A stretch of 64,000 nt of DNA from Salipiger sp. H15 (GTDB lineage: Bacteria > Pseudomonadota > Alphaproteobacteria > Rhodobacterales > Rhodobacteraceae), in NCBI RefSeq assembly GCF_040409955.1, contig NZ_CP123384.1, forward strand, positions 248,001 through 312,000, written 5' to 3'. This document shows, in pieces, positions 1 through 64,000 of this stretch (position 1 is the first letter of the stretch; the number at the start of each line of letters is the position of its first letter). The notes beneath the pieces were generated by a model. The model searched no databases and was not told the DNA's origin. It saw only the letters and a list, made by a program, of their open reading frames with translations. Both the position numbers and the translations under genes were made by a program.

Positions 1-219
1 GCAGCCCGTGCGCGCCCCAGTGCAGGGCAAAGCCCCCCTCCGCCAGCATCTCGTCGAAGCGCGCCTCGGAGACCGCGAGGCAGGGCTCGCCCCCGGCGCC
101 GGGCGCGCGGGTCACCACGCGCTGCACCACGTAGAGGCCCGGCACCCGCGCCGCCGCCTCGGCGAGCAGGCTGTCCTTGCCCACCCCCGAGGGGCCGACG
201 AGGGCGAAGATGCGCCCGC

Positions 220-223
<4 letters not shown>
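1..223 (-). CDS. phnN: Ribose 1,5-bisphosphate phosphokinase PhnN (N-terminal part, cut by window edge)
   Basis: The gene enters from the left edge and its ATG is at 223. The protein begins MSGRIFALVGPSGVGKDSLL, with a P-loop GPSGVGKDS at residues 10-18 typical of the guanylate-kinase-like PhnN family. PhnN phosphorylates ribose 1,5-bisphosphate to PRPP, the last step that returns the ribose carrier of the C-P lyase pathway to metabolism. The start codon overlaps the phnL stop in an ATGA (220-223), so it is translationally coupled as the last visible gene of the phnG-to-phnN operon. About 74 codons are visible; the C-terminal part lies outside the window. Confidence 0.9.
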
Positions 224-903
<680 letters not shown>

Positions 904-967
904 CGCCCTTGCCCTTCTTCTCTTTTCAAATACGCAAATCCCGCCCGCGCCACGGGCGCCGCGCGCC

Positions 968-1738
968 TCATACCTGCAGCACGCTCGACACGAGCAGCTG
1001 CGTGTAGCCGTGCTGCGGATCGTCGAGCACCTGGTCGGTGAGCCCGGTCTCGACCACGCGCCCCCCCTTCATCACCATCAGCCGGTCGGCGAGCAGCCGC
1101 ACCACGGCAAGATCGTGCGTCACGATGACCGCCGAGAGCCCCATCTCGCGCACGAGGCCGCGCAGGAGGTCGAGCAGCCGCGCCTGCACCGAGACGTCGA
1201 GCCCCCCGGTCGGCTCGTCCATGAACACCAGCCGCGGCCCGGTGACGAGGTTGCGGGCGATCTGCAGGCGCTGCTGCATGCCGCCCGAGAAGGCGCGCGG
1301 GCGGTCGTCGACCCGGTCCTCGGCGATCTCGACCCGGCCCAGCCAGTCGATCGCCTGCGCCCGGATGCCCGCGTAGTTGCGCGCGCCGACGGCCATCAGC
1401 CGCTCGCCGACGTTGCCGCCGGCCGAGACGCCCATGCGCAGCCCGTCGCGCGGGTTCTGGTGCACGAAGGCCCAGTCGGTGCGCGCCAGCATCCGCCGCT
1501 CGGGCTCGGACATGGTGAGCACGTCCTGCGGGCCATCCGCGCGGGTGTCGAAGACCACGTTGCCCGCGTCGGGCGCCAGCTGGCCCGAGAGGCACGACAG
1601 CAGCGTCGACTTGCCCGAGCCGCTCTCGCCGACGATGCCCATGACCTCGCCCGGCCAGAGATCGAAACTCACCTCGCCGCAGCCGAGCCGCGCGCCGTAG
1701 TGCTTGGTCACGCCCTGAACGGAGAGCAGCGGGGTCAT
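968..1738 (-). CDS. phnK: C-P lyase system ATP-binding protein PhnK
   Basis: The 256-aa ABC-family ATPase carries Walker [10 protein letters not shown] (37-45), signature SGGMQQR (151-157) and Walker B VFMDEP (171-176), with the GGLD following. PhnK is known to bind the PhnGHIJ core complex and is needed for phosphonate breakdown in vivo; it resembles oligopeptide-transporter ATPases but has no permease partner here. Its ATG overlaps the phnJ stop in an ATGA at 1735-1738. The order phnJ-phnK-phnL is the classical one. Confidence 0.95.
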   Translation of the reverse strand: MTPLLSVQGVTKHYGARLGCGEVSFDLWPGEVMGIVGESGSGKSTLLSCLSGQLAPDAGNVVFDTRADGPQDVLTMSEPERRMLARTDWAFVHQNPRDGLRMGVSAGGNVGERLMAVGARNYAGIRAQAIDWLGRVEIAEDRVDDRPRAFSGGMQQRLQIARNLVTGPRLVFMDEPTGGLDVSVQARLLDLLRGLVREMGLSAVIVTHDLAVVRLLADRLMVMKGGRVVETGLTDQVLDDPQHGYTQLLVSSVLQV

Positions 1739-2604
1739 GCGAATTCCTCCTGCGGGGAGAGTGCGCCACGATGCCCTTGGGCCTGTCGCGAGGCGCAGAA
1801 GTCGGTGTCGGAGCAGACGAACATCCGCCCGCCCGCGTCGTCGGTGATCACCTCGTCGAGGTAGCTCGTGCCGCAGCCGCAGAGATCGCAGTCGTGGTCC
1901 GCCTTGCTGGGCTCGAACGGGTGGTCCTCAAAATCGAGGCTGACCACCTTCGTGTGCGGCGGCAGCGCGTAGATGCGCTGCTCGCGGCCCGCGCCGAAGA
2001 GCTGGATCGCCGCGCTCTCGAGCCTCGGGTTGTCGAACTTGGGGATCGGCGAGGGATCCATCACGTAGCGCCCCTCGACCTTCACCGGGTAGGCATAGGC
2101 CGTCGAGATCGCGCCGTTATGGGCGATGTCCTCGTAGAGCTTGACGTGCATCAGCCCGTATTCCTCGAGCGCGTGCATCTTGCGGGTCTCGGTCTCGCGC
2201 GGCTCGAGGAAGCGCAGCGGCTCGGGGATCGGCACCTGGTAGACGAGGATCTGCCCCTCCCTGAGCGGCTGCTCGGGGATGCGGTGGCGGGTCTGGATGA
2301 CGGTCGCCTCCTCGGTGTGCTCGGTCGTCTCCACCTCGGCGGTGCGCTCGAAGAACTTGCGGATCGAGACGGCGTTGGTGGTGTCGTCGGCGCCCTGGTC
2401 GATGACCTTGAGCCGGTCCTCGGGGGTGAGGCAGGCGGCGGTCACCTGCACGCCCCCCGTCCCCCAGCCGTAGGGCATCGGCATCTCGCGGCTGGCGAAG
2501 GGCACCTGGTAGCCCGGCACCGCCAGCGCCTTGAGCAGCGCCCGGCGGATCATCCGCTTGGTCTGCTCGTCGAGATAGGCAAAGTTGTAGGCCTGCGCGG
2601 TCAT
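1735..2604 (-). CDS. phnJ: Alpha-D-ribose 1-methylphosphonate 5-phosphate C-P lyase PhnJ
   Basis: PhnJ is the radical SAM enzyme that cleaves the carbon-phosphorus bond, releasing the alkane and ribose 1,2-cyclic phosphate 5-phosphate. The 289-aa protein has the expected atypical cysteine cluster near the C-terminus: Cys239, Cys242 and Cys264 match the [4Fe-4S] ligands and Cys270 (in CSDTDFC) matches the catalytic cysteine of the E. coli enzyme, each offset by two. The ATG at 2604 was chosen because the protein then begins MTAQAYNFAYLDEQTK, the conserved family start. It overlaps the stop of the upstream unknown gene in an ATGA. Confidence 0.97.
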   Translation of the reverse strand: MTAQAYNFAYLDEQTKRMIRRALLKALAVPGYQVPFASREMPMPYGWGTGGVQVTAACLTPEDRLKVIDQGADDTTNAVSIRKFFERTAEVETTEHTEEATVIQTRHRIPEQPLREGQILVYQVPIPEPLRFLEPRETETRKMHALEEYGLMHVKLYEDIAHNGAISTAYAYPVKVEGRYVMDPSPIPKFDNPRLESAAIQLFGAGREQRIYALPPHTKVVSLDFEDHPFEPSKADHDCDLCGCGTSYLDEVITDDAGGRMFVCSDTDFCASRQAQGHRGALSPQEEFA

Positions 2605-3005
2605 GCGTCCGGCTCCTCGCCGAAGAGATAGATTTCGCCCCAGACGATCTCGTCGCCGAGTTCCGGGTCGCTGAAGGCCTCGAGCAGGCCCTCGTCGACC
2701 GCGCCGTCCTCGTCGAGCGGCAGGTCCGAGGGCGAGGCGATCAGCTTCACGTCCTCGATGCTGCCCGCGACGCCGCCGCATTCGGCGACATGCTCGGCCA
2801 GCTGCACCTCGACCTCGGCCGGGGAATTGGCCGAGAGGCAGATCCACAGCACCGCCAGCGCGGCCTCGTCGTCGATCGCCTCTTCCTCGTCGCCGAAGAA
2901 GGGAGAGACGGTGCCCGGCATCCGGATCACCTCGACCAGCGCGCAGTACCAATCCTGCCCGGCGGGCAGTTCGGGCAGTTTCGCCCCGTGATAACCCTTG
3001 CTCAT
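2601..3005 (-). CDS. Unrecognised acidic 134-aa protein between phnI and phnJ
   Basis: I do not recognise this family. The protein begins MSKGYHGAKLPELPAGQDWY and is strikingly acidic: I count 31 Asp/Glu against 4 Lys/Arg. It has no signal peptide and no membrane segment, so a cytosolic partner protein is likely. It sits exactly where phnI and phnJ are adjacent in E. coli, and it is coupled at both ends by ATGA overlaps (3002-3005 with phnI, 2601-2604 with phnJ). The frame has the GC-rich third-position pattern of its neighbours, so it looks like a true, long-resident operon member. A regulatory or assembly role in the PhnGHIJ complex is inference only. Confidence 0.85.
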   Translation of the reverse strand: MSKGYHGAKLPELPAGQDWYCALVEVIRMPGTVSPFFGDEEEAIDDEAALAVLWICLSANSPAEVEVQLAEHVAECGGVAGSIEDVKLIASPSDLPLDEDGAVDEGLLEAFSDPELGDEIVWGEIYLFGEEPDA

Positions 3006-4093
3006 TCCGCAGCCTCCCTCAGCTGTGTGGTGCCCATCGCCTCTGCCCGCATCCTGCGGACCAGTTCCAGCTCGGACTGGAAGTCGACATAGTGCGGCAG
3101 CTTGATGTGTTCGAGAAAGCCCGTGCCCTGAATGTTGTCGGAATGGGCAAGAACGAACTCCTCGTCCTGCGCCGGGGCGCCGACGTTCTCCTCGCCCAGC
3201 TCCTCCCAGCGCAGCGCCCGATCGACCAGCGCCATCGAGATCGCCTTGCGCTCGGTCTGGCCAAAGACCAGCCCGTAGCCGCGGGTGAACTGCGCGGGCT
3301 CGGTCTTCGAGCCGGCGAACTGGTTGACGGTCTCGCATTCGGTGAGCGTGAGCTCGCCGATGCAGACGGAAAAGCCCAGTTCCGGCACCTCCATCTCGAC
3401 CTCGACCGCGCCGATGCGCAGCTCGCCGACGAAGGGGTGGTTGCGGCCGTAGCCGCGCTGGGTTGAATAGGCCATGCCGAGCACGAAGCCCTCGTCGCCG
3501 CGGGTCAGCGCCTGCAGGCGCAGCGGGCGGCCGGCGGGGTATTCCATCGGCTCGCGGGTCATGTCGGGGGGCGTTCCGTCCGAGCGCGGCTCGTCCTGGA
3601 TGAGCCCGTCGCGGTTGAGGAACTCGGTCACCCGCGGCGTCGGCTCGCGGCGCGGCGCGGCCTCGCGCGCCCGCGGCGCCTCGCCCTCGGCCTCCAGCGC
3701 GAAGTCGAGCAGCCGGTGCGTGTAGTCGAAGGTCGGCCCCAGCACCTGCCCGCCCGGCACGTCCTTGAAGGTCGCGCTGATGCGCCGGTCGCAGCGCATG
3801 GCGCCGGTGTCGACCGGGGCGGAATGCCCGAGCCGCGGCAGGGTCGTGCGGTAGGCGCGGATCAGGAAGATCGCCTCGATGAGATCGCCGCGCGCCTGCT
3901 TGATCGCGAGCGCCGCGAGGTCGGGATCGTAGAGCGAGCCCTCGGCCATCACCCGGTTCACGGCGAGCGCCATCTGCTCGCGGATCTGCGGCACGGTCAG
4001 CTCGGGCACGGCGGTGTCGCCCCGCCGCTCCTCGGCCAGCCATTCATGCGCCGCGTCGATCGCGCGCTCGCCGCCTTTCACAGCCACATACAT
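3002..4093 (-). CDS. phnI: C-P lyase core subunit PhnI (nucleosidase / triphosphate synthase)
   Basis: The 363-aa product begins MYVAVKGGERAIDAAHEWLA and carries typical PhnI stretches such as YDPDLAALAIKQARGDLIEA and FTRGYGLVFGQTERKAISMA. PhnI forms the catalytic core that displaces adenine from ATP with the phosphonate, making ribose 1-methylphosphonate 5-triphosphate, with PhnG, PhnH and PhnL. The start at 4093 shares one base with the phnH stop (TGATG). An in-frame upstream ATG at 4159 lies inside phnH and was rejected. Length agrees with the E. coli protein (about 354 aa). Confidence 0.96.
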   Translation of the reverse strand: MYVAVKGGERAIDAAHEWLAEERRGDTAVPELTVPQIREQMALAVNRVMAEGSLYDPDLAALAIKQARGDLIEAIFLIRAYRTTLPRLGHSAPVDTGAMRCDRRISATFKDVPGGQVLGPTFDYTHRLLDFALEAEGEAPRAREAAPRREPTPRVTEFLNRDGLIQDEPRSDGTPPDMTREPMEYPAGRPLRLQALTRGDEGFVLGMAYSTQRGYGRNHPFVGELRIGAVEVEMEVPELGFSVCIGELTLTECETVNQFAGSKTEPAQFTRGYGLVFGQTERKAISMALVDRALRWEELGEENVGAPAQDEEFVLAHSDNIQGTGFLEHIKLPHYVDFQSELELVRRMRAEAMGTTQLREAAE

Positions 4094-4677
4094 CAGAGCG
4101 CCTCCACTTTCGTCGTGCGCGGCAGCGCCGCAAGCCTGTCTTCGCAGGTGAGGTAGCAATCCCAGCCCAGCGGGAAGAGCAGCGCATTGCGGGCGAAGGC
4201 CTCGACCTCGGGCAGGCTCAGCGCCGCCTCGGTCTCGATGCCCGGTCCGGTGAGCCTCATGCCCGCGTTTTCCAGCGCCTCCACCTCGACGATCAGCGTC
4301 ACCGAGCGATCAGGGTATTCCGCCGTGCCGATGCGGTAGCGGTCGAGCGGCTTCAGCGCCTCCCAGCCGCCGAGGGCGAACATCGCCTCTTGGGCGGGCA
4401 CGATCGGCGCGCCGAGGTGGAAGGCGATCCAGCGCCGCAGCGCCTCGCCGTCGCAGCCGGGCGCGAGGTGGATCGGCGTCTCGCGGTCGCAGAGCGTCAG
4501 CAGCAGAACCGCCGCCGCCGTGGAGATCCCCGGCGCCTCGGCACCCTCGACCGTCTCGATCCGGCCCGGCCGCGCCATCGCCTCGAGCGCCGCGCGGAAG
4601 GCCCGCGCCGCCTGCACCGGGGCGTCGGCAAAGCCGCCCGTCAGCGCGTCGCCGTTCAGAAGATCCGCCATCGTCAC
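4093..4677 (-). CDS. phnH: C-P lyase core subunit PhnH
   Basis: The 194-aa product, starting MTMADLLNGDALTGGFADAP, has the family length and the pattern FRAALEAMARPGRIETVEG seen near the PhnH N-terminus. PhnH is a structural subunit of the PhnGHIJ complex and is required for the first, ribosyl-transfer step of alkylphosphonate breakdown. Its ATG overlaps the phnG stop in an ATGA (4674-4677), so synthesis of the G and H subunits is coupled. Confidence 0.95.
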   Translation of the reverse strand: MTMADLLNGDALTGGFADAPVQAARAFRAALEAMARPGRIETVEGAEAPGISTAAAVLLLTLCDRETPIHLAPGCDGEALRRWIAFHLGAPIVPAQEAMFALGGWEALKPLDRYRIGTAEYPDRSVTLIVEVEALENAGMRLTGPGIETEAALSLPEVEAFARNALLFPLGWDCYLTCEDRLAALPRTTKVEAL

Positions 4678-5123
4678 TCCCCCCGCACCATGGTGAAGAA
4701 GTCCACCTTCGTCGCCGCGGCCCGTGCCGCCCGCGCGTCGCGCCGCGCCGCCTCTTCCGAAGCCAGCGGCGCCAGCACGGCGGCCTGCATCTCGCCCGCC
4801 CGCGGCCCCTGCATCAGCGCATCCACCAGCGCGGCGCGCTCGGCATGGGCGCGGCTGCGCCCCTGCACATGGGCATGGCCGACTTCGCCGGACTCCAGCC
4901 GCAGCGCGCAGCGGGTGACGGTCATCTCGCCGAGGTTGAAGGGCGCGCCGGTGCCGCCCATGCGGCCGCGCACCATGACGCCGCCGGTCTCGGGCACGCG
5001 CAGCCAGTCGAAGCCGGGCAGAGCCGCCCCCTCCAGCAGTGCCGCCAGCCGATCCGCCGGGGCCCGCGCCAGCAGGCCCATCCAGCCCTGCCGCGCGGCG
5101 ATTTCCTGTTCAGGAGTTTCCAT
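4674..5123 (-). CDS. phnG: C-P lyase core subunit PhnG
   Basis: This is the first gene of the minus-strand C-P lyase operon. The 149-aa product begins METPEQEIAARQGWMGLLAR, and the segment PETGGVMVRGRMGGTGAPFN is characteristic of PhnG. Together with PhnH, PhnI and PhnJ it forms the C-P lyase core complex. A ribosome-binding site AAGGTG precedes the ATG by about six bases. Only 114 bp separate it from divergent phnF, and that gap holds a palindrome placed to repress the operon. Confidence 0.95.
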   Translation of the reverse strand: METPEQEIAARQGWMGLLARAPADRLAALLEGAALPGFDWLRVPETGGVMVRGRMGGTGAPFNLGEMTVTRCALRLESGEVGHAHVQGRSRAHAERAALVDALMQGPRAGEMQAAVLAPLASEEAARRDARAARAAATKVDFFTMVRGE

Positions 5124-5141
5124 CTGGACACCTTGCCGATT

Positions 5142-5167
5142 TGTCTAGATAACTATACAACTAGACA
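5142..5167. promoter_or_regulatory. Candidate PhnF operator (palindrome) between phnG and phnF
   Basis: A perfect 7-bp inverted repeat, TGTCTAG at 5142-5148 and CTAGACA at 5161-5167, is separated by 12 bp of AT-rich sequence containing ACTATACAA. It lies 18 bp upstream of the phnG start and 70 bp upstream of phnF. GntR/HutC-type repressors such as PhnF bind palindromes of this kind, and PhnF-type sites with TCTAGAC cores are known. Binding here would block the divergent promoters of both the C-P lyase operon and phnF itself. The regulator assignment is inferred from position. Confidence 0.75.
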
Positions 5168-5237
5168 TGTCATACGCCTGTCGCCCCGAGTCGGGCAAGG
5201 GCCGATCGCATGAAGTTTCGGTGACAAAGGTCCGCAC

Positions 5238-5993
5238 ATGCCCCGTTCCCCCGTCTGGCACGCCATCGCCACCACGCTCGAAGGCGAGATCTCGCGCGGG
5301 CATTATCGCCCCGGCGACAAGCTGCCGACCGAGGCCGAGCTGGCCACCCGCTTCGGCGTCAACCGCCACACGGTGCGCCACGCGCTCTCGGACCTCGCCG
5401 AGCGCGGCCTCACCCATTCGCGGCGCGGCGCCGGCGTCTTCGTGCGCATGGCGCCGATGGACTACCCGATCGGCGGGCGCACCCGGTTCAGCCAGAACGT
5501 CCGCGCCTCGGGTCGCCTGCCCGACCGCCGCCAGTTGCGCATGGAGACCCGCCCCGCCGACGCGTCCGAGGCCGAGGCGCTGCAGCTGACCCCGGGCGAG
5601 CCGGTGCTGGTGCTCGAGGGCATCTCGCTGGCGGGCGGCGTGCCCATGGCGCATTTCGTCTCGCTCTTCCCGATCACCCGCCTGCCCGGGCTCGACGCCA
5701 CCCTGCGCGAGGTGAACTCGGTCACCGAGGCGCTGCGCCGCCACGGCATCGCCGACTACACCCGCGCGATGACAAGGCTCACCGCCGAGCCCGCCTCGGC
5801 CACCCAGGCACTGCACCTCGGCCTGCGCGAGGGCGAGCCGCTGCTGCGCTCCACCGCGCTCAACCTCGGCCCCGACGGCGCACCGGTGGAACAGGGCCAC
5901 ACCTGGTTCGCCGGGGACCGGGTCGCGCTGACCATCAGCCATGACGACACCTCCGCCGCACCACGTCACGCCGGTGACACAGAGCCGGGGTAG
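5238..5993 (+). CDS. phnF: Phosphonate metabolism transcriptional regulator PhnF (GntR family)
   Basis: The 251-aa protein has an N-terminal winged helix-turn-helix (about residues 5-75, with LPTEAELATRFGVNRHTVRH) and a C-terminal UTRA effector-binding domain, the HutC-subfamily layout. PhnF represses phn genes when phosphonate or its derivative is absent. It faces away from phnG and is followed within 41 bp by phnM, so regulator and PhnM are probably co-transcribed. The likely operator lies in the upstream gap. Confidence 0.93.
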   Translation: MPRSPVWHAIATTLEGEISRGHYRPGDKLPTEAELATRFGVNRHTVRHALSDLAERGLTHSRRGAGVFVRMAPMDYPIGGRTRFSQNVRASGRLPDRRQLRMETRPADASEAEALQLTPGEPVLVLEGISLAGGVPMAHFVSLFPITRLPGLDATLREVNSVTEALRRHGIADYTRAMTRLTAEPASATQALHLGLREGEPLLRSTALNLGPDGAPVEQGHTWFAGDRVALTISHDDTSAAPRHAGDTEPG

Positions 5994-6034
5994 AACCTGC
6001 CGAAACCCCAGAGCAGCCACGGCGGGTGACAAGC

Positions 6035-7216
6035 ATGACTGCCCTACTTCCCCCCCTGCGCCTCACCGGCGCGACCCTTCTTCGCGACGGCGCGCTGCAG
6101 AAGCGCTCGCTGGTGATCGAGGGCGGCGTGATCAGCAAGGGTCCGCACCCCGAGGTCGACCTGTCGGGATACCTGATCCTGCCGGGCATCATCGACCTGC
6201 ACGGCGATGCCTTCGAGCGCCACATCGCGCCGCGCCCCTCCGCGCCCTTCCCGATCCTCGCCGGCCTGCGCTGGACCGACCGCGAGGCCGCCGCCCACGG
6301 CGTCACCACCGCCTGGCTCGCCCAGTGCTGGAGCTGGGAGGGCGGCATGCGCGGCCCGGATTTCGCCGAGCAGGTCATGGCCGCCCTCGCCGCCTACCGC
6401 CCGCGCGCCCAGACCGACCTGCGCCTGCAGATCCGCTGCGAGACCCACATGCCCGAGACCCGCGAGCGCCTGCTCGAGGCGCTGCTGCGCCACGGCGTGG
6501 ATTACGTGGTGTTCAACGACCACCTGCCCGAGGCGCTCGACGTCGCCGCGCGCGATCCGCACCGGCTGGCGCTCTGGGCCGAGCGCGCCGGCGAGACGCC
6601 GCAGGATTTCATCAACCGCCTGCACGCCGCCAAGGCGCGCGGGCGCGACGTGCCGCGCCACCTCTGCGCGCTGGCCGAGAAGTTCGACGGGCTCGACATC
6701 CGCTACGGCAGCCACGACGACCCCGACGGCGAGACCCGCGAGTATTACCGGCTCATCGGCGCCCGCATCGCCGAGTTCCCCACCACGGTCAGCGCCGCCA
6801 AGCTGGCCCGCGCCTTCAACGACCCGGTGCTCATGGGCGCGCCCAACGTCGTGCGCGGCCAGAGCCAGGCCGGCAATGTCTCGGCCCAGCACCTCGTCGC
6901 CGCCGGGCTCTGCGACGCGCTGGTCTCGGACTACCACTACCCCTGCCTCGCCGAGGCCGCCTGGACGCTGGTCGACAAGGGGCTGAAGTCCCTGCCCGAG
7001 GCCTGGGCGATGATCTCGACAACACCGGCCGAGATCATGGGCCTCGTCGACCGCGGCGCGCTCGACCATGGCCGGCGCGCGGACTTCGTGGTGGTCGACG
7101 CCGCCAGCCGCGCCATCGAGGCCACGGTCTGCGGCGGCCGGCTCACCTACCTCTCCGGCGAGGCCGGCGCCCGGCTGGTCTCGGCCATGCAGGGCCAGCG
7201 CATGGCGGCCGAGTAG
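6035..7216 (+). CDS. phnM: Alpha-D-ribose 1-methylphosphonate 5-triphosphate diphosphatase PhnM
   Basis: PhnM removes pyrophosphate from the 5-triphosphate intermediate, giving the PhnJ substrate. The protein (393 aa from this ATG) is an amidohydrolase-superfamily member with the metal-binding DLHGD motif (residues 54-58) and later conserved pieces ETHMPETRERL, VFNDHLPEA and MGAPNVVRG. The ATG at 6035 is preceded by GGGTGA; a GTG at 6026 in the same frame would add three residues. It follows phnF on the same strand and is separated from the rest of the C-P lyase genes, which lie on the other strand. Confidence 0.95.
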   Translation: MTALLPPLRLTGATLLRDGALQKRSLVIEGGVISKGPHPEVDLSGYLILPGIIDLHGDAFERHIAPRPSAPFPILAGLRWTDREAAAHGVTTAWLAQCWSWEGGMRGPDFAEQVMAALAAYRPRAQTDLRLQIRCETHMPETRERLLEALLRHGVDYVVFNDHLPEALDVAARDPHRLALWAERAGETPQDFINRLHAAKARGRDVPRHLCALAEKFDGLDIRYGSHDDPDGETREYYRLIGARIAEFPTTVSAAKLARAFNDPVLMGAPNVVRGQSQAGNVSAQHLVAAGLCDALVSDYHYPCLAEAAWTLVDKGLKSLPEAWAMISTTPAEIMGLVDRGALDHGRRADFVVVDAASRAIEATVCGGRLTYLSGEAGARLVSAMQGQRMAAE

Positions 7217-7351
7217 CGGGCCGCGGCGCCCGGCGGGATCTTTCGCACCGGCAGCACGGCGCGCCGCGGTTAGGCGCTTGTTCAGTCTTTCGTGGTTGAA
7301 CAGGCGGCATCGCCCGGCGCAGCGCCGCGCCAGCCGCCACAGGAACACGCC

Positions 7352-9631
7352 ATGCCCCGCCTGCGCAGCCTTTCGGTCAGCCTCAAGCTGCCCGCGCTGA
7401 TCATCGTCATCGCGCTCGGCTGCCTCGGCGTGGCCGGGGCGGTCGCCTACAAGGCCTCGCTGGCCCAGCTGATGCAGGAAGTGTCGCTGCGCCTCTCGAT
7501 GCTCGACGAAACCCGCGCCGCGCTGATCGAGGATTGGGGCGCGCGGATGCGCACCGCCCTGTCCGAAGAGGCGGCCGAGCCCTCGATGATCGAGGCCGTG
7601 AGCCGCCTGCTGGTCGGCTACCGCGGGCTCGGCAGCGAGGCCAACGCGCATCTGCGCAGCGGCTACGTGGACGGCAACCCGAATCCCGCCGACCAGCGCG
7701 CCGAGCTGCTGGCGGCCCCCGACGGCACCGCCTACGCGCGCTTCCACGCGCTCTACCACCCCGCGATGCGCGCCCGGGTGAAGGCGATCGGGCTGCGCGA
7801 CCTGCTCATCGTCTCGGCCGCGGGCGACGTCCTCTACTCGGTCCGCAAGGAGGGCAATTTCGCCACCAATGTCGCCGCGGCCCCGGGCAGCCTCGGCACG
7901 GCCGTCCGCGCCGCGCTCGCAGAGGGGGCGGAGTTCGGATTCGGCGATTTCGCCACCGACCCGGAGGCCGGGGGCGCGGCCGCCGCCTATCTCGCCGCGC
8001 CGCTGCACGACGCCTCGGGCGCGGTCGTGGCCGCGCTGGTCTTCGAGCCGGACGGGCGCGAGATCGCGCGGATCGCCGAGATGCGCTCGGGCCGCACCGA
8101 CTCGACGCGGCTCGCGGTGATCGCCCCGGACCTCACGCTGCGCAGCGCCCGCGGCCTCGACGGAACGCCGGAGGCACTCGGCACGCCCCTCCCCCTCGGC
8201 TCCGCCCTGGACGCGGTGCTGGCCGGCGCGGCGGATGGCGAAAGCGGCATGGCCCGGATCACGCTGCCCTCGGGCACCGAGGTCGCCGCCGCCTTCCAGC
8301 CGGTCAGTTTCGCCGGGCAGCGCTGGCTGCTGCTCGCCGCCGAACCCTCCGAGGTCATCGCCGCCGGCCCCCGCGCGCTGCTCGCGCAGCTCGCCCGCGC
8401 CACCGCCGCGGCTCTGGTCGTCGCGCTCTTGCTGGCCTGGCTTGCCGCCCGCAACCTTGCGCAGCCGCTGCGGCGGATCGCGGCGGCGGTGGGCAAGGTC
8501 GCCGCCGGCGACTACGAGAGCGAGATCCCCGCCCAGGCGCGCGGTGACGAGATCGGCCGGATCTCCCGCGCGCTCGACGCGCTGCGCGGCGACCTGCGGC
8601 GGAACCGCGACGCGCTCGACGCCGGCGCAAGCGCCCGCGCCGCGATGCTGGCGGCGCAGACCGACGTGGTCGAGGCGCTGCAATCGGCGCTCGCCCGGCT
8701 CGCCGGGGGCGATCTCGGCAGCGTCATTTCGCGCCGTTTCCCCGACGAGTACGAGCAGCTGCGCAGCGACTTCAACCGCGCCACCGACCGGCTGCACCAG
8801 GCGATGATCGACGTGTCGCAAAGCGCCGAGGCGATCGGCCAGGACGTCGATCACATTGCCCAGGCCTCCGAGGAGCTTGGCCAGCGCACCGAGCGCCAGG
8901 CCGCCACGGTCGAGCAGACCGCCGCCGCGCTCGACGAACTGACCGCCTCGGTCTCGGAGGCAGCGAAGAACGCCGCCGAGGTTGACACGCTGGTCGGAAA
9001 GGCGCGCGAAGACGCGAGGACCAGCGGCGAGGTCGTCCGCGAGACGATCGAGGCGATCGGCGTCATCGAAGCCTCGTTCCAGCAGATCTCCGGCAATATC
9101 AAGGTGATCGACGACATCGCCTTCCAGACGAATTTGCTCGCGCTCAACGCCGGGGTCGAGGCGGCGCGGGCCGGCGAGGCCGGGCTCGGCTTCGCCGTCG
9201 TCGCCTCCGAGGTGCGGCTCCTCGCGCAGCGCTGCTCCGAGGCCGCGCGGGAGATCAACATCCAGATCACCGATTCGTCGGAGCATGTGCAGAACGGCGT
9301 GCGCCTCGCCGGGCGCACCGGCGGCGCGCTGAAGGAGATCATCGCCGCGATCCGCATCATCGCCGAGCGCGTCACCGCCATCGCCGAGTCCGCGCGCGAA
9401 CAGTCAACCGGCCTGTCGGAGCTCAACAGCGCGGTAAGCGAGCTCGACATGACCACCCAGAAGAACGCCGCCATGTTCGAGGAAACTTCGGCCGCCAGCG
9501 CCGACCTGCGCCGCGCCGCGCTGGGGCTGCGCCAGCATGTCGGTCGGTTCACCCTCGGCAGTGGCGCCGAAAGCTGGGAGGGCGCGGAGGCGGCCGAGCT
9601 GCCGCCCGCCCCCCGATCGGCCCCCGCGTGA
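7352..9631 (+). CDS. Methyl-accepting chemotaxis protein with periplasmic Cache-like sensor
   Basis: The 759-aa receptor has a first membrane segment near residues 12-34, a large periplasmic domain with Cache-type sequence (DLLIVSAAGDVLYSVRKEGN), a second membrane segment around residues 345-370, a HAMP domain, a second HAMP-like segment, and a cytoplasmic signalling domain with the conserved tip DIAFQTNLLALNAGVEAARA. Such proteins control flagellar rotation through CheA/CheW. The ATG at 7352 was preferred over one 60 bp upstream because AGGA lies seven bases before it. It follows phnM by 135 bp inside the phosphonate island, which suggests but does not prove that its ligand is a phosphonate or phosphate ester. 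Confidence 0.92.
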   Translation: MPRLRSLSVSLKLPALIIVIALGCLGVAGAVAYKASLAQLMQEVSLRLSMLDETRAALIEDWGARMRTALSEEAAEPSMIEAVSRLLVGYRGLGSEANAHLRSGYVDGNPNPADQRAELLAAPDGTAYARFHALYHPAMRARVKAIGLRDLLIVSAAGDVLYSVRKEGNFATNVAAAPGSLGTAVRAALAEGAEFGFGDFATDPEAGGAAAAYLAAPLHDASGAVVAALVFEPDGREIARIAEMRSGRTDSTRLAVIAPDLTLRSARGLDGTPEALGTPLPLGSALDAVLAGAADGESGMARITLPSGTEVAAAFQPVSFAGQRWLLLAAEPSEVIAAGPRALLAQLARATAAALVVALLLAWLAARNLAQPLRRIAAAVGKVAAGDYESEIPAQARGDEIGRISRALDALRGDLRRNRDALDAGASARAAMLAAQTDVVEALQSALARLAGGDLGSVISRRFPDEYEQLRSDFNRATDRLHQAMIDVSQSAEAIGQDVDHIAQASEELGQRTERQAATVEQTAAALDELTASVSEAAKNAAEVDTLVGKAREDARTSGEVVRETIEAIGVIEASFQQISGNIKVIDDIAFQTNLLALNAGVEAARAGEAGLGFAVVASEVRLLAQRCSEAAREINIQITDSSEHVQNGVRLAGRTGGALKEIIAAIRIIAERVTAIAESAREQSTGLSELNSAVSELDMTTQKNAAMFEETSAASADLRRAALGLRQHVGRFTLGSGAESWEGAEAAELPPAPRSAPA

Positions 9632-9663
9632 GAGGGCTCGCCGCGATCCCCGCGCGCCCGCGC

Positions 9664-10296
9664 TCAGGCCGGCTCGGTGGGTGCGGTCTCGTATTTCTCG
9701 AGGAAGGCCTCCGCCGGCAGGCTGCGGAAATCCGAAAGCCGCGCGCGCAGGATCTCGTGCGGCCAGTCCCACCAGGCGAGCGCCATCATGCGCTCGGCCA
9801 GTTCGGGCGCGAAGCGCGGCCGCAACGGCTGCGCCGGGACCCCCGCCACGATCGTGTAGGGCGCGACGTCCTTGGTCACCACCGCCGAGGCGGCAACCAC
9901 CGCGCCATGGCCGATCGTCACCTCGGGGCGCACCACAGCGCCGTGCCCGATCCAGGTGTCATGGCCGATAAAGGCGCGCCGCGCGTGGCGGGCGGCAAAG
10001 AAACCCTCGTCGGGCCCGGTGTCCTCCCAGTAATATTCCGAGCGGTAGAGGAAATGGTGCAGCGAGGCATTGCCCATCGGGTGATCGGTCGGCCCGATCC
10101 GGGTAAAGCTCGCGATATTGGCGAACTTGCCCACCGTGACATTCGCAAGATCGGCGTAGCGGTCGCAGTAGGAATAGTCGCCCATCTCCACCCGGTTCAG
10201 CCGCGCGCCGCGGCCGATCTCGACATAGGCCCCGAGCTCGGTCTCGGTGACCTCGCAATCGGGATGGAAATAGGGGTCGGGTCCAAGGCGTGGCAT
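9664..10296 (-). CDS. Phosphonate-cluster hexapeptide-repeat transferase
   Basis: The 210-aa protein shows the left-handed beta-helix hexapeptide pattern (ELGAYVEIGRGARLNRVEMG, later IGHDTWIGHGAVVRPEVTIG) and the ASAVVTKDVAPYTIVAGVPA end of xenobiotic/chloramphenicol acetyltransferase-like enzymes. A family of such proteins occurs specifically in phosphonate utilisation loci. It may N-acetylate aminoalkylphosphonates, as PhnO does in E. coli, although it is unrelated to PhnO in fold. It is the last gene of the phnC-D-E-E operon; its ATG immediately follows the phnE stop. Substrate is unknown. Confidence 0.85.
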   Translation of the reverse strand: MPRLGPDPYFHPDCEVTETELGAYVEIGRGARLNRVEMGDYSYCDRYADLANVTVGKFANIASFTRIGPTDHPMGNASLHHFLYRSEYYWEDTGPDEGFFAARHARRAFIGHDTWIGHGAVVRPEVTIGHGAVVAASAVVTKDVAPYTIVAGVPAQPLRPRFAPELAERMMALAWWDWPHEILRARLSDFRSLPAEAFLEKYETAPTEPA

Positions 10297-11607
10297 TCAG
10301 TTTCCCTTGATCAGTTTGCGGCGCAGCCAGCCCGAGGCGCTGTCCATCGCCATCACCATCAGCACGACGAGGATGATGTAATATGTGACCTCTTCCCAGT
10401 CCTTCTGGGTGATCATTGCCTGGGTCAGCAAGAGGCCGATGCCGCCGCCGGTGATCGCGCCGATGATCGTCGCCGAGCGGGTGTTGGATTCGAGGAAGTA
10501 GAGCACCTGGCTCACCAGCACCGGCACGATCTGCGGGATCACCCCGAAGCGGTAGCGCTGCACCGGTTTCGCCCCGGTCGAGGCGACGCCCTCGATCTGC
10601 TTGCCATCGACGTTCTCCAGCGCCTCCGAGAAAAGCTTGCCGAAGCTGCCGGTGTCGGTGAGCAGGATGGCCAGCGCCCCGGTCAGCGGGCCGGGACCGA
10701 AGGCGCGGCTCAGCACGATGGTCCAGATCAGCCCGTCCATGCCACGCAGGAAGTCGAAGACCCGCCGCACGCCGAAGCGCAGCGCCATGAGCGGCGCGAA
10801 GTTCCGCGCCGACAGGAACGCCAGCGGCAGCGCGACCAGCGCCGCGCCCATGGTGCCGAGGAAGGCCATGAGGATGGTCTCGAAAAGCGCCCAGGCCACG
10901 TCGGCATGGCGCCACATGGGGTTCTGCCAGAAGTCGTGCCAGGCGCCCGAAAGGTTGGACCGCGCCGGGTCGATCTGCGCGCCGAAGAGGATCTCGGTGA
11001 TGCCGTGGCCGTGGTAGGGGCTGTCGAGCGTGAAGAAGAAGAGCTCCCAGCCGGGGAAGTAGCGGAAGAGCTCGGTCTTGGCGCGGGTCAGCGAGACGCG
11101 CGCGCCATCGGCCGTGACCTGCAGCCGCGAGGAGGAGGCCGAGATCCAGTCGGGCAGACCCGTTTCGGGCAGGTTGCTGACGATCTCGCGCCCCTCGAGC
11201 CGCGCCTCGATCAGACCGTAGCCCGGCACCTCCCAACGAAAGCCGTTGCCGGGCAGAAGGATCACCTGCTGGCCTTCCTTCAGCGCGACGCGGACCGCGC
11301 CATTCTCGAGCGGGCTCACCCAGTCGGGGGCCGTACCGGCCGGGTACTCGCCCTTGCGCTCGCCCTCGATGGCGACCGCGACGTCGCCGCTGCGGTTGTC
11401 GCGGGTGACGTGGGTCTTGTAGCTCCAGGTGTCGGAAAGCAGGATGCGCGCGTTGTCCCAGCGCGCCCGCTCGGCAAGGCCCGGCAGGTCGAAGGCGAAG
11501 AAGATGTAGCCGAGGTAGGCGAGGATCAGCGCCGGCAGGCCGAAGGCGACGAGGCGCTTGCGGCGGAACAGCCGGTCGGCCGAGGCGTAGAGGACGGCGT
11601 CGGCCAT
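10297..11607 (-). CDS. phnE: Phosphonate ABC transporter permease PhnE (second copy, with large periplasmic insertion)
   Basis: The 436-aa protein has one N-terminal membrane segment, then about 140 residues of soluble, probably periplasmic sequence, then the usual permease domain with the loop EALENVDGKQIEGVASTGAK that contacts the ATPase. It pairs with the shorter PhnE encoded directly upstream (1 bp gap). Phosphonate importers with two PhnE subunits are common in Alphaproteobacteria; the extra extracytoplasmic domain in the second subunit is the notable part. Function: uptake of phosphonates with PhnC and PhnD. Confidence 0.92.
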   Translation of the reverse strand: MADAVLYASADRLFRRKRLVAFGLPALILAYLGYIFFAFDLPGLAERARWDNARILLSDTWSYKTHVTRDNRSGDVAVAIEGERKGEYPAGTAPDWVSPLENGAVRVALKEGQQVILLPGNGFRWEVPGYGLIEARLEGREIVSNLPETGLPDWISASSSRLQVTADGARVSLTRAKTELFRYFPGWELFFFTLDSPYHGHGITEILFGAQIDPARSNLSGAWHDFWQNPMWRHADVAWALFETILMAFLGTMGAALVALPLAFLSARNFAPLMALRFGVRRVFDFLRGMDGLIWTIVLSRAFGPGPLTGALAILLTDTGSFGKLFSEALENVDGKQIEGVASTGAKPVQRYRFGVIPQIVPVLVSQVLYFLESNTRSATIIGAITGGGIGLLLTQAMITQKDWEEVTYYIILVVLMVMAMDSASGWLRRKLIKGN

Positions 11608-11608
11608 C

Positions 11609-12475
11609 TCAGTGGCCTCCTTTCCTGGAAGAGATCATGGCATTGCGCACGTGGCTCGAGAGCTGGTCGACGACGACGATGGTCAGGAAGAGCAGCAGGA
11701 AGATCGCCGCCGCCTCGTCGAAGCGGCCCTTGCCCCAGGCCATGGCGTTGCGCAGCTCGTAGCCGATGCCCCCCGCCCCGACGAAACCGAGGATGGCCGA
11801 GGCGCGGATGTTGATCTCGAAGCGCAGCAGCGCGTAGCTGAAGTAGTTGGGCGAGACCTGCGGCACCACGCCCAGCCACATGCGCTGCAGCCAGGTGGCG
11901 CCGACCGACGACAGCCCCTCGACGGGCTTGAGGTCGGCGTTCTCGTTGACCTCGGAGAAGAGCTTGCCGAGCGCGCCCGCGGTGTGCAGCGCGATGGCCA
12001 GCATCGCGGGCACCGGCCCGCCGCCGAGCACGAAGATCAGCACCAGCGCCACGACGATCTCGGGCAAAGCGCGCAGGATGTCCATGACGCGCCGGAAGAG
12101 CGGGATCAGCCGCGGCCAGCGCGCGAGCCCGCGGGTCGAGAGCAGCGACAGGACAATGGCCCCGATGCTGCCGAGCAGGGTCGAGACCGCGGCGATGTTG
12201 ATCGTCTCGACCAGCGCCGGGAAGTATTTCACCAGGTGCGCTGGCAGCAGTGACAGCTTCGGCAGCGTGTCGGCGATGACGTCGGCGGGGAAGTCGAAGA
12301 CCTGCGGCAGCCCGCTCCAGAACCCGCCCGCGTTGCGATCGTCGGCCAGCATGAAGCCGGAGACCATCAGCAGCACGAAGAGCGCCAGGGTGAGCCCGCC
12401 GTAGAGGCGCCTCTGCGCCATCAGGGCCATGTAGTGGCCGCGCGGGTCGTGCGGCGCGTCGGGGGTCTGGGTCAT
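11609..12475 (-). CDS. phnE: Phosphonate ABC transporter permease PhnE (first copy)
   Basis: The 288-aa inner-membrane permease has five or six hydrophobic segments and the ATPase-coupling loop SEVNENADLKPVEGLSSVGA. The start at 12475 gives MTQTPDAPHDPRGHYMALMA and follows a strong GAGGAAGG ribosome-binding site; a longer reading from 12514 lacks one. It lies downstream of phnD across a hairpin terminator and is followed at once by the second phnE. It forms the channel with that subunit. Confidence 0.93.
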   Translation of the reverse strand: MTQTPDAPHDPRGHYMALMAQRRLYGGLTLALFVLLMVSGFMLADDRNAGGFWSGLPQVFDFPADVIADTLPKLSLLPAHLVKYFPALVETINIAAVSTLLGSIGAIVLSLLSTRGLARWPRLIPLFRRVMDILRALPEIVVALVLIFVLGGGPVPAMLAIALHTAGALGKLFSEVNENADLKPVEGLSSVGATWLQRMWLGVVPQVSPNYFSYALLRFEINIRASAILGFVGAGGIGYELRNAMAWGKGRFDEAAAIFLLLFLTIVVVDQLSSHVRNAMISSRKGGH

Positions 12476-12521
12476 CGGGGGCCTTCCTCGGAGGCGGGGG
12501 ATGCCCCGCCGCAAACGAAAA

Positions 12522-12545
12522 GGGACCCCGCGCCGGCGGGGTCCC
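12522..12545 (-). terminator. Hairpin terminator between phnD and phnE
   Basis: A perfect 10-bp stem, GGGACCCCGC and GCGGGGTCCC, encloses a 4-base loop. On the minus strand it is followed by TTTTCGTTT, so it has the form of a Rho-independent terminator just downstream of the phnD stop (12561). As phnE genes continue on the same strand with no new obvious promoter, it probably works as a partial terminator that keeps binding-protein mRNA in excess. Confidence 0.8.
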
Positions 12546-12560
12546 TCGATTGGACGTCGA

Positions 12561-13460
12561 TCAGTTCGACACGGACTTGCGCGCGGCGACGATCGACTCG
12601 TACTCGGCGTGGGTCACCGGGATGAAGTCCTTGGCATCGCCCGCGGCCACGCCGTAGGCGCAGGTCGGGTCCTCTTCCCAGAGGTTGGCAGTCAGCTCGG
12701 TGACCTTGTCCTTCACGTCCTGCGGCAGCGCCTTGCGGATCACGAAGGGGCCCTCGGGGATGATGTTCGACTGCCAGATCTGCACGAGGTCGTTCATGTC
12801 GACGAGGCCCGCGTCCACCGCCTTGCGCAGCGCGCCCGAGTTGTAGCCGTCTTCCCAGTTGCCCTGGCCGTCGGCCCAGGTCACGCCGCCGTCGACGTCA
12901 CCGTTGTTCACCGCGACGATGGTCTGCTCGTGGCCGCCGGTGAAGACGACATCGCCGAAATAGGCACCGGGGGTCATGTCGAAGCCGGCGGCGGCGATCT
13001 CGATCGACGGGATCAGGTAGCCCGAGGTCGAGTTCGGGTCACCGAAGCCGAACTTCTTGCCCTTGAGATCCTCGAGCGAGGTGATGCCGCTGTCGGCGCG
13101 CGCGAAGCCGATCGAGTAATAGCCGATGGAGCCGTCCTCGTTCTGCTTGACCAGCACGGGCTCGACGGCCTCGGGGTCGGCGAGGTAGGTGCCGGCGTAG
13201 GACGAGGCGCCCATCCAGGCCGCGTCGATGGTGCCGCCGAGCAGACCCTGCATCACGCCGTTGTAGTCGGCCGGGGTGAAGACCTTCACCTCGACGCCGA
13301 GCGCCTCGGCGATCTTGTCGGCGTAGCACTGGTTCGAGGCCAGGCGGTCCTGGGCGTTCTCGCCGCCGAGAATGCCGAGGCGGAACTCGGTGATCTCCTG
13401 CGCCTGGGCGGCGCCCACGAGCACGGTGCTGGCCAGAACGGCTGCGATCAGTTTAGTCAT
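12561..13460 (-). CDS. phnD: Phosphonate ABC transporter substrate-binding protein PhnD
   Basis: The 299-aa periplasmic binding protein begins with a cleavable signal (MTKLIAAVLASTVLVGAAQA, cut before QEIT). Typical PhnD features include LGILGGENAQDRL, PADYNGVMQGLLGGTIDAAW and FGDPNSTSGYLIP, which line the phosphonate pocket in the E. coli protein. It delivers phosphonates to the PhnE permeases. It starts 50 bp after phnC and ends just before a hairpin terminator. Confidence 0.95.
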   Translation of the reverse strand: MTKLIAAVLASTVLVGAAQAQEITEFRLGILGGENAQDRLASNQCYADKIAEALGVEVKVFTPADYNGVMQGLLGGTIDAAWMGASSYAGTYLADPEAVEPVLVKQNEDGSIGYYSIGFARADSGITSLEDLKGKKFGFGDPNSTSGYLIPSIEIAAAGFDMTPGAYFGDVVFTGGHEQTIVAVNNGDVDGGVTWADGQGNWEDGYNSGALRKAVDAGLVDMNDLVQIWQSNIIPEGPFVIRKALPQDVKDKVTELTANLWEEDPTCAYGVAAGDAKDFIPVTHAEYESIVAARKSVSN

Positions 13461-13510
13461 CTTCTGTCCCTCATGTCAGGATTTGGGCCCGTCCCGATGG
13501 GCCCGGGTGA

Positions 13511-14329
13511 TCAGACCGCGACTTCCGCAGCCCGGATTTCCGCCGCGACCACCGGGTCGCGGATTTCGGTCGAGGTGGCGTTCTCCGAGAAATCAGACCC
13601 CGCCCCGTAGATGTCGCGCGCGACCCCGGTGGTCAGCTGCGCCGGGGTGCCGTCGAAGACGATGCGCCCGTCGCGCATGCCGATGACCCGGTCGCAGTAG
13701 CGCCGCGCGGTATCGAGCGTGTGCAGGTTGGCGATCACCATGCGGCCGTCCTCGTCGTGGATGCGGCGCAGGCTGTCCATCACCAGCTGGGCATTCATCG
13801 GGTCGAGCGAGGCGATCGGCTCGTCGGCGAGGATCACCTTCGGATCCTGCATCAGGGCCCGGGCGATGGCGACGCGCTGCTGCTGCCCGCCCGAGAGCGC
13901 CTCGGCGCGCTTGGCCGCATGGGCCGCGATGCCGAGCCGCTCGAGGATGTCGATGGCGCGGTGCACGTCCTCGCGCGGGTAGAGGTTGAACAGCGTCGGC
14001 AGCGTCGCGCGCCGCGCCAGCGTGCCGTGCAGCACGTTCGACACCACGTCCATGCGCGGCACCAGGTTGAACTGCTGGAATATCATCGCGCAGTCGGACT
14101 GCCAGGCGCGCTTCTCGGCGCCCTTCAGCTGCAGCACGTCGCGGCCTTCGAAGACCAGTCGCCCCTCGGTCGCGTCGGTCAGGCGGTTCATCATCCGCAG
14201 GAAAGTCGACTTGCCGGCGCCCGAGCGGCCGATGATGCCGATCATCATCGGGCGGTCGACGGCAAAGCTCGCGCGGTCCACGGCGGTGTTCGCGCCGAAG
14301 CGCTTCGTCAGGTTCTCGACGGTGAGCAT
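13511..14329 (-). CDS. phnC: Phosphonate ABC transporter ATP-binding protein PhnC
   Basis: The 272-aa ATPase has Walker [10 protein letters not shown], signature [15 protein letters not shown] and Walker [14 protein letters not shown]. It energises phosphonate import by PhnD-PhnE and is the first gene of the operon. The ATG at 14329 gives the standard [20 protein letters not shown] start and follows a GGGGGAA ribosome-binding site; longer in-frame readings run into the upstream region and have no family similarity. Confidence 0.95.
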
Positions 14330-14618
14330 GGTTCCCCCAGTCTGTCCGAGGCGGCTTCTCGCCCCGCACGGTATCGAGGCTGTGACGGCCCGGATTCGGT
14401 TGCGTGTCGTTTCGGTGAAGCTTTCGTGACAGGCCGGGATGACATTCAAATCCGGACCTTTCTGGCGCCGCGCTGCCCGGAACTTCGCCGAAATCCCGGG
14501 CGCTGCCGTGGCCGGACGGCCTCGCAGCCCGCGGGGCGGTGCCCTCGGGGCATTGCCCTCGCCCGCCAAGGATGGTCTATGTCCGGACAAAAGCCCGCAC
14601 GAGACTGGATTCTGCACC
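14330..14618. other. Divergent intergenic region phnC / membrane protein, with a Pho-box-like pair
   Basis: This 289-bp gap lies between two divergent operons and must contain the phnC promoter. It holds GTGACAG at 14426-14432 and ATGACAT at 14439-14445, which on the minus strand read ATGTCAT and CTGTCAC, close to the TGTCA half-sites bound by PhoB. Their start-to-start distance is 13 bp and not the usual 11, so a true Pho box is doubtful. No other structure was found here. Confidence 0.35.
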
Positions 14619-16028
14619 GTGCCCACGCGCCTGCCCGTGACCCCGACCCCGCTCACCCGCCTCACCGGCCTGCTGATGGTCGTCATCACCGGCATCGTCA
14701 TCGTCCAGGAATGGCACCTGACCGGCGCGCTCGACTGGCTGGTGGTGCCCGCGGTCACGCTGCTGGTCGGGGTGCTGACGCTGCAGGTCGCGGCGGGCCG
14801 CCGGCTCTTCGTGGTCGCCGCGGTGCTGCTCGGCCTCGCGCTGGTCTGGCGGGTCGAGGACTGGCAGACGGTGCTGGTCAAGGCCTTCCAGTCCGCCGCC
14901 TTCATCGCCGCCTTCTTCGCCGCGCTCGCCACGCTGCGCAGCGCCGCGCAGCAGGCGGACTCGATCCGCGCCGCCGGGAACTTCCTCGCCCTGCAGCCGC
15001 CGGGCCGGCGCTACCTCGCGCTGACCCTCGGCGGCCAGGCCTTCTCGCTGCTGCTCAACTACGGCGCCATCGCCCTGCTCGGCAGCCTCGCAACCGCCGC
15101 CGCGAAGGACGAGCCCGACGCCGAGATCCGCAGCCACCGCACCCGCCGCATGCTGCTGGCGATCCAGCGGGGTTTCGTCGCCTCGCTGCCCTGGTCGCCG
15201 ATGTCCTTCTCGGTGGCGATCACCACCGCGCTGATCCCCGGCACGAGCTGGGGCTCGGTGGTGCTGCCCGCGCTCGGCACCTCGGCGCTGATCACCCTCA
15301 CGGGCTGGGCGCTCGACACGATCTTCAAGCCCCGGCTCTCGCAGCCGGTCGCGCCGCGCGCCGCGCCCGACGGGAGCTGGGCGCTGATGGCGCCGCTGCT
15401 GGTGCTGCTCGGCCTGCTCGGGGTCAGCGTGCTGGTGCTGCAATCGCTCACCGGGCTCCGGATCATCGCCATCGTGCTGCTGATCGTGCCGCTCATGGCC
15501 ACGGTCTGGGTGCTGATGCAGGCCCGGGACGGCGGCGCGCCGCTGCGCGAGCGGGCGGCGGGCTTCGCCTTCCGCGAACTGCCCTCCTACCGCGGCGAGG
15601 TCACGCTGCTGATGATGGCGGGCTTCATCGGCACGGTCGGCGCGCCGCTGCTGGCGCCGCTGGTCAAGGCCTCGGGCTTCCACCCCGAGGACCTGCCCCC
15701 CGCGCTGGTGCTGGTCGGGCTCGTCTGGATCATCCCGCTGCTGGGACAGCTCGGCATGAACCCGATCCTCGCGGTGACGCTGATCGCGCCGCTGGTGCCC
15801 CCGGCCGAGCTGCTCGGCGTCACGCCCGAGGTCGTCGTGGTCGCGATCACCGCCGGCTGGGCGCTCGGCGGCATCAGCTCGCCCTTCACCGCCACCACGC
15901 TGCTGATCGGCAGCTTCGGCAATGTCAGCGCGCGCCACGTCGGCCTGCGCTGGAACGGCAGCTACATGCTCGCCCTGCTGCTCCTGCTTCCGGCCTGGGT
16001 CCTCGTCCTCGGCCAGCTGCTCACCTGA
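14619..16028 (+). CDS. Polytopic membrane protein, possible permease, family not recognised
   Basis: The protein (about 469 aa from a GTG at 14619) is highly hydrophobic with roughly twelve predicted membrane segments. Two features recall ion-transporter-superfamily permeases: paired hydrophobic halves and a loop [20 protein letters not shown] near the C-terminus. It has no ABC or TRAP partner. The start is uncertain: an ATG at 14439 would add 60 residues of non-membrane sequence that look untranslated, and another GTG lies at 14637. The M19 dipeptidase begins 34 bp downstream, so a peptide or amino-acid substrate is possible by context only. Confidence 0.7.
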
Positions 16029-16061
16029 TCCCCCGCCCCCGGCTTCCTGGAAAGACCGCTC

Positions 16062-17123
16062 ATGACTCACGCCTCCACCCCGCCCATCTTCGACGGCCAC
16101 AACGATCTCCTGCTGCGCCTGCTGGGCGGCGCCGTCACCGCAAGCGGCGTGACGAACGGGCTCTCGAGCGGCCACATCGACCTGCCGCGCGCGCAGGCCG
16201 GCGGCTTCGGCGGCGGCTTCTTCGCCATCTTCGTGCCGAGCCCGGCGAAGGCCGGCGTCGACATGGACCACGCGATGAGCCAGCCGCAGTACGATCTGCC
16301 GCTGCCCGCGATGATCCCCCAGCCCGAGGCGCTCGAGACCACCTGGCGCGGGGTCGAGGCCTTCGAGGCGCTGGCCGCCGCCGGGGCGATCACCCCCTGC
16401 ACCACCGCGGCCGAGATCGAGGCCGCGCTCGGTGGGCCGAAGATGACCGCCGTGCTGCACCTCGAGGGTGCCGAGGCGATCGGCCCGGATCTCGCGGAAC
16501 TCCACGCGCTCCACGCCCGCGGGTTGCGCTCGCTCGGCCCGGTCTGGTCGCGCCCGACGATCTTCGGCAACGGCGTGCCCTTCCGCTACCCCGCCACCCC
16601 CGACATCGGCGACGGGCTCACCGAGGCCGGCAAGCGGCTGGTCAGGGAATGCAACGCGCTCAAGGTGATGATTGACCTCTCGCACCTCAACGAGAAGGGC
16701 ATGAACGACGTCGCCGCGCTTTCCGACGCGCCGCTGGTCGCCACCCATTCCAACGCCCACGCGGTCACCACCCATGCCCGCAACCTCACCGACCGGCAGC
16801 TGGCGATGATCGCCGAGAGCGACGGCATGGTCGGCATCAACTTCGCCACCGCCTTCCTGCGCGAGGACGGGCGGATGGGCAGCGACTGCGGCCTCGACGT
16901 GGTGCTGCGCCACCTCGACTACCTGATCGGCAAGCTCGGCGAGGACCGCGTCGGCTTCGGCTCGGATTTCGACGGCGCGACGATCCCCGAGGGCATCACC
17001 GACGTCGCCGGCCTGCCGACCCTGCGCGCCGCGCTGACCGCGCATGGCGTCGATGCCGCGCTGATGGAAAAGCTCTGCTTCGGCAACTGGCTGCGGGTGC
17101 TGCGGAAGACCTGGGGCGCCTGA
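16062..17123 (+). CDS. Membrane dipeptidase family protein (peptidase M19)
   Basis: The 353-aa enzyme has the dinuclear zinc site of renal-dipeptidase homologues: FDGHND (His13 and Asp15 as HxD), the bridging glutamate in HLEGAEAIG, histidines in MIDLSHLNEKG and ATHSNAHAV, and the late GSDFDGA. Members hydrolyse dipeptides, often with a D-residue at the second position. No signal peptide is visible, so it is probably cytoplasmic. It is 34 bp downstream of the membrane protein and likely co-transcribed. Confidence 0.92.
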   Translation: MTHASTPPIFDGHNDLLLRLLGGAVTASGVTNGLSSGHIDLPRAQAGGFGGGFFAIFVPSPAKAGVDMDHAMSQPQYDLPLPAMIPQPEALETTWRGVEAFEALAAAGAITPCTTAAEIEAALGGPKMTAVLHLEGAEAIGPDLAELHALHARGLRSLGPVWSRPTIFGNGVPFRYPATPDIGDGLTEAGKRLVRECNALKVMIDLSHLNEKGMNDVAALSDAPLVATHSNAHAVTTHARNLTDRQLAMIAESDGMVGINFATAFLREDGRMGSDCGLDVVLRHLDYLIGKLGEDRVGFGSDFDGATIPEGITDVAGLPTLRAALTAHGVDAALMEKLCFGNWLRVLRKTWGA

Positions 17124-17130
17124 GCCGCCC

Positions 17131-17152
17131 TTCATCTTTCCGAAAATACTCC
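17131..17152 (+). repeat. Dispersed intergenic motif, copy 1
   Basis: The sequence TTCATCTTTCCGAAAATACT continues into CC and lies just after the dipeptidase stop. The same motif, with the two or three central bases variable, occurs at 21780-21802, 24275-24298, 55607-55630 and 55658-55681. It is followed by a GC stem (GGGGGCAGCGCCCCC), a companion also seen at the 24275 copy. Confidence 0.8.
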
Positions 17153-17251
17153 GGGGGAACGGCGCGCAGCGCCGTGGGGGCAGCGCCCCCACCCCTTCCG
17201 GAGCCGCCTCTCCCCCCTTTCCCTCGCCCGCCCATCTGATAGTCTCGCCCG

Positions 17252-17353
17252 CACCTAGGGGGGTCCCGGCAAGGGGCTGAGATACTGCTGGCAGCGATGC
17301 GGCGCAGTGACCCTTCGAACCTGATCCGGGTCATGCCGGCGAAGGGACAGGTG
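17252..17353 (+). promoter_or_regulatory. TPP riboswitch (THI element) controlling thiD
   Basis: Conserved TPP aptamer parts are visible in order: CACCT closing strand (17252-17256), the pyrimidine-sensing GGGGCTGAGATACT (17273-17286), the pyrophosphate-sensing CCTTCGAACCTGATCCGGGT (17312-17331), the GCGAAGGGA end, and AGGTG (17349-17353) pairing with the first strand. TPP binding would hide the thiD ribosome-binding site through the hairpin that follows. Confidence 0.95.
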
Positions 17354-17374
17354 GAGCTGACCGCATGCCCTCGC

Positions 17375-17394
17375 CGGCCTCAGTTTGGAGGCCG
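17375..17394 (+). promoter_or_regulatory. Shine-Dalgarno-sequestering hairpin of the thiD riboswitch
   Basis: A perfect 7-bp stem pairs CGGCCTC (17375-17381) with GAGGCCG (17388-17394) around a 6-base loop. The 3' arm contains the thiD ribosome-binding site GGAGG (17387-17391), six bases or so before the ATG at 17400. This is the arrangement of a translational OFF switch. There is no U-run, so transcription termination is unlikely. Confidence 0.8.
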
Positions 17395-17399
17395 AGCCT

Positions 17400-18230
17400 A
17401 TGCCAACCCCCTCATCCGCGCCCCGCGCGCGGATTCCCAACCTTCTCACCATCGCCGGCACCGATCCCTCGGGCGGCGCCGGAATACAGGCCGATCTCAA
17501 GGCCTTCTCGGCGAACCGCGCCTACGGGATGAGCGTGATCACCGCCGTGGTGGCGCAGAACACCCGCGGCGTGCGGGCATTCGAGGCGCTGGCGCCCGCC
17601 TTCGTCGCGGCGCAGATCGACGCGGTCTTCGACGACGTGCGCGTCGACGCGGTGAAGATCGGCATGGTCGCCAACGCCGGCATCATCCGCGCCGTGGCCG
17701 AGCGACTGCGGGCGCATGGCGCGCGGAACGTGGTCTTCGATCCGGTGATGGTGGCCAAGAGCGGCGACGCGCTGCTCGACCCCGAGGCGGTGGCGGCGCT
17801 GCGCGAGGAGCTGGTGCCGCTCGCCACGATCATCACCCCAAACCTGCCCGAGGCCGCCGTGCTGCTGGCGCGCGGCGACGACTGGACCGCCGAAGAGATG
17901 GCCGCGCAGCTTCCCGCGCTGGCCGCGATGGGGCCGGAGGCCGTGCTGCTGAAGGGCGGACACCTCTCCGGCAGCGCCGAGAGCACGGACCTTCTCTGGT
18001 GGCAGGGCGAGACGCACAGTTACTCCGCCCCGCGCATCGCCACGAAGAACGACCACGGCACCGGCTGCACGCTTTCGGCCGCCATCGCCGCGCTGCTGCC
18101 ACGCATGGAGCTGCCCGAGGCGGTCGGCGCGGCGAAGCGCTACCTGCAAGGCGCGCTCGCCGCCTCGGACCAGCTGGAGGTGGGCGGCGGCCACGGGCCG
18201 CTGCACCATTTCCACGAGATGTGGGGCTAG
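17400..18230 (+). CDS. thiD: Hydroxymethylpyrimidine/phosphomethylpyrimidine kinase ThiD
   Basis: The 276-aa ribokinase-fold enzyme phosphorylates HMP and HMP-P to HMP-PP for thiamine synthesis. Key segments are LTIAGTDPSGGAGIQADLK near the N-terminus (substrate site), DPVMVAKSGD, ITPNLPEAAVL, LLKGGHL and the anion-hole/catalytic ATKNDHGTGCTLSAA. The ATG at 17400 follows GGAGG by eight bases; an upstream TTG at 17385 would swallow the ribosome-binding site. It is under a TPP riboswitch. Its TAG stop shares a CTAG with the stop of thiE on the other strand. Confidence 0.96.
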   Translation: MPTPSSAPRARIPNLLTIAGTDPSGGAGIQADLKAFSANRAYGMSVITAVVAQNTRGVRAFEALAPAFVAAQIDAVFDDVRVDAVKIGMVANAGIIRAVAERLRAHGARNVVFDPVMVAKSGDALLDPEAVAALREELVPLATIITPNLPEAAVLLARGDDWTAEEMAAQLPALAAMGPEAVLLKGGHLSGSAESTDLLWWQGETHSYSAPRIATKNDHGTGCTLSAAIAALLPRMELPEAVGAAKRYLQGALAASDQLEVGGGHGPLHHFHEMWG

Positions 18231-18852
18231 GCTTCGGCCCAGGCGCGGGCGATCTCCCGCGCCGCCGCCTCGGGGTCGGGCCGGCCGCAGATCGCCGAGA
18301 CCACCGCGAGGCCCTGCGCCCCCGCCGCCTTCGCTTCGGCCGCGTGATGCGCCTTCAGCCCGCCGATCGCCACGGCGGGCACCGGGCTCGCCGCCACCTG
18401 CGCGGCGAGCCCCGCCCAGCCCACGGGCTGCTTGTGGTCGGGCTTGGTCGGTGTGGCAAAGACCGGCCCCGCGCCGACGTAATCCACCAGCGCGGGATCG
18501 ACCGCCCGCGCGAGGTCGGGGCTTTCCACCGAGAGCCCCAGCAGCATCTCCGGGCCAATCTTCGCCCGCGCCTCGGCGGGCGACATGTCGCCCTGCCCGA
18601 CGTGCAGCCCGTCCGCGCCGATCTCCAGCGCCGCCCGCACGTCGTCGTTGACGATCAGCAGCGCGCCCGACCCCGCCAGCGCCGCCTTCAGCGCCCGGCC
18701 GGTCTCGATCATCCGCGCCGTGCCGCCATCCTTGTCGCGCAGCTGCACCATCGTGGCGCCGCCGCGCACGGCGAGCCGCGCCGTCCGGGCCATGCCGATT
18801 CCGGCGCAGAGGCCGGGATCGAGCACGAGGTAGACGGAAAGGTCAAAGCGCC

Positions 18853-18856
<4 letters not shown>
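18227..18856 (-). CDS. thiE: Thiamine phosphate synthase ThiE
   Basis: The 209-aa TIM-barrel enzyme joins HMP-PP with hydroxyethylthiazole phosphate to give thiamine phosphate. Conserved parts include VQLRDKD, LLIVNDDVRAALEIGADGLH, VGQGDMSPAEAR, DYVGAGPVFATPTKPD and AIGGL. It is the last gene of thiC-thiM-thiE; the ATG overlaps the thiM stop (ATGA at 18853-18856). The ThiM and ThiD products on either side supply its two substrates. Confidence 0.95.
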
Positions 18857-21694
<2,838 letters not shown>

Positions 21695-21779
21695 TAGTGG
21701 CGCCACCCTGCGGCGAGTCGGGCGGGGCGTCAAGGTGGTGCCTCGGGCCAATGGGCGGGGCTAGCGGAGGGGTGGACTC

Positions 21780-21802
21780 GAGTATTTGGAGAAAGATGAA
21801 AG
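21780..21802 (-). repeat. Dispersed intergenic motif, copy 2
   Basis: The plus strand reads GAGTATTTGGAGAAAGATGA then AAG; the minus strand gives CTTTCATCTTTCTCCAAATA then CTC, matching the other copies apart from the variable centre. It lies between the thiC riboswitch promoter and the fabD terminator. Confidence 0.75.
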
Positions 21803-21827
21803 GGCGGATGCGGCGCCCGGAATGCGG

Positions 21828-21857
21828 AAAGGGCGGCGCCGCGTGGCACCGCCCTTT
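21828..21857 (-). terminator. Hairpin downstream of fabD
   Basis: AAAGGGCGGCGCC (21828-21840) pairs with GGCACCGCCCTTT (21845-21857) with one mismatch and a 4-base loop. It begins 26 bp past the fabD stop on the minus strand. The symmetrical AAA/TTT ends make it terminator-like, although only a short U-run follows. Confidence 0.65.
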
Positions 21858-21883
21858 GCGTTTTCAGGCGACTGGCTAAGCGC

Positions 21884-22819
21884 TCAGACGGCTTCGAGCG
21901 CCGCCTTCACGTCCTCGGGCGCGCCGACGTTGCGCAGCGCGGCGCTGCGCTCGATGCGCTTGACCATGCCCGAGAGCGCCTTGCCCGCGCCGATCTCCCA
22001 GAACTCGGTGACGCCCTGCGCCACCATGTATTCCACCGACTCGCGCCAGCGCACCGAGCCGGTGACCTGCTCGACCAGCAGCGCGCGGATGCGGGCGGGG
22101 TCGGTGACAGCCTCGGCGACGACGTTGGCGACGAGCGGCACGCTCGGGGCCTTGATCTCGACCTGCTCGAGCGCCTCGGCCATGACCTCGGCGGCGGGGG
22201 CCATCAGCGCGCAGTGGAAGGGCGCGCTCACCGGCAGCAGCAGCGCGCGCTTGGCGCCCTTGTCCTTGGCGATGTCGAGCGCCCGCTCGACCGCGGCCTT
22301 GCTGCCCGAGATCACCACCTGCGACGGGTCGTTGTCGTTCGCCGCGGCGCAGACCTCGCCCTGCGCGGCCTCCTCGGCCACGGCGCGGGCACCGGCGAGA
22401 TCGAGGCCGAGCAGCGCGGCCATGGCGCCTTCGCCCACCGGCACGGCGGCCTGCATCGCCTTGCCGCGGGTGCGCAGTAGCTTGGCGGCATCGCCGACGC
22501 TGAGCGCGCCGGCGGCGGTCAGCGCCGAGTATTCGCCGAGCGAATGGCCGGCGACGAAGCTCGCCGCGCCGATCTCGATGCCCTCGGACTCGAGCGCGCG
22601 CATGGCGGCGAGCGAGGTCGCCATCAGCGCCGGCTGGGCGTTCTCGGTCAGGGTGAGCGTCTCGATGTCGCCCTCCCAGATCAGCGCCGAGAGGCTTTCG
22701 CCCAGCGCCGCGTCCACCTCGTCGAACACGGCTTTCGCCGCCGGGTAGGCCTCGGCCAGCGCCTTGCCCATGCCGATGGTCTGCGCCCCCTGACCGGGGA
22801 AGATGAAGGCTCGCGTCAT
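21884..22819 (-). CDS. fabD: Malonyl-CoA:ACP S-malonyltransferase FabD
   Basis: The 311-aa acyltransferase loads malonyl units onto acyl carrier protein for fatty-acid synthesis. It has the nucleophile elbow GHSLGEYS (Ser93), the oxyanion-site FPGQGAQ (7-13) and the partner histidine in SAPFHC (His202). The length is standard. No other fab genes are in the window. It is divergent from the ABC-transporter operon, with a 203-bp promoter gap between them. Confidence 0.96.
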   Translation of the reverse strand: MTRAFIFPGQGAQTIGMGKALAEAYPAAKAVFDEVDAALGESLSALIWEGDIETLTLTENAQPALMATSLAAMRALESEGIEIGAASFVAGHSLGEYSALTAAGALSVGDAAKLLRTRGKAMQAAVPVGEGAMAALLGLDLAGARAVAEEAAQGEVCAAANDNDPSQVVISGSKAAVERALDIAKDKGAKRALLLPVSAPFHCALMAPAAEVMAEALEQVEIKAPSVPLVANVVAEAVTDPARIRALLVEQVTGSVRWRESVEYMVAQGVTEFWEIGAGKALSGMVKRIERSAALRNVGAPEDVKAALEAV

Positions 22820-22851
22820 GATCGTCTCTCCTAAGGCTCACGCGGTCGCGT

Positions 22852-22938
22852 TTTGGCGCGCTTTGGCGCGCAGTCCTAGCGCCAAGCGCCCCTTCGCGCA
22901 ACGCCCGGCTCCGGTGCGCCCCGGACGATGGCGCTAGG
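22852..22938. repeat. Repeats in the fabD / ABC-operon promoter gap
   Basis: A 10-bp sequence, TTTGGCGCGC, is repeated in tandem at 22852-22861 and 22862-22871. Just beyond, CCTAGCGCC (22875-22883) and GGCGCTAGG (22930-22938) form a perfect 9-bp inverted pair 46 bp apart. The region lies upstream of fabD on the minus strand and of the binding-protein gene on the plus strand, so a shared regulator site is possible; none can be named. Confidence 0.45.
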
Positions 22939-23022
22939 CCACCTTTGTCAGCGCGCTATTTCCCACGTAAGAGGGGCGCGTCGGGCCCGCCCGCCCCCGC
23001 AGAACGAGGAGACGCGACCAAG

Positions 23023-24246
23023 ATGACCCTGATGCGACGCACCCTGCTGGCGCTTGCCGCCGCCGCTGCCCTGACCCCCGCCGCCCTGCGCGCGAAGGAC
23101 GCCGGCGGCGCGCCGATCAAGATCGGCGAGATCAACCACTTCAAGCGCCTCGCCGCCTTTGCCGAGCCCTATCGCAAGGGCATCGAGCTGGCTGTCTCCG
23201 AGATCAACGCGCAGGGCGGCGTGCTCGGCCGGCCGCTGGAATTCGTCTTCCGCGACGACCAGGGCGATCCGGCCGAGGCGGTGCGCATCGCCGAGGAGCT
23301 GATGACCCGCGACGGCGCGGTGATGCTGACCGGCTCGATCCTCAGCAACGTCGGGCTGGCGATCAGTTCCTTCGCCGCCGAGAAGCACTACGTCTACCTC
23401 GCCTCCGAGCCGCTGGCCGACACGCTGGTCTGGGGCTCGGGCAATCCCTACACCTTCCGCCTGCGCACCTCGACCTGGGTGCAGGCCGCGCTGCTGGCCG
23501 AGAAGGCCGCCGCCACGGATGCGGTGAGATACGCCACGATCGCGCCGAACTACGCCTATGGCACCGAGGCGGTCGAGGCCTTCAAGGCCAACCTCACGCG
23601 GCTGAAACCCGAGGTCGAGTTCGTCGCCGAGCAATGGCCGCCGCTCTTCAAGATCGACGCCGGCGCCGAGGTGCAGGCGCTGGAGCGCGCCAAGCCCGAC
23701 GCGATCTACAACGTCACCTTCGGCACCGACCTTGCCAAGCTCGTGCGCGAGGGCACCGACCGCGGCCTCTTCGACGGGCGCGACGTCTACGGCCTGCTGA
23801 CCGGCGAGCCGGAATATCTCGAGCCGCTCGGCGACGAAGCTCCCGAGGGCTGGTTCGTCACCGGCTTCCCTTGGTATGGCTTCGCCGAGGGCACCCCGGG
23901 CAGGACCTTCGTCGACGCCTACGAGGCCGCGACCAGCGAGACCCCGAAGAACGGCAGCCTCGTCGGCTACCTGACCGCGCTCTCGGTCGCCGCCGCGCTG
24001 GAGCGCGCGGGCTCGACCGAGACCGAGGCGATCCGCCAGGCCTTCGAGGGGCTCGACATCCCCGAGACCCCGGTCGGCCCGCTGCACTACCGCGAGATCG
24101 ACAACCAGTCGACGCTGGGCGCCTTCACCGGCACCACGGCGCTGAACGACGCGGGCGAAGGGGTGATGGTGGACTGGGAGTACAAGGATCCCGCCCCCTA
24201 CATGCCCACGGACGCGCAGATCCGCGAGATGCGCCCCGCCGAGTGA
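23023..24246 (+). CDS. ABC transporter substrate-binding protein, branched-chain amino acid (Leu/Ile/Val-like) type
   Basis: The 407-aa periplasmic binding protein of type-I fold starts with a signal peptide MTLMRRTLLALAAAAALTPA and has the family marks GIELAVSEINAQGGVLGRPL and FRDDQGDPAEAVRIAEELMT. It supplies substrate to the permease and ATPases that follow. The ATG was chosen because GAGGAG lies about eleven bases upstream. The family carries branched-chain amino acids, short amides, urea or aromatic acids; the true ligand cannot be read from sequence. Confidence 0.9.
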   Translation: MTLMRRTLLALAAAAALTPAALRAKDAGGAPIKIGEINHFKRLAAFAEPYRKGIELAVSEINAQGGVLGRPLEFVFRDDQGDPAEAVRIAEELMTRDGAVMLTGSILSNVGLAISSFAAEKHYVYLASEPLADTLVWGSGNPYTFRLRTSTWVQAALLAEKAAATDAVRYATIAPNYAYGTEAVEAFKANLTRLKPEVEFVAEQWPPLFKIDAGAEVQALERAKPDAIYNVTFGTDLAKLVREGTDRGLFDGRDVYGLLTGEPEYLEPLGDEAPEGWFVTGFPWYGFAEGTPGRTFVDAYEAATSETPKNGSLVGYLTALSVAAALERAGSTETEAIRQAFEGLDIPETPVGPLHYREIDNQSTLGAFTGTTALNDAGEGVMVDWEYKDPAPYMPTDAQIREMRPAE

Positions 24247-24274
24247 TCCCAGCCGGGGGAGGTGCCGCCTCCCC

Positions 24275-24298
24275 CTTTCATCTTTCCGCAGATACTCC
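24275..24298 (+). repeat. Dispersed intergenic motif, copy 3
   Basis: CTTTCATCTTTCCGCAGATA then CTCC lies in the gap between the binding-protein gene and the fused permease gene. It is followed by a GC hairpin GAGGGGCAGCGCCCCTC, the same companion stem as at the 17131 copy. It thus sits inside an operon, not only at operon ends. Confidence 0.75.
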
Positions 24299-24362
24299 GG
24301 GGTGAATTGGCCGCAAGGCCAAGAGGGGCAGCGCCCCTCCCCCCGCCAGCCGAGCCCGCGCC

Positions 24363-26222
24363 ATGGCCTTCTTCCTCGCCCAGTTCCTCACCGGCCTTGC
24401 CAACGCGGCGGCGCTCTTTCTCGTCGCCTCGGGCCTGTCGCTGATCTTCGGGGTCACCCGGATCGTCAACTTCGCGCATGGCTCGTTCTACATGCTCGGC
24501 GCCTTCATCGGCGTGACGCTGATGGACATCCTGCCCGGCGCGGTGGGCTTCTGGGGCGCCATCCTGCTGACCGGGCTCGCGGTGGGGCTGATCGGCGCGC
24601 TGGTCGAGATGGTGATCCTGCGCCGCATCTACCGCGCGCCGGAGCTTTTCCAGCTGGTCGCCACCTTCGGGGTGATCCTCGTCATCCAGGATCTCGCGCT
24701 GATGACCTGGGGCGCCGAGGACCGGCTGGGACCGCGCGCGCCGGGGCTGCGCGGGGTCTGGCGCATCTTCGGCGAGCCGGTGCCAAAGTACGACATCGTG
24801 CTCATCGCGATCACGCCTTTCATCCTCCTTGCGCTCTGGTACCTCATCACCCGCACGAGGCTCGGCATCCTCGTGCGCGCCGCGACGCAGGACCGCGAGA
24901 TGGTCGGCGCGCTCGGCGTCAACCAGGCCTGGCTCTTCACCGGGGTCTTCGCGCTCGGCTCGGCGCTGGCGGGCTGGGGCGGCGCGCTGCAGCTGCCGAA
25001 GGGCGGCGCGGACCTTCTGATGGATTTCAACATCATCGGCGCGGTCTTCGTGGTGGTGGTGATCGGCGGCATGGGAAGCCTGCCCGGCGCCTTCATCGCC
25101 TCGGTGCTGATCTCGGTGCTGAACGTCTTCGGCGTGACCTACCTGCCGCAATCGACGCTGGTGCTGATGTTCGTGGTCATGGCGCTGGTGCTGATCGTCC
25201 GCCCCTACGGCCTGCTCGGCCGCGAGGAGGTGGCGGGCGAGCACGGGCAGGTCGGCGCGCCCGAGACACCCATCCGCCCCTACGGCCCGATCGGCGTGGC
25301 GCTCACCGCCGCGCTGCTGCTGGTGCTCGCCGCCCTGCCCGCCCTTGCCGAGCCCTTCGTGCTGACGCTGGTCATCGACATCACCGTCTTCGCGCTCTTC
25401 GCCGCCTCGCTGCATTTCATCCTCGGCACCGGCGGGATGGTGAGCTTCGGCCATGCCGCCTTCTTCGGCGGCGGCGCCTATGCGGCGGCGCTGCTGGTCT
25501 TCCACACCGGCACGCCGATGGAACTGGCCTTCCTCTTCGCCCCGCTCGCCGCCGGGCTGCTGGCGCTGGGGATCGGCTGGTTCTGCATCCGCCTCTCGGG
25601 GGTCTATTTCGCCATGCTGACCCTCGCCTTCAGCCAGCTGGTCTGGTCGCTGGCCTTCCAGTGGCGGGCTCTGACCCGCGGCGATGACGGGCTGATCAAC
25701 ATCTGGCCGGCGGACTGGCTGAATGCCACGGTGCCCTATTACTACTTCACGCTGGCGCTCGGGGTCGGCGGCATCCTCACGCTGCGCCATGTCATCCACT
25801 CGCCCTTCGGCTACGCGCTGCGCGCCGGGCGCGACAGCCCGCGGCAGGCCGAGGCGATGGGGATCGACGTCAAGCGCGTGCAGCTTGCCGCCTTCGCGCT
25901 GGCGGGGATGATGGCGGGGCTCGCGGGCGGGCTCTTCGTCTTTGCCAAGGGCTCGGTCTTCCCCACCGAGCTCGAGATCGCCAAGAGTTTCGACGCGCTG
26001 ATCGTGGTCTTCCTCGGCGGGGTGAAGACGCTGGCGGGCGGCGTGGTCGGCGCCAGCTTCATGACCGCGGTAGAGCACTGGCTCACCCGGCTCGAGTACT
26101 GGCGGCTGCTGCTCGGGCTGGTGATCCTCGCGGTGGTCATCCTGATGCCCGAGGGCATCGTCGGCACGCTGCGCAGCCTCGCGCGGCGCCTGCGCCCAAC
26201 GGACGGGGAGCGCCTCCGATGA
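24363..26222 (+). CDS. Fused LivH-LivM ABC transporter permease
   Basis: The 619-aa protein joins the two permeases that are usually separate. Residues 1-290 are LivH-like (FGVTRIVNFAHGSFYMLGAF, IGGMGSLPGAFIASVLI), and residues about 315-605 are LivM-like (ILGTGGMVSFGHAAFFGGGA, AGRDSPRQAEAMGIDVKRVQ). No frame break or leftover start site is visible in the linker around residues 285-310. Its stop overlaps the ATG of the LivG-type ATPase. Fused permeases of this kind are known but are the less common form. Confidence 0.92.
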   Translation: MAFFLAQFLTGLANAAALFLVASGLSLIFGVTRIVNFAHGSFYMLGAFIGVTLMDILPGAVGFWGAILLTGLAVGLIGALVEMVILRRIYRAPELFQLVATFGVILVIQDLALMTWGAEDRLGPRAPGLRGVWRIFGEPVPKYDIVLIAITPFILLALWYLITRTRLGILVRAATQDREMVGALGVNQAWLFTGVFALGSALAGWGGALQLPKGGADLLMDFNIIGAVFVVVVIGGMGSLPGAFIASVLISVLNVFGVTYLPQSTLVLMFVVMALVLIVRPYGLLGREEVAGEHGQVGAPETPIRPYGPIGVALTAALLLVLAALPALAEPFVLTLVIDITVFALFAASLHFILGTGGMVSFGHAAFFGGGAYAAALLVFHTGTPMELAFLFAPLAAGLLALGIGWFCIRLSGVYFAMLTLAFSQLVWSLAFQWRALTRGDDGLINIWPADWLNATVPYYYFTLALGVGGILTLRHVIHSPFGYALRAGRDSPRQAEAMGIDVKRVQLAAFALAGMMAGLAGGLFVFAKGSVFPTELEIAKSFDALIVVFLGGVKTLAGGVVGASFMTAVEHWLTRLEYWRLLLGLVILAVVILMPEGIVGTLRSLARRLRPTDGERLR

Positions 26223-26989
26223 CCGATATCCTGCGCGCCGAAAACCTGCGCAAGAGCTACGACGGCTTCGTCGCCGTGAACGGCGTCAGCTTCTCGGTCC
26301 GGCAGGGCGAAATGAAGGCGCTCATCGGCCCCAACGGCGCGGGCAAGTCGACCTGCTTCAACATGCTCACCGGCCAGCTGAAGCCCAGCGCGGGCGAGGT
26401 CTACCTGAGCGGCGCGCGGATCACCGGCAGGCCCCCGCGCGAGATCTGGCGCATGGGCGTCGGGCGGACCTTCCAGATCACCGGCACCTACCAATCGATG
26501 AGCGTGATCGAGAACGTGCAGATGGCGCTGATCAGCCACCACCGCCGCATCTTTTCCTTCGGCGCGCGGGCGTGGAAGCTCTACCGCGGCGAGGCGCTGG
26601 ATTTCCTGCGCACCGTCTCGCTCGAGGATCAGGCGGACCGGCCCTGCTCGGTGCTGGCCTATGGCGATCTCAAGCGGCTGGAGCTGGCGATCGCGCTCTG
26701 CCACCGCCCGCGCCTGCTGCTGATGGACGAGCCGACGGCGGGCATGGCCCCCTCGGCGCGGATCGGGCTGATGCAGCTGGTGGCGGACATCGTGAAGGAA
26801 CAGGGCCTGTCGGTGCTTTTCACCGAGCATGACATGGACGTGGTCTTTGCCCATGCGCATCACATCATGGTGCTGAACCGAGGCGAGCTGATCGCCGATG
26901 GCAGCGCCGACGAGGTGCGCAGCGATCCCCGCGTGCAGGAGGTCTACCTCGGCGGCGGCACGCTCTTCGGGGAGACGCACCATGCTTGA
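26219..26989 (+). CDS. ABC transporter ATP-binding protein, LivG type
   Basis: The 256-aa ATPase has Walker A GPNGAGKST (37-45), Walker B RLLLMDEPTAGMAP and the C-terminal EHDMDVVFAHAHHIMVLNRG typical of LivG. Instead of the usual LSGG signature it reads SVLAYGDLKRLELAIAL, the YGDQ/YG-type signature often found in this family. It overlaps the permease gene by four bases and the LivF-type gene by eight. Confidence 0.93.
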   Translation: MTDILRAENLRKSYDGFVAVNGVSFSVRQGEMKALIGPNGAGKSTCFNMLTGQLKPSAGEVYLSGARITGRPPREIWRMGVGRTFQITGTYQSMSVIENVQMALISHHRRIFSFGARAWKLYRGEALDFLRTVSLEDQADRPCSVLAYGDLKRLELAIALCHRPRLLLMDEPTAGMAPSARIGLMQLVADIVKEQGLSVLFTEHDMDVVFAHAHHIMVLNRGELIADGSADEVRSDPRVQEVYLGGGTLFGETHHA

Positions 26990-27683
26990 GGTCTCGGCGA
27001 TCCACAGCTTCTACGGCAAGGCGCATATCCTTGACGGGCTCAGATTCTCGGTCGCGCGGGGCGAGGTGGTGGCGCTGCTCGGGCGCAACGGCGCGGGCAA
27101 GACCACCACGATGAAATCGGTGATGCAGCTGGTGCAGCCCCGGCAGGGCTCGGTGCGCTTCGAGGGGCGCGAGTTGGTCGGCCTGCCGGCCTACCGCGTC
27201 GCCAAGGCCGGGATCGGCTACGTGCCCGAGAACCGGCGGGTGTTCAGCGACCTGACGGTGTTCGAAAACCTCGAGGTCGGCCGCCAGCCCCGGCGCGAGG
27301 GCGCACCGCATTGGACGGTCGAGCAGCTTTTCGAGCTTTTCCCCAACCTCGCCGAGCGCAGGAACAACCGCGGCAAGCACATGTCGGGCGGCGAGCAGCA
27401 GATGCTCACCATCGCCCGGACGCTGATGGGCAACCCCGCGCTCCTGCTGCTGGACGAGCCTTCCGAGGGCATCGCGCCGGTGATTGTCGAGCAGATGGCG
27501 CGCAGCATCCTCCGGCTCAAGGCCGAGGGGCTGACCGTGCTGATCTCGGAACAGAACCTGCATTTCGCCCGCGCCGTCGCCGACCGGGCGATCATCCTCG
27601 AGGCCGGGCGCAAGAAGTTCGACGGCAGTTTCGAGGCGCTCGAAAATCAACCGGAAATCCGGGACGCCTACCTCTCGGTCTGA
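26982..27683 (+). CDS. ABC transporter ATP-binding protein, LivF type
   Basis: The 233-aa ATPase has Walker A GRNGAGKTT (34-42), signature MSGGEQQMLTIARTL and Walker B LLLLDEPSEGIAPVIV, a LivF hallmark. The ATG at 26982 gives MLEVSAIHSFYGKAHILDGL, the normal family start, and lies inside the end of the LivG-type gene. With it, the transporter (binding protein, fused permease, two ATPases) is complete. Confidence 0.93.
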   Translation: MLEVSAIHSFYGKAHILDGLRFSVARGEVVALLGRNGAGKTTTMKSVMQLVQPRQGSVRFEGRELVGLPAYRVAKAGIGYVPENRRVFSDLTVFENLEVGRQPRREGAPHWTVEQLFELFPNLAERRNNRGKHMSGGEQQMLTIARTLMGNPALLLLDEPSEGIAPVIVEQMARSILRLKAEGLTVLISEQNLHFARAVADRAIILEAGRKKFDGSFEALENQPEIRDAYLSV

Positions 27684-27766
27684 GATTGACGCCAAGTAGC
27701 GCCAGCTCGACGTTGCGATGAGCGCCTCTCCGCCCTAGGTGTGGAACAGACGGAGGAGTGCAGACC

Positions 27767-28213
27767 TTGGCCGAGATACCGAAAGCCCGCACCAGCGAAG
27801 ACCATGGCTACCTGCTCGACGAGCAGGTCGGCTTCCTGCTCCGCAAGGCCTACCAGCGCAGCTGCACCCTCTTCGCCGAGCGCGTCGAGGCGCGGCTGAC
27901 CCCGACGCAGTTCGCGGTGATGCACCGCCTCGCCGAGGTGGGGCCGATGTCGCAGAACCTGCTGGGCCGGTCGGTGGCCATGGACGCGGCGACGACCAAA
28001 GGCGTGGTCGACCGGCTGACCGCGCGGGGCCTGCTGCGCACCGAGCGCGATCCCTGCGACCGGCGGCGGCACCTCGTCTCGCTCACCGCCGAGGGGGTGG
28101 CGATGGTCGACACGGCGACGGATGCGGCGATCGAGGTCAGCGCCGACACGCTGGACCCGCTGAGCAGGCGCGAGCAGGAAACGCTGATCCGGCTGCTCGG
28201 CAAGATCGCCTGA
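27767..28213 (+). CDS. MarR-family transcriptional regulator
   Basis: The protein (148 aa from a TTG at 27767) has a winged helix with RLTPTQFAVMHRLAEVGPMS, DAATTKGVVDRLTARGLLRT and DRRRHLVSLTAEG, as in MarR proteins that sense aromatic or other small acids. The start is chosen because GGAGGAG ends eight bases before the TTG; a GTG at 27758 would abut that ribosome-binding site. It follows the ABC operon by about 80 bp on the same strand and may regulate it. Confidence 0.88.
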   Translation: MAEIPKARTSEDHGYLLDEQVGFLLRKAYQRSCTLFAERVEARLTPTQFAVMHRLAEVGPMSQNLLGRSVAMDAATTKGVVDRLTARGLLRTERDPCDRRRHLVSLTAEGVAMVDTATDAAIEVSADTLDPLSRREQETLIRLLGKIA

Positions 28214-28216
28214 GCG

Positions 28217-29017
28217 CTAGAGCTCCATCACCAGCGGGCAGTGGTCCGACACTTCCGGTACGCGCACCACGTCGAAGCCGCGCACCGCGTCCAGCGCGCT
28301 CACCAGCATGTAATCCGCGAACTTGCCGGGCTTGGCATACTGCGCGCTGCGCGTGCCGTCGAAACCGCGCGCGGTGACGAGCTCGGTCATCCCCGCCTCC
28401 TCCAGCAGCTGCAGCGTGGCGCTGCCCGGCTCGACGTTGAAATCCCCGCAGGCGACGCGCAGGTCGCCCGGTTCGGCCACCTGTTCGAGCAGGGTGAGGA
28501 AGCGCCGCGCCTGCACCGCGCGCTCGGGCGTGTCGAGCTTGCCGCGCAGGTCGCGCAGCCCGTGCATCTGCGCGATGCTGACCGCCCGCCCCTGCGCATG
28601 GTCGAAGACCCGCACCGCGTGGCCATTGCGCGAGCGCGGATGTTCGCCGAAGCCGTCCGGCGCATAGCCCTTGTGCACGAAGCCCTGCGCCTGCCCGATG
28701 ACCGGCAGCGCGTGGTGCACGAAGGTCGCCAGCCCCCAGCGCGAGGGCACCGGCGTCTCGCCATCCCAGAGCATCCCCTGCGCCGCCGGGCAGAAGATCG
28801 CCACATGCTCCGGCAGGGCCGCCGCCACCTCGGCGAAGAGGTTGGCGCGCTGCGGCAGCACGTGGTCGCCGTCGCGGTAGATCAGGTCCGCCTTGTCGGT
28901 CTCGGGGCTGTGGATCACCTCCTGCAGGCAGAGCACCTCGGGCGCCTCCGCAGCGAGATAGGTCAGCAGCGGCGCGTGCAGCGTGCCGCCCCAGCCGTTC
29001 AGAGACATGATGCGCAT
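28217..29017 (-). CDS. Endonuclease/exonuclease/phosphatase-family hydrolase
   Basis: The 266-aa protein has the DNase I-like fold marks: MRIMSLNGWGG at the start, VLCLQEV (metal-binding Glu), VACGDFNVEPGS (GDFN) and VSDHCPLV at the end (SDH). Such enzymes cut phosphodiesters in DNA, sphingomyelin or phosphoinositides; no signal peptide is present, so a cytosolic role is likely. Start at 29017 follows GGGAGGG. It ends 3 bp from the convergent MarR gene. Confidence 0.88.
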   Translation of the reverse strand: MRIMSLNGWGGTLHAPLLTYLAAEAPEVLCLQEVIHSPETDKADLIYRDGDHVLPQRANLFAEVAAALPEHVAIFCPAAQGMLWDGETPVPSRWGLATFVHHALPVIGQAQGFVHKGYAPDGFGEHPRSRNGHAVRVFDHAQGRAVSIAQMHGLRDLRGKLDTPERAVQARRFLTLLEQVAEPGDLRVACGDFNVEPGSATLQLLEEAGMTELVTARGFDGTRSAQYAKPGKFADYMLVSALDAVRGFDVVRVPEVSDHCPLVMEL

Positions 29018-29036
29018 CGCCTGCCCTCCCACGAAA

Positions 29037-29065
29037 AACCCCGGGACGCGGAACGCCCCGGGGTT
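29037..29065 (-). terminator. Rho-independent terminator after the RND operon
   Basis: AACCCCGGG (29037-29045) pairs with CCCGGGGTT (29057-29065) over an 11-base loop, and on the minus strand the stem is followed by TTTTTCG. It lies 32 bp after the stop of the RND transporter gene and ahead of the hydrolase gene on the same strand. Confidence 0.85.
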
Positions 29066-29097
29066 CAGGCTAGCGGAACGGGCCCGGCAGGGAAACG

Positions 29098-32000
29098 TCA
29101 GGCAGCCGCCTTGCCGCCCTTCACCTTGTGCACCAGCCGCATGACCAGCACGTAGAAGCCCGGCACGAGGAAGATGCCGATCACCGTCGAGGCCAGCATC
29201 CCGCCGATCACCCCGGTGCCGATGGCGTTCTGCGCCGCTGCCCCCGCTCCGCTGGCGGTGGCCAGCGGCACCACGCCGAGGATGAAGGTCAGCGCGGTCA
29301 TCAGGATCGGCCGCAGGCGCAGCTGCGCCGCTTCCCTGGCGGCCTGCGCGATGGTTCGGCCCTGCCGCCTCAGGTCCTCGGCGAACTCGACGATCAGGAT
29401 CGCGTTGCGCGCCGCAAGGCCGATGGTCGTCAGGATCCCCACCTTGAAGTAGACGTCGTTCGACTGGCCGAACCAGTAGGCCGCCAGAAGCGCGCCGAAG
29501 AGGCCGACGGGCACCGACAGCATCACCGAGAAGGGGATCGCCCAGCTTTCGTAGAGCGCCGCCAGCGCGAGGAAGACCACGAGGCCGGAGATGGCATAGA
29601 GCAGCGGCGCCTGCGCGCCCGACTGCTGCTCCTGGTACGAGAGCCCCGTCCAGGCAAGGCCGTAGCCCCCGTCCATGCCCTCGACCAGTTCCTGCATGAC
29701 CTCCATCGCCACGCCCGAGCTGACGTCTGCGCTCGGCGAGCCCGAGACCTCGATCGCCTGCGTCGCCGAGTAGCGCTGCAGCTTCGGCGCCACCGGCTCC
29801 CACTCGGTCTTCATGAAGGCCGAGAAGGGCACCATCTCGCCGTCCGAGTTCTTGGCGTACCAGTCCATGATGTCCTCGGGCTGCATGCGATGCTGCGCGT
29901 CGGCCTGCACGATCACCGGGCGCAGCTCGGAGCCGAGGATGAAGTCGTTCACCTCGCTGCCCGAGAAGATCACCGAGAGCATGGAGTTGATCTCCGACAG
30001 GGTGAGCCCGAAGCTCTCGGCCTTCTCGCGGTCGATGGAGATGCGCAGCGCGCTCTCGTCCTCGGTGCCCGAGACGCGGACGTTGGCGATCTCGGGACGG
30101 GCAGCGGCCAGCGCCTCGAGATTGTCCGCCGCGTCCTGCAGCGCCTCGATGCCGTTGCCCGCCTGGTCGACGAGGTAGAACGAGAAGCCGCCGGTGTTGC
30201 CGAGGCCGCGGATGGCGGGGGGCTGCATCACCATGATCTGCCCGGCCCGGCTCGACGCAAAGGCGGCGGTGGCCCGCGCCGCGACGGCGCTGGCGGACAG
30301 CTCGGGATGGCCCTCGCGCACCGCGAAGTCGCGCAGCTTGACGAAGACCATGGCCTGGTTCTGCCCCGAGCCGCCGAAGCCGAAGCCGAGCGAGGCGAAG
30401 GTGCTCTCGACCGCCTCGCCCTCCTGGTTCAGCAGGTAGTCCTCGACCTGCTCGAGCGTCGCCAGCGTCTGCTGCGTGGTTGCGCCCTCGGTGAGGTTGA
30501 TCATGGTCATCAACACGCCCTGGTCCTCGGCCGGGATGAACGAGGAGGTCAGCCGCTCGTTGACCATCCACGCCCCGCCAAGCGCCGCCGCCAGCACGAT
30601 CAGCACCAGCGCGGGCATCTTCAGCGACCAGTCCACCGCGCGGCCGTAGCCCTCGGTGACCCTCGCAAGCCCGGTGTTGAACCAGCGCGCCGGCGGGAAT
30701 TTCGCCGGGCCGTGCGCGGGCCGCAGCAGCCGGGCCGACATGGGCGGCGAGAGGATGATCGCCATGATGAGCGAGATCGCCATGGCCGCGACCATGGTGA
30801 TCGAGAACTGCCGGTAGATCACCCCGGTGGAGCCGCCGAAGAAGGCCATGGGCAGGAACACCGCCGCCAGCACCACGTTGATCCCGACGAGCGCGCTGGT
30901 GATCTGGCTCATCGAGCGTTTCGTCGCCTCGTAGGCCGAGAGCTTTTCCTCGTCCATCAGGCGCTCGACGTTCTCGACCACCACGATGGCGTCGTCGACC
31001 AGGAGACCGATCGCAAGCACCATGGCGAACATGGTCAGCGTATTGATCGAGTAGCCCGCCACCATCAGCACGCCGAATGTGCCCAGCAGCACGACCGGCA
31101 CGGCGATGAGCGGCACCAGCGTGGCGCGCCAGCTCTGCAGGAAGACCAGCAGCACGGCGAGCACCAGCACCACCGCCTCGAAGAGCGTGTGATAGACCTG
31201 CTCGATCGACAGCTCGACGAAGGGCGAGGTGTCGTAGGCGGTGCGGAACTCCACCCCCTCGGGCAGCGCGGCGCTCAGCTTGTCGAGCTGCGCCCGGACG
31301 GCGGCGGCGGTGTCGACGGCATTGGCCCCGGTCTCTAGGTTGACCCCGAAGCCCGAGGAATTGAGCCCGTTGAACCGCGAGTCCCCGCCGTACTCCTCCT
31401 GCCCGATCTCGACCCGCGCCACGTCGCCGAGCCGCACCACGCCGCCCTCTTCGGACGAGCGCAGCAGGATCGAGTCGAACTCGTCCACGGTGGTCAGCTG
31501 GCTCTGCGCGGTGATCGTCGCGGTGAACTGCTGACCCCTGGTGGTGGGCTGCTCACCCAGAGAGCCGACCGAGACGGTGGAGTTCTGCGCCGAGACCGCG
31601 CTCACCACGTCCGAGGCGGTGAGCTGGTAGCGCGCCAGCGACAACGGATCGAGCCAGATGCGCATGGCATAGCCCGAGCCGAAGCTCTGCACGCCGCCCA
31701 CACCCTCGGTGCGCTCGATCGGCCCTTCCACCGTGGTCGACATGATGTCGCCCAGCTCGACCGTGCTGTAGGTGCCGGTGGTGTCGACCAGCGCGCCGAC
31801 CATCAGGATCGACGAGGACGAGCGCGAGACCCGCACGCCCTGGCTCTGCACCGAGGTCGGCAGGCGGCTTTCGACCTGGCTGACCTTGGATTGCACCTCG
31901 TTCTGCGCATCCACCGGATCGACGCTCTCGTCGAAGGTGATCTCGATCGAGGCGGAGCCCTTGGAGGAACTCGAGGTCATGTAGAGCATGCCCTCCAGCC

Positions 32001-32211
32001 CGGTCATCGCGTCCTCGATCTCGCGTGTCACCGAGTTCTGCACCGCCTCGGCGGTGGCGCCGGTATAGGTGGCCGAGACGCGCACCGTGGTGGGGGCGAT
32101 GTCGGGATACTGGCTGACCGGCAGCGTGACCACCGCCAGCGCGCCCGCCAGCATGGTGAGGATCGCCAGCACCCAGGCGAAGACCGGGCGCGCGATGAAG
32201 AAATTGCCCAT
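29098..32211 (-). CDS. RND efflux pump inner-membrane transporter (AcrB/HAE1 type)
   Basis: The 1037-aa protein has the AcrB layout of twelve membrane helices and two large periplasmic loops. It starts MGNFFIARPVFAWVLAILTM, contains the proton-relay Asp pair in GLLVDDAIVVVENVERLM (around residue 400) and ends helix 12 with GTGVIGGMLASTVIGIFLVP. It exports hydrophobic compounds with the periplasmic adaptor encoded 4 bp upstream. No outer-membrane TolC partner lies beside it, so a channel encoded elsewhere must be used. Confidence 0.95.
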   Translation of the reverse strand: MGNFFIARPVFAWVLAILTMLAGALAVVTLPVSQYPDIAPTTVRVSATYTGATAEAVQNSVTREIEDAMTGLEGMLYMTSSSSKGSASIEITFDESVDPVDAQNEVQSKVSQVESRLPTSVQSQGVRVSRSSSSILMVGALVDTTGTYSTVELGDIMSTTVEGPIERTEGVGGVQSFGSGYAMRIWLDPLSLARYQLTASDVVSAVSAQNSTVSVGSLGEQPTTRGQQFTATITAQSQLTTVDEFDSILLRSSEEGGVVRLGDVARVEIGQEEYGGDSRFNGLNSSGFGVNLETGANAVDTAAAVRAQLDKLSAALPEGVEFRTAYDTSPFVELSIEQVYHTLFEAVVLVLAVLLVFLQSWRATLVPLIAVPVVLLGTFGVLMVAGYSINTLTMFAMVLAIGLLVDDAIVVVENVERLMDEEKLSAYEATKRSMSQITSALVGINVVLAAVFLPMAFFGGSTGVIYRQFSITMVAAMAISLIMAIILSPPMSARLLRPAHGPAKFPPARWFNTGLARVTEGYGRAVDWSLKMPALVLIVLAAALGGAWMVNERLTSSFIPAEDQGVLMTMINLTEGATTQQTLATLEQVEDYLLNQEGEAVESTFASLGFGFGGSGQNQAMVFVKLRDFAVREGHPELSASAVAARATAAFASSRAGQIMVMQPPAIRGLGNTGGFSFYLVDQAGNGIEALQDAADNLEALAAARPEIANVRVSGTEDESALRISIDREKAESFGLTLSEINSMLSVIFSGSEVNDFILGSELRPVIVQADAQHRMQPEDIMDWYAKNSDGEMVPFSAFMKTEWEPVAPKLQRYSATQAIEVSGSPSADVSSGVAMEVMQELVEGMDGGYGLAWTGLSYQEQQSGAQAPLLYAISGLVVFLALAALYESWAIPFSVMLSVPVGLFGALLAAYWFGQSNDVYFKVGILTTIGLAARNAILIVEFAEDLRRQGRTIAQAAREAAQLRLRPILMTALTFILGVVPLATASGAGAAAQNAIGTGVIGGMLASTVIGIFLVPGFYVLVMRLVHKVKGGKAAA

Positions 32212-32215
32212 GCCG

Positions 32216-33442
32216 TCAGCCCTCGTTGCCCGCCGCCGCGCCCGGTGCCGGAGCCCCGCCGAAACTGTCACTCGTGCCGTCGGTCCGGGTGACCACCCCG
32301 GTGTCCGAGATCACCACGTCCACCGGGCTAACCGCCGCACCGTTCTGCAGGTTGCGCAGACCGTCGACGATGAGCCGCTCGCCCGCCTCGACACCCTCGG
32401 TGACGATCCATGCGTTGTCGTAGCTGCCCTGCGAGGAGAGCGTGCGCTTCTCGGCCTTGCCGTCCACGAGGACGAAGGCGGTCAGCGTGCCGTCCGAGGC
32501 GCGCGAGGTGGCGCCCTGCGGCACGAGGATCGAGCTCGTCGTGCCGAAGGTCAGCTTCACCCGCAGGAACTGCCCCGGCAGGATGCCGCGGCGCGGGTTG
32601 TCGAAGCGCAGCCGGATCACCGAGGTGCCGGTGGTGGTCGAGACGCTGACCGGGGGCGAGACGAACGTGCCCTGCCCCTCGAACATCGCGCCGTTCTCGA
32701 GCTCGAGCTCGGCCTCGATCCGCTCGCCCCGGGTGAGCGAGCCCTTGGCGAGCCGCTCGCGGGTCTGCTGCACGCGGGTGATGGATTCCTGCACGTCGAC
32801 GTAGATCGGGTCGATCCGCGTCACCGTGGTCAGCTCGCCCTCCTGGTTGGCGGTGACGAGATCGCCGACCGAGACCTCGGGCAGCACGGCGATGCCGTCG
32901 ATCGGGCTGGTGATCTCGGTGCGCTCGAGGTCGAGATTGGCCAGCTCGCGCGCCGCCTGCGCCGCGCTCAGCGTCGCCTTGGCCTGCATCACCGCCACCT
33001 CGGCGGTATCGACGTCGGCGGCCGTGACGCCGGTGCCGACCAGCTTCTGGTAGCGCGCGAGCGTCGTCTCGGCGCTGCGCAGCGCGGCCTCGGCCCCGGC
33101 GACGTCGGCCTCGGCGGCATCGACGTCGGCCTGATAGGTGTCGCCGTCGATGCGGAAGAGCACAGTGCCCTTCTTAACATCGCTGCCCGGCTCGTAGAGG
33201 ATCTCCGAGATCACCCCCGAGACGCGCGGCCGGATTGCCACCTCCTCGAAGGCGGTGGAACGGCCCGGCAGGGTCACCGAATAGGGCACATCGGTCGGCG
33301 CAAGCGTGATCACCCCCACCTCGCGCGCGGCGGCCGCGCCCTGCGGCGCGTCCTGTGCCAGCAGCTGCGGGGCCTGTGAGAGGGTGAGCGCGAGCGCTGC
33401 GGCAAGGACGCGGACGGTCCGGGGGGTGCGGCTAGACGCCAT
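32216..33442 (-). CDS. RND efflux periplasmic adaptor subunit (AcrA type)
   Basis: The 408-aa membrane-fusion protein has a signal peptide ending LSQAPQLLA-QD, a biotinyl-lipoyl half-domain (VRPRVSG-like IRPRVSGVISEILYEPGSDV), an alpha-helical hairpin of about residues 105-170 and the beta-barrel segment LRFDNPRRGILPGQFLRVKL. It has no lipobox cysteine, so it is likely a soluble or weakly anchored periplasmic protein. ATG at 33442 follows AAGGAGAAG. It is the first gene of the two-gene pump operon. Confidence 0.94.
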   Translation of the reverse strand: MASSRTPRTVRVLAAALALTLSQAPQLLAQDAPQGAAAAREVGVITLAPTDVPYSVTLPGRSTAFEEVAIRPRVSGVISEILYEPGSDVKKGTVLFRIDGDTYQADVDAAEADVAGAEAALRSAETTLARYQKLVGTGVTAADVDTAEVAVMQAKATLSAAQAARELANLDLERTEITSPIDGIAVLPEVSVGDLVTANQEGELTTVTRIDPIYVDVQESITRVQQTRERLAKGSLTRGERIEAELELENGAMFEGQGTFVSPPVSVSTTTGTSVIRLRFDNPRRGILPGQFLRVKLTFGTTSSILVPQGATSRASDGTLTAFVLVDGKAEKRTLSSQGSYDNAWIVTEGVEAGERLIVDGLRNLQNGAAVSPVDVVISDTGVVTRTDGTSDSFGGAPAPGAAAGNEG

Positions 33443-33596
33443 CTTCTTCTCCTTCGGTCGATCGCCCGGGCAAACACCGCCCGCGCGGAACACCTGATAC
33501 GCGCCAATGATGTTCTTCCGTCGCGGCAATTCAAAGACAATCTCTGACCTTTTCGTGAACGGCGAAGACCCCGTCCTGTCCGGCACTCAGAATGAA

Positions 33597-33624
33597 AAAG
33601 GGGCGCGCCGCGGCACGCCCCTTT
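33597..33624 (-). terminator. Rho-independent terminator after opgC
   Basis: AAAGGGGCG (33597-33605) pairs with CGCCCCTTT (33616-33624) over a GC-rich loop, and the minus strand continues TTTTTCATT. It lies 21 bp past the opgC stop and closes the opg operon. Confidence 0.85.
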
Positions 33625-33645
33625 CCCTGTTCCGTCCGGTGGATG

Positions 33646-34884
33646 TCAGCCCACCCGGCGCTGCGCCGTCTTGGCGACGATGCCGCCGGCTGCCGCCTGC
33701 TTAGCCTCGCGCGCCGCGGGCTTTCGGGCCTGGGCGATCCAGGCCACGACCAGCATGATCGCGACCCCGAGCGGCGGCAGGCACCAGCCCATCCAGACCG
33801 CCTCCGGATTGCCCGCCATCAGCCCCTGGAAGGCCAGCGCGACGATCGTGCCGGTGCAGAAGACCAGCAGGCCCTGCTGGCCCAGCAGCCGCAGCGGCGC
33901 CGCGCCCTTGCTGGCGCAGGCCCGCGTCACCGACGGCAGGCAGGACACGATGTAGGCCAGCGCCAGGATGTTGAGCAGCCGCGGCAGCGCCACGAAGGTC
34001 TTGTCATGGGTGGTCAGGTGGAACGGGATGCCGGCCTGGTAGAGCCGCGCCATCTGGTGGTTGATCACCGCGCCGAACTCGGGGATGAACTTCCACGCCA
34101 CCACCATCACGCAGTAGCCGACGCTCGCCCAGAAGAGCGGGCGCGAGACCGGCACGAAACGCTCGCCGCGGCGCATGGCCAGGCCGGTGAGCATGCCGAT
34201 GGCGAAGAGCAGCTCCCAGGCGATCGGGTTGAAGAACCAACCGCCCGGGTTGGGGAAGTTCGGCAGGTTGAGCCGCCAGAGCCCGGCCACCATCCACACC
34301 CCAAGCGCGGTCCAGAGCAGCGCCTTGGGTTTCCACAAACCCAGCAGCAGCATGGCGGGCGCGAAGAACAGCAGCACCGAATAGGCCGGCAGGATGTTCA
34401 CGTAGCCCAGCTGGTGGGTCAGCGCCGCGATCCCGAAGACCGCCTCGCCGGTGTTGTTGAACACCTGCCGCAGGTTGATCTGCTCGAGCAGCTCGGGCAC
34501 GTTGTAGATGCCCGCCGCCGCCGCGAAGATGCCGATCGCCCAGACCGTCATCAGGATATGCGCGCGGTAGAGCGTCCAGGCGCGCTTCCACATCGGCAGC
34601 ACGCCGTTCAGCAGCCCGTGCTCTGCCCGCGCCTCGGCCGAGAGCTTGCCCGAATAGGCCAGCGCCGCGGCGAGGCCCGACATGATGAAGAACGCCTCGG
34701 CCGCATCGGAATGCGCGAAGTTCCGGATCGTCAGGTACTCGTAGGGATTCCCCGGCACGTGGTCGACGAAGATCATCACCAGCGCCAGCCCGCGCAGCGC
34801 GTCGATGCGCAGGTCGCGCGGACGGCGCGCCTGGGCCGACTTGGCGCCCGGGAAGGAAACGAGTTTGTGTTCAGGCTGCGGCAT
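33646..34884 (-). CDS. opgC: OpgC-family integral membrane acyl (succinyl) transferase
   Basis: The 412-aa protein begins MPQPEHKLVSFPGAKSAQAR and then shows the OpgC start RDLRIDALRGLALVMIFVDH, followed by about ten membrane segments. OpgC transfers succinyl groups to osmoregulated periplasmic glucans, making them anionic; in Rhodobacter the family is linked to OPG substitution. The ATG at 34884 is preceded by AGGAGG seven bases upstream and lies 14 bp inside the end of opgH, so the two are translationally coupled. Confidence 0.9.
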   Translation of the reverse strand: MPQPEHKLVSFPGAKSAQARRPRDLRIDALRGLALVMIFVDHVPGNPYEYLTIRNFAHSDAAEAFFIMSGLAAALAYSGKLSAEARAEHGLLNGVLPMWKRAWTLYRAHILMTVWAIGIFAAAAGIYNVPELLEQINLRQVFNNTGEAVFGIAALTHQLGYVNILPAYSVLLFFAPAMLLLGLWKPKALLWTALGVWMVAGLWRLNLPNFPNPGGWFFNPIAWELLFAIGMLTGLAMRRGERFVPVSRPLFWASVGYCVMVVAWKFIPEFGAVINHQMARLYQAGIPFHLTTHDKTFVALPRLLNILALAYIVSCLPSVTRACASKGAAPLRLLGQQGLLVFCTGTIVALAFQGLMAGNPEAVWMGWCLPPLGVAIMLVVAWIAQARKPAAREAKQAAAGGIVAKTAQRRVG

Positions 34885-36661
34885 GTCGTGCCTCCTGTCC
34901 GGAGCCCGGCTGCGGTTGCGGCGCCACGGGGGCACCGCTCCAGCGGGCGTGAATGTCACGGTAGGCACGCACCACCGGTGCGGGGTCCAGTTCGTCGGGA
35001 GTGATGAAGAGCTTGTGGGTCAGCGGGCGCGAGCTCCACGAGATCAGCACAGGCGCAAACAGCATCGGCAGGCAGACCGGCAGCAGCCACGGCACGAGAT
35101 CGGGCGAGAGCCAGGCGGTCACGGTCAGCGCCACGGCGCCGGTCACGGTGATCCAGAGCCCGGCGCGGATGCCCTGCACGAGGGTCAGCTGCCCCTCGCC
35201 GCGCTGGCTCGCCGGCCAGCCACCGTCGCGGCCGGACAGCACCTGCAGCACGGCCTTGGTCTGGTACATCAGCATGAGCGGCGCGACGAGCGAGGTCAGC
35301 ACCACCTCGGTCATCACCGACCAGAAGGCGCGCATCGCCCCGCCGAAGCCGCGGACCCGGCGGGTCAGCGCGCTTTCGATGAGGATGGCGAACTTGGGCA
35401 TGATGAGCAGGCCGAAGATGCCGATCATCAGCGCGATCATCTCCTTCGTGCGGTCGCTCGGGAAGACCGGGAACAGCAGGTGCGGCTCGGGGAAATAGTC
35501 CGGCGGCGGCGCGGTCACGGCGGCGATCACCGAGGCCACGAGGAAGCCGAACCAGAGCAGCGACACGAGGTAGGAGAAGATGCCGAGCACGAAGACGAAG
35601 CGGCTCCACGGCGCGAGGCCCGGCGCGAAGAGCAGCCGGATGTGCTGCAGGTTGCCCTGGCACCAGCGGCGGTCGCGCTTGGCGAAGGAGAGCAGGTTCT
35701 CGGGCCCTTCCTCGAAGGAGCCGTCGATGCTGGCATCGACCTCGACCTTCCAGCCGGCGCGCGCCAGCAGGGCGGCCTCGACGTAGTCATGGCTGAGGAT
35801 GTGACCACCGAAAGGCGGCTTGCCCTGCAGCTCGGGCAGGCCGCAGCTCTCGGCGAAGGCATTGACCCTCACTATGGCATTGTGCCCCCAGAACGGGCCG
35901 GTCGCCCCCTGCATCCGGGCGAGCCCGCGGGTGAAGACCGGACCGTGGAAGGCCGCGGCGAACTGCATGGCGCGGCCGAAGAAGCTGCGCCCGCCGACGA
36001 TGCGCGGCAGGGTCTGCAGAAGGCCGATCTGCGGATCGGCCTGCATGCGCGCGACCATCCGGCGGATCGCCTCGCCCTCCATGAGGCTGTCGGCGTCGAG
36101 GATCACGGCAAGCTCGTAGGCCCCGCCGGAGCGGCGGAAGAAATCCTCGATGTTGCCGGCCTTGCGGCCGCGGTTGTCCTCGCGGCGGCGATAAAAGATG
36201 CGCCCCTGCCCGCCCGTCTCCTCAAGCAGGCGCACGAAGGTCCGCCGCTCTTCCGCGGCATTGCTCTCGTCGCGCGTGTCCGACAGGATCGCCACGTCCG
36301 CACTCACCCCGGCGGCGATGATCGAGCGGTCCATCGCGGCGATGCGCGCGAAGGTGGCCACCGGATCCTCGTTGCAGATGGGCACCAGCACGACCGTGCG
36401 CGGCTGCGGCATCTGCAGCTCGGCCGCCGCCCGGCGGCGCAGCGGCACCAGCCCGCAGAGCGCGAGCGCGGCACCCCAGGCAAGCCAGGCAGTGGTCACG
36501 AGGATGAGCCCCGCACGCACGAAGTCCCACACCTCGACCCCGTCCTGCAGGGCCACTTCCAGCAACAGCCCCGTGGCTGTGCCGGCAGCGGTCAGCGCGA
36601 AGACGGCGGCGAATAGGCGGGTGGCGACCGTTTTGCGGTCGGGCGAAGGCAGAACAGGCAT
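34871..36661 (-). CDS. opgH: Glucan biosynthesis glucosyltransferase OpgH
   Basis: The 596-aa GT2 membrane enzyme polymerises beta-1,2-linked glucose for osmoregulated periplasmic glucans. It has LVPICNEDP (94-101 region), SDTRDES, the metal-binding LDAD (188-191), GHILSHDYVEAALL and the acceptor-site RRWCQGN, plus several membrane segments on both sides. It is much shorter than E. coli MdoH (847 aa) since the long cytoplasmic N-terminal region is missing; a separate 60-aa gene sits in that place. It starts 10 bp after that small gene. Confidence 0.93.
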   Translation of the reverse strand: MPVLPSPDRKTVATRLFAAVFALTAAGTATGLLLEVALQDGVEVWDFVRAGLILVTTAWLAWGAALALCGLVPLRRRAAAELQMPQPRTVVLVPICNEDPVATFARIAAMDRSIIAAGVSADVAILSDTRDESNAAEERRTFVRLLEETGGQGRIFYRRREDNRGRKAGNIEDFFRRSGGAYELAVILDADSLMEGEAIRRMVARMQADPQIGLLQTLPRIVGGRSFFGRAMQFAAAFHGPVFTRGLARMQGATGPFWGHNAIVRVNAFAESCGLPELQGKPPFGGHILSHDYVEAALLARAGWKVEVDASIDGSFEEGPENLLSFAKRDRRWCQGNLQHIRLLFAPGLAPWSRFVFVLGIFSYLVSLLWFGFLVASVIAAVTAPPPDYFPEPHLLFPVFPSDRTKEMIALMIGIFGLLIMPKFAILIESALTRRVRGFGGAMRAFWSVMTEVVLTSLVAPLMLMYQTKAVLQVLSGRDGGWPASQRGEGQLTLVQGIRAGLWITVTGAVALTVTAWLSPDLVPWLLPVCLPMLFAPVLISWSSRPLTHKLFITPDELDPAPVVRAYRDIHARWSGAPVAPQPQPGSGQEARHAAA

Positions 36662-36671
36662 GTCCGGGTCC

Positions 36672-36854
36672 TCAGGCGCGCTGGCCGGGCATCAGGATGC
36701 GCAGGATCATGTCCTGCAGGGAGACGCGGTCGGCGCGGCGCGCCTCGACCTCCTGGTGCGGCATGTCCATCGGCGCATCGGGCGGGGCCCAGTGCGGCAT
36801 CTCGACGGCGCGAGCCTCGGCCACGTCCTGTTCTTTCATCGGTTCAGCATTCAT
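36672..36854 (-). CDS. Small 60-aa protein between opgG and opgH
   Basis: The ORF MNAEPMKEQDVAEARAVEMP continues through WAPPDAPMDMPHQ and ends ILMPGQRA. It has no membrane segment or signal peptide. Its ATG overlaps the opgG stop as ATGA (36851-36854), and opgH starts 10 bp after its stop, so translation looks arranged for it. The proline-rich APPDAPMDMP stretch recalls a short conserved N-terminal motif of many OpgH proteins, so this may be the detached OpgH N-terminus. A separate regulatory peptide is the alternative. Confidence 0.65.
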   Translation of the reverse strand: MNAEPMKEQDVAEARAVEMPHWAPPDAPMDMPHQEVEARRADRVSLQDMILRILMPGQRA

Positions 36855-38506
36855 TCCTTCACCCATTGATAAGTCCAGGTTTCGGTAAGCATACGACCAT
36901 ACCCCTTGAGCCCCGCCTTCAGTTCCGCGACGGAGCCGTTGGGCGCCGTCACTTCCAGAACAAGACGCCATGTCTCGGTCCCCGAGATCCGGCTCACAAC
37001 CGCCTCGACGATCTCGCCGTTGGCGGCACTCGCTTGTGGTTCAACTTCGGCGCCCGCGGGAAGTTCCCCGAGAGTTCCGCCTTCGAAATCGATGACGAAT
37101 TTCCGCCGATCGGTGTCCTGCTCGACCCCCGATACGCCGCCCTTGCCAACCCGCGTGCGCACCACGCGGGCCCGGTCGACAGCCCCGTCACCCAGCGGGG
37201 ACGTGCCCCAGTGCAGGCGATAGGAGAATTCCAGCGCATCCCCGGCCTTGGTCTCGGCCTTCGGGATCCAGAATGCGACGATGTTGTCGTTGGCCTCGAG
37301 ATCCGAAGGGATCTCGACCAGCCGCACCGAGCCCTCGCCCCAGTCGCCGATCGGCTCCACCAGCAGCGTCGGGCGCTTCTCGTAATGGGCCTGGGCGTCG
37401 AGGTAATGCTCGAACTCGCGGGTGCGCTGGACGAGGCCGAAGCGCACCGGGCTCAGCGCGCCGAAGTAGGAGCTGGCAAGCCGGGGCGGGTTGTTGAGCG
37501 GGCGGAAGAAGGTCTCGCCGCCCTGGGTGGTCAGCACCAGCGCCTCGCTGTCGTGCACCGCCGGGCGGAAATCGTCGAAGCCGCCCATGTCGGGGCCGCC
37601 AAAGAGGAACATCGAGGTCAGCGGCGCGATGCCGAGCTGCTGGATGTCGTTGCGCAGGAAGAGCCGCGCGGTCACCTCGATCTGGGTGTCCTGCCCGGGA
37701 CGGATCACGAAGCGGTAGGCCCCGGTCACCGAGTCGCTGCCGAGCGCCGCGTAGACGGTCATGTGCTCGGCGCCCGGACCAGGACGCTCGAGCCAGAACT
37801 CGTTGAAGCGCGGGAATTCCTCGGCACCCGAAAGGCCGGTGTTCACCGCGAGCCCGCGGGCGCTGAGCCCGTAGGTGTTGCCACGGCCGAGCGCGCGGAA
37901 ATAGCTCGCGCCGAGGAAGGCGACGAGCTCGTCGAACGTGTCGGCCCGGTTGATCGGGTTGTGCAGGCGGAAGCCGGCGACGCCGGGCATCTCGGTGTTC
38001 TCGGGGATCGGCGTCTCGACGTCGGAATAGTCGAAATCGGCGGTCGAGAAATGCATCTGCCGCGCTTCGCCGTTGACCACCTCGTGCAGGCGCACGGGCT
38101 GCTTGAAGAGCCAGCCGAGGTGGAAGGCGTGCAGGCGGAAGGTGTCGTCCGGAAGGTCCGCCCAGCGGGCCTTTTCCGGGTTGAAGCGGATGCGCTGGTA
38201 GCCGTCGTAGTCGAGCTCGGCGAGGAAGCCCTCGACCTGCTCGGGCTCCTGCGGTTCGGATTTCGCGGCCTCGGCCATCTGCGCCGAGAGGATGTCGAAG
38301 GAGAAGGGGGTCGTCTCGGCCTGAGGGGCTTCCTCGGTCGCCGCCACGACCTCCTCGGTCGCCTCCTGCGCGGCAAGGGACGTCGCGCTCAGGAGCGCGG
38401 GGACGGCGGCGGAGCCGGCAAGTCGGGCCAGGAACTGGCGTCGGTTTTGACGCGCCACGAACGCACGTCCGGACACAACAGGACTAGGGATCGGAAACTT
38501 CCGCAA
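36851..38506 (-). CDS. opgG: Periplasmic glucan biosynthesis protein OpgG (MdoG family)
   Basis: The 551-aa protein carries a twin-arginine-type signal NRRQFLARLAGSAAVPALLS and the MdoG domain (FSFDILSAQMAEAA, FHLGWLFKQPVRLHEVVNGE, AFLGASYFRALGRGNTYGLS, FEGGTLGELPAG). OpgG is needed to make or branch the glucan backbone made by OpgH. The start codon is TTG (38506), with GGAG seven bases upstream; a GTG at 38476 would still keep the signal. OpgD and OpgG are close paralogues, and the operon position next to opgH favours OpgG. Confidence 0.88.
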   Translation of the reverse strand: MRKFPIPSPVVSGRAFVARQNRRQFLARLAGSAAVPALLSATSLAAQEATEEVVAATEEAPQAETTPFSFDILSAQMAEAAKSEPQEPEQVEGFLAELDYDGYQRIRFNPEKARWADLPDDTFRLHAFHLGWLFKQPVRLHEVVNGEARQMHFSTADFDYSDVETPIPENTEMPGVAGFRLHNPINRADTFDELVAFLGASYFRALGRGNTYGLSARGLAVNTGLSGAEEFPRFNEFWLERPGPGAEHMTVYAALGSDSVTGAYRFVIRPGQDTQIEVTARLFLRNDIQQLGIAPLTSMFLFGGPDMGGFDDFRPAVHDSEALVLTTQGGETFFRPLNNPPRLASSYFGALSPVRFGLVQRTREFEHYLDAQAHYEKRPTLLVEPIGDWGEGSVRLVEIPSDLEANDNIVAFWIPKAETKAGDALEFSYRLHWGTSPLGDGAVDRARVVRTRVGKGGVSGVEQDTDRRKFVIDFEGGTLGELPAGAEVEPQASAANGEIVEAVVSRISGTETWRLVLEVTAPNGSVAELKAGLKGYGRMLTETWTYQWVKE

Positions 38507-38559
38507 ATGTCTGCTCCAAGGGGTGGTACTGGGCGGGAATGTGATAACGAGTACGGGAA

Positions 38560-38765
38560 AGACAACACCCCGTAGTCTAAGGGGTTCCCTTCAAAAGCGG
38601 GCTTTTGCTGCGCGGCGGCAAGACTCTGCCGAATCTCCGCTCATGCTGCGCTTTCGAAGGCAATCCACTGGCGGATTGCCGCAGTTTCAGTCGCTTGGCA
38701 AGCGGAGTTTCGCTCGCATCGCAAGCGCCGCATGTAAAATGGGCGAAACAAGAATGCAAGGAACG
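38560..38765. repeat. AT-richer island packed with short perfect hairpins
   Basis: Within about 200 bp I find CAAAAGC/GCTTTTG (38592-38607), CGGCA/TGCCG (38616-38631), GGCAATCC/GGATTGCC (38659-38680), CGCTTG/CAAGCG (38692-38704) and AGCG/CGCT (38701-38714). Base composition and codon use differ from both sides. It covers the gap upstream of opgG and the last 20 or so codons of the racemase-family gene. It resembles an inserted small palindromic repeat element; no transposase or terminal target duplication is visible. Confidence 0.55.
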
Positions 38766-39346
38766 TGATCGGCGAGTCGGTCCGCCGCCTCGCCAAGGGG
38801 TCCGCCCCCGATGATCACCGCCTCGGCCCCGTCGCGATGCGCGAGCTTCACGGCGTAAAGCAATGCGGCGTCGAGTTTTTCCGGGTCTTTCGACAGCGCC
38901 ACCGGATCGCCCTCGGCAAGGTAGGTGCCAAGGTAGCGCGCGCCGGGTGCGGCATTGTGCATCAGGGCGTCGATGCTCGTTTCCAAGGCAGGCGTATGGG
39001 TCACCACGGCGAAGCTGCGGCCTCCCCGGGCCGCCGCGCGCGCCGCCGCCTCCCCGATTCCAATTACGGGAACCCGCAACCGGGCGGCCAGCGCCGCGCG
39101 CCCCGGATCGCCGAAAGCGGACACGATCACCCCCGCGATGCCCTCGGGAATTGCTGCAGCTGCAACATGGCCCGCGGCCTCGGCCAGCGCCTCGGGCGAG
39201 GTGATGAGCGGCGGCCCCGCCGGCGCGGTCCAGCCGGTCACATCGGGCAGCACGCGGCCCGCGATGGCGCACATCGCGCGGGTGGTCGCGGCGTTGCTGT
39301 TGGGGTTGACCAGCAGCACGCGCAGGGGCGCGCCGGGCTCAGCCAA
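38687..39346 (-). CDS. Asp/Glu/hydantoin racemase-family protein
   Basis: From a TTG at 39346 the protein has 219 aa and the family N-terminus LRVLLVNPNSNAATTRAM, with IAGVIVSAFGDPGRAALAAR (first catalytic cysteine replaced by Ala) and AVIIGGGPLGEAADRLAD, where the second catalytic Cys of true racemases is Gly. It may therefore not racemise and could act as a decarboxylase- or isomerase-like relative. The start is uncertain (ATG at 39379 is the alternative). The final residues, CILVSPILHAALAMRAKLRL, use AT-rich codons (ATT, CTT, GTT, TTA) and fall inside the hairpin island. Last gene of the dpp-amidase-Rid operon. Confidence 0.75.
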   Translation of the reverse strand: MAEPGAPLRVLLVNPNSNAATTRAMCAIAGRVLPDVTGWTAPAGPPLITSPEALAEAAGHVAAAAIPEGIAGVIVSAFGDPGRAALAARLRVPVIGIGEAAARAAARGGRSFAVVTHTPALETSIDALMHNAAPGARYLGTYLAEGDPVALSKDPEKLDAALLYAVKLAHRDGAEAVIIGGGPLGEAADRLADHVPCILVSPILHAALAMRAKLRLPSD

Positions 39347-39800
39347 GCTCGACCGTCGCCTCGATCTCGACCAGCGCATTCGCCGGCAGCGAGGTCACGT
39401 TGACGGCGGTGCGGGCATGACGCCCGGCCTCGCCCCAGAGGTCGATGAAGAGTTGCGAGGCGCCGTTCACGATCAGCGGCCCGTCGGCGTAGCCATGCGG
39501 CGCGGCGACGAACCCGCCGAGCCGCACCACGCTGGTCACCCGGTCGAGCGAGCCGGCGACGGCCTTGATCGAGTAGAGAAGGTTGAGCGCGCACATACGC
39601 GCCGCCTCCTGCCCCAGCTTCACGTCGAACCCCTGCGGCACCGGGCCGAAATACTTGGGCACGCCCTCCCACTCGCAGATCTGCCCCGACAGGAACAGCA
39701 GGTTGCCGCTGATCTTGCCCGGCAGGAACAGCGCGCGCGAGGGGGCCGAGGGCGGCAGCGCCAGACCCATAGCGGCAAGCTTCGTCTCGATCCCGTCCAT
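39339..39800 (-). CDS. RidA/YjgF-family protein
   Basis: The 153-aa protein has the YjgF/Rid trimer-forming fold with GNLLFLSGQICEWEGVP, VVRLGGFVAAPHGYADGPLI and the late RTAVNVTSLPANALVEIEAT. The Arg in ARTAVNV corresponds to the conserved residue that binds 2-aminoacrylate carboxylate in RidA. The family deaminates reactive enamines/imines, and members inside catabolic operons usually act on a pathway intermediate. It starts 22 bp after the amidase and overlaps the racemase-family gene. Confidence 0.88.
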   Translation of the reverse strand: MDGIETKLAAMGLALPPSAPSRALFLPGKISGNLLFLSGQICEWEGVPKYFGPVPQGFDVKLGQEAARMCALNLLYSIKAVAGSLDRVTSVVRLGGFVAAPHGYADGPLIVNGASQLFIDLWGEAGRHARTAVNVTSLPANALVEIEATVELG

Positions 39801-39813
39801 TGATCCTCCGTGC

Positions 39814-39834
39814 GTCCCGGCTTCAGGCCGGGAC
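39814..39834 (-). other. Hairpin spanning the amidase stop codon
   Basis: GTCCCGGC (39814-39821) and GCCGGGAC (39827-39834) form a perfect 8-bp stem with a 5-base loop; the amidase stop codon TGA (39825-39823) is in the loop and arm edge. There is no U-run, so it is not a simple terminator. It could slow ribosomes or nucleases between the amidase and the Rid gene. Confidence 0.6.
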
Positions 39835-41007
39835 TGCGTATCCCGCCGCGATCCGGTACGCCAGAGCGATCAGCGACAGGTCCGAGCCGCGCGGCCCGAT
39901 CAGCGACATCCCGTAGGGCGCGCCGTCGAGGCTGCCCGCCGGGAAGACCACCTGCGGCAGTCCTGACAGGCCCGCCACGCACAGGAGCCGCGAGCAGTCG
40001 TGGCGGAAGCCGTCGAAGACCTCGAGCGGCGGGTCGAGCCGGAAGGGCGCGTCATGCACCGCCGGGGCGAGGATCACCCCCGAGGGGCCCAGCAGCGCCT
40101 CGACATGGGCGGTGAAGGCGCGGCGGGCGGCCTGCCCGCCCGCGATCTCGGCCCCGGTCAGCGCCTCGGCGGCGTCGGCGCGCTGGTCGATGCCGCGCGC
40201 CACCGGCATGCCGCTCTGGCGGATGTAGGGCAGCACCCAGTCGCGGGCATCCGCGCCGATGGTGCGCAGGAAGGCGGTGTAGGCGGCGTCCACCCCCTCG
40301 GGGTAGACGCGCACGTCGCGGGCGGGAAGATCGCCGAACCGCGCCTCCCAGACCGCCAGCGCCTCGGGGCCGAGCTGAGCCAGCATATCGACCGGGCGCA
40401 GGAACTCGGGCACCTCGGTCAGCGGCGCGGTCTCGCCGTCCAGCAGCACCGTCATGGCGCGCAGCAGCGTCTCACCGTCGCGGGCGAAGAGCCCGCAGGT
40501 GTCGTAGCTCGCCGCCAGCGGTTGCGCGAGGTCGAGCGAGATGCGCCCGTGCGTCGGCCGGATCCCCCAGATGCCGCAGAAGCTGGCCGGGGCGCGGATC
40601 GAGCCGCCGGTGTCCGAGCCGATGGCGATGTCGGCGAGCCCGCCGGCCACCGCCACGGCGGAACCCGAGGAGGAGCCGCCCGGGATGCGGTCCGGCGCAG
40701 CGGGGTTCACCGGCGTGCCGAAATGCACGTTCATCCCGTACATCGACCAGGCGAGCTCGTCGGTGTGGGTCTTGCCGACGAAGCGTGCGCCCGCGTCCAG
40801 CAGTTTCTGCGCCGCCGGCGCGGTCGCGGCGCGCACCGGGCTCGCCGCCAGCCGCAGCGGGCAGCCCGAGCCGGTGCGGTAGCCCGCCACGTCGAAGATG
40901 TCCTTCACCGCTAGCGTGAGGCCCGCGAGCGGCCCTTCCGGGGCGCTCTCCACCGGCACCGGCTCGTAGGGCATGAAGCAGCGGTAGGGGTCGTCCTTGA
41001 TCAGCAT
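39823..41007 (-). CDS. Amidase-signature-family hydrolase
   Basis: The 394-aa enzyme has the Ser-cisSer-Lys triad of the amidase signature family: Lys35 in LAVKDIFDV, the serine-rich PGGSSSGSAVAVAGG (109-123) and nucleophile Ser136 in GSDTGGSIRAP. It hydrolyses a carboxamide or a ureido group; the precise substrate is unknown. It starts 10 bp after dppD in the same operon, directly linking import by the ABC transporter with hydrolysis. Confidence 0.9.
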   Translation of the reverse strand: MLIKDDPYRCFMPYEPVPVESAPEGPLAGLTLAVKDIFDVAGYRTGSGCPLRLAASPVRAATAPAAQKLLDAGARFVGKTHTDELAWSMYGMNVHFGTPVNPAAPDRIPGGSSSGSAVAVAGGLADIAIGSDTGGSIRAPASFCGIWGIRPTHGRISLDLAQPLAASYDTCGLFARDGETLLRAMTVLLDGETAPLTEVPEFLRPVDMLAQLGPEALAVWEARFGDLPARDVRVYPEGVDAAYTAFLRTIGADARDWVLPYIRQSGMPVARGIDQRADAAEALTGAEIAGGQAARRAFTAHVEALLGPSGVILAPAVHDAPFRLDPPLEVFDGFRHDCSRLLCVAGLSGLPQVVFPAGSLDGAPYGMSLIGPRGSDLSLIALAYRIAAGYAVPA

Positions 41008-41017
41008 GTCCGCCCCC

Positions 41018-41995
41018 TCATTCCGCCGCGATCGCGGGCTCGGCCTTCACGCAGGCGACGCGGCGGCGCGGCGCGGGGGTGAAGACCGGCGGCAGCGCGG
41101 CGCGGCACTCGGCGGTGGCATGGGCGCAGCGCGGCGCGAAGGAGCAGCTGTCCGGCTTGGTCTCGAGCGAGGGCGGCGCGCCGGGAATGGCGTTGAGCCG
41201 CGCGCCGCGTTCGACATCGTGCAGGTTCGCGGCCAGCAGGCCCTGCGTGTAGGGGTGCTTCGCCGATTTGATGATCTCGGACGTCGTCCCCTCCTCGACG
41301 ATCTGCCCGGCGTACATGACCGCGACGCGTTCCGAGATTTCCACCGCCACGCCGATGTCATGGGTGACGAAGATCACCCCCATGCCGAACTCCTTCTGCA
41401 GCTCGCGCAACAGCAGCAGGATCTGGATCTGCACCGTGGCGTCGAGCGCCGTCGTGGGCTCGTCGGCCAGCAGCAGCCGCGGACGGCAGGCCAGAGCAAG
41501 CGCGATCATCACCCGCTGGCGCATCCCCCCCGACAGCTCGTGCGGGTAATTGTGCAGCCGCCGGTTGGCGGAAGGAATGCGCACCCGGTCGAGCATGTCG
41601 AGCGCGGTCGACATCGCCTCGGCCTTGCTGACGCCCTTGTGGCGCATGACGGACTCGGCGATCTGGTGGCCGACGGTATAGACCGGGTCGAGCGCCAGCG
41701 CCGGCTCCTGGAACACCATCGAGACCTCGCCGCCGCGGTATTTCTGCAGCTTCCGGCCCGAGAGGCTGAGGACGTCGATGCCGTTGACCTCGATCTTGCC
41801 CTCGATCTCGGTGCGCTTCGGCGGCAGGAGGCCGAGGAGCGCCTTCAGCGTCACCGACTTGCCCGAGCCGGACTCGCCGAGCAGCGCCAGCGTCTCGCCC
41901 TGCTCCATGCTGAGCGAGACGTCGTTGATCGCGTGCACCGTGCGCTTGCCCTTGAAGCGCAGGGTGAGGTTCTGGATGTCGAGCAGCTTGGTCAT
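41018..41995 (-). CDS. Peptide-type ABC transporter ATP-binding protein, DppD/OppD type
   Basis: The 325-aa ATPase has Walker [10 protein letters not shown] (40-48), signature [15 protein letters not shown], Walker [16 protein letters not shown] and the C-terminal oligopeptide-binding extension with the cysteine pattern [15 protein letters not shown] (possible Fe-S or metal site). It energises import with DppF. Its ATG is overlapped by the stop of a 33-aa ORF, which itself overlaps the dppF stop. Confidence 0.92.
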
Positions 41996-42093
41996 TTGCC
42001 CTCCTCCGGCTTGGTCTGGGACGTGGGGGCGGTCTTGGGCGCGGTCCAGAAGACCTCGCGCTTCCGGGTGGCGCAGTTTCCCGAGAGGATCAT
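41992..42093 (-). CDS. 33-aa ORF coupled between dppF and dppD
   Basis: The ATG at 42093 overlaps the dppF stop (ATGA at 42090-42093) and its TGA overlaps the dppD ATG (ATGA at 41992-41995), so the ORF fills the gap exactly. The peptide begins MILSGNCATRKREVFWTAPK, ends QTKPEEGK, is basic in the first half, and has no membrane segment. The dppD ribosome-binding site GGAGGAGGG lies inside its last codons. It may be a true microprotein or simply a coupling leader that carries ribosomes to dppD. Confidence 0.55.
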   Translation of the reverse strand: MILSGNCATRKREVFWTAPKTAPTSQTKPEEGK

Positions 42094-43166
42094 TGCGGCA
42101 CCCCCTGCCCGGCCCTGGGATGGCCCGAGCTCGTGTCGTGCAGGTGGCAGGCGGCGAGGTGCTCGGCATTGCCCGGCAGGCCCATGAGCTTTGGCGCGAC
42201 GCTCTTGCAGACCTCGCTGGCAAAGCGGCAGCGGGTGTGGAAGCGGCAGCCCTTGGGCGGGTCGATCGGGTTCGGCGGATCGCCCGCAAGCGGCGGTTCC
42301 TGCGTGCGGTTGTCGGGGTCCATCGAGGGCATCGCCGAGAAGAGCGAGCGCGTGTAGGGATGCGCCTGTTCGTGCCAGATGCTGTCCACCGGCGCGACCT
42401 CGACCACCTCGCCGAGATACATGACAAGGATGCGGTCCGAGATATAGCGCACCACGTTCAGGTCGTGGCTGATGAAGATGTAGGTGAGCCCGAACTCCTT
42501 GCGCAGGTCCGACAGCAGGTTCAGCACCTGCGCCTCGACCGACTTGTCGAGCGCCGAGACCGCCTCGTCCAGCACCACCAGCCGCGGCGACATGGCAAGC
42601 GCGCGGGCGATGTTCACCCGCTGGCGCTGGCCGCCCGAAAGCTCGTGCGGGTAGCGGTGGGCAAAGCGGTCGGGATCGAGCCCGACGCGCGCCATCAGGC
42701 TGCGCGCCCGGCCGTTCGGATCGTCGAGCCCCTGCACCTTGGCGCCGAAGGCCACCGAGTCCTCGATGGTCAGGCGCGGGTTGAGCGAGGCGTAGCTGTC
42801 CTGGAAGACCATCTGCACGTCCTTGCGCAGGTCCTTCAGCGACAGTGTCTCGCCCAGCCCCTGCCCGTCGAAGATGATCTCGCCCTTGTCCTTCTCGATG
42901 AGGCCGATGAGCAGCCGCGCGGTGGTGGACTTGCCGCAGCCGGACTCGCCGACGATGCCCAGCGTCTCGCCCTTCTTCACCTCGAAGGACACGCCGTCGA
43001 CCGCCTGCACCATCGCCTGCGTGCGGCCGAGGATGCCGCCGCGGACGGGGAAGTGCTTCTGCAGGTCCTTCACGATGACCAGCGGCTGCGCCGGGCCGCC
43101 CTTGTCGCGGCTCTCGGGGGCGGCGGTCTTCGGTTTGAGTGCGGGGGAAAGGTCAGTCGCGGACAT
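42090..43166 (-). CDS. Peptide-type ABC transporter ATP-binding protein, DppF/OppF type
   Basis: The 358-aa ATPase has Walker A GESGCGKST (73-81), signature LSGGQRQRVNIARAL, Walker B LVVLDEAVSALDKSV and the C-terminal region CRFHTRCRFASEVC. The N-terminal FPVRGGILGRT is standard for DppF/OppF. Its ATG lies 14 bp inside the end of the dppC gene. Together with the DppD-type subunit it forms the ATPase pair; the order F before D is inverted relative to E. coli dpp. Confidence 0.92.
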   Translation of the reverse strand: MSATDLSPALKPKTAAPESRDKGGPAQPLVIVKDLQKHFPVRGGILGRTQAMVQAVDGVSFEVKKGETLGIVGESGCGKSTTARLLIGLIEKDKGEIIFDGQGLGETLSLKDLRKDVQMVFQDSYASLNPRLTIEDSVAFGAKVQGLDDPNGRARSLMARVGLDPDRFAHRYPHELSGGQRQRVNIARALAMSPRLVVLDEAVSALDKSVEAQVLNLLSDLRKEFGLTYIFISHDLNVVRYISDRILVMYLGEVVEVAPVDSIWHEQAHPYTRSLFSAMPSMDPDNRTQEPPLAGDPPNPIDPPKGCRFHTRCRFASEVCKSVAPKLMGLPGNAEHLAACHLHDTSSGHPRAGQGVPQ

Positions 43167-44040
43167 TCATCGCGCTCCTCAGTCCGTCGCTCAGCAGGTT
43201 GAGGCAGAGCGAGGTGATAAAGATCATCACCCCCGGCAGCGCCGAGAGCCACGGGTTGATGTAGATGGCCGAGCGCAGCGTGTTCAGCATGAGGCCCCAT
43301 TCGGGCTCGGGCGGGCGCACGCCGATGCCGAGGAACGACAGGCCCGCGGCGAGGATCATGCAGACCGAGGTGAGCGAGGTGGCATAGACGAAGATCGGCG
43401 AGAGCACGTTGCCGATCACGTGCACGCGGATCACCGTCAGCGCGTTCGCCCCCGTCGCGCGGGCGGCGTCGATGTAGTCGAGCGCCCGCACGCCCGAGGT
43501 GACGGCCTCGGCAACGCGGGTGATCGGCGGGATGAAGACGATGGTCAGCGACACGAGGCTGTTGACGATCCCCGCCCCCAGCGCGCCCGAGATGGCGATC
43601 GCCAGCAGCACCGAGGGGAAGGCGAAGAAGACGTCGACCACGCGCATGATGATGGTGTTGGTCATGCCGCCGACATAGCCCGCCACGATGCCGAGCGCCG
43701 AGCCGATGAAGAAGGCGAAGACCACCGGCATGAGGCCGATGAAGAGCGTGAGCCGCCCGCCGTAGATCAGGCGCGCCAGCATGTCGCGGCCCTGCTCGTC
43801 GGTGCCCAGCAGGTGCCCCTCGGTGCCGAGCGGTTTCAGGCGGGCGATCATCGAGCCCTTGTAGGGGTCGGGCAGGCCGATATAGGGCGCGAAGATCGCC
43901 GAGAGGATCAGCAGCAGCACCACGGCAAGGCAGATCATCGACACGGGGTCGCGCACCACGCGCGCGCCCACCCCGGCCCAGTAGCCCTGCGGCTTGGCGG
44001 CCTTCGAGTCGGTCATGGGTTCGGTTTCCGCAAGAGCCAT
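43153..44040 (-). CDS. Peptide-type ABC transporter permease, DppC type
   Basis: The 295-aa inner-membrane protein has the N-terminal OppC/DppC segment before helix 1, LLGTDEQGRDMLARLIYGGR, and the ATPase-contact loop EAVTSGVRALDYIDAARATG. Around six membrane segments are predicted. It follows the DppB-type gene by 3 bp and forms the translocation pore with it. Confidence 0.93.
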   Translation of the reverse strand: MALAETEPMTDSKAAKPQGYWAGVGARVVRDPVSMICLAVVLLLILSAIFAPYIGLPDPYKGSMIARLKPLGTEGHLLGTDEQGRDMLARLIYGGRLTLFIGLMPVVFAFFIGSALGIVAGYVGGMTNTIIMRVVDVFFAFPSVLLAIAISGALGAGIVNSLVSLTIVFIPPITRVAEAVTSGVRALDYIDAARATGANALTVIRVHVIGNVLSPIFVYATSLTSVCMILAAGLSFLGIGVRPPEPEWGLMLNTLRSAIYINPWLSALPGVMIFITSLCLNLLSDGLRSAMNVRD

Positions 44041-44043
44041 GGG

Positions 44044-44997
44044 TCAGGTCCTCTTGATGCGCGGATCGATCGCGGCCTGCGCCACGTCGACGATGAGGTT
44101 CATCGCCACGAAGAACAGGGCGAGGACGAGGATCGTGCCCTGCAGGAGCGGCAGGTCGCGCTGGAAGATGGCGTTCGAGAGCAGGAAGCCCGAGCCCGGC
44201 CAGTTGAACACGGTCTCGATGAGGATCGAGCCGCCGAGCAGGTAGCCCAGTTGCAGGCCCATCACCGAAAGCGCGGTCGAGGCGGCGTTGCGCGCGACGT
44301 GGCGCAGCACGTCGCCGCGGCTCATGCCCTTGGCATAGAGCGCCTGCACGAAGTCCATCGTCAGGATGTCCCCGGCCAGCGCGCGCACGGTGCGCGCGAC
44401 GATGCCGATCGGCACGACGGCGAGCGTCACCGCGGGCAGGATCAGGTGGCGCATGTGCAGCCAGTCCCATTCCCAGCTCTGCGAGCCGCCCGGCCCCGCC
44501 CCCATCGAGGGCAGCCAGCCGAGGTTCACGGAAAAGATGATGACCAGCACGATGCCGAGCCAGTAGTTCGGCACCGACACGCCGGTGATCGAGAGCGCGG
44601 TGACCGCGCGATCCAGCAGCGTGTCGCGGAAATAGCCGGCGAGGAAGCCGAGGAAGATGCCGATCGGGAAGGCGATGACGGCGGCCGAGACGGCCAGCAG
44701 CAGCGAGTTCTGCACCGCGCCGAAGACCTCCTGCGCGACCGGCCGGCCGGTGGCGATGGACTTGCCCATGTCGCCCTGCGCGAGGTTGCCGATCCAGATC
44801 GCGTATTGGACGGGCAGCGGCTTGTCGAGCCCGTAGGCGGCGCGCATGGCGGCCTGTTCCTCGGCGGTGGCATCGACGGGCATGATGGCGGTGAGCGGAT
44901 CGCCCGGGGCGATCTGGACCAGCATGAAGCAGATCACCGAAACCCCGAAGGCCACGGGCAGCACGAGGAGAAGGCGGCGGAAGAAATAGCTGAGCAC
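44044..44997 (-). CDS. Peptide-type ABC transporter permease, DppB type
   Basis: The 317-aa permease begins MLSYFFRRLLLVLPVAFGVS and shows GDPLTAIMPVDATAEEQAAM, SITGVSVPNYWLGIVLVIIF, and the coupling loop VQALYAKGMSRGDVLRHVAR. It is the first permease gene after the binding-protein gene and is separated from it by a strong hairpin. Confidence 0.93.
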   Translation of the reverse strand: MLSYFFRRLLLVLPVAFGVSVICFMLVQIAPGDPLTAIMPVDATAEEQAAMRAAYGLDKPLPVQYAIWIGNLAQGDMGKSIATGRPVAQEVFGAVQNSLLLAVSAAVIAFPIGIFLGFLAGYFRDTLLDRAVTALSITGVSVPNYWLGIVLVIIFSVNLGWLPSMGAGPGGSQSWEWDWLHMRHLILPAVTLAVVPIGIVARTVRALAGDILTMDFVQALYAKGMSRGDVLRHVARNAASTALSVMGLQLGYLLGGSILIETVFNWPGSGFLLSNAIFQRDLPLLQGTILVLALFFVAMNLIVDVAQAAIDPRIKRT

Positions 44998-45024
44998 GGG
45001 TAGGTGGTCCCTGGCTTGTAGGGT

Positions 45025-45049
45025 CCCCGCCGCGGCACGCGCGGCGGGG
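45025..45049 (-). other. GC-rich hairpin between the binding-protein and permease genes
   Basis: CCCCGCCGCG (45025-45034) pairs perfectly with CGCGGCGGGG (45040-45049) around a 5-base loop. No T-run follows on the minus strand, so it is more likely an RNA-stabilising stem that protects the binding-protein message, as known in other ABC operons, than a terminator. Confidence 0.65.
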
Positions 45050-45076
45050 TCTCGCCCTTGCGGGCGTCGTCGGGAA

Positions 45077-46675
45077 TTACTCGTCGATCGTGATCGACGA
45101 GAAGTTCTGGTACCAGTTCTGGGCCTGCACGAAGCCCTTCACCTTCGGCGACATGGCGCGCGGCGCGACGTCGTGGGTGACCATCAGGAAGAGCGCGTCG
45201 TTGACGTATTTCTCATGCGTCTTGCGCAGCACCTCGTCCTGGGCGACCGGGTCGAAGGTGGTCTTGATCTGCTTGAACAGCTCCTGCATCTCGGGATCGC
45301 TGTAGTGGCCCCAGTTGGTGCCGTTCGGCGCGATCAGGTTCTCGTCGAGGTGACGGATGAGGCCGGTGAACGGGTCCTGGATGAAGTAGGTGAAGTTGAT
45401 CGACTGGGCGCCGTCCACCGAGGGATCGGCCGCGCCGGCACGCCACAGGTTGATCATCTGGTTCCACTCGACGACCATGAACTCGACGTCGATCCAGATC
45501 TCGGCGAGGCTCTGCTGGACATATTCGTTCATCGGCAGCGGCAGCATCTGGCCCGAACCCGAGGGCGAGATCAGCGCCTTGACGGCAAGGTGCTTGTCGG
45601 GGCCGTAACCGGCCTCTTCCATCAGCGCCTTCGCGGCGTCGAGGTCATACTTCACCTCGAAGGTCGGGTTGCCGAACCACTGCGAGCTCGGCGGCAGGAA
45701 GCCCTTGGCGGGAACCATCAGGCCACCCAGCAGCGGCATCATGCCCTCGCGGTCGATGGCGAGGTTGGCGGCCTTGCGCACGCGGATGTCGTTCCAGGGC
45801 GAACCCTCGAGACGCGACAGGTGCCAGGTCCAGTTGTGCGGGTAGGCGTTCGACGAGATGACGAAGCCGTTGCCCTGCATCGCCGGGATGGTGTCGGGCG
45901 CCGGGGCCTCGATCCAGTCGACCTGGCCCGAGAGCAGCGCGGCCGAGCGGGCGTTCGGCTCGGGCAGCGGGATCAGCACCATCTTGTCGAGCTTGGGAAT
46001 GCGGGTCTCGTCCCAGTAGGCGTCGAAGGGTACCATCTCGGCGCGCTCGCGCGGCACGAAGGTTTCCAGCTTCCACGGGCCGGTGCCCGAGGGATGGCCG
46101 GCGACCTTTTCCCAGTCCTTGTCCATGGCTTCCCAGTTCGCCTTGGACGACATCAGGATCCAGGTCATCTGGTAGGGCAGCGTGGCGTCCGGCTCCTTGG
46201 TGACGATCTCGAGCGTGTAGTCGTCGATCGCCTTGTAGGAGGCGACGGCGGGGATGCGCGACTTGCCCTGCGCCGCCTGGCGCGGGTCGTACTGCTCGGA
46301 GCCCTCGACGAGGATCTTGTCGAGGTTCCACACCACGTCGGCGGCAGTGAATGGCGCGCCGTCGTGGAAGGTCACGCCCTCGCGCAGCTTGAAGGTCCAC
46401 TTGGTCTTGTCCTCGGCATCCACCGACCATTCGGTCGCGAGGCCGGGGATCAGCACCGACGGCTTGTCGGCGCTGGTCAGATCCCATTCGATCAGCGAGT
46501 CATAGACCGTGTAGCCCATGAAGCGCATGCCCTCGCCGCCCTGGTCGGTCTGACCGGTGGTGAGCGGAATGTCGGCCGCGGTCATGCCGACGCGCAGCGT
46601 GCCCTGCGCCCAGGCGGCGCTGGCCATGGTGGCGGCGACGGCAAGGGCCGCAATGCCAGCTTTCAGACGAAGCAT
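45077..46675 (-). CDS. Peptide-type ABC transporter substrate-binding protein (DppA/OppA family)
   Basis: The 532-aa periplasmic protein has a signal peptide MLRLKAGIAALAVAATMASA cut after AWA, and the family 5 solute-binding marks TWSVDAEDKTKWTFKLREGV-like EDKTKWTFKLREGVTFHDGA and SGTGPWKLETFVPRERAEMV. It delivers the substrate to the DppB/C permeases. ATG at 46675 follows GGAGG by five bases. The family also binds nickel, heme, glutathione and opines, so the peptide label is not proof; downstream amidase, Rid and racemase-family genes point to a modified amino acid or amide. Confidence 0.9.
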   Translation of the reverse strand: MLRLKAGIAALAVAATMASAAWAQGTLRVGMTAADIPLTTGQTDQGGEGMRFMGYTVYDSLIEWDLTSADKPSVLIPGLATEWSVDAEDKTKWTFKLREGVTFHDGAPFTAADVVWNLDKILVEGSEQYDPRQAAQGKSRIPAVASYKAIDDYTLEIVTKEPDATLPYQMTWILMSSKANWEAMDKDWEKVAGHPSGTGPWKLETFVPRERAEMVPFDAYWDETRIPKLDKMVLIPLPEPNARSAALLSGQVDWIEAPAPDTIPAMQGNGFVISSNAYPHNWTWHLSRLEGSPWNDIRVRKAANLAIDREGMMPLLGGLMVPAKGFLPPSSQWFGNPTFEVKYDLDAAKALMEEAGYGPDKHLAVKALISPSGSGQMLPLPMNEYVQQSLAEIWIDVEFMVVEWNQMINLWRAGAADPSVDGAQSINFTYFIQDPFTGLIRHLDENLIAPNGTNWGHYSDPEMQELFKQIKTTFDPVAQDEVLRKTHEKYVNDALFLMVTHDVAPRAMSPKVKGFVQAQNWYQNFSSITIDE

Positions 46676-47029
46676 AAGAACCTCCGAGATGTCCCTGTTG
46701 ATTGGCCCGGCATTTTCAGTCCGCCGGTCCTGATACCAACTTGACCTTGGGGTTCGTTCTTGTGCAGGTAGGCACCGGGGGCTGGGTTTGATCGGACCGA
46801 AAATTCGGAAGAACTGCTCAAACATTCCTCACTTTGCACCAAGCAGCACAGGAAACGGGCAGTCTGATATCATTTTTACACAAATGAATTGGCAATCCGG
46901 GCGCTCCGGCGACCCGTTGCGAATTAGCCTCACGCAATAGTAGAAAATATAACTTTCCGTTCGCGTTATCTTTTGAATTACCGGAACGGGCAATTAAAGA
47001 TCGGGAAAACGCGTCCCGAAAGCCGAATA
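46676..47029. other. 354-bp divergent intergenic region, AT-rich
   Basis: This is the longest gap in the window and contains the promoters of the dpp operon and of the glucanase gene. Bases about 46860-46990 are clearly AT-richer than the genome. A TTGCG-N11-CGCAA inverted repeat lies at 46917-46937, followed by TAGAAAATATAAC. No convincing RNA structure or further gene was found; the first 15 or so codons of a longer in-frame reading from TTG at 46973 look non-coding. Confidence 0.5.
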
Positions 47030-48079
47030 ATGCCGAAAGACGATATACGAGTGCTCAACAGACGTCACATGCTTGCGGGGGCTGCGGCGATGGCCATGGC
47101 CGGCGGGAAGGCCGCCGCCGAGTCCGAGGAGTCCATCCAGTGCTGGCGCCTCTGGCGCGCCCGCTTCGTGCAACCCGACGGGCGCGTCGTCGACGATTTG
47201 CAGAACGCGACCAGCCATTCCGAGGGACAGGGCTACGGCCTCCTGCTGGCGCAGGCCCATGGCGACGAGCGCACCTTCCGGCAGCTCGAGGACTGGACCG
47301 CGCACAACCTCGCGATCCGCGACGACAACCTCATGGCCTGGCAATGGGTGCCGCGGCGGCGCGACAACATAGAAGACTGGCACAACGCCACCGACGGCGA
47401 TCTCTTCCGCGCCTGGGCGCTGCTGCGGGCGGCGCGCGACAGCGGCTGGTACCAGTACCACGAGAAGGCCGTCGCCATCGCCCGGGACATCGCCGCGCTC
47501 TGCCTCGCGCCCGACCCGCGCGCGCCGGGCGAGCTGCTGCTCAAGCCCGGGGCGGAATCCCGCGCCACGCCGGAGCGGGTGCTCTTCAACCCCTCCTACC
47601 TCATGTCCCGCGCCCTGCGCGAGCTCGGCTTCGCCGCCGAGGAGCCGGGGCTGATCCGCGCCGCCGACCATGGCGAGACGGTGCTGGCCGAGCTGGCACG
47701 CCAGCCGATCCTGCCGGACTGGATCGACGTCACGCCCGAGGGCTTCGCCCCGCCGCAGGAGCACGAGCTCCGCTCTGGCTACGACGCGCTGCGCGTGCCG
47801 CTCTACCTCGTCTGGTCCGGCCGCGGCGGCAACCCCGCCGTGACCAAGATGCGCGACGCGCTGAAGAGCGCCCCCACGCAGGGGATGATCGGGGTCAACT
47901 TCGACGCCTCCGGCGCCCTGCTCGACGAGTCCGACTATGCCGGCTACCGCGCCATCGCGGCGCTTGCCGACTGCGCGCCGCTCGCGCCGCACACGCCGCG
48001 GGACTCGGCGCAGAGCTACTACCCCGCCACCCTGCAGCTTCTTGCCAGCATAGCGAAACGTGAACAGACGCAGTGCTGA
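47030..48079 (+). CDS. Glycoside hydrolase family 8 endoglucanase (BcsZ-like)
   Basis: From the ATG at 47030 the protein has 349 aa and begins with a twin-arginine-type signal (LNRRHMLAGAAAMAMAGGKA). GH8 marks are SHSEGQGYGLLLA with catalytic Glu65 and HNATDGDLFRAWALL with the acidic pair Asp122/Asp124. Such enzymes trim beta-1,4-containing glucans in the periplasm during export, as BcsZ does for cellulose. It precedes the membrane-fusion and synthase genes on the same strand by 143 bp. The start is tentative: no strong ribosome-binding site is seen. Confidence 0.88.
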   Translation: MPKDDIRVLNRRHMLAGAAAMAMAGGKAAAESEESIQCWRLWRARFVQPDGRVVDDLQNATSHSEGQGYGLLLAQAHGDERTFRQLEDWTAHNLAIRDDNLMAWQWVPRRRDNIEDWHNATDGDLFRAWALLRAARDSGWYQYHEKAVAIARDIAALCLAPDPRAPGELLLKPGAESRATPERVLFNPSYLMSRALRELGFAAEEPGLIRAADHGETVLAELARQPILPDWIDVTPEGFAPPQEHELRSGYDALRVPLYLVWSGRGGNPAVTKMRDALKSAPTQGMIGVNFDASGALLDESDYAGYRAIAALADCAPLAPHTPRDSAQSYYPATLQLLASIAKREQTQC

Positions 48080-48124
48080 AAGCCCTGCTCTGGCCACATT
48101 CCTTCATGATAGACGCAGCGAACG

Positions 48125-48146
48125 CCCCTCCCGCCCAAGGGAGGGG
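48125..48146 (+). other. GC hairpin between the GH8 gene and the membrane-fusion gene
   Basis: CCCCTCCC (48125-48132) pairs with GGGAGGGG (48139-48146) over GCCCAA. No T-run follows. It could be a weak terminator or an RNA stability element that lowers read-through into the glucan synthase genes. Confidence 0.5.
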
Positions 48147-48222
48147 GCCAGCGCCGGCTTGCACGTGGCTAAGGGCTGCGGTGTAATGCACGGCAAAACA
48201 GGCAGAAAATCGCGAGCAGAAC

Positions 48223-49356
48223 ATGAAGTACACCCGTCTCATCATCGGTATCGCCGCAATTCTCGTCGCGCTCTGGGTGATCATCGGCGAGCAGATGACC
48301 GCCGCCAGTGCCAACGCAGTCGTGAATGCGCCCGTGGTGACGCTGCGCGCGCCCATCGCCGGGACCGTCGAGCTGCAGGGCCACGCGCTCGGCGGGCGGG
48401 TGGCGGCGAACGAGCTGCTCGCGACGGTCACCGACCCGCTTGTCGACCCGGTCCACCTCAACGACCTCCAGCGCGACCTTGACCTCGTCGACGCCGAGGT
48501 CGCCCGGATCCAGTCCGAGATCGCCGCGCGCGGCCACGAGCGCGACGTCCTCGCCGCGCGCACCGAGGCCTTCCGCAACGCCCGCACCGCCGAGATCGAG
48601 GCCCAGCTCGCCGAGGCGCGCGTGCGGGTGGAGCTGCTCGGCAAGCCCGGTGCCACCGAGGTCGCGGGCCCCGACGTCTCGGCCAGCCGCGCCATCGCCC
48701 TGTCGCAGGCGCGCGAGCGGGTCGAGACGCTGCAGGTCGCGCGCGACGCGCTGAAGGACGGGGTCTTCCTCGGCGACGGCTACAACGACGCCCCCTATTC
48801 CGAGCAGCGCGGCTTCCAGCTCGACGACGAGATCGCGCAGCTTGGCCTGCAGCGCACCGAGGCCGGGCTGCGCCGCGGCGCGCTCGACCGCCGCGTCACC
48901 CGCGCCCGCCAGCAGCTCGGCCTGCGCAGCCGCACCGAGCTGCGCGCCCCGGCGCCCGACATGCTCTACTGGGAGACCCTGCAGGCCGACGCGGTCAGCG
49001 TGCAGCGCGGCGATCCGCTGCTGCGCCTCGTCGACTGCGGCCACAGCATCGTCACCCTGTCGGTCACCGAGCGGGTCTACAACTCGCTGCGCATCGGGCA
49101 GGACGCCAGCTTCCGCTTCACCGGCCAGTCGAAGCTCTACCCGGCCACCGTCGGTCGCCTCGCCGGCAGCGGCGCGCGCACGATCTACGCCAACCTCGCC
49201 GTCGCCCCGAGCGAGAAGCACCTCGAGCGCTACGACGTGACGCTGCTGGTGCCCGAGCTGAACGACGACACCGAGCTCGGCTGCGCCATCGGCCGGACCG
49301 GGCGCGCCTTCTTCGACGGCCGCCCGCTGGATCTCTTCCGCGGCTGGTTCGACTGA
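48223..49356 (+). CDS. Membrane fusion (HlyD-like) subunit of a glucan synthase, BgsB-like
   Basis: The 377-aa protein has one membrane anchor (residues 5-22), a split biotinyl-lipoyl segment (VVTLRAPIAGTVELQGHALG and later RTELRAPAPDMLYWETLQAD), a coiled-coil hairpin of about residues 80-240 and a C-terminal beta-barrel segment. It resembles the periplasmic partner of membrane GT2 synthases such as BgsB of Sinorhizobium meliloti. The synthase gene begins one base after its stop, so the two products are expected to form one complex. Confidence 0.82.
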   Translation: MKYTRLIIGIAAILVALWVIIGEQMTAASANAVVNAPVVTLRAPIAGTVELQGHALGGRVAANELLATVTDPLVDPVHLNDLQRDLDLVDAEVARIQSEIAARGHERDVLAARTEAFRNARTAEIEAQLAEARVRVELLGKPGATEVAGPDVSASRAIALSQARERVETLQVARDALKDGVFLGDGYNDAPYSEQRGFQLDDEIAQLGLQRTEAGLRRGALDRRVTRARQQLGLRSRTELRAPAPDMLYWETLQADAVSVQRGDPLLRLVDCGHSIVTLSVTERVYNSLRIGQDASFRFTGQSKLYPATVGRLAGSGARTIYANLAVAPSEKHLERYDVTLLVPELNDDTELGCAIGRTGRAFFDGRPLDLFRGWFD

Positions 49357-49357
49357 C

Positions 49358-51337
49358 ATGGCCCCCTTCCCGCACATCGGCGAGCTCGGCTCGAGCGGCA
49401 CCTACCTGCTGCTCGTGGCCGGGATCGGGCTGGTGCTGCCCGTCATCGTCGATCCGAACAGGACCCGCGACCGGGCCATTCTCTTTGCCATCGCCTTCGT
49501 TCTCGCCGCACGCTACGCATGGTGGCGCGGCGCCGAAACCCTCGCCCCCCTCGGTTTCACGCTCGAAGCGGCGCTGAGCTACCTGCTCTACGGGCTGGAG
49601 CTGCTGACCCTGATCGGCTCGCTCAGCGCCTTCGTGATCCTCGCGCGGTTCCGCGACCGCCGCGACGAGGTCGAGGCGCACGCGCGCTGGTGGGGCGAGG
49701 ACGATCCCAAGGTGGCGGTGATGATCGCCACCTACAACGAGGACCGCGAGGTGCTGGAACGCACCATCATCGGCGCCAAGTCGCTGCGGCACCCGAACAA
49801 GGAGATCGTCGTCCTCGACGACAGCCGCCGCGACTGGCTGCGCGACTACTGCGCCGAGCAGAACGTGCGCTACATGCGCCGCCCCGACAACAAGGGCTCG
49901 AAGGCCGGCAACATCAACCACGCTCTGGACCGGATGGCCGAGGATCCCGAGCCGCCGCAGTTCTTTGCCGTGCTCGACGCCGATTTCGTGCCGCACCGGG
50001 GATTCCTGTCGCGCAGCCTCGCGCTGTTCCACGACCCGAGCGTCGGGCTGGTGCAGACCCCGCAGCACTTCTTCAACGCCGACCCGATCCAGCACAATCT
50101 CGGGCTGAGCGCCTCCTACCCCGACGAGCAGCGCTTCTTCTTCGACCACATGCAGGCGTCGCGCGACGCCTGGGGCATCGCGATCTGCTGCGGCACCTCC
50201 TCGATCTGCCGCTGGGACGCGGTGCGCGAACTGGGCGGTTTTCCCACCGAGAGCGTGACCGAGGACTTCATGCTCACCATCGCGCTGCAGAACCTCGGCT
50301 ACAAGACCGTCTACCTCAACGAGCCGCTCACCGAGGGGCTCGCCCCCGAGGGGCTCAAGGAATACATCACCCAGCGCGCCCGCTGGTGCCTCGGGCTGAT
50401 GCAGATCGCCCGGTCCTCGCTTGGCCCGTTCTCGAAGTCGAAGCTGCGCCTGCGCGATCGATGGAGCGTGATCGACTCGGTGTTCTTCTGGGGAACCAGC
50501 TTTCCCTTCCGCATCGCCGCCATCGTCTTTCCGCTGCTCTACTGGTTCTTCGGCATCACCGTCGTCGATGCGCAGCTGGCCGACGTGCTGTTCTACTTCG
50601 GCCCCTACTTCCTCTGGGTCACGATGATCATGAACCTGCTCTCGCGCGGCCTGATGATCCCGGTGATGCACGATGTCAGCCAGCTGATCGGCGCCATCCC
50701 GATCACCCGCGCCGCCTATTCCGGGCTGTTCCGGCCCAAGGGGCACAAGTTCTCGGTGACCGCCAAGGGCGGCGACCGCTCGAAGGTGGTGATCCAGTGG
50801 CGGCTCATGATGCCCTTCGCCCTGGCCCTGATCCTCAGCGCGGTGGGGCTGACGCTCGGCATCGTCAGCGACGATTTCACGATGAACGACGCGGGCGACG
50901 GCAAGTGGGTGATCCTGTTCTGGACGCTCTACAACGTCGTGGTGCTCGCGGTGACCTGCTTCACCTGCGTGGAGCTGCCGCGCTCAGAGGTGCACATGGC
51001 CGACAAGCCCGAGCGCGTCACCTTCACCGCCGGGGGCCGCACCGACGAGCTCTGGATCACCTCGCTGACGCTCGACACCGCAAGGCTGCGCGGGCGCCCC
51101 TACCCGCCGCAGACGCGCGGCGTGCTGCACCTGCCCGACGTGGGCGATCTCGAGGTCTACGTGATCGCGCCCACCACCGACGGCGCGCGGCTGCAGCTGG
51201 TGCCGACCCCCGAGCAGCGCGAGGCGCTCTTCGTGCGGTTCTATGCCGAGGGTGACGCGCCCGGCGTGGTCACCACCCGCGTCTCGGCGGTGATCGCCGA
51301 CATCGCCCGGCGGATCAGCTTCGGCCTGCCGGGCTGA
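49358..51337 (+). CDS. Family 2 membrane glucan synthase (cellulose/mixed-linkage beta-glucan synthase-like, BgsA-like)
   Basis: The 659-aa processive glycosyltransferase has the full catalytic set: VLDD (152-155), LDAD (206-209), TED (301-303) and QRARW (339-343), with membrane helices before and after. It makes a beta-glucan from UDP-glucose and extrudes it across the inner membrane. The C-terminal 110 residues (from about 545) look like a PilZ domain, but the c-di-GMP RxxxR motif and the D/N-x-S-x-x-G motif are not present in recognisable form (CVELPRSEVHMADK, ITSLTLDTARLRG). With no bcsB or bcsC nearby, a BgsA-type mixed-linkage glucan is more likely than classical cellulose. Confidence 0.87.
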   Translation: MAPFPHIGELGSSGTYLLLVAGIGLVLPVIVDPNRTRDRAILFAIAFVLAARYAWWRGAETLAPLGFTLEAALSYLLYGLELLTLIGSLSAFVILARFRDRRDEVEAHARWWGEDDPKVAVMIATYNEDREVLERTIIGAKSLRHPNKEIVVLDDSRRDWLRDYCAEQNVRYMRRPDNKGSKAGNINHALDRMAEDPEPPQFFAVLDADFVPHRGFLSRSLALFHDPSVGLVQTPQHFFNADPIQHNLGLSASYPDEQRFFFDHMQASRDAWGIAICCGTSSICRWDAVRELGGFPTESVTEDFMLTIALQNLGYKTVYLNEPLTEGLAPEGLKEYITQRARWCLGLMQIARSSLGPFSKSKLRLRDRWSVIDSVFFWGTSFPFRIAAIVFPLLYWFFGITVVDAQLADVLFYFGPYFLWVTMIMNLLSRGLMIPVMHDVSQLIGAIPITRAAYSGLFRPKGHKFSVTAKGGDRSKVVIQWRLMMPFALALILSAVGLTLGIVSDDFTMNDAGDGKWVILFWTLYNVVVLAVTCFTCVELPRSEVHMADKPERVTFTAGGRTDELWITSLTLDTARLRGRPYPPQTRGVLHLPDVGDLEVYVIAPTTDGARLQLVPTPEQREALFVRFYAEGDAPGVVTTRVSAVIADIARRISFGLPG

Positions 51338-51352
51338 TCCCGCGGCTCCGTC

Positions 51353-51922
51353 TCAGAAGGTGTTGACCGAGACGCCGACGAAGAACTCCTCGGAGTCGAA
51401 GCGGTAGCCGGCGCGCAGGCTCACCGGGCCGCGGATGCGCTGGCTCACCGCCAGTGTCGTGTCGTGGTAATTGTCGCTGCCGCCGGTCGAGAGCTCGGTG
51501 CTGAAGCCCGAGTCGCCCCAGCCGGTGGAGGCCAGCAGGAACCAGCTGCTGTCGATGCTGTTGACCTCGGCGAGCCAGTAGAACGAGCCCCAGTCGGTCG
51601 CCGTCCAGCGGTCGAGCGCGACGCGCAGGCCAAGCTCGTAGTCGTCCTCCTCGCCGTCGCTGAACACCCCGCCGAGCGCCGGGCCCAGCTTGAGGCTGGC
51701 GCCGATGGGCGTGTCGATGCCGTAGACCACGCTGCCCACGACCGAGTAGCCGCCGTCCCAATGGCTGATGACGCCGCCGTAGGTCAGCCTGTCGCGGGTC
51801 ACCGCAAGCACGCCCCCAGAGGTGGTCTCCGCCTGCTCAAGCTGCATGAAGCTGCCGTCCGCAAGCGCGGGACAGGCGGTCAGGACAAGCGCAGCCGCGC
51901 CGAGGGTGCCGGTGAGTTTCAT
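51353..51922 (-). CDS. Small envelope protein, probable outer-membrane beta-barrel, family unknown
   Basis: The 189-aa product has an N-terminal signal MKLTGTLGAAALVLTACPAL. LTAC matches a lipobox at Cys17, but a normal cut after ALA is equally possible. The mature part shows repeated alternating hydrophobic/aromatic strands (YGGVISHWDGGYSVVGSVVY, GSFYWLAEVNSIDSSWFLLA) and ends in Phe (VSVNTF), typical of an outer-membrane barrel of 8 strands or so. It converges on the glucan synthase gene, 15 bp away. A role in glucan export or binding is a guess from location. Confidence 0.75.
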   Translation of the reverse strand: MKLTGTLGAAALVLTACPALADGSFMQLEQAETTSGGVLAVTRDRLTYGGVISHWDGGYSVVGSVVYGIDTPIGASLKLGPALGGVFSDGEEDDYELGLRVALDRWTATDWGSFYWLAEVNSIDSSWFLLASTGWGDSGFSTELSTGGSDNYHDTTLAVSQRIRGPVSLRAGYRFDSEEFFVGVSVNTF

Positions 51923-52075
51923 GGGTGGTTCCGCCTGTACTGGGACTGCACGCCGGATCTTCGCCCGGCCCCCAAGCCATTGCAACGCAAGCCCGGCGAT
52001 GCAAGGGGCAGCGCCCCCGCCGCGCCGCGCCGTGATCCCTCGGCGACAGGGCCGTCCTGATGCGCACCCCACGCG

Positions 52076-52108
52076 AAAAGGGGCAGAGGTTTCCCCCCGC
52101 CCCCTTTT
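52076..52108 (-). terminator. Terminator hairpin after pcaF
   Basis: AAAAGGGGC (52076-52084) pairs with GCCCCCTTTT (52099-52108). On the minus strand the stem ends in TTTT and lies 20 bp after the pcaF stop, closing the pcaI-J-F operon. Confidence 0.7.
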
Positions 52109-52127
52109 CAGACTTGTCCGCCAAGGC

Positions 52128-53321
<1,194 letters not shown>

Positions 53322-53322
53322 C

Positions 53323-54018
53323 TCAGAGCTCCGGGCAGATCAGGTCGGCCACCGCGCCCTCGACATGCAGCGGCGCGCCGGTGAGCGCCTGCAGCTCGTC
53401 GAAGGAGATCGCGGGGACCTTCTCGCGCAGGACGAACTTGCCGCCCTCGATGTCGACTACGGCCAGCGAGGTGTAGACGCGGGTCACGCAGCCCACGCCG
53501 GTCAGCGGCAGGGTGCAGCTGGCCAGCAGCTTGGGCTCGCCCTTCTTGGTGACGTGGTCGGTCAGCACCGCCACGCGCTTGGCGCTCTGCACGAGGTCCA
53601 TCGCGCCGCCGACGGCCGGAACGCCGCCCTTGCCGGTGGACCAGTTCGCCAGATCGCCGTTCTGCGCGATCTCGTAGGCGCCGAGGATGGCGACGTCGAG
53701 ATGCCCGCCGCGCACCATGGCGAAGCTGTCGGCATGGTGGAAGAACGCGGTGCCCGGCTTGATGGTGATCGCCTTCTTGCCGGCGTTGATGCAGTCCCAG
53801 TCCTCTTCCCCGGGCTTCGGCGCCTCGCCGAAGTCCAGCACGCCGTTCTCGGTGTGGAAGATCGCCTGCTTGCCCTCGGGCTGGAACTTGGCGACCATCT
53901 CGGGGAAGCCGATGCCGAGGTTGACATAGGCGCCATCCTCGATGTCCTGCGCCGCGCGCCAGGCGATCTGGGCGTTGCTCAGCTTGATGCTGTCGATGTC
54001 GATCATCGTATCGCTCAT
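53323..54018 (-). CDS. pcaJ: 3-oxoadipate CoA-transferase subunit B
   Basis: The 231-aa beta subunit carries the catalytic glutamate in HTENGVLDFGE (Glu57) and the family segments YVNLGIGFPEMVAKF and TGVGCVTRVYTSLAVVDIEG. With subunit A it moves CoA from succinyl-CoA to 3-oxoadipate. Its ATG overlaps the subunit A stop in ATGA (54015-54018), and the thiolase starts one base after its stop. SCOT-like acetoacetate transferases are close relatives; the pca assignment rests on the neighbours. Confidence 0.88.
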   Translation of the reverse strand: MSDTMIDIDSIKLSNAQIAWRAAQDIEDGAYVNLGIGFPEMVAKFQPEGKQAIFHTENGVLDFGEAPKPGEEDWDCINAGKKAITIKPGTAFFHHADSFAMVRGGHLDVAILGAYEIAQNGDLANWSTGKGGVPAVGGAMDLVQSAKRVAVLTDHVTKKGEPKLLASCTLPLTGVGCVTRVYTSLAVVDIEGGKFVLREKVPAISFDELQALTGAPLHVEGAVADLICPEL

Positions 54019-54722
54019 GGGTAGACGGCCTCCGCCCGGTTCAGCTCTTCTTCCTGCGCCGCGTTCGGCACTTCGACCACCTTCGACACGAAGATGCCCG
54101 GGGTGATGACGTGCTCGGGGTCGATCCCGCCCAGCGGCACGACCTTGGTCGCCTGCACGATGGTATGGGTCGCGGCCATGGCCATCACCGGGTTGAAGTT
54201 GCGCGCCGCCATCCGGTAGGTCAGGTTGCCGTGCGGATCGGCCAGCTCGGCCTTGATCAGCGCGAAATCGGCCTTGAGCCAGCGCTCGCGGACGTAATGC
54301 TTGCCCTCGAACTCCTCGGAAGGCTTGCCCTCCGCCAGCTCGGTGCCGTAGCTCGTCGCGGTGTAGAAGGCCGGAATGCCCGCGCCGCCTGCCCGGATGC
54401 GCTCGGCGAGCGTGCCCTGCGGCACCAGCTCGAGCTCGATCTCCCCGGCAAGGTAGGCCTCGGTGAAGACGCGCGGATCGGCCGAACGCGGGAAGGAGCA
54501 GATCAGCTTCTTCACCCGCTTCTGCTCGATCAGCGCGGCAAGGCCGACATGGCCGTTGCCGGCGTTGTTGTTGACGACGGTCAGGTCCCTGGCGCCGTGG
54601 TCGATCAGCGCGTGGATCAGCTCGATCGGCGCGCCCGAGCCGCCGAAGCCGCCGATCATCACGGTCGCGCCATCGGGAATGACCGAGACGGCCTCCCGGA
54701 CGCTGGCGATGGTCTTGTCCAT
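54015..54722 (-). CDS. pcaI: 3-oxoadipate CoA-transferase subunit A
   Basis: The 235-aa alpha subunit starts MDKTIASVREAVSVIPDGAT and has the CoA-binding GGFGGSGAPIELIHAL and the segment VVNNNAGNGHVGLAALIEQK. The ATG at 54722 follows AAGGAGG; an upstream reading from 54812 extends across the regulator promoter and was rejected. It is the first gene of pcaI-J-F and is divergent from the IclR regulator. Confidence 0.9.
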   Translation of the reverse strand: MDKTIASVREAVSVIPDGATVMIGGFGGSGAPIELIHALIDHGARDLTVVNNNAGNGHVGLAALIEQKRVKKLICSFPRSADPRVFTEAYLAGEIELELVPQGTLAERIRAGGAGIPAFYTATSYGTELAEGKPSEEFEGKHYVRERWLKADFALIKAELADPHGNLTYRMAARNFNPVMAMAATHTIVQATKVVPLGGIDPEHVITPGIFVSKVVEVPNAAQEEELNRAEAVYP

Positions 54723-54794
54723 GAAATCCTCCTTCGGGCGCGTGTCGCCCTCGGCGCCTGAAATATGACCTCCCGGTAACAGGAGCCACGAATT

Positions 54795-54848
54795 TCGTGC
54801 GCATATTGACATTTGTTCATATCCCGCGAGAAATCGTGCGCATGTTGA
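54795..54848. promoter_or_regulatory. Repeated operator candidate between pcaI and its IclR regulator
   Basis: TCGTGCGCATATTGA (54795-54809) and TCGTGCGCATGTTGA (54834-54848) match at 14 of 15 positions and start 39 bp apart. Between them lies ATATTGACATTTGTTCATAT (54803-54822), an imperfect palindrome of the sort IclR proteins bind. The second copy covers the regulator's own start codon. Binding here could control both divergent units. Confidence 0.65.
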
Positions 54849-55603
54849 ACAAACCGACCGATTTCATCGCCTCCCTCGCCAAGGGGCTTCAGGTGATCGA
54901 GTGCTTCCGCGCCGAGACGCCGCGCCTGTCGATCGCGCAGGTGGCCGAACGCACCGGGCTCGACCGCGCCACCGCGCGGCGCTGCCTGCTGACCCTGCAC
55001 CGGCTCGGCTACGCCGATTACGACGGCAAGTTCTTCCAGCTCACCCCGCGCGTGCTGCGGCTCGGCATGGGGGCGCTCGCCGCCCTGCCCCTGCCGCAGC
55101 TGGTGCAGCCCTGGCTCGACCAGCTGTCGGAGCAGATCGGCCAGTCGAGCTCGGTGTCGATCCTCGACGAGACCGAGATCGTCTACCTCGCCCGCGCCGC
55201 GCAGCGGAAGGTGATGAGCATCGGGCTGATGCCGGGCTCGCGCCTGCCCGCCCATTGCACCTCGATGGGACGCGTGCTGCTCGCCGCCCTGCCCGAGGCC
55301 GAGATGCGCGCCCTGCTCGACCGCTCGGACCTCACCCCGCGCACGCCGCGCGCGCTGACCGACCCTGCCGAGATCGCCGCGCGCATCGCCCAGGTCCGGA
55401 CCGAGGGCTTCGCGATCATCGACCAGGAGGTGGAGATGGGGCTGCGCTCGATCGCCGTGCCGCTCTTCAACGTGCACGGGCAGGTCGTGGCGGCGCTCAA
55501 TACCGGCCTGCCGGCGATGCAGGCCGAGCCCGAGGATCTCGCCCGCGACTACCTGCCGGCGCTGCTCAAGGTGCAGGCGGGGCTGCGGCGCGTGCTGCCC
55601 TGA
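54842..55603 (+). CDS. IclR-family regulator of the pca operon (PcaR/PcaU type)
   Basis: From the ATG at 54842 the protein has 253 aa: an N-terminal winged HTH (FIASLAKGLQVIECFRAETP, VAERTGLDRATARRCLLTLH) and the IclR effector domain (IGLMPGSRLPAHCTSMGRVL, FAIIDQEVEMGLRSIAVPLF). IclR members of this group sense 3-oxoadipate or protocatechuate and switch on pca genes. A GTG at 54797 would add 15 residues inside the operator and looks wrong. Confidence 0.88.
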   Translation: MLNKPTDFIASLAKGLQVIECFRAETPRLSIAQVAERTGLDRATARRCLLTLHRLGYADYDGKFFQLTPRVLRLGMGALAALPLPQLVQPWLDQLSEQIGQSSSVSILDETEIVYLARAAQRKVMSIGLMPGSRLPAHCTSMGRVLLAALPEAEMRALLDRSDLTPRTPRALTDPAEIAARIAQVRTEGFAIIDQEVEMGLRSIAVPLFNVHGQVVAALNTGLPAMQAEPEDLARDYLPALLKVQAGLRRVLP

Positions 55604-55606
55604 GCC

Positions 55607-55630
55607 CTTTCATCTTTCCATAAATACTCA
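55607..55630 (+). repeat. Dispersed intergenic motif, copy 4 (left arm of an inverted pair)
   Basis: CTTTCATCTTTCCATAAATA then CTCA begins a few bases after the regulator stop. With copy 5 it forms an inverted pair whose 24-base arms match except in the variable centre, so the RNA can fold into a long stem-loop with a 27-base loop, a probable terminator for the regulator gene. Confidence 0.8.
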
Positions 55631-55657
55631 CCTCCCGCCCGTGGCAGCGGCGCGCCG

Positions 55658-55681
55658 TGAGTATTTGGGGAAAGATGAAAG
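55658..55681 (-). repeat. Dispersed intergenic motif, copy 5 (right arm of an inverted pair)
   Basis: The plus strand reads TGAGTATTTGGGGAAAGATG then AAAG, the reverse complement of the motif. It faces copy 4 across CCTCCCGCCCGTGGC and adjoining GC-rich sequence. Confidence 0.8.
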
Positions 55682-55716
55682 CCAAGCGCGGCGTTCCGGG
55701 CGCAGCCAATGAAAAA

Positions 55717-55739
55717 GGGGCGAGGGTTTTCCCCGCCCC
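55717..55739 (-). terminator. Rho-independent terminator after degP
   Basis: GGGGCGAGGG (55717-55726) pairs with CCCCGCCCC (55731-55739) over a TTTT loop with one bulge, and the minus strand continues TTTTTCATT. It lies 35 bp past the degP stop. Confidence 0.8.
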
Positions 55740-55773
55740 GATTTCATGAGTAAGGCCTGTGGAACCGCGACGC

Positions 55774-57249
55774 TTACTTGTCCTCGATGGTCAGCGCCAC
55801 GAAGCGCGGGTCGCCGCCGCGGCGGACCAGCAGCAGGATCGACTTGCGGCCGGCATCCTTCGCCTCGGCGATCTTGTCCTCGAGGTCCTTGATGCTCAGC
55901 ACCTCGGCCTGGCCGGCCTCGGTGATCACGTCGCCCGAGCGCAGGCCCTTGTCGAAGGCTTCCGACGCCTCGTCGACCTCGGTCACCGCAAGGCCCTTGG
56001 CGCCATCGGCAAGGCCTAGCTCGCTGCGCAGCTCGTCGGTCATCGGCGAGAGCGTAAGCCCCATGATGTCCTGGGTGGCGGGCGCCTCGGGCGTGCCCTG
56101 CTCCTGCGATGCGGGCAGCGGCTCGGGGGTTTCCTCGCGGCGTCCGAGCGTGACGAGCAGCGTCTCGGTGTTGCCGTTGCGGTTGACCACCACGCGGACG
56201 GCCTTGCCGACCTCGGTGTTGCCCACGATGCGCACCAGCTGGCGGGTATCGGTCACCGGCTTGCCGTCGAAGGAGACGATCACGTCCCCCGACTTCATGC
56301 CGGCATCCTTGGCCGGGCCGTCCGGCACGTCCGAGACCATGGCGCCGTCGGTGCTGGCAAGGCCGGTGGCCTCTGCCATGTCCGGGGTCACGTCCTGGAT
56401 GCGCACGCCGAGCCAGCCGCGGCGGGTCTCGCCGAATTCCTTGAGCTGGTCGACGACCTTGGTGACCACGTTCGAGGCCATCGAGAAGCCGATGCCGATC
56501 GAGCCGCCGTTGGGCGAGAGGATCGCGGTGTTCACCCCGATCACGTCGCCGTTCATGTTGAACAGCGGCCCGCCCGAGTTGCCGCGGTTGATGGCGGCGT
56601 CGGTCTGGATGTAGTCGTCATAGGTGCCCGAGAGCGCGCGGTTGCGCGCCGAGACGATGCCGGCCGAGACCGAGAAGCCCTGGCCCAGCGGGTTGCCCAT
56701 GGCCATGACCCAGTCGCCGACCTTGCTGTCGTCGGAGTTGCCGAACTTCACGAAGGGCAGCGGCTCGTCGGCCTCGACCTTCAGCAGCGCGATGTCGGTG
56801 TTGGGATCGGTGCCGACCAGCTTCGCGTCCAGCTCCTTGCCGGAGAAGAACTCGATGGTGATCTCGTCGGCGCCCTCGATGACGTGGTTGTTGGTGACGA
56901 TGTAGCCGTCCTCCGAGACCACGAAGCCCGAGCCGAGCGCGGAAGAGCGGCGCGGACGGTCACCCTCGGGACCGCCGTTGGGATTCTGGAAGTCGCGGAA
57001 GAAGTCCTCGAAGGGCGAGCCCTCGGGAACGATGCCCTGCGGGCCGGTGCGCCCGGCGACCATGGTCGAGGTGGTGATGTTCACCACCGACGGGCTCACG
57101 CGCTCGGCAAGGCTGGAGAAGCTGGACGGTGCGCTCTGCGCCTGCGCCATGATCGACTGCGAGACGATCAGGAACATCGAAACCGTGGCCAGCCAGAACA
57201 GCCGTACCGGGCTCGACCCCTCCGTCACTGCAAGATTTTGTGGTTTCAC
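55774..57249 (-). CDS. degP: Periplasmic serine endoprotease DegP/Do (HtrA family)
   Basis: The 491-aa protease has a membrane or signal segment (residues 15-36, cut near MAQA-QS), the catalytic triad His122 (NNHVI), Asp152 (NTDIALL) and Ser225 (RGNSGGPL), and two PDZ domains (from about residues 270 and 390). It degrades or refolds misfolded envelope proteins. The start is GTG at 57249, preceded by AAGGAG six bases away; upstream ATGs lack such a site. It lies beside hflK-hflC, another membrane protein quality-control set, on the same strand. Confidence 0.94.
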   Translation of the reverse strand: MKPQNLAVTEGSSPVRLFWLATVSMFLIVSQSIMAQAQSAPSSFSSLAERVSPSVVNITTSTMVAGRTGPQGIVPEGSPFEDFFRDFQNPNGGPEGDRPRRSSALGSGFVVSEDGYIVTNNHVIEGADEITIEFFSGKELDAKLVGTDPNTDIALLKVEADEPLPFVKFGNSDDSKVGDWVMAMGNPLGQGFSVSAGIVSARNRALSGTYDDYIQTDAAINRGNSGGPLFNMNGDVIGVNTAILSPNGGSIGIGFSMASNVVTKVVDQLKEFGETRRGWLGVRIQDVTPDMAEATGLASTDGAMVSDVPDGPAKDAGMKSGDVIVSFDGKPVTDTRQLVRIVGNTEVGKAVRVVVNRNGNTETLLVTLGRREETPEPLPASQEQGTPEAPATQDIMGLTLSPMTDELRSELGLADGAKGLAVTEVDEASEAFDKGLRSGDVITEAGQAEVLSIKDLEDKIAEAKDAGRKSILLLVRRGGDPRFVALTIEDK

Positions 57250-57469
57250 AGGGAACTCCTTCTGTTCGGCGGCTGCCGCGCGGCCCCCGCGCGGCAGCTC
57301 TGCCTCCTCATGAACAAGCGTAACATAGGAGCTTTTGAGGGCCACCAAAGAAAAGGTTTCAAGCTTTCAAGCGCATGTGACATGCAGGTGAAAACCCATC
57401 CGTGCAGAAATGCAAGGCGCGCGCGGCGCGGCGCCTTCCCCGCGGCGCAAGCCGCAGGAAAGACTGGGC

Positions 57470-57670
57470 TCAGCCGCCGGATCGCCGCGCGATCCAGAGC
57501 AGCAGGACGCCTGTAACAAGTGTCACGAGGCCGAGCAGCCGGCGCGTCTCGAGCGGCATCTCCCGCAGCGCCACCAGCATCCGCTCGACAAGCGAAGGGG
57601 CCAGTGCGTACACCAGCCCCTCGATCACGAGGACCAGAGCGATCCCCGTCAGTATGTCGGTCCCCGTCAC
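57470..57670 (-). CDS. DUF2065 small inner-membrane protein
   Basis: The 66-aa protein has two hydrophobic segments (about 5-24 and 45-62) and begins MTGTDILTGIALVLVIEGLV, matching the DUF2065/YjeT family that travels with hflK-hflC. Its function is unknown. The ATG overlaps the hflC stop in ATGA (57667-57670), so it is made with the HflKC complex. Confidence 0.85.
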   Translation of the reverse strand: MTGTDILTGIALVLVIEGLVYALAPSLVERMLVALREMPLETRRLLGLVTLVTGVLLLWIARRSGG

Positions 57671-58596
57671 TCGGACGCGGTGCCGGCGGCGCCGGGGGCC
57701 GGCGCCGACGCGGCCGGCTTGCCCATCTCGCCCTGCGACTTGAAGTACTCGAAGAACTCGCCGTTCGGGGTCATGACCATCGAGGAATTGCCCGAGGCGA
57801 GCGATTTCTCGTAGGCCTGCAGCGACCGGTAGAAGGCAAAGAACTCGGGGTCGGCACCATAGGCCTCGGCGAAGATGCCGTTGCGCTCGGCGTCGGCCTC
57901 GCCGCGGATGATGTCGCCGTCACGGTTGGCTTCCGACTGCGTCTCGACCACGGTCCGGTCGGCCAGCGCGCGCACGCGCTGCGCCGCCTCGTTGCCGCGG
58001 GCGATCTCGTCGGCGGCTTCCCGTTCCCGTTCGGCGCGCATCCGGGCGAAGGTCGCCTCGAGGTTCTGCGACGGCAGGTTGGTCTGCTTGAGGCGCACGT
58101 CCACCACGTCGAGACCGAGCGACAGCGCCTCGCGCCGGGCCTGGTCCCGGATGCGGTTGGTGAGCACGCGGCGGTCTTCCGAGAGGATCACGTCCGAGGT
58201 CACCTGGTCGGCACCGAGCACTTCGCGGATCTGGGCGTTGAGGATGCCCGACAGGCGGTCCTCGGCGATGCGCAGCCCGCCGACGCCCACGGCCTGGCGG
58301 AAGCGGACGACGTCGGCGATGCGGTAGCGCGCGAAGGCGTCCACCACGAGGCGGCGGTCATCCGAGGGCGTGACCTCGATCGTGTCGGTGTCGAGCGACA
58401 GGATGCGGTCGTCGTATTTCACCACTTCCTGGATGATCGGGATCTTGAAGGCGAGCCCCGGTTCTTCCTTGACCGACTTGATCTGGCCGAACTGCAGGAC
58501 CAGCGCCTTCTCGCGCTCGTCCACGACGAAGATCGACGAGAGGGCGATCACCGCCAGCACGACGATGACCGGCAGCACATAGGTAGATTTGCGCAT
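57667..58596 (-). CDS. hflC: FtsH protease modulator HflC
   Basis: The 309-aa SPFH/prohibitin-domain protein has an N-terminal membrane anchor (residues 6-25), VDEREKALVLQFGQIKSVKE, and a long helical C-terminal part (TFARMRAEREREAADEIARG). With HflK it forms a large periplasm-facing cage around FtsH and tunes degradation of membrane proteins. It starts 2 bp after the hflK stop. Confidence 0.95.
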   Translation of the reverse strand: MRKSTYVLPVIVVLAVIALSSIFVVDEREKALVLQFGQIKSVKEEPGLAFKIPIIQEVVKYDDRILSLDTDTIEVTPSDDRRLVVDAFARYRIADVVRFRQAVGVGGLRIAEDRLSGILNAQIREVLGADQVTSDVILSEDRRVLTNRIRDQARREALSLGLDVVDVRLKQTNLPSQNLEATFARMRAEREREAADEIARGNEAAQRVRALADRTVVETQSEANRDGDIIRGEADAERNGIFAEAYGADPEFFAFYRSLQAYEKSLASGNSSMVMTPNGEFFEYFKSQGEMGKPAASAPAPGAAGTASE

Positions 58597-58598
58597 GA

Positions 58599-59747
58599 TC
58601 AGTTCCCTCCCTCGGTGCTGGGTCGGCTGTTCTGGAGCTGGTTCAGCGGCAGGTAGGGCACCACGCCCCCGCCCTCGCCGGTCAGCCCCTCGTCGAGGAT
58701 GGTCTTGTCGACGTTGCCGAGCACCTTCTCCATCGTCTCGAGGTAGAGACGGCGGCGGGTGACCTCGGGGGCCTTGGCATATTCCTCGCGCACGGCCGAG
58801 AAGCGGCTGGCTTCACCCAGCGCCTCGTTGACCACGCGGGCGCGGTAGCCCTCGGCCTGCTCGCGGATCTGCGCGGCCTCGCCGCGGGCCTCGGCGACCA
58901 CGCGGTTGGCATAGGCGTCGGCCTGGCGCTCGAGCCGGTCGCGTTCCTGCTCGGCGGCCTGCACCTCGCGGAAGGCGTCGATCACCTCGCGGGGCGGGTC
59001 GGCCGTGTCGAGGTTGATCCGCACGATGTTGATGCCGCTGTCATACTCGTCGAGCGTCGCCTGGATCTGCTCGCGCGCGGTGTCGGCGATGATGCCGCGG
59101 TCGCGGTTGAGGATCGGCGCGAGGTTCGACGCGGCGATGATCTCGCGCATCACCGCCTCGGAGACCGCCTGCACGGTCAGCTGCGGGTCGCGGATGTTGA
59201 ACAGCAGCTTGGCCGCGTCGTTGATGTTCCAGACCACCTGGAAGCCGATGTCGACGATGTTCGCGTCGGTGGTCAGCATGAGGCTGTCCGCCGGGTCGCG
59301 GCCGTTGCCGATCGTCTCGGTGCGTTCCGAGGTCACGTTGACCACCTCGTGCGTCACGAAGGGCCAGGGCGCGAAGTTGAGGCCCGGATCGCCGGTCGAG
59401 GAATACTTGCCGAGGAAGAGTTCCACCGACTGTTCCTCGGGCCGCACGGTGTAGAAGCTCATCCAGGCCCAGACGCCGACCGCCGCCAGCGCCGCGAGGC
59501 CCAGCGTGCTGCGGTTGAACTTGGGACCGCCGGGCGCGCCGCCCGTGCCGCCGCTGCGCCCACCCGAGCCGCCGCGACCGCCCATCAGCACGCGCAGCCG
59601 CTCCTGGCCCTTCTTCATCAGCTCGTCAATCTCGGGGATCTGCGGATCCTCGGGGCGCTTGCCCCCGTTTCCGCCGCCACCGCTGGGCGGCCTGCCGCCG
59701 CCCTGATTGCCACCGCCGCCCCAGGGGCCGCCGCCGTGTCCTGCCAT
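58599..59747 (-). CDS. hflK: FtsH protease modulator HflK
   Basis: The 382-aa protein has a Gly-rich disordered N-terminus (MAGHGGGPWGGGGNQGGGRP), a membrane segment near residues 80-98, the SPFH domain (YTVRPEEQSVELFLGKYSST) and helices ending GVVPYLPLNQ. It pairs with HflC. It is the first gene of hflK-hflC-DUF2065, located 64 bp after the glutathione reductase gene on the same strand. Confidence 0.95.
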   Translation of the reverse strand: MAGHGGGPWGGGGNQGGGRPPSGGGGNGGKRPEDPQIPEIDELMKKGQERLRVLMGGRGGSGGRSGGTGGAPGGPKFNRSTLGLAALAAVGVWAWMSFYTVRPEEQSVELFLGKYSSTGDPGLNFAPWPFVTHEVVNVTSERTETIGNGRDPADSLMLTTDANIVDIGFQVVWNINDAAKLLFNIRDPQLTVQAVSEAVMREIIAASNLAPILNRDRGIIADTAREQIQATLDEYDSGINIVRINLDTADPPREVIDAFREVQAAEQERDRLERQADAYANRVVAEARGEAAQIREQAEGYRARVVNEALGEASRFSAVREEYAKAPEVTRRRLYLETMEKVLGNVDKTILDEGLTGEGGGVVPYLPLNQLQNSRPSTEGGN

Positions 59748-59811
59748 TAGGTTCCTTCCCTCTCGCTCACTTGTCCGTGTTTCCCCCTACCTGTGCATTA
59801 TCCCCGCAGAT

Positions 59812-61269
59812 TCAAGCGGTGCGCACAGGGTTCCGCATGGTCACGATCTCTTCGGCCATGGTGGGATGCACCGCTACGGTGCGGTCGAAATCTTCCTTGG
59901 TCGCGCCCATCTTCACCGCGATGCCCGCCAGCTGGATCATCTCGCCGGCGTTCGGCGCGACGATATGGCAGCCCAGAACGCGGCGCGTCGCCTTCGAGAC
60001 GATGAGCTTCATCATCACCCGGTCGGGCCGTCCGGCAAAGGCCGTCTGCATCGGCCGGAACGAGGTGGCGTAGACCTCGATCGGCTCCTGCTCGGCGGCG
60101 TCCTCCTCCGACAGGCCCACCGTGCCGAACTCGGGCTGGGTGAAGACCGCCGAGGGGATCAGCTCGTGATCGACCTTGGTGGGGTTGTCCTTGAACACCG
60201 TCTCGACGAAGGCCATGCCCTCGCGGATCGCCACGGGGGTCAGGTTCACCCGGTCGGTCACGTCGCCGATGGCGTGGATCGAGGGCACCGCGGTGGCGCT
60301 GTAGTCGTCCACCACGATCTCGCCCTTGCGGCCGAGCTTCACCCCGGCCTCCTCGAGCCCCATGTTCTGCGTGTTGGGCGCGCGGCCGGTGGCGAAGAAC
60401 ACCTTGTCGAAGACCTTCACCTCGCCGTTGGTGCCCTTCACGAGGATCGGCCCCTCGCCCGGCGTGCCGCCGCTGCGGTCGGCCAGCATCTCCTGCATCG
60501 ACGCGCCCATCGACACGCCCGCGAGTTCCTTGCCCTCGAGATCCTCGGCGGTGGCGCGGCGCATCTCGAGGATGTCGGTGCCGCAATGCAGGTGCACGCC
60601 GTTCTCGATCATGCTCTCGGCGATCAGCCCGCGCGCCTGCTCGTCGAAGCCGCGCAGGATCTGCGCGCCGCGGTAGTATTGCGTCACCTCGACCCCCAGC
60701 CCGTTGAGGATGCAGGCAAACTCGCAGGCGATGTAGCCGCCGCCGACGATCAGGATCGACTTCGGCAGCTCCTCGAGGTGGAAGATGTCATCCGACACCA
60801 GCCCCAGCTCGGCATTCGGGATCTCGGGACGCACCGGGCGTCCGCCGGTGGCCACGAGGATGTGTTTGGCCGTGAACGTCTCGCCGGTCGAAAGTTCGAC
60901 GGTGTGGGCGTCCTTCACGATGGCCCGCGCGTCGTAGGAGGTGACGCCGGAATTCTTCAAAAGGTTCCGGTAGATGCCCTCGAGCCGGTCGAGCTCGGCG
61001 TTGAGCCGGTGCTGGAAGCTGCTCCAGTCGAAGCTGCCCGCCGCGATGTTCCAGCCGTAGCCCCGCGCGTCCTCGGTGATCGAGCCGTATTCGGAGGCGA
61101 AGACCATCAGCTTCTTGGGCACGCAGCCACGGATGACGCAGGTGCCGCCATAGCGATCCTCCTCGGCCAGCGCGACCTTCGCGCCGGTCTCGCCCGCCGC
61201 GACCCGCGCCGCCCGGACGCCGCCGGATCCGCCGCCGATGACAAAAAGATCATAGTCAAAGTCGCTCAT
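59812..61269 (-). CDS. gor: Glutathione-disulfide reductase
   Basis: The 485-aa flavoprotein has the FAD motif VIGGGSGG, the redox disulfide in GGTCVIRGCVPKK (Cys44, Cys49), the NAD(P)H-binding IVGGGYIACEFACILNGLGV, and the catalytic His468 in HPTMAEE of the partner subunit. The GCVPKK form separates it from lipoamide dehydrogenase and favours glutathione reductase. The ATG at 61269 gives MSDFDYDLFVIGGGSGG. Confidence 0.93.
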   Translation of the reverse strand: MSDFDYDLFVIGGGSGGVRAARVAAGETGAKVALAEEDRYGGTCVIRGCVPKKLMVFASEYGSITEDARGYGWNIAAGSFDWSSFQHRLNAELDRLEGIYRNLLKNSGVTSYDARAIVKDAHTVELSTGETFTAKHILVATGGRPVRPEIPNAELGLVSDDIFHLEELPKSILIVGGGYIACEFACILNGLGVEVTQYYRGAQILRGFDEQARGLIAESMIENGVHLHCGTDILEMRRATAEDLEGKELAGVSMGASMQEMLADRSGGTPGEGPILVKGTNGEVKVFDKVFFATGRAPNTQNMGLEEAGVKLGRKGEIVVDDYSATAVPSIHAIGDVTDRVNLTPVAIREGMAFVETVFKDNPTKVDHELIPSAVFTQPEFGTVGLSEEDAAEQEPIEVYATSFRPMQTAFAGRPDRVMMKLIVSKATRRVLGCHIVAPNAGEMIQLAGIAVKMGATKEDFDRTVAVHPTMAEEIVTMRNPVRTA

Positions 61270-61389
61270 GGCTCGCCTCTTGGTCTGTTGGCCGAGAGGT
61301 AGACCACAGGCCGCTACGGAAGGCCAGAGGCGGCGGGACCGGATGGGCCGCAGGCCCGGCGTCCCGGGCGCGCTGATCGGCAATGAAAA

Positions 61390-61411
61390 AGGCCGCCCGA
61401 ATGGGCGGCCT
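61390..61411 (-). terminator. Rho-independent terminator after rpiA
   Basis: AGGCCGCCC (61390-61398) pairs with GGGCGGCCT (61403-61411), loop GAAT; the minus strand continues TTTTTCATTG. It lies 26 bp after the rpiA stop, so gor downstream probably has its own promoter. Confidence 0.9.
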
Positions 61412-61437
61412 ATCGGCTTTCCTGACCGGTAGGGAGC

Positions 61438-62208
61438 TTACAGTCCCGCCGCCTCGGCAAGGTCGATCTCGCTCACGCTCACCGCCCCGCCGGCGCCGTC
61501 GCGCAGCTCGGCCCGGCCGTCCTCGTGGCCGATCACCACCTTGTCGCAGATGCCGATGAAGAGCCCGTTCTCGACCACGCCGGGGATCTGGTTCAGCGCC
61601 AGCGACAGCGCCTTCACGTCGCCGATCCGCTTCAGGTGCAGGTCGAGCACGTGGTTGCCCTCGTCGGTGATGAAGGGCTGGTCGCCGGCCATGCGCAGCG
61701 AGGTCTCGCGCCCGTCCACGTCCATGTCGGCCAGCAGGCGCTCGACCAGCGTGCGGGTCGAGACGCCGCCGAAGCGGATCACTTCCAGCGGCAGAGGGAA
61801 GGCGCCCAGCGTGGCGACGTCCTTGGCCGCGTCGGCGATGACGATCATCTGGTCCGAGGCCGAGGCCACGATCTTCTCCTGCAGGTGCGCGCCGCCGCCG
61901 CCCTTGATCAGGTTCAGCGCCGGGTCGAACTCGTCGGCGCCGTCGATGGTGAGGTCGAGCCAGCCGGCCTCGTCGAGGCTGATCACCTCGATGCCGACCT
62001 TGCGCGCCAGCTCGGCGGTGCGGGTCGAGGTCGGGACCGCGCGGATCTTCAGCCCCTCGTCGCGCACGCGGCGGCCGAGGTATTTCACCAGCCAGGCGGC
62101 CGTCGATCCGGTGCCGAGACCGACGCGCATGCCGTCCTCGACGAAATCGGCGGCGCGGCGCGAGGCCACGAATTTTGCAATGTCGGTCGGCGAAAGCTCT
62201 GCGGTCAT
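61438..62208 (-). CDS. rpiA: Ribose-5-phosphate isomerase A
   Basis: The 256-aa enzyme interconverts ribose 5-phosphate and ribulose 5-phosphate. It has GLGTGSTAAWLVKYLG (phosphate loop), LDLTIDGADEFDPALNLIKG with the catalytic acids, KGGGGAHLQEKIVA and the late VVENGLFIG. The ATG at 62208 starts MTAELSPTDIAKFVASRRAA. It is divergent from sdaA with a 184-bp gap. Confidence 0.95.
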   Translation of the reverse strand: MTAELSPTDIAKFVASRRAADFVEDGMRVGLGTGSTAAWLVKYLGRRVRDEGLKIRAVPTSTRTAELARKVGIEVISLDEAGWLDLTIDGADEFDPALNLIKGGGGAHLQEKIVASASDQMIVIADAAKDVATLGAFPLPLEVIRFGGVSTRTLVERLLADMDVDGRETSLRMAGDQPFITDEGNHVLDLHLKRIGDVKALSLALNQIPGVVENGLFIGICDKVVIGHEDGRAELRDGAGGAVSVSEIDLAEAAGL

Positions 62209-62392
62209 CGCTGCGATTCCTCTGTTTCCGGATGTCGCGGCGCTTATAGGATGATCGCGCCGCGCAGCGATAGGCCAAACTCGATGACTCCCGCAGCGTT
62301 TTCCTTCGCCGAAATGCCGCAAATCTCCATGTGATCCGGCGCCGCCCCGGGCTAGGGTCCGCCGCAACCGCAGAGCAGAGTCGAGGTCCCCG

Positions 62393-63766
62393 ATGTTTCT
62401 TTCCGTGTTCGAGATGTTCAAGGTCGGCATCGGCCCGTCGTCGTCGCACACCATGGGGCCGATGGTCGCCGCCGCGCGCTTCCTCGACCGGCTGCGCGCC
62501 GCGCCCTTCGCCGCCTCGGGGCTGCGCGCCTCGCTGCACGGCTCGCTCGCCTTCACCGGCGTCGGCCATGCCACCGACCGCGCCACCATCCTCGGCCTCG
62601 CCGGCTTCGCGCCCGAAAGCTACGACGCCGAGGCCGCCGAGGCGGCGCTGGCCGCGATCGCCGAGACCGGCATGGTTCACCCCGAGGGGCTGGCCCCGCT
62701 GAAGTTCGACCCCAGGACCGACCTGCGCTTCGACTACGACCGCGCCCTGCCCGGCCACGCCAACGGCATGATCCTGATGGCCACCGACGCGCAGGGCGAC
62801 GTGATCCTGCAGGAGACCTACTACTCGGTCGGCGGCGGCTTCGTGCTGACCGAGGCCGAGCTCAGCTCGGGCGAGGACAAGGACCACGGGCCCGCCGTGC
62901 CCTTCCCCTTCCGCAGCGCCGCCGAGATGCTGGAGATGGCCGCCACGTCGGGCCTCTCGATCGCCGAGATGAAGCGCCGCAACGAGCTCTCGCGCCGCCC
63001 CGCCGCCGAGCTTGACGCCGGGCTCCTGCGGATCTCCGAGGTGATGATGAATTGCCTCGACCGCGGCCTCGAAGGCGGCGGCATCCTTCCCGGCGGGCTG
63101 AACGTCAAGCGCCGCGCCGGCAACATCCACGCGCAGCTCATTGCCGAGCGCGGCCGCAACCTCACCGCGCCGCACGTGATCAACGACTGGATGAGCTGCT
63201 ACGCCATGGCGGTGAACGAGGAGAACGCCGCCGGCGGGCAGGTGGTCACCGCCCCCACCAACGGCGCGGCGGGCGTGGTGCCCGCGGTGCTGCGCTACTG
63301 GCTCGACTTCGTGCCCGGCGCGACCCCCTCGCGCATCCCCGAGTTCCTGCTCACCGCCGCCGCCATCGGCGGGCTGGTGAAGTACAACGCGTCGATCTCC
63401 GGCGCCGAGGCCGGCTGTCAGGCCGAGGTCGGCAGCGCCTCGGCCATGGCCGCCGCAGGGCTCTGCGCCGTGCTGGGCGGCACGCCCGCGCAGATCGAGA
63501 ACGCCGCCGAGATCGCGCTCGAGCACCATCTCGGCATGACCTGCGACCCGGTGAAGGGGCTCGTGCAGGTGCCCTGCATCGAGCGCAACGGGCTCGGCGC
63601 GATCAAGGCGGTCTCGGCCGCGTCGCTGTCGCTGCGCGGCGACGGCACGCACCTCGTCTCGCTCGACGCCTGCATCGAGACCATGCGCCAGACCGGCCGC
63701 GACATGGGCCACGAGTACAAGGAAACCTCGCTCGGCGGCCTCGCGGTCAACGTGCCGAACTGCTGA
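62393..63766 (+). CDS. sdaA: L-serine ammonia-lyase (iron-sulfur, single-chain)
   Basis: The 457-aa enzyme deaminates L-serine to pyruvate. It has the N-terminal [11 protein letters not shown], the [16 protein letters not shown] motif and the Fe-S cysteines Cys342, Cys384 and Cys395. The chain ends in a cysteine (NVPNC, Cys457); in the Legionella enzyme of the same design such a C-terminal Cys enters the active site as fourth cluster ligand. This supports a type with fused alpha and beta domains, and its own substrate-controlled activation. Confidence 0.94.
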
Positions 63767-63775
63767 GGCGGGGCG

Positions 63776-64000
63776 TCAGGCCGCCCGCGCGCCCAGCCGG
63801 TACATGAACAGCGTCGCGTCCCGCCGCGCCGTGCCTTCCGGGGCCAGCGCGTATTCGGGAATTTCTCCCGCGGGGAGGAAGCCGCAGGAAGCGTAGAGCC
63901 GCTGCGCCGCGTCGCCGGTGCGGGTGTCGAGCGTGATGAGATCCCGCCCCAGCCCCTCGGCGCGGGTCAGCAGCGCCTCGACCAGCGCCCGCGCCAGACC
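63776..64000 (-). CDS. GNAT-family N-acetyltransferase (C-terminal part, cut by window edge)
   Basis: The visible 74 C-terminal residues read GLARALVEALLTRAEGLGRD then LITLDTRTGDAAQRLYASCG and end in YRLGARAA. The pattern of acetyl-CoA-loop helix, TLDT strand and LYxSCGF is the C-terminal half of the GNAT fold. Substrate is unknown. The gene converges on sdaA with 9 bp between the stop codons. Confidence 0.85.
   Translation of the reverse strand, partial: GLARALVEALLTRAEGLGRDLITLDTRTGDAAQRLYASCGFLPAGEIPEYALAPEGTARRDATLFMYRLGARAA

Follow-up and report, generated by a model that had tools for sequence, protein, structure and literature searches.

An acidic protein gene of a single clade at the frequently occupied phnI–phnJ junction of C–P lyase operons

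The C–P lyase operon of Salipiger sp. H15 encodes, between phnI and phnJ, an acidic protein (here X) that is a genuine protein under purifying selection and, in our judgment, rather probably an accessory gene specific to its lineage, taken up a single time by a capture slot that follows phnI. The slot and the open-frame rule that its contents mostly follow appear to us the more interesting find. We tentatively propose, at somewhat less than even chances, that the phnI–phnJ junction of alphaproteobacterial C–P lyase operons is a capture slot with a rule for its entrants: each needs a forward frame that stays open and passes ribosomes on from the end of phnI to the start of phnJ, also where the inserted gene lies on the opposite strand. 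Such a stretch would have two uses, carrying a gene on one strand and being translated on the other as a bridge that shields phnJ from polarity. X would be a bridge that is a conserved lyase-pathway protein or has become one.

The acidic protein and its operon

The window, a 64,000-nt stretch of contig NZ_CP123384.1, contains X within a phn cluster, the features of which are collected in Table 1. The preliminary description of this DNA had reported, between phnI and phnJ, a 134-aa ORF (31 acidic residues, 4 basic) that overlaps each neighbor by an ATGA; this was confirmed on the sequence, and Pfam identified both neighbors. The acidic residues comprise 12 Asp and 19 Glu and the basic ones 3 Lys and 1 Arg, with 2 His in addition. 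The net charge per residue is −0.20, whereas none of 46 gene-like ORFs in the window falls below −0.07; X is not part of this set, probably since its frame, when read from the earliest start codon, runs over part of phnI. That X is more than a chance ORF follows from its frame, preserved in relatives at 65–88% identity, from dN/dS values of 0.04–0.46 in all 28 pairs among eight genomes, and from codon-position GC contents (0.74/0.40/0.90) that resemble those of phnI and phnJ. An alignment of 11 sequences, although shallow, holds 62 invariant columns. AlphaFold returned a single confident domain (pLDDT 84.5, pTM 0.80) with the order beta-beta-alpha-beta-alpha-beta, and X is accordingly predicted to be a small acidic alpha/beta domain.

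Table 1 Features of the phn region in the window, with the basis of each assignment
Feature	Position	Strand	Basis
phnL (ABC ATPase)	220..903	-	Position and ABC_tran
phnK (ABC ATPase)	968..1738	-	Position and ABC_tran
phnJ	1735..2604	-	Pfam PF06007, 6e-143
ATGA overlap of X stop and phnJ start	2601..2604	-	Sequence
X (acidic orphan protein, 134 aa)	2601..3005	-	ORF list, selection, single clade
GAGGAG, Shine–Dalgarno-like, in X 3′ end (Glu-Glu codons), precedes phnJ	2613..2618	-	Sequence
ATGA overlap of phnI stop and X start	3002..3005	-	Sequence
phnI	3002..4093	-	Pfam PF05861, 2.8e-164
GGGAGG, Shine–Dalgarno-like, in phnI 3′ end, precedes X	3013..3018	-	Sequence and phnI-end signal statistics
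phnH	4093..4677	-	PF05845, TIGR03292
phnG	4674..5123	-	PF06754, TIGR03293
phnF regulator	5238..5993	+	TIGR02325 above cut-off
Second PhnM-type hydrolase	6026..7216	+	NF011987 above cut-off

NCBIfam models scored above cut-off for phnN, phnM, the second PhnM-type gene and phnF of the window's genome, which also has a DUF1045 gene with 2H-type similarity alongside X. The suggestion that X substitutes for a missing function was not supported, as a search for phn genes other than phnO and phnP showed phnF, phnG to phnN, the second PhnM-type gene and the DUF1045 gene all to be present. Likewise, X fills no evident gap, because a relative lacking it (G007) has an equal core phn gene set as judged by eye from its ORF list.

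Searches of Pfam and NCBIfam with X at E ≤ 1 returned no family, the models of PhnF to PhnP in these databases did not match it, and neither these searches nor scans of its members yielded an acetyltransferase match. At E ≤ 10, the 11 X members gave only weak matches to other families, with best E values of 0.15 and 0.24. We attribute to chance a HicB-like antitoxin (PF15970) hit in two of the 11 members (best E 0.15), as well as hits to a viral glycoprotein family, a carbonic anhydrase and phrog_11401 (E 0.1–0.28, each in one or two of the 11). Kinship with DUF4288 (PF14119), suggested by the WY...A-S-EEA pattern of X, found no support in a profile comparison (hhalign probability 0.85% over 11 columns, with shallow alignments of Neff 1.5 and 2.1). 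Sequence searches found no solved relative, and Foldseek with the X model found no match at E ≤ 0.001. Its rows for a ribosomal protein, which we presume to be eL20-like, or for PurS-like beta-beta-alpha-beta folds were not significant and may share a common arrangement alone, and a phage DUF4494 protein stood at rank 28 in a search in which no match was significant.

Distribution and phylogeny of X

Eight of 101 genomes searched carry X, in one copy each and always exactly between phnI and phnJ, a count that leaves aside the genomic place of two protein matches (P0004 and P0005). Homologs lying mostly outside phn loci, the pattern named in the preliminary description as speaking against a phn partner, were not observed. 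In all eight carriers, X overlaps both neighbors and its frame runs exactly from the phnI ATGA to the phnJ ATGA. Within the genus, phnJ was found in all 20 genomes, of which eight encode X, the other seven proteins being 78–88% identical to that of the window, and 12 do not. A search of 5.8 billion proteins yielded five X clusters among 32 candidates, to which a profile search added none (5 of 7997 scored); named carriers are Salipiger and Alloyangia. In 295 genomes of the family (our family code f1; NCBI taxonomy places Salipiger in Roseobacteraceae, Rhodobacterales), mostly one per genus, the X profile scored strongly only in its own genome. The remaining matches were seven weak and partial ones outside the genus (E 6e-4 to 0.08), the best covering 57 positions within a 353-aa frame (L064). 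Plasmid records contained no copy, and no strong match outside the phnI–phnJ junction was obtained from any genome or plasmid record searched.

In a genus tree of PhnI and PhnJ, the eight X genomes form one clade with 95/95 support, and since this clade is unbroken, one gain and zero losses suffice to explain X in the sample. The rest of the 20 genomes comprise a DUF559 clade (n = 3), a clade with an opposite-strand small gene (n = 2) and seven genomes with a gap of <60 nt; one genus member, L039, groups with the outgroup in this tree.

Frequency of inserts at the phnI–phnJ junction

The comparison covered 154 distinct family loci with phnJ, of which 24 came from the genus (including four of a second phn type, L059–L062) and 130 from other genera, the latter drawn from phnJ matches in 147 of the 295 family genomes. 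With an insert defined as a junction gap of at least 90 nt, 87 of the 154 loci have one at phnI–phnJ, while the control junctions gave 0/134 at phnH–phnI and 13/154 at phnJ–phnK. Beyond the genus, the phnI–phnJ junction is occupied in 74 of 130 loci. Among relatives in the genus of X, the gap is only 5 nt in L046, L049, L053 and L057, and in all eight X loci the gene sits where related genomes have nothing or nearly nothing, as expected of slot cargo.

Elsewhere in the class, where PhnJ was found in 48 of 289 genomes, none of the 30 best-scoring loci has a phnI–phnJ gap of at least 90 nt. A phylum sample gave inserts in seven of 27 new loci, six of them in family f160, which contributed 12 of the 27 loci and appears to be Rhizobiaceae-like. 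These six consist of three FosX-like ORFs (one scanned), two opposite-strand small ORFs and one unassigned insert; the seventh (L230), from a different family, shares the reading frame of phnJ. A FastTree phylogeny of 150 family loci, which left out L059–L062, required 78 insert-state changes against a shuffled mean of 88, and with its weak inner support this says little beyond frequent turnover of the junction's content.

Contents of the junction

The 87 inserts comprise 30 HAD hydrolases, 22 candidate opposite-strand membrane proteins, 14 DUF559 proteins, 13 others and the eight X genes. Membership in the HAD, DUF559 and X classes was assigned by similarity to representatives, for the 30 HAD loci by similarity to six scanned members, and only the names HAD, DUF559, FosX, histidine phosphatase and X denote more than provisional classes. 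A Pfam scan of 46 bridging ORFs detected DUF559 in nine, HAD (PF00702) in three, a glyoxalase-type protein in L133 and a histidine phosphatase in L108. FosX scored above the NCBIfam cut-off at the junction in L133 of the family and L219 of f160, and the corresponding ORFs of L220 and L229 (f160) are FosX-type by eye.

The commonest insert is a HAD-IA hydrolase (for example, L092:2405–3004), possibly an uncharacterized phosphatase of the pathway. DUF559-like inserts occur in L016, L024, L027, L030, L038, L042, L043, L048, L104, L107, L110, L132, L147 and L167, and many of them have repeat-like N-terminal translations by eye, which may be palindromic repeats read as protein. A single test of whether a multi-copy mobile element loads the slot spoke against this idea: in five of five carriers (nine genomes given), the DUF559 insert was the sole DUF559 match of the genome.

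Tiny candidate single-helix membrane proteins are encoded opposite to the phn strand in L050, L054, L118, L131, L168, L033 and L012, and some candidates of this class end in Gly/Asp-rich tails. The class rests on a hydropathy cut-off with 26 rows that can misfire: four rows are loci already assigned to HAD or DUF559 (L009, L027, L129 and L140), and for L027 and L129 the row spans the HAD or DUF559 gene itself. One small candidate membrane-protein family was matched once per genome in 26 of the 198 family genomes searched and adjoins phnJ in two of these 26 places (G043 and G170); it also occurs in genomes without a phnJ match (G022, G026, G029, G032, G038 and G051). Rfam models at the gathering score detected no structured RNA in the small inserts of 20 loci.

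The phnJ–phnK junction constitutes a second, rarer slot, occupied in L086, L113, L095, L158, L024, L139, L072, L104 and L160 by ORFs that by eye resemble histidine phosphatases, glyoxalases, acetyltransferases and alpha/beta hydrolases. In its first residues, the His_Phos_1 ORF of L108 at phnI–phnJ resembles by eye the phnJ–phnK ORFs of L086 and L113.

Open forward frames and ribosome-binding signals

In the 87 insert loci, phnI ends in ATGA (78) or GTGA (9). A forward frame runs exactly from this start to the ATGA at the phnJ start in 63 of the 87, whereas shuffled inserts would remain open in about nine of those 63, and a forward frame ends between −3 and +20 of the phnJ start in 78. An open frame is ordinary for true forward genes, including HAD inserts, 25 of 30 of which have a frame spanning the distance from phnI stop to phnJ start, and less so for the remaining inserts. 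Nevertheless, 21 of the 22 candidate opposite-strand inserts and 10 of the 13 others have one, together 31 of 35 against an expectation of 9.3 from shuffled inserts and 8.0 from reverse-complemented phn sequence of the same loci; the 13 others contain two forward genes (L108 and L133), and their share of the excess is accordingly less than it seems. At phnJ–phnK, nine of 13 inserts pass the open-frame test, including the four smallest (L118, L084, L089 and L111).

A strand test by codon position was applied to nine pairs. For L050/L054, the minus strand is clearly coding, with 15, 15 and 34 changes per codon position, mirrored in the forward frame (35, 16 and 17); the other eight lean toward the minus strand or are ambiguous. 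The nine exceptions to the open frame at phnI–phnJ include four HAD loci in which additional sequence precedes or follows the gene (L009, L019, L098 and L140), a further HAD locus in which the frame ends past the assigned phnJ start (L013), and L011 and L116. In the last two, L010 and L143, the frame continues through the whole length of PhnJ, which Pfam detects in the L010 frame. The insert thus seemingly lies in the phnJ frame in these two loci, and their PhnJ may carry an N-terminal extension.

Ribosome-binding signals were scored as matches of five or six bases to AGGAGG, with loci considered insert-free at gaps of <30 nt. Of the 87 insert loci, 62 have such a signal ahead of the phnI-end ATGA. 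Ahead of phnJ, one is present in 40 of 54 insert-free versus 12 of 87 insert loci (Fisher p 6e-13, a guide only as the loci are related). With the signal at the phnI end and mostly none before phnJ, the insert comes to use what would be the phnJ signal, and phnJ itself seems to depend on hand-over. X departs from this pattern of weak phnJ signals, with a five-base match before phnJ in six of eight loci, where the terminal Glu codons of X spell GAGGAG. The PhnI C-terminus looks conserved, and retention of the phnI-end signal may therefore stem from the PhnI protein without any role of the inserts.

A role in phosphonate use and competing explanations

The sequences show a common arrangement. 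The phnI 3′ end usually has a Shine–Dalgarno-like site and closes with ATGA (or GTGA), which in most insert-free loci is at once the start of phnJ; inserts start in this overlap, most of them with a forward frame that reaches phnJ. X follows this arrangement exactly, and its own 3′ end supplies phnJ with a new GAGGAG. Ribosomes ending phnI may then restart on X and again on phnJ, in which case X would be translated in step with PhnI and PhnJ and, through this restart chain, made in a set ratio with both during phosphonate use. More speculatively, X could aid phosphonate use by affecting substrate range, the handling of intermediates or lyase tuning, and in other genera the junction's FosX, HAD hydrolase and histidine phosphatase may have comparable roles. 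X is probably an accessory of phosphonate use, a role favored because the searches detected it at no other place and every member of its clade has it. Against this count the lack of any significant family or fold match and the 12 of 20 genus genomes that manage with phnJ but no X. We rank this explanation first, an unrelated passenger second and a core partner third; the readings overlap, and their odds do not sum to one.

As a passenger, X would be unrelated to phosphonates and kept by a well-expressed site and by the difficulty of a clean removal that spares phnJ. Other cargo of the junction, such as the DUF559 proteins and the small candidate membrane-protein family, does look phosphonate-unrelated. 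However, no strong X match was seen away from the slot, and the near-empty junctions within the genus indicate that the empty state is viable, so we regard this account as unlikely, if still the best of the alternatives.

The preliminary description had read the exact place of X as pointing to a working partner of the C–P lyase core. X could accordingly be a dedicated PhnGHIJ partner, acting as an assembly factor, as an acidic placeholder at the PhnI–PhnJ active-site interface or as a regulator of PhnK-driven opening, a function compatible with the slot reading. In its favor are the placement in eight of eight carriers, unvarying between the genes of two touching subunits and kept throughout the clade, the overlaps and the purifying selection. 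Moreover, the portion of PMC9947105 available to us places the presumed active site between PhnI and PhnJ, opening on ATP turnover by PhnK. The step from place to partnership is weakened: because the 87 inserts in 154 loci are of unrelated kinds and likewise overlapping, the position and the shared ATGA are what cargo normally shows here and no pointer to a contact with PhnI or PhnJ. In addition, the junction is empty or nearly so in seven of 20 genus genomes, and some insert kinds apparently also occur at phnJ–phnK by eye. A core subunit or assembly factor is therefore possible but unsupported, and we consider a core partner slightly less probable again than the passenger. Finally, although other inserts hold open forward frames while their coding strand seems to be the opposite one, X as a translational bridge alone, in which the frame counts and the protein does not, is highly improbable given its conservation as a protein, its confidently predicted fold and the codon statistics that already disfavored this idea.

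Relation to known phn accessory genes

Several known or candidate accessory genes resemble X in part. The portion of PMC12413358 at hand describes phn operons as variable and names fosX in M. loti. Like X, FosX (NF000222) is a small accessory ORF of a phn operon, and the FosX-type ORFs of L133, L219, L220 and L229 occupy the phnI–phnJ junction with ATGA overlaps; unlike X, which belongs to no known family and is limited to one clade among the genomes searched, FosX is a widespread, known enzyme family. The HAD hydrolase (30/154 family loci) shares the position of X but belongs to a family recognized by Pfam and NCBIfam, occurs in many genera and has a putative role. According to excerpts of Martinez et al. 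(PMC3840354), an RcsF-like 2H phosphoesterase, also an accessory gene of phn operons, was proposed as a PhnP substitute in marine phn clusters; the DUF1045 2H-type gene of the window's genome, which we infer to be of this kind, is present in addition to X. The same excerpts treat a PhnO-type acetyltransferase as an optional phn-operon gene that alters substrate range, from which X differs in lacking an acetyltransferase match.

A literature search, mostly of journals outside subscription and largely at the level of records rather than opened full texts, recognized no description of the phnI–phnJ slot. In the part of PMC9947105 that uses the words ‘between phnI and phnJ’, they concern the protein interface, and the accessible parts of PMC5649143, PMC8774927 and PMC4790336 do not mention a gene between phnI and phnJ.

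C–P lyase releases methane from methylphosphonate, and kin of these bacteria are among the marine carriers, according to sections of PMC3840354 and PMC5649143. A junction in the operon core that repeatedly acquires foreign genes provides a list of candidate accessories, namely the HAD hydrolase, FosX, the histidine phosphatase and X. It also offers a natural experiment in how operons admit new genes while the next subunit stays expressed, and the open-frame rule is directly testable by reporters.

Apart from the junction, an apparent methyl-accepting chemotaxis protein ORF (7292–9631, + strand), recognized by eye, adjoins the second PhnM-type gene in the window. The loci L059–L062 represent a second, distant phnIJ type present in four genus genomes, with 41% / 46–48% identity to that of the window.
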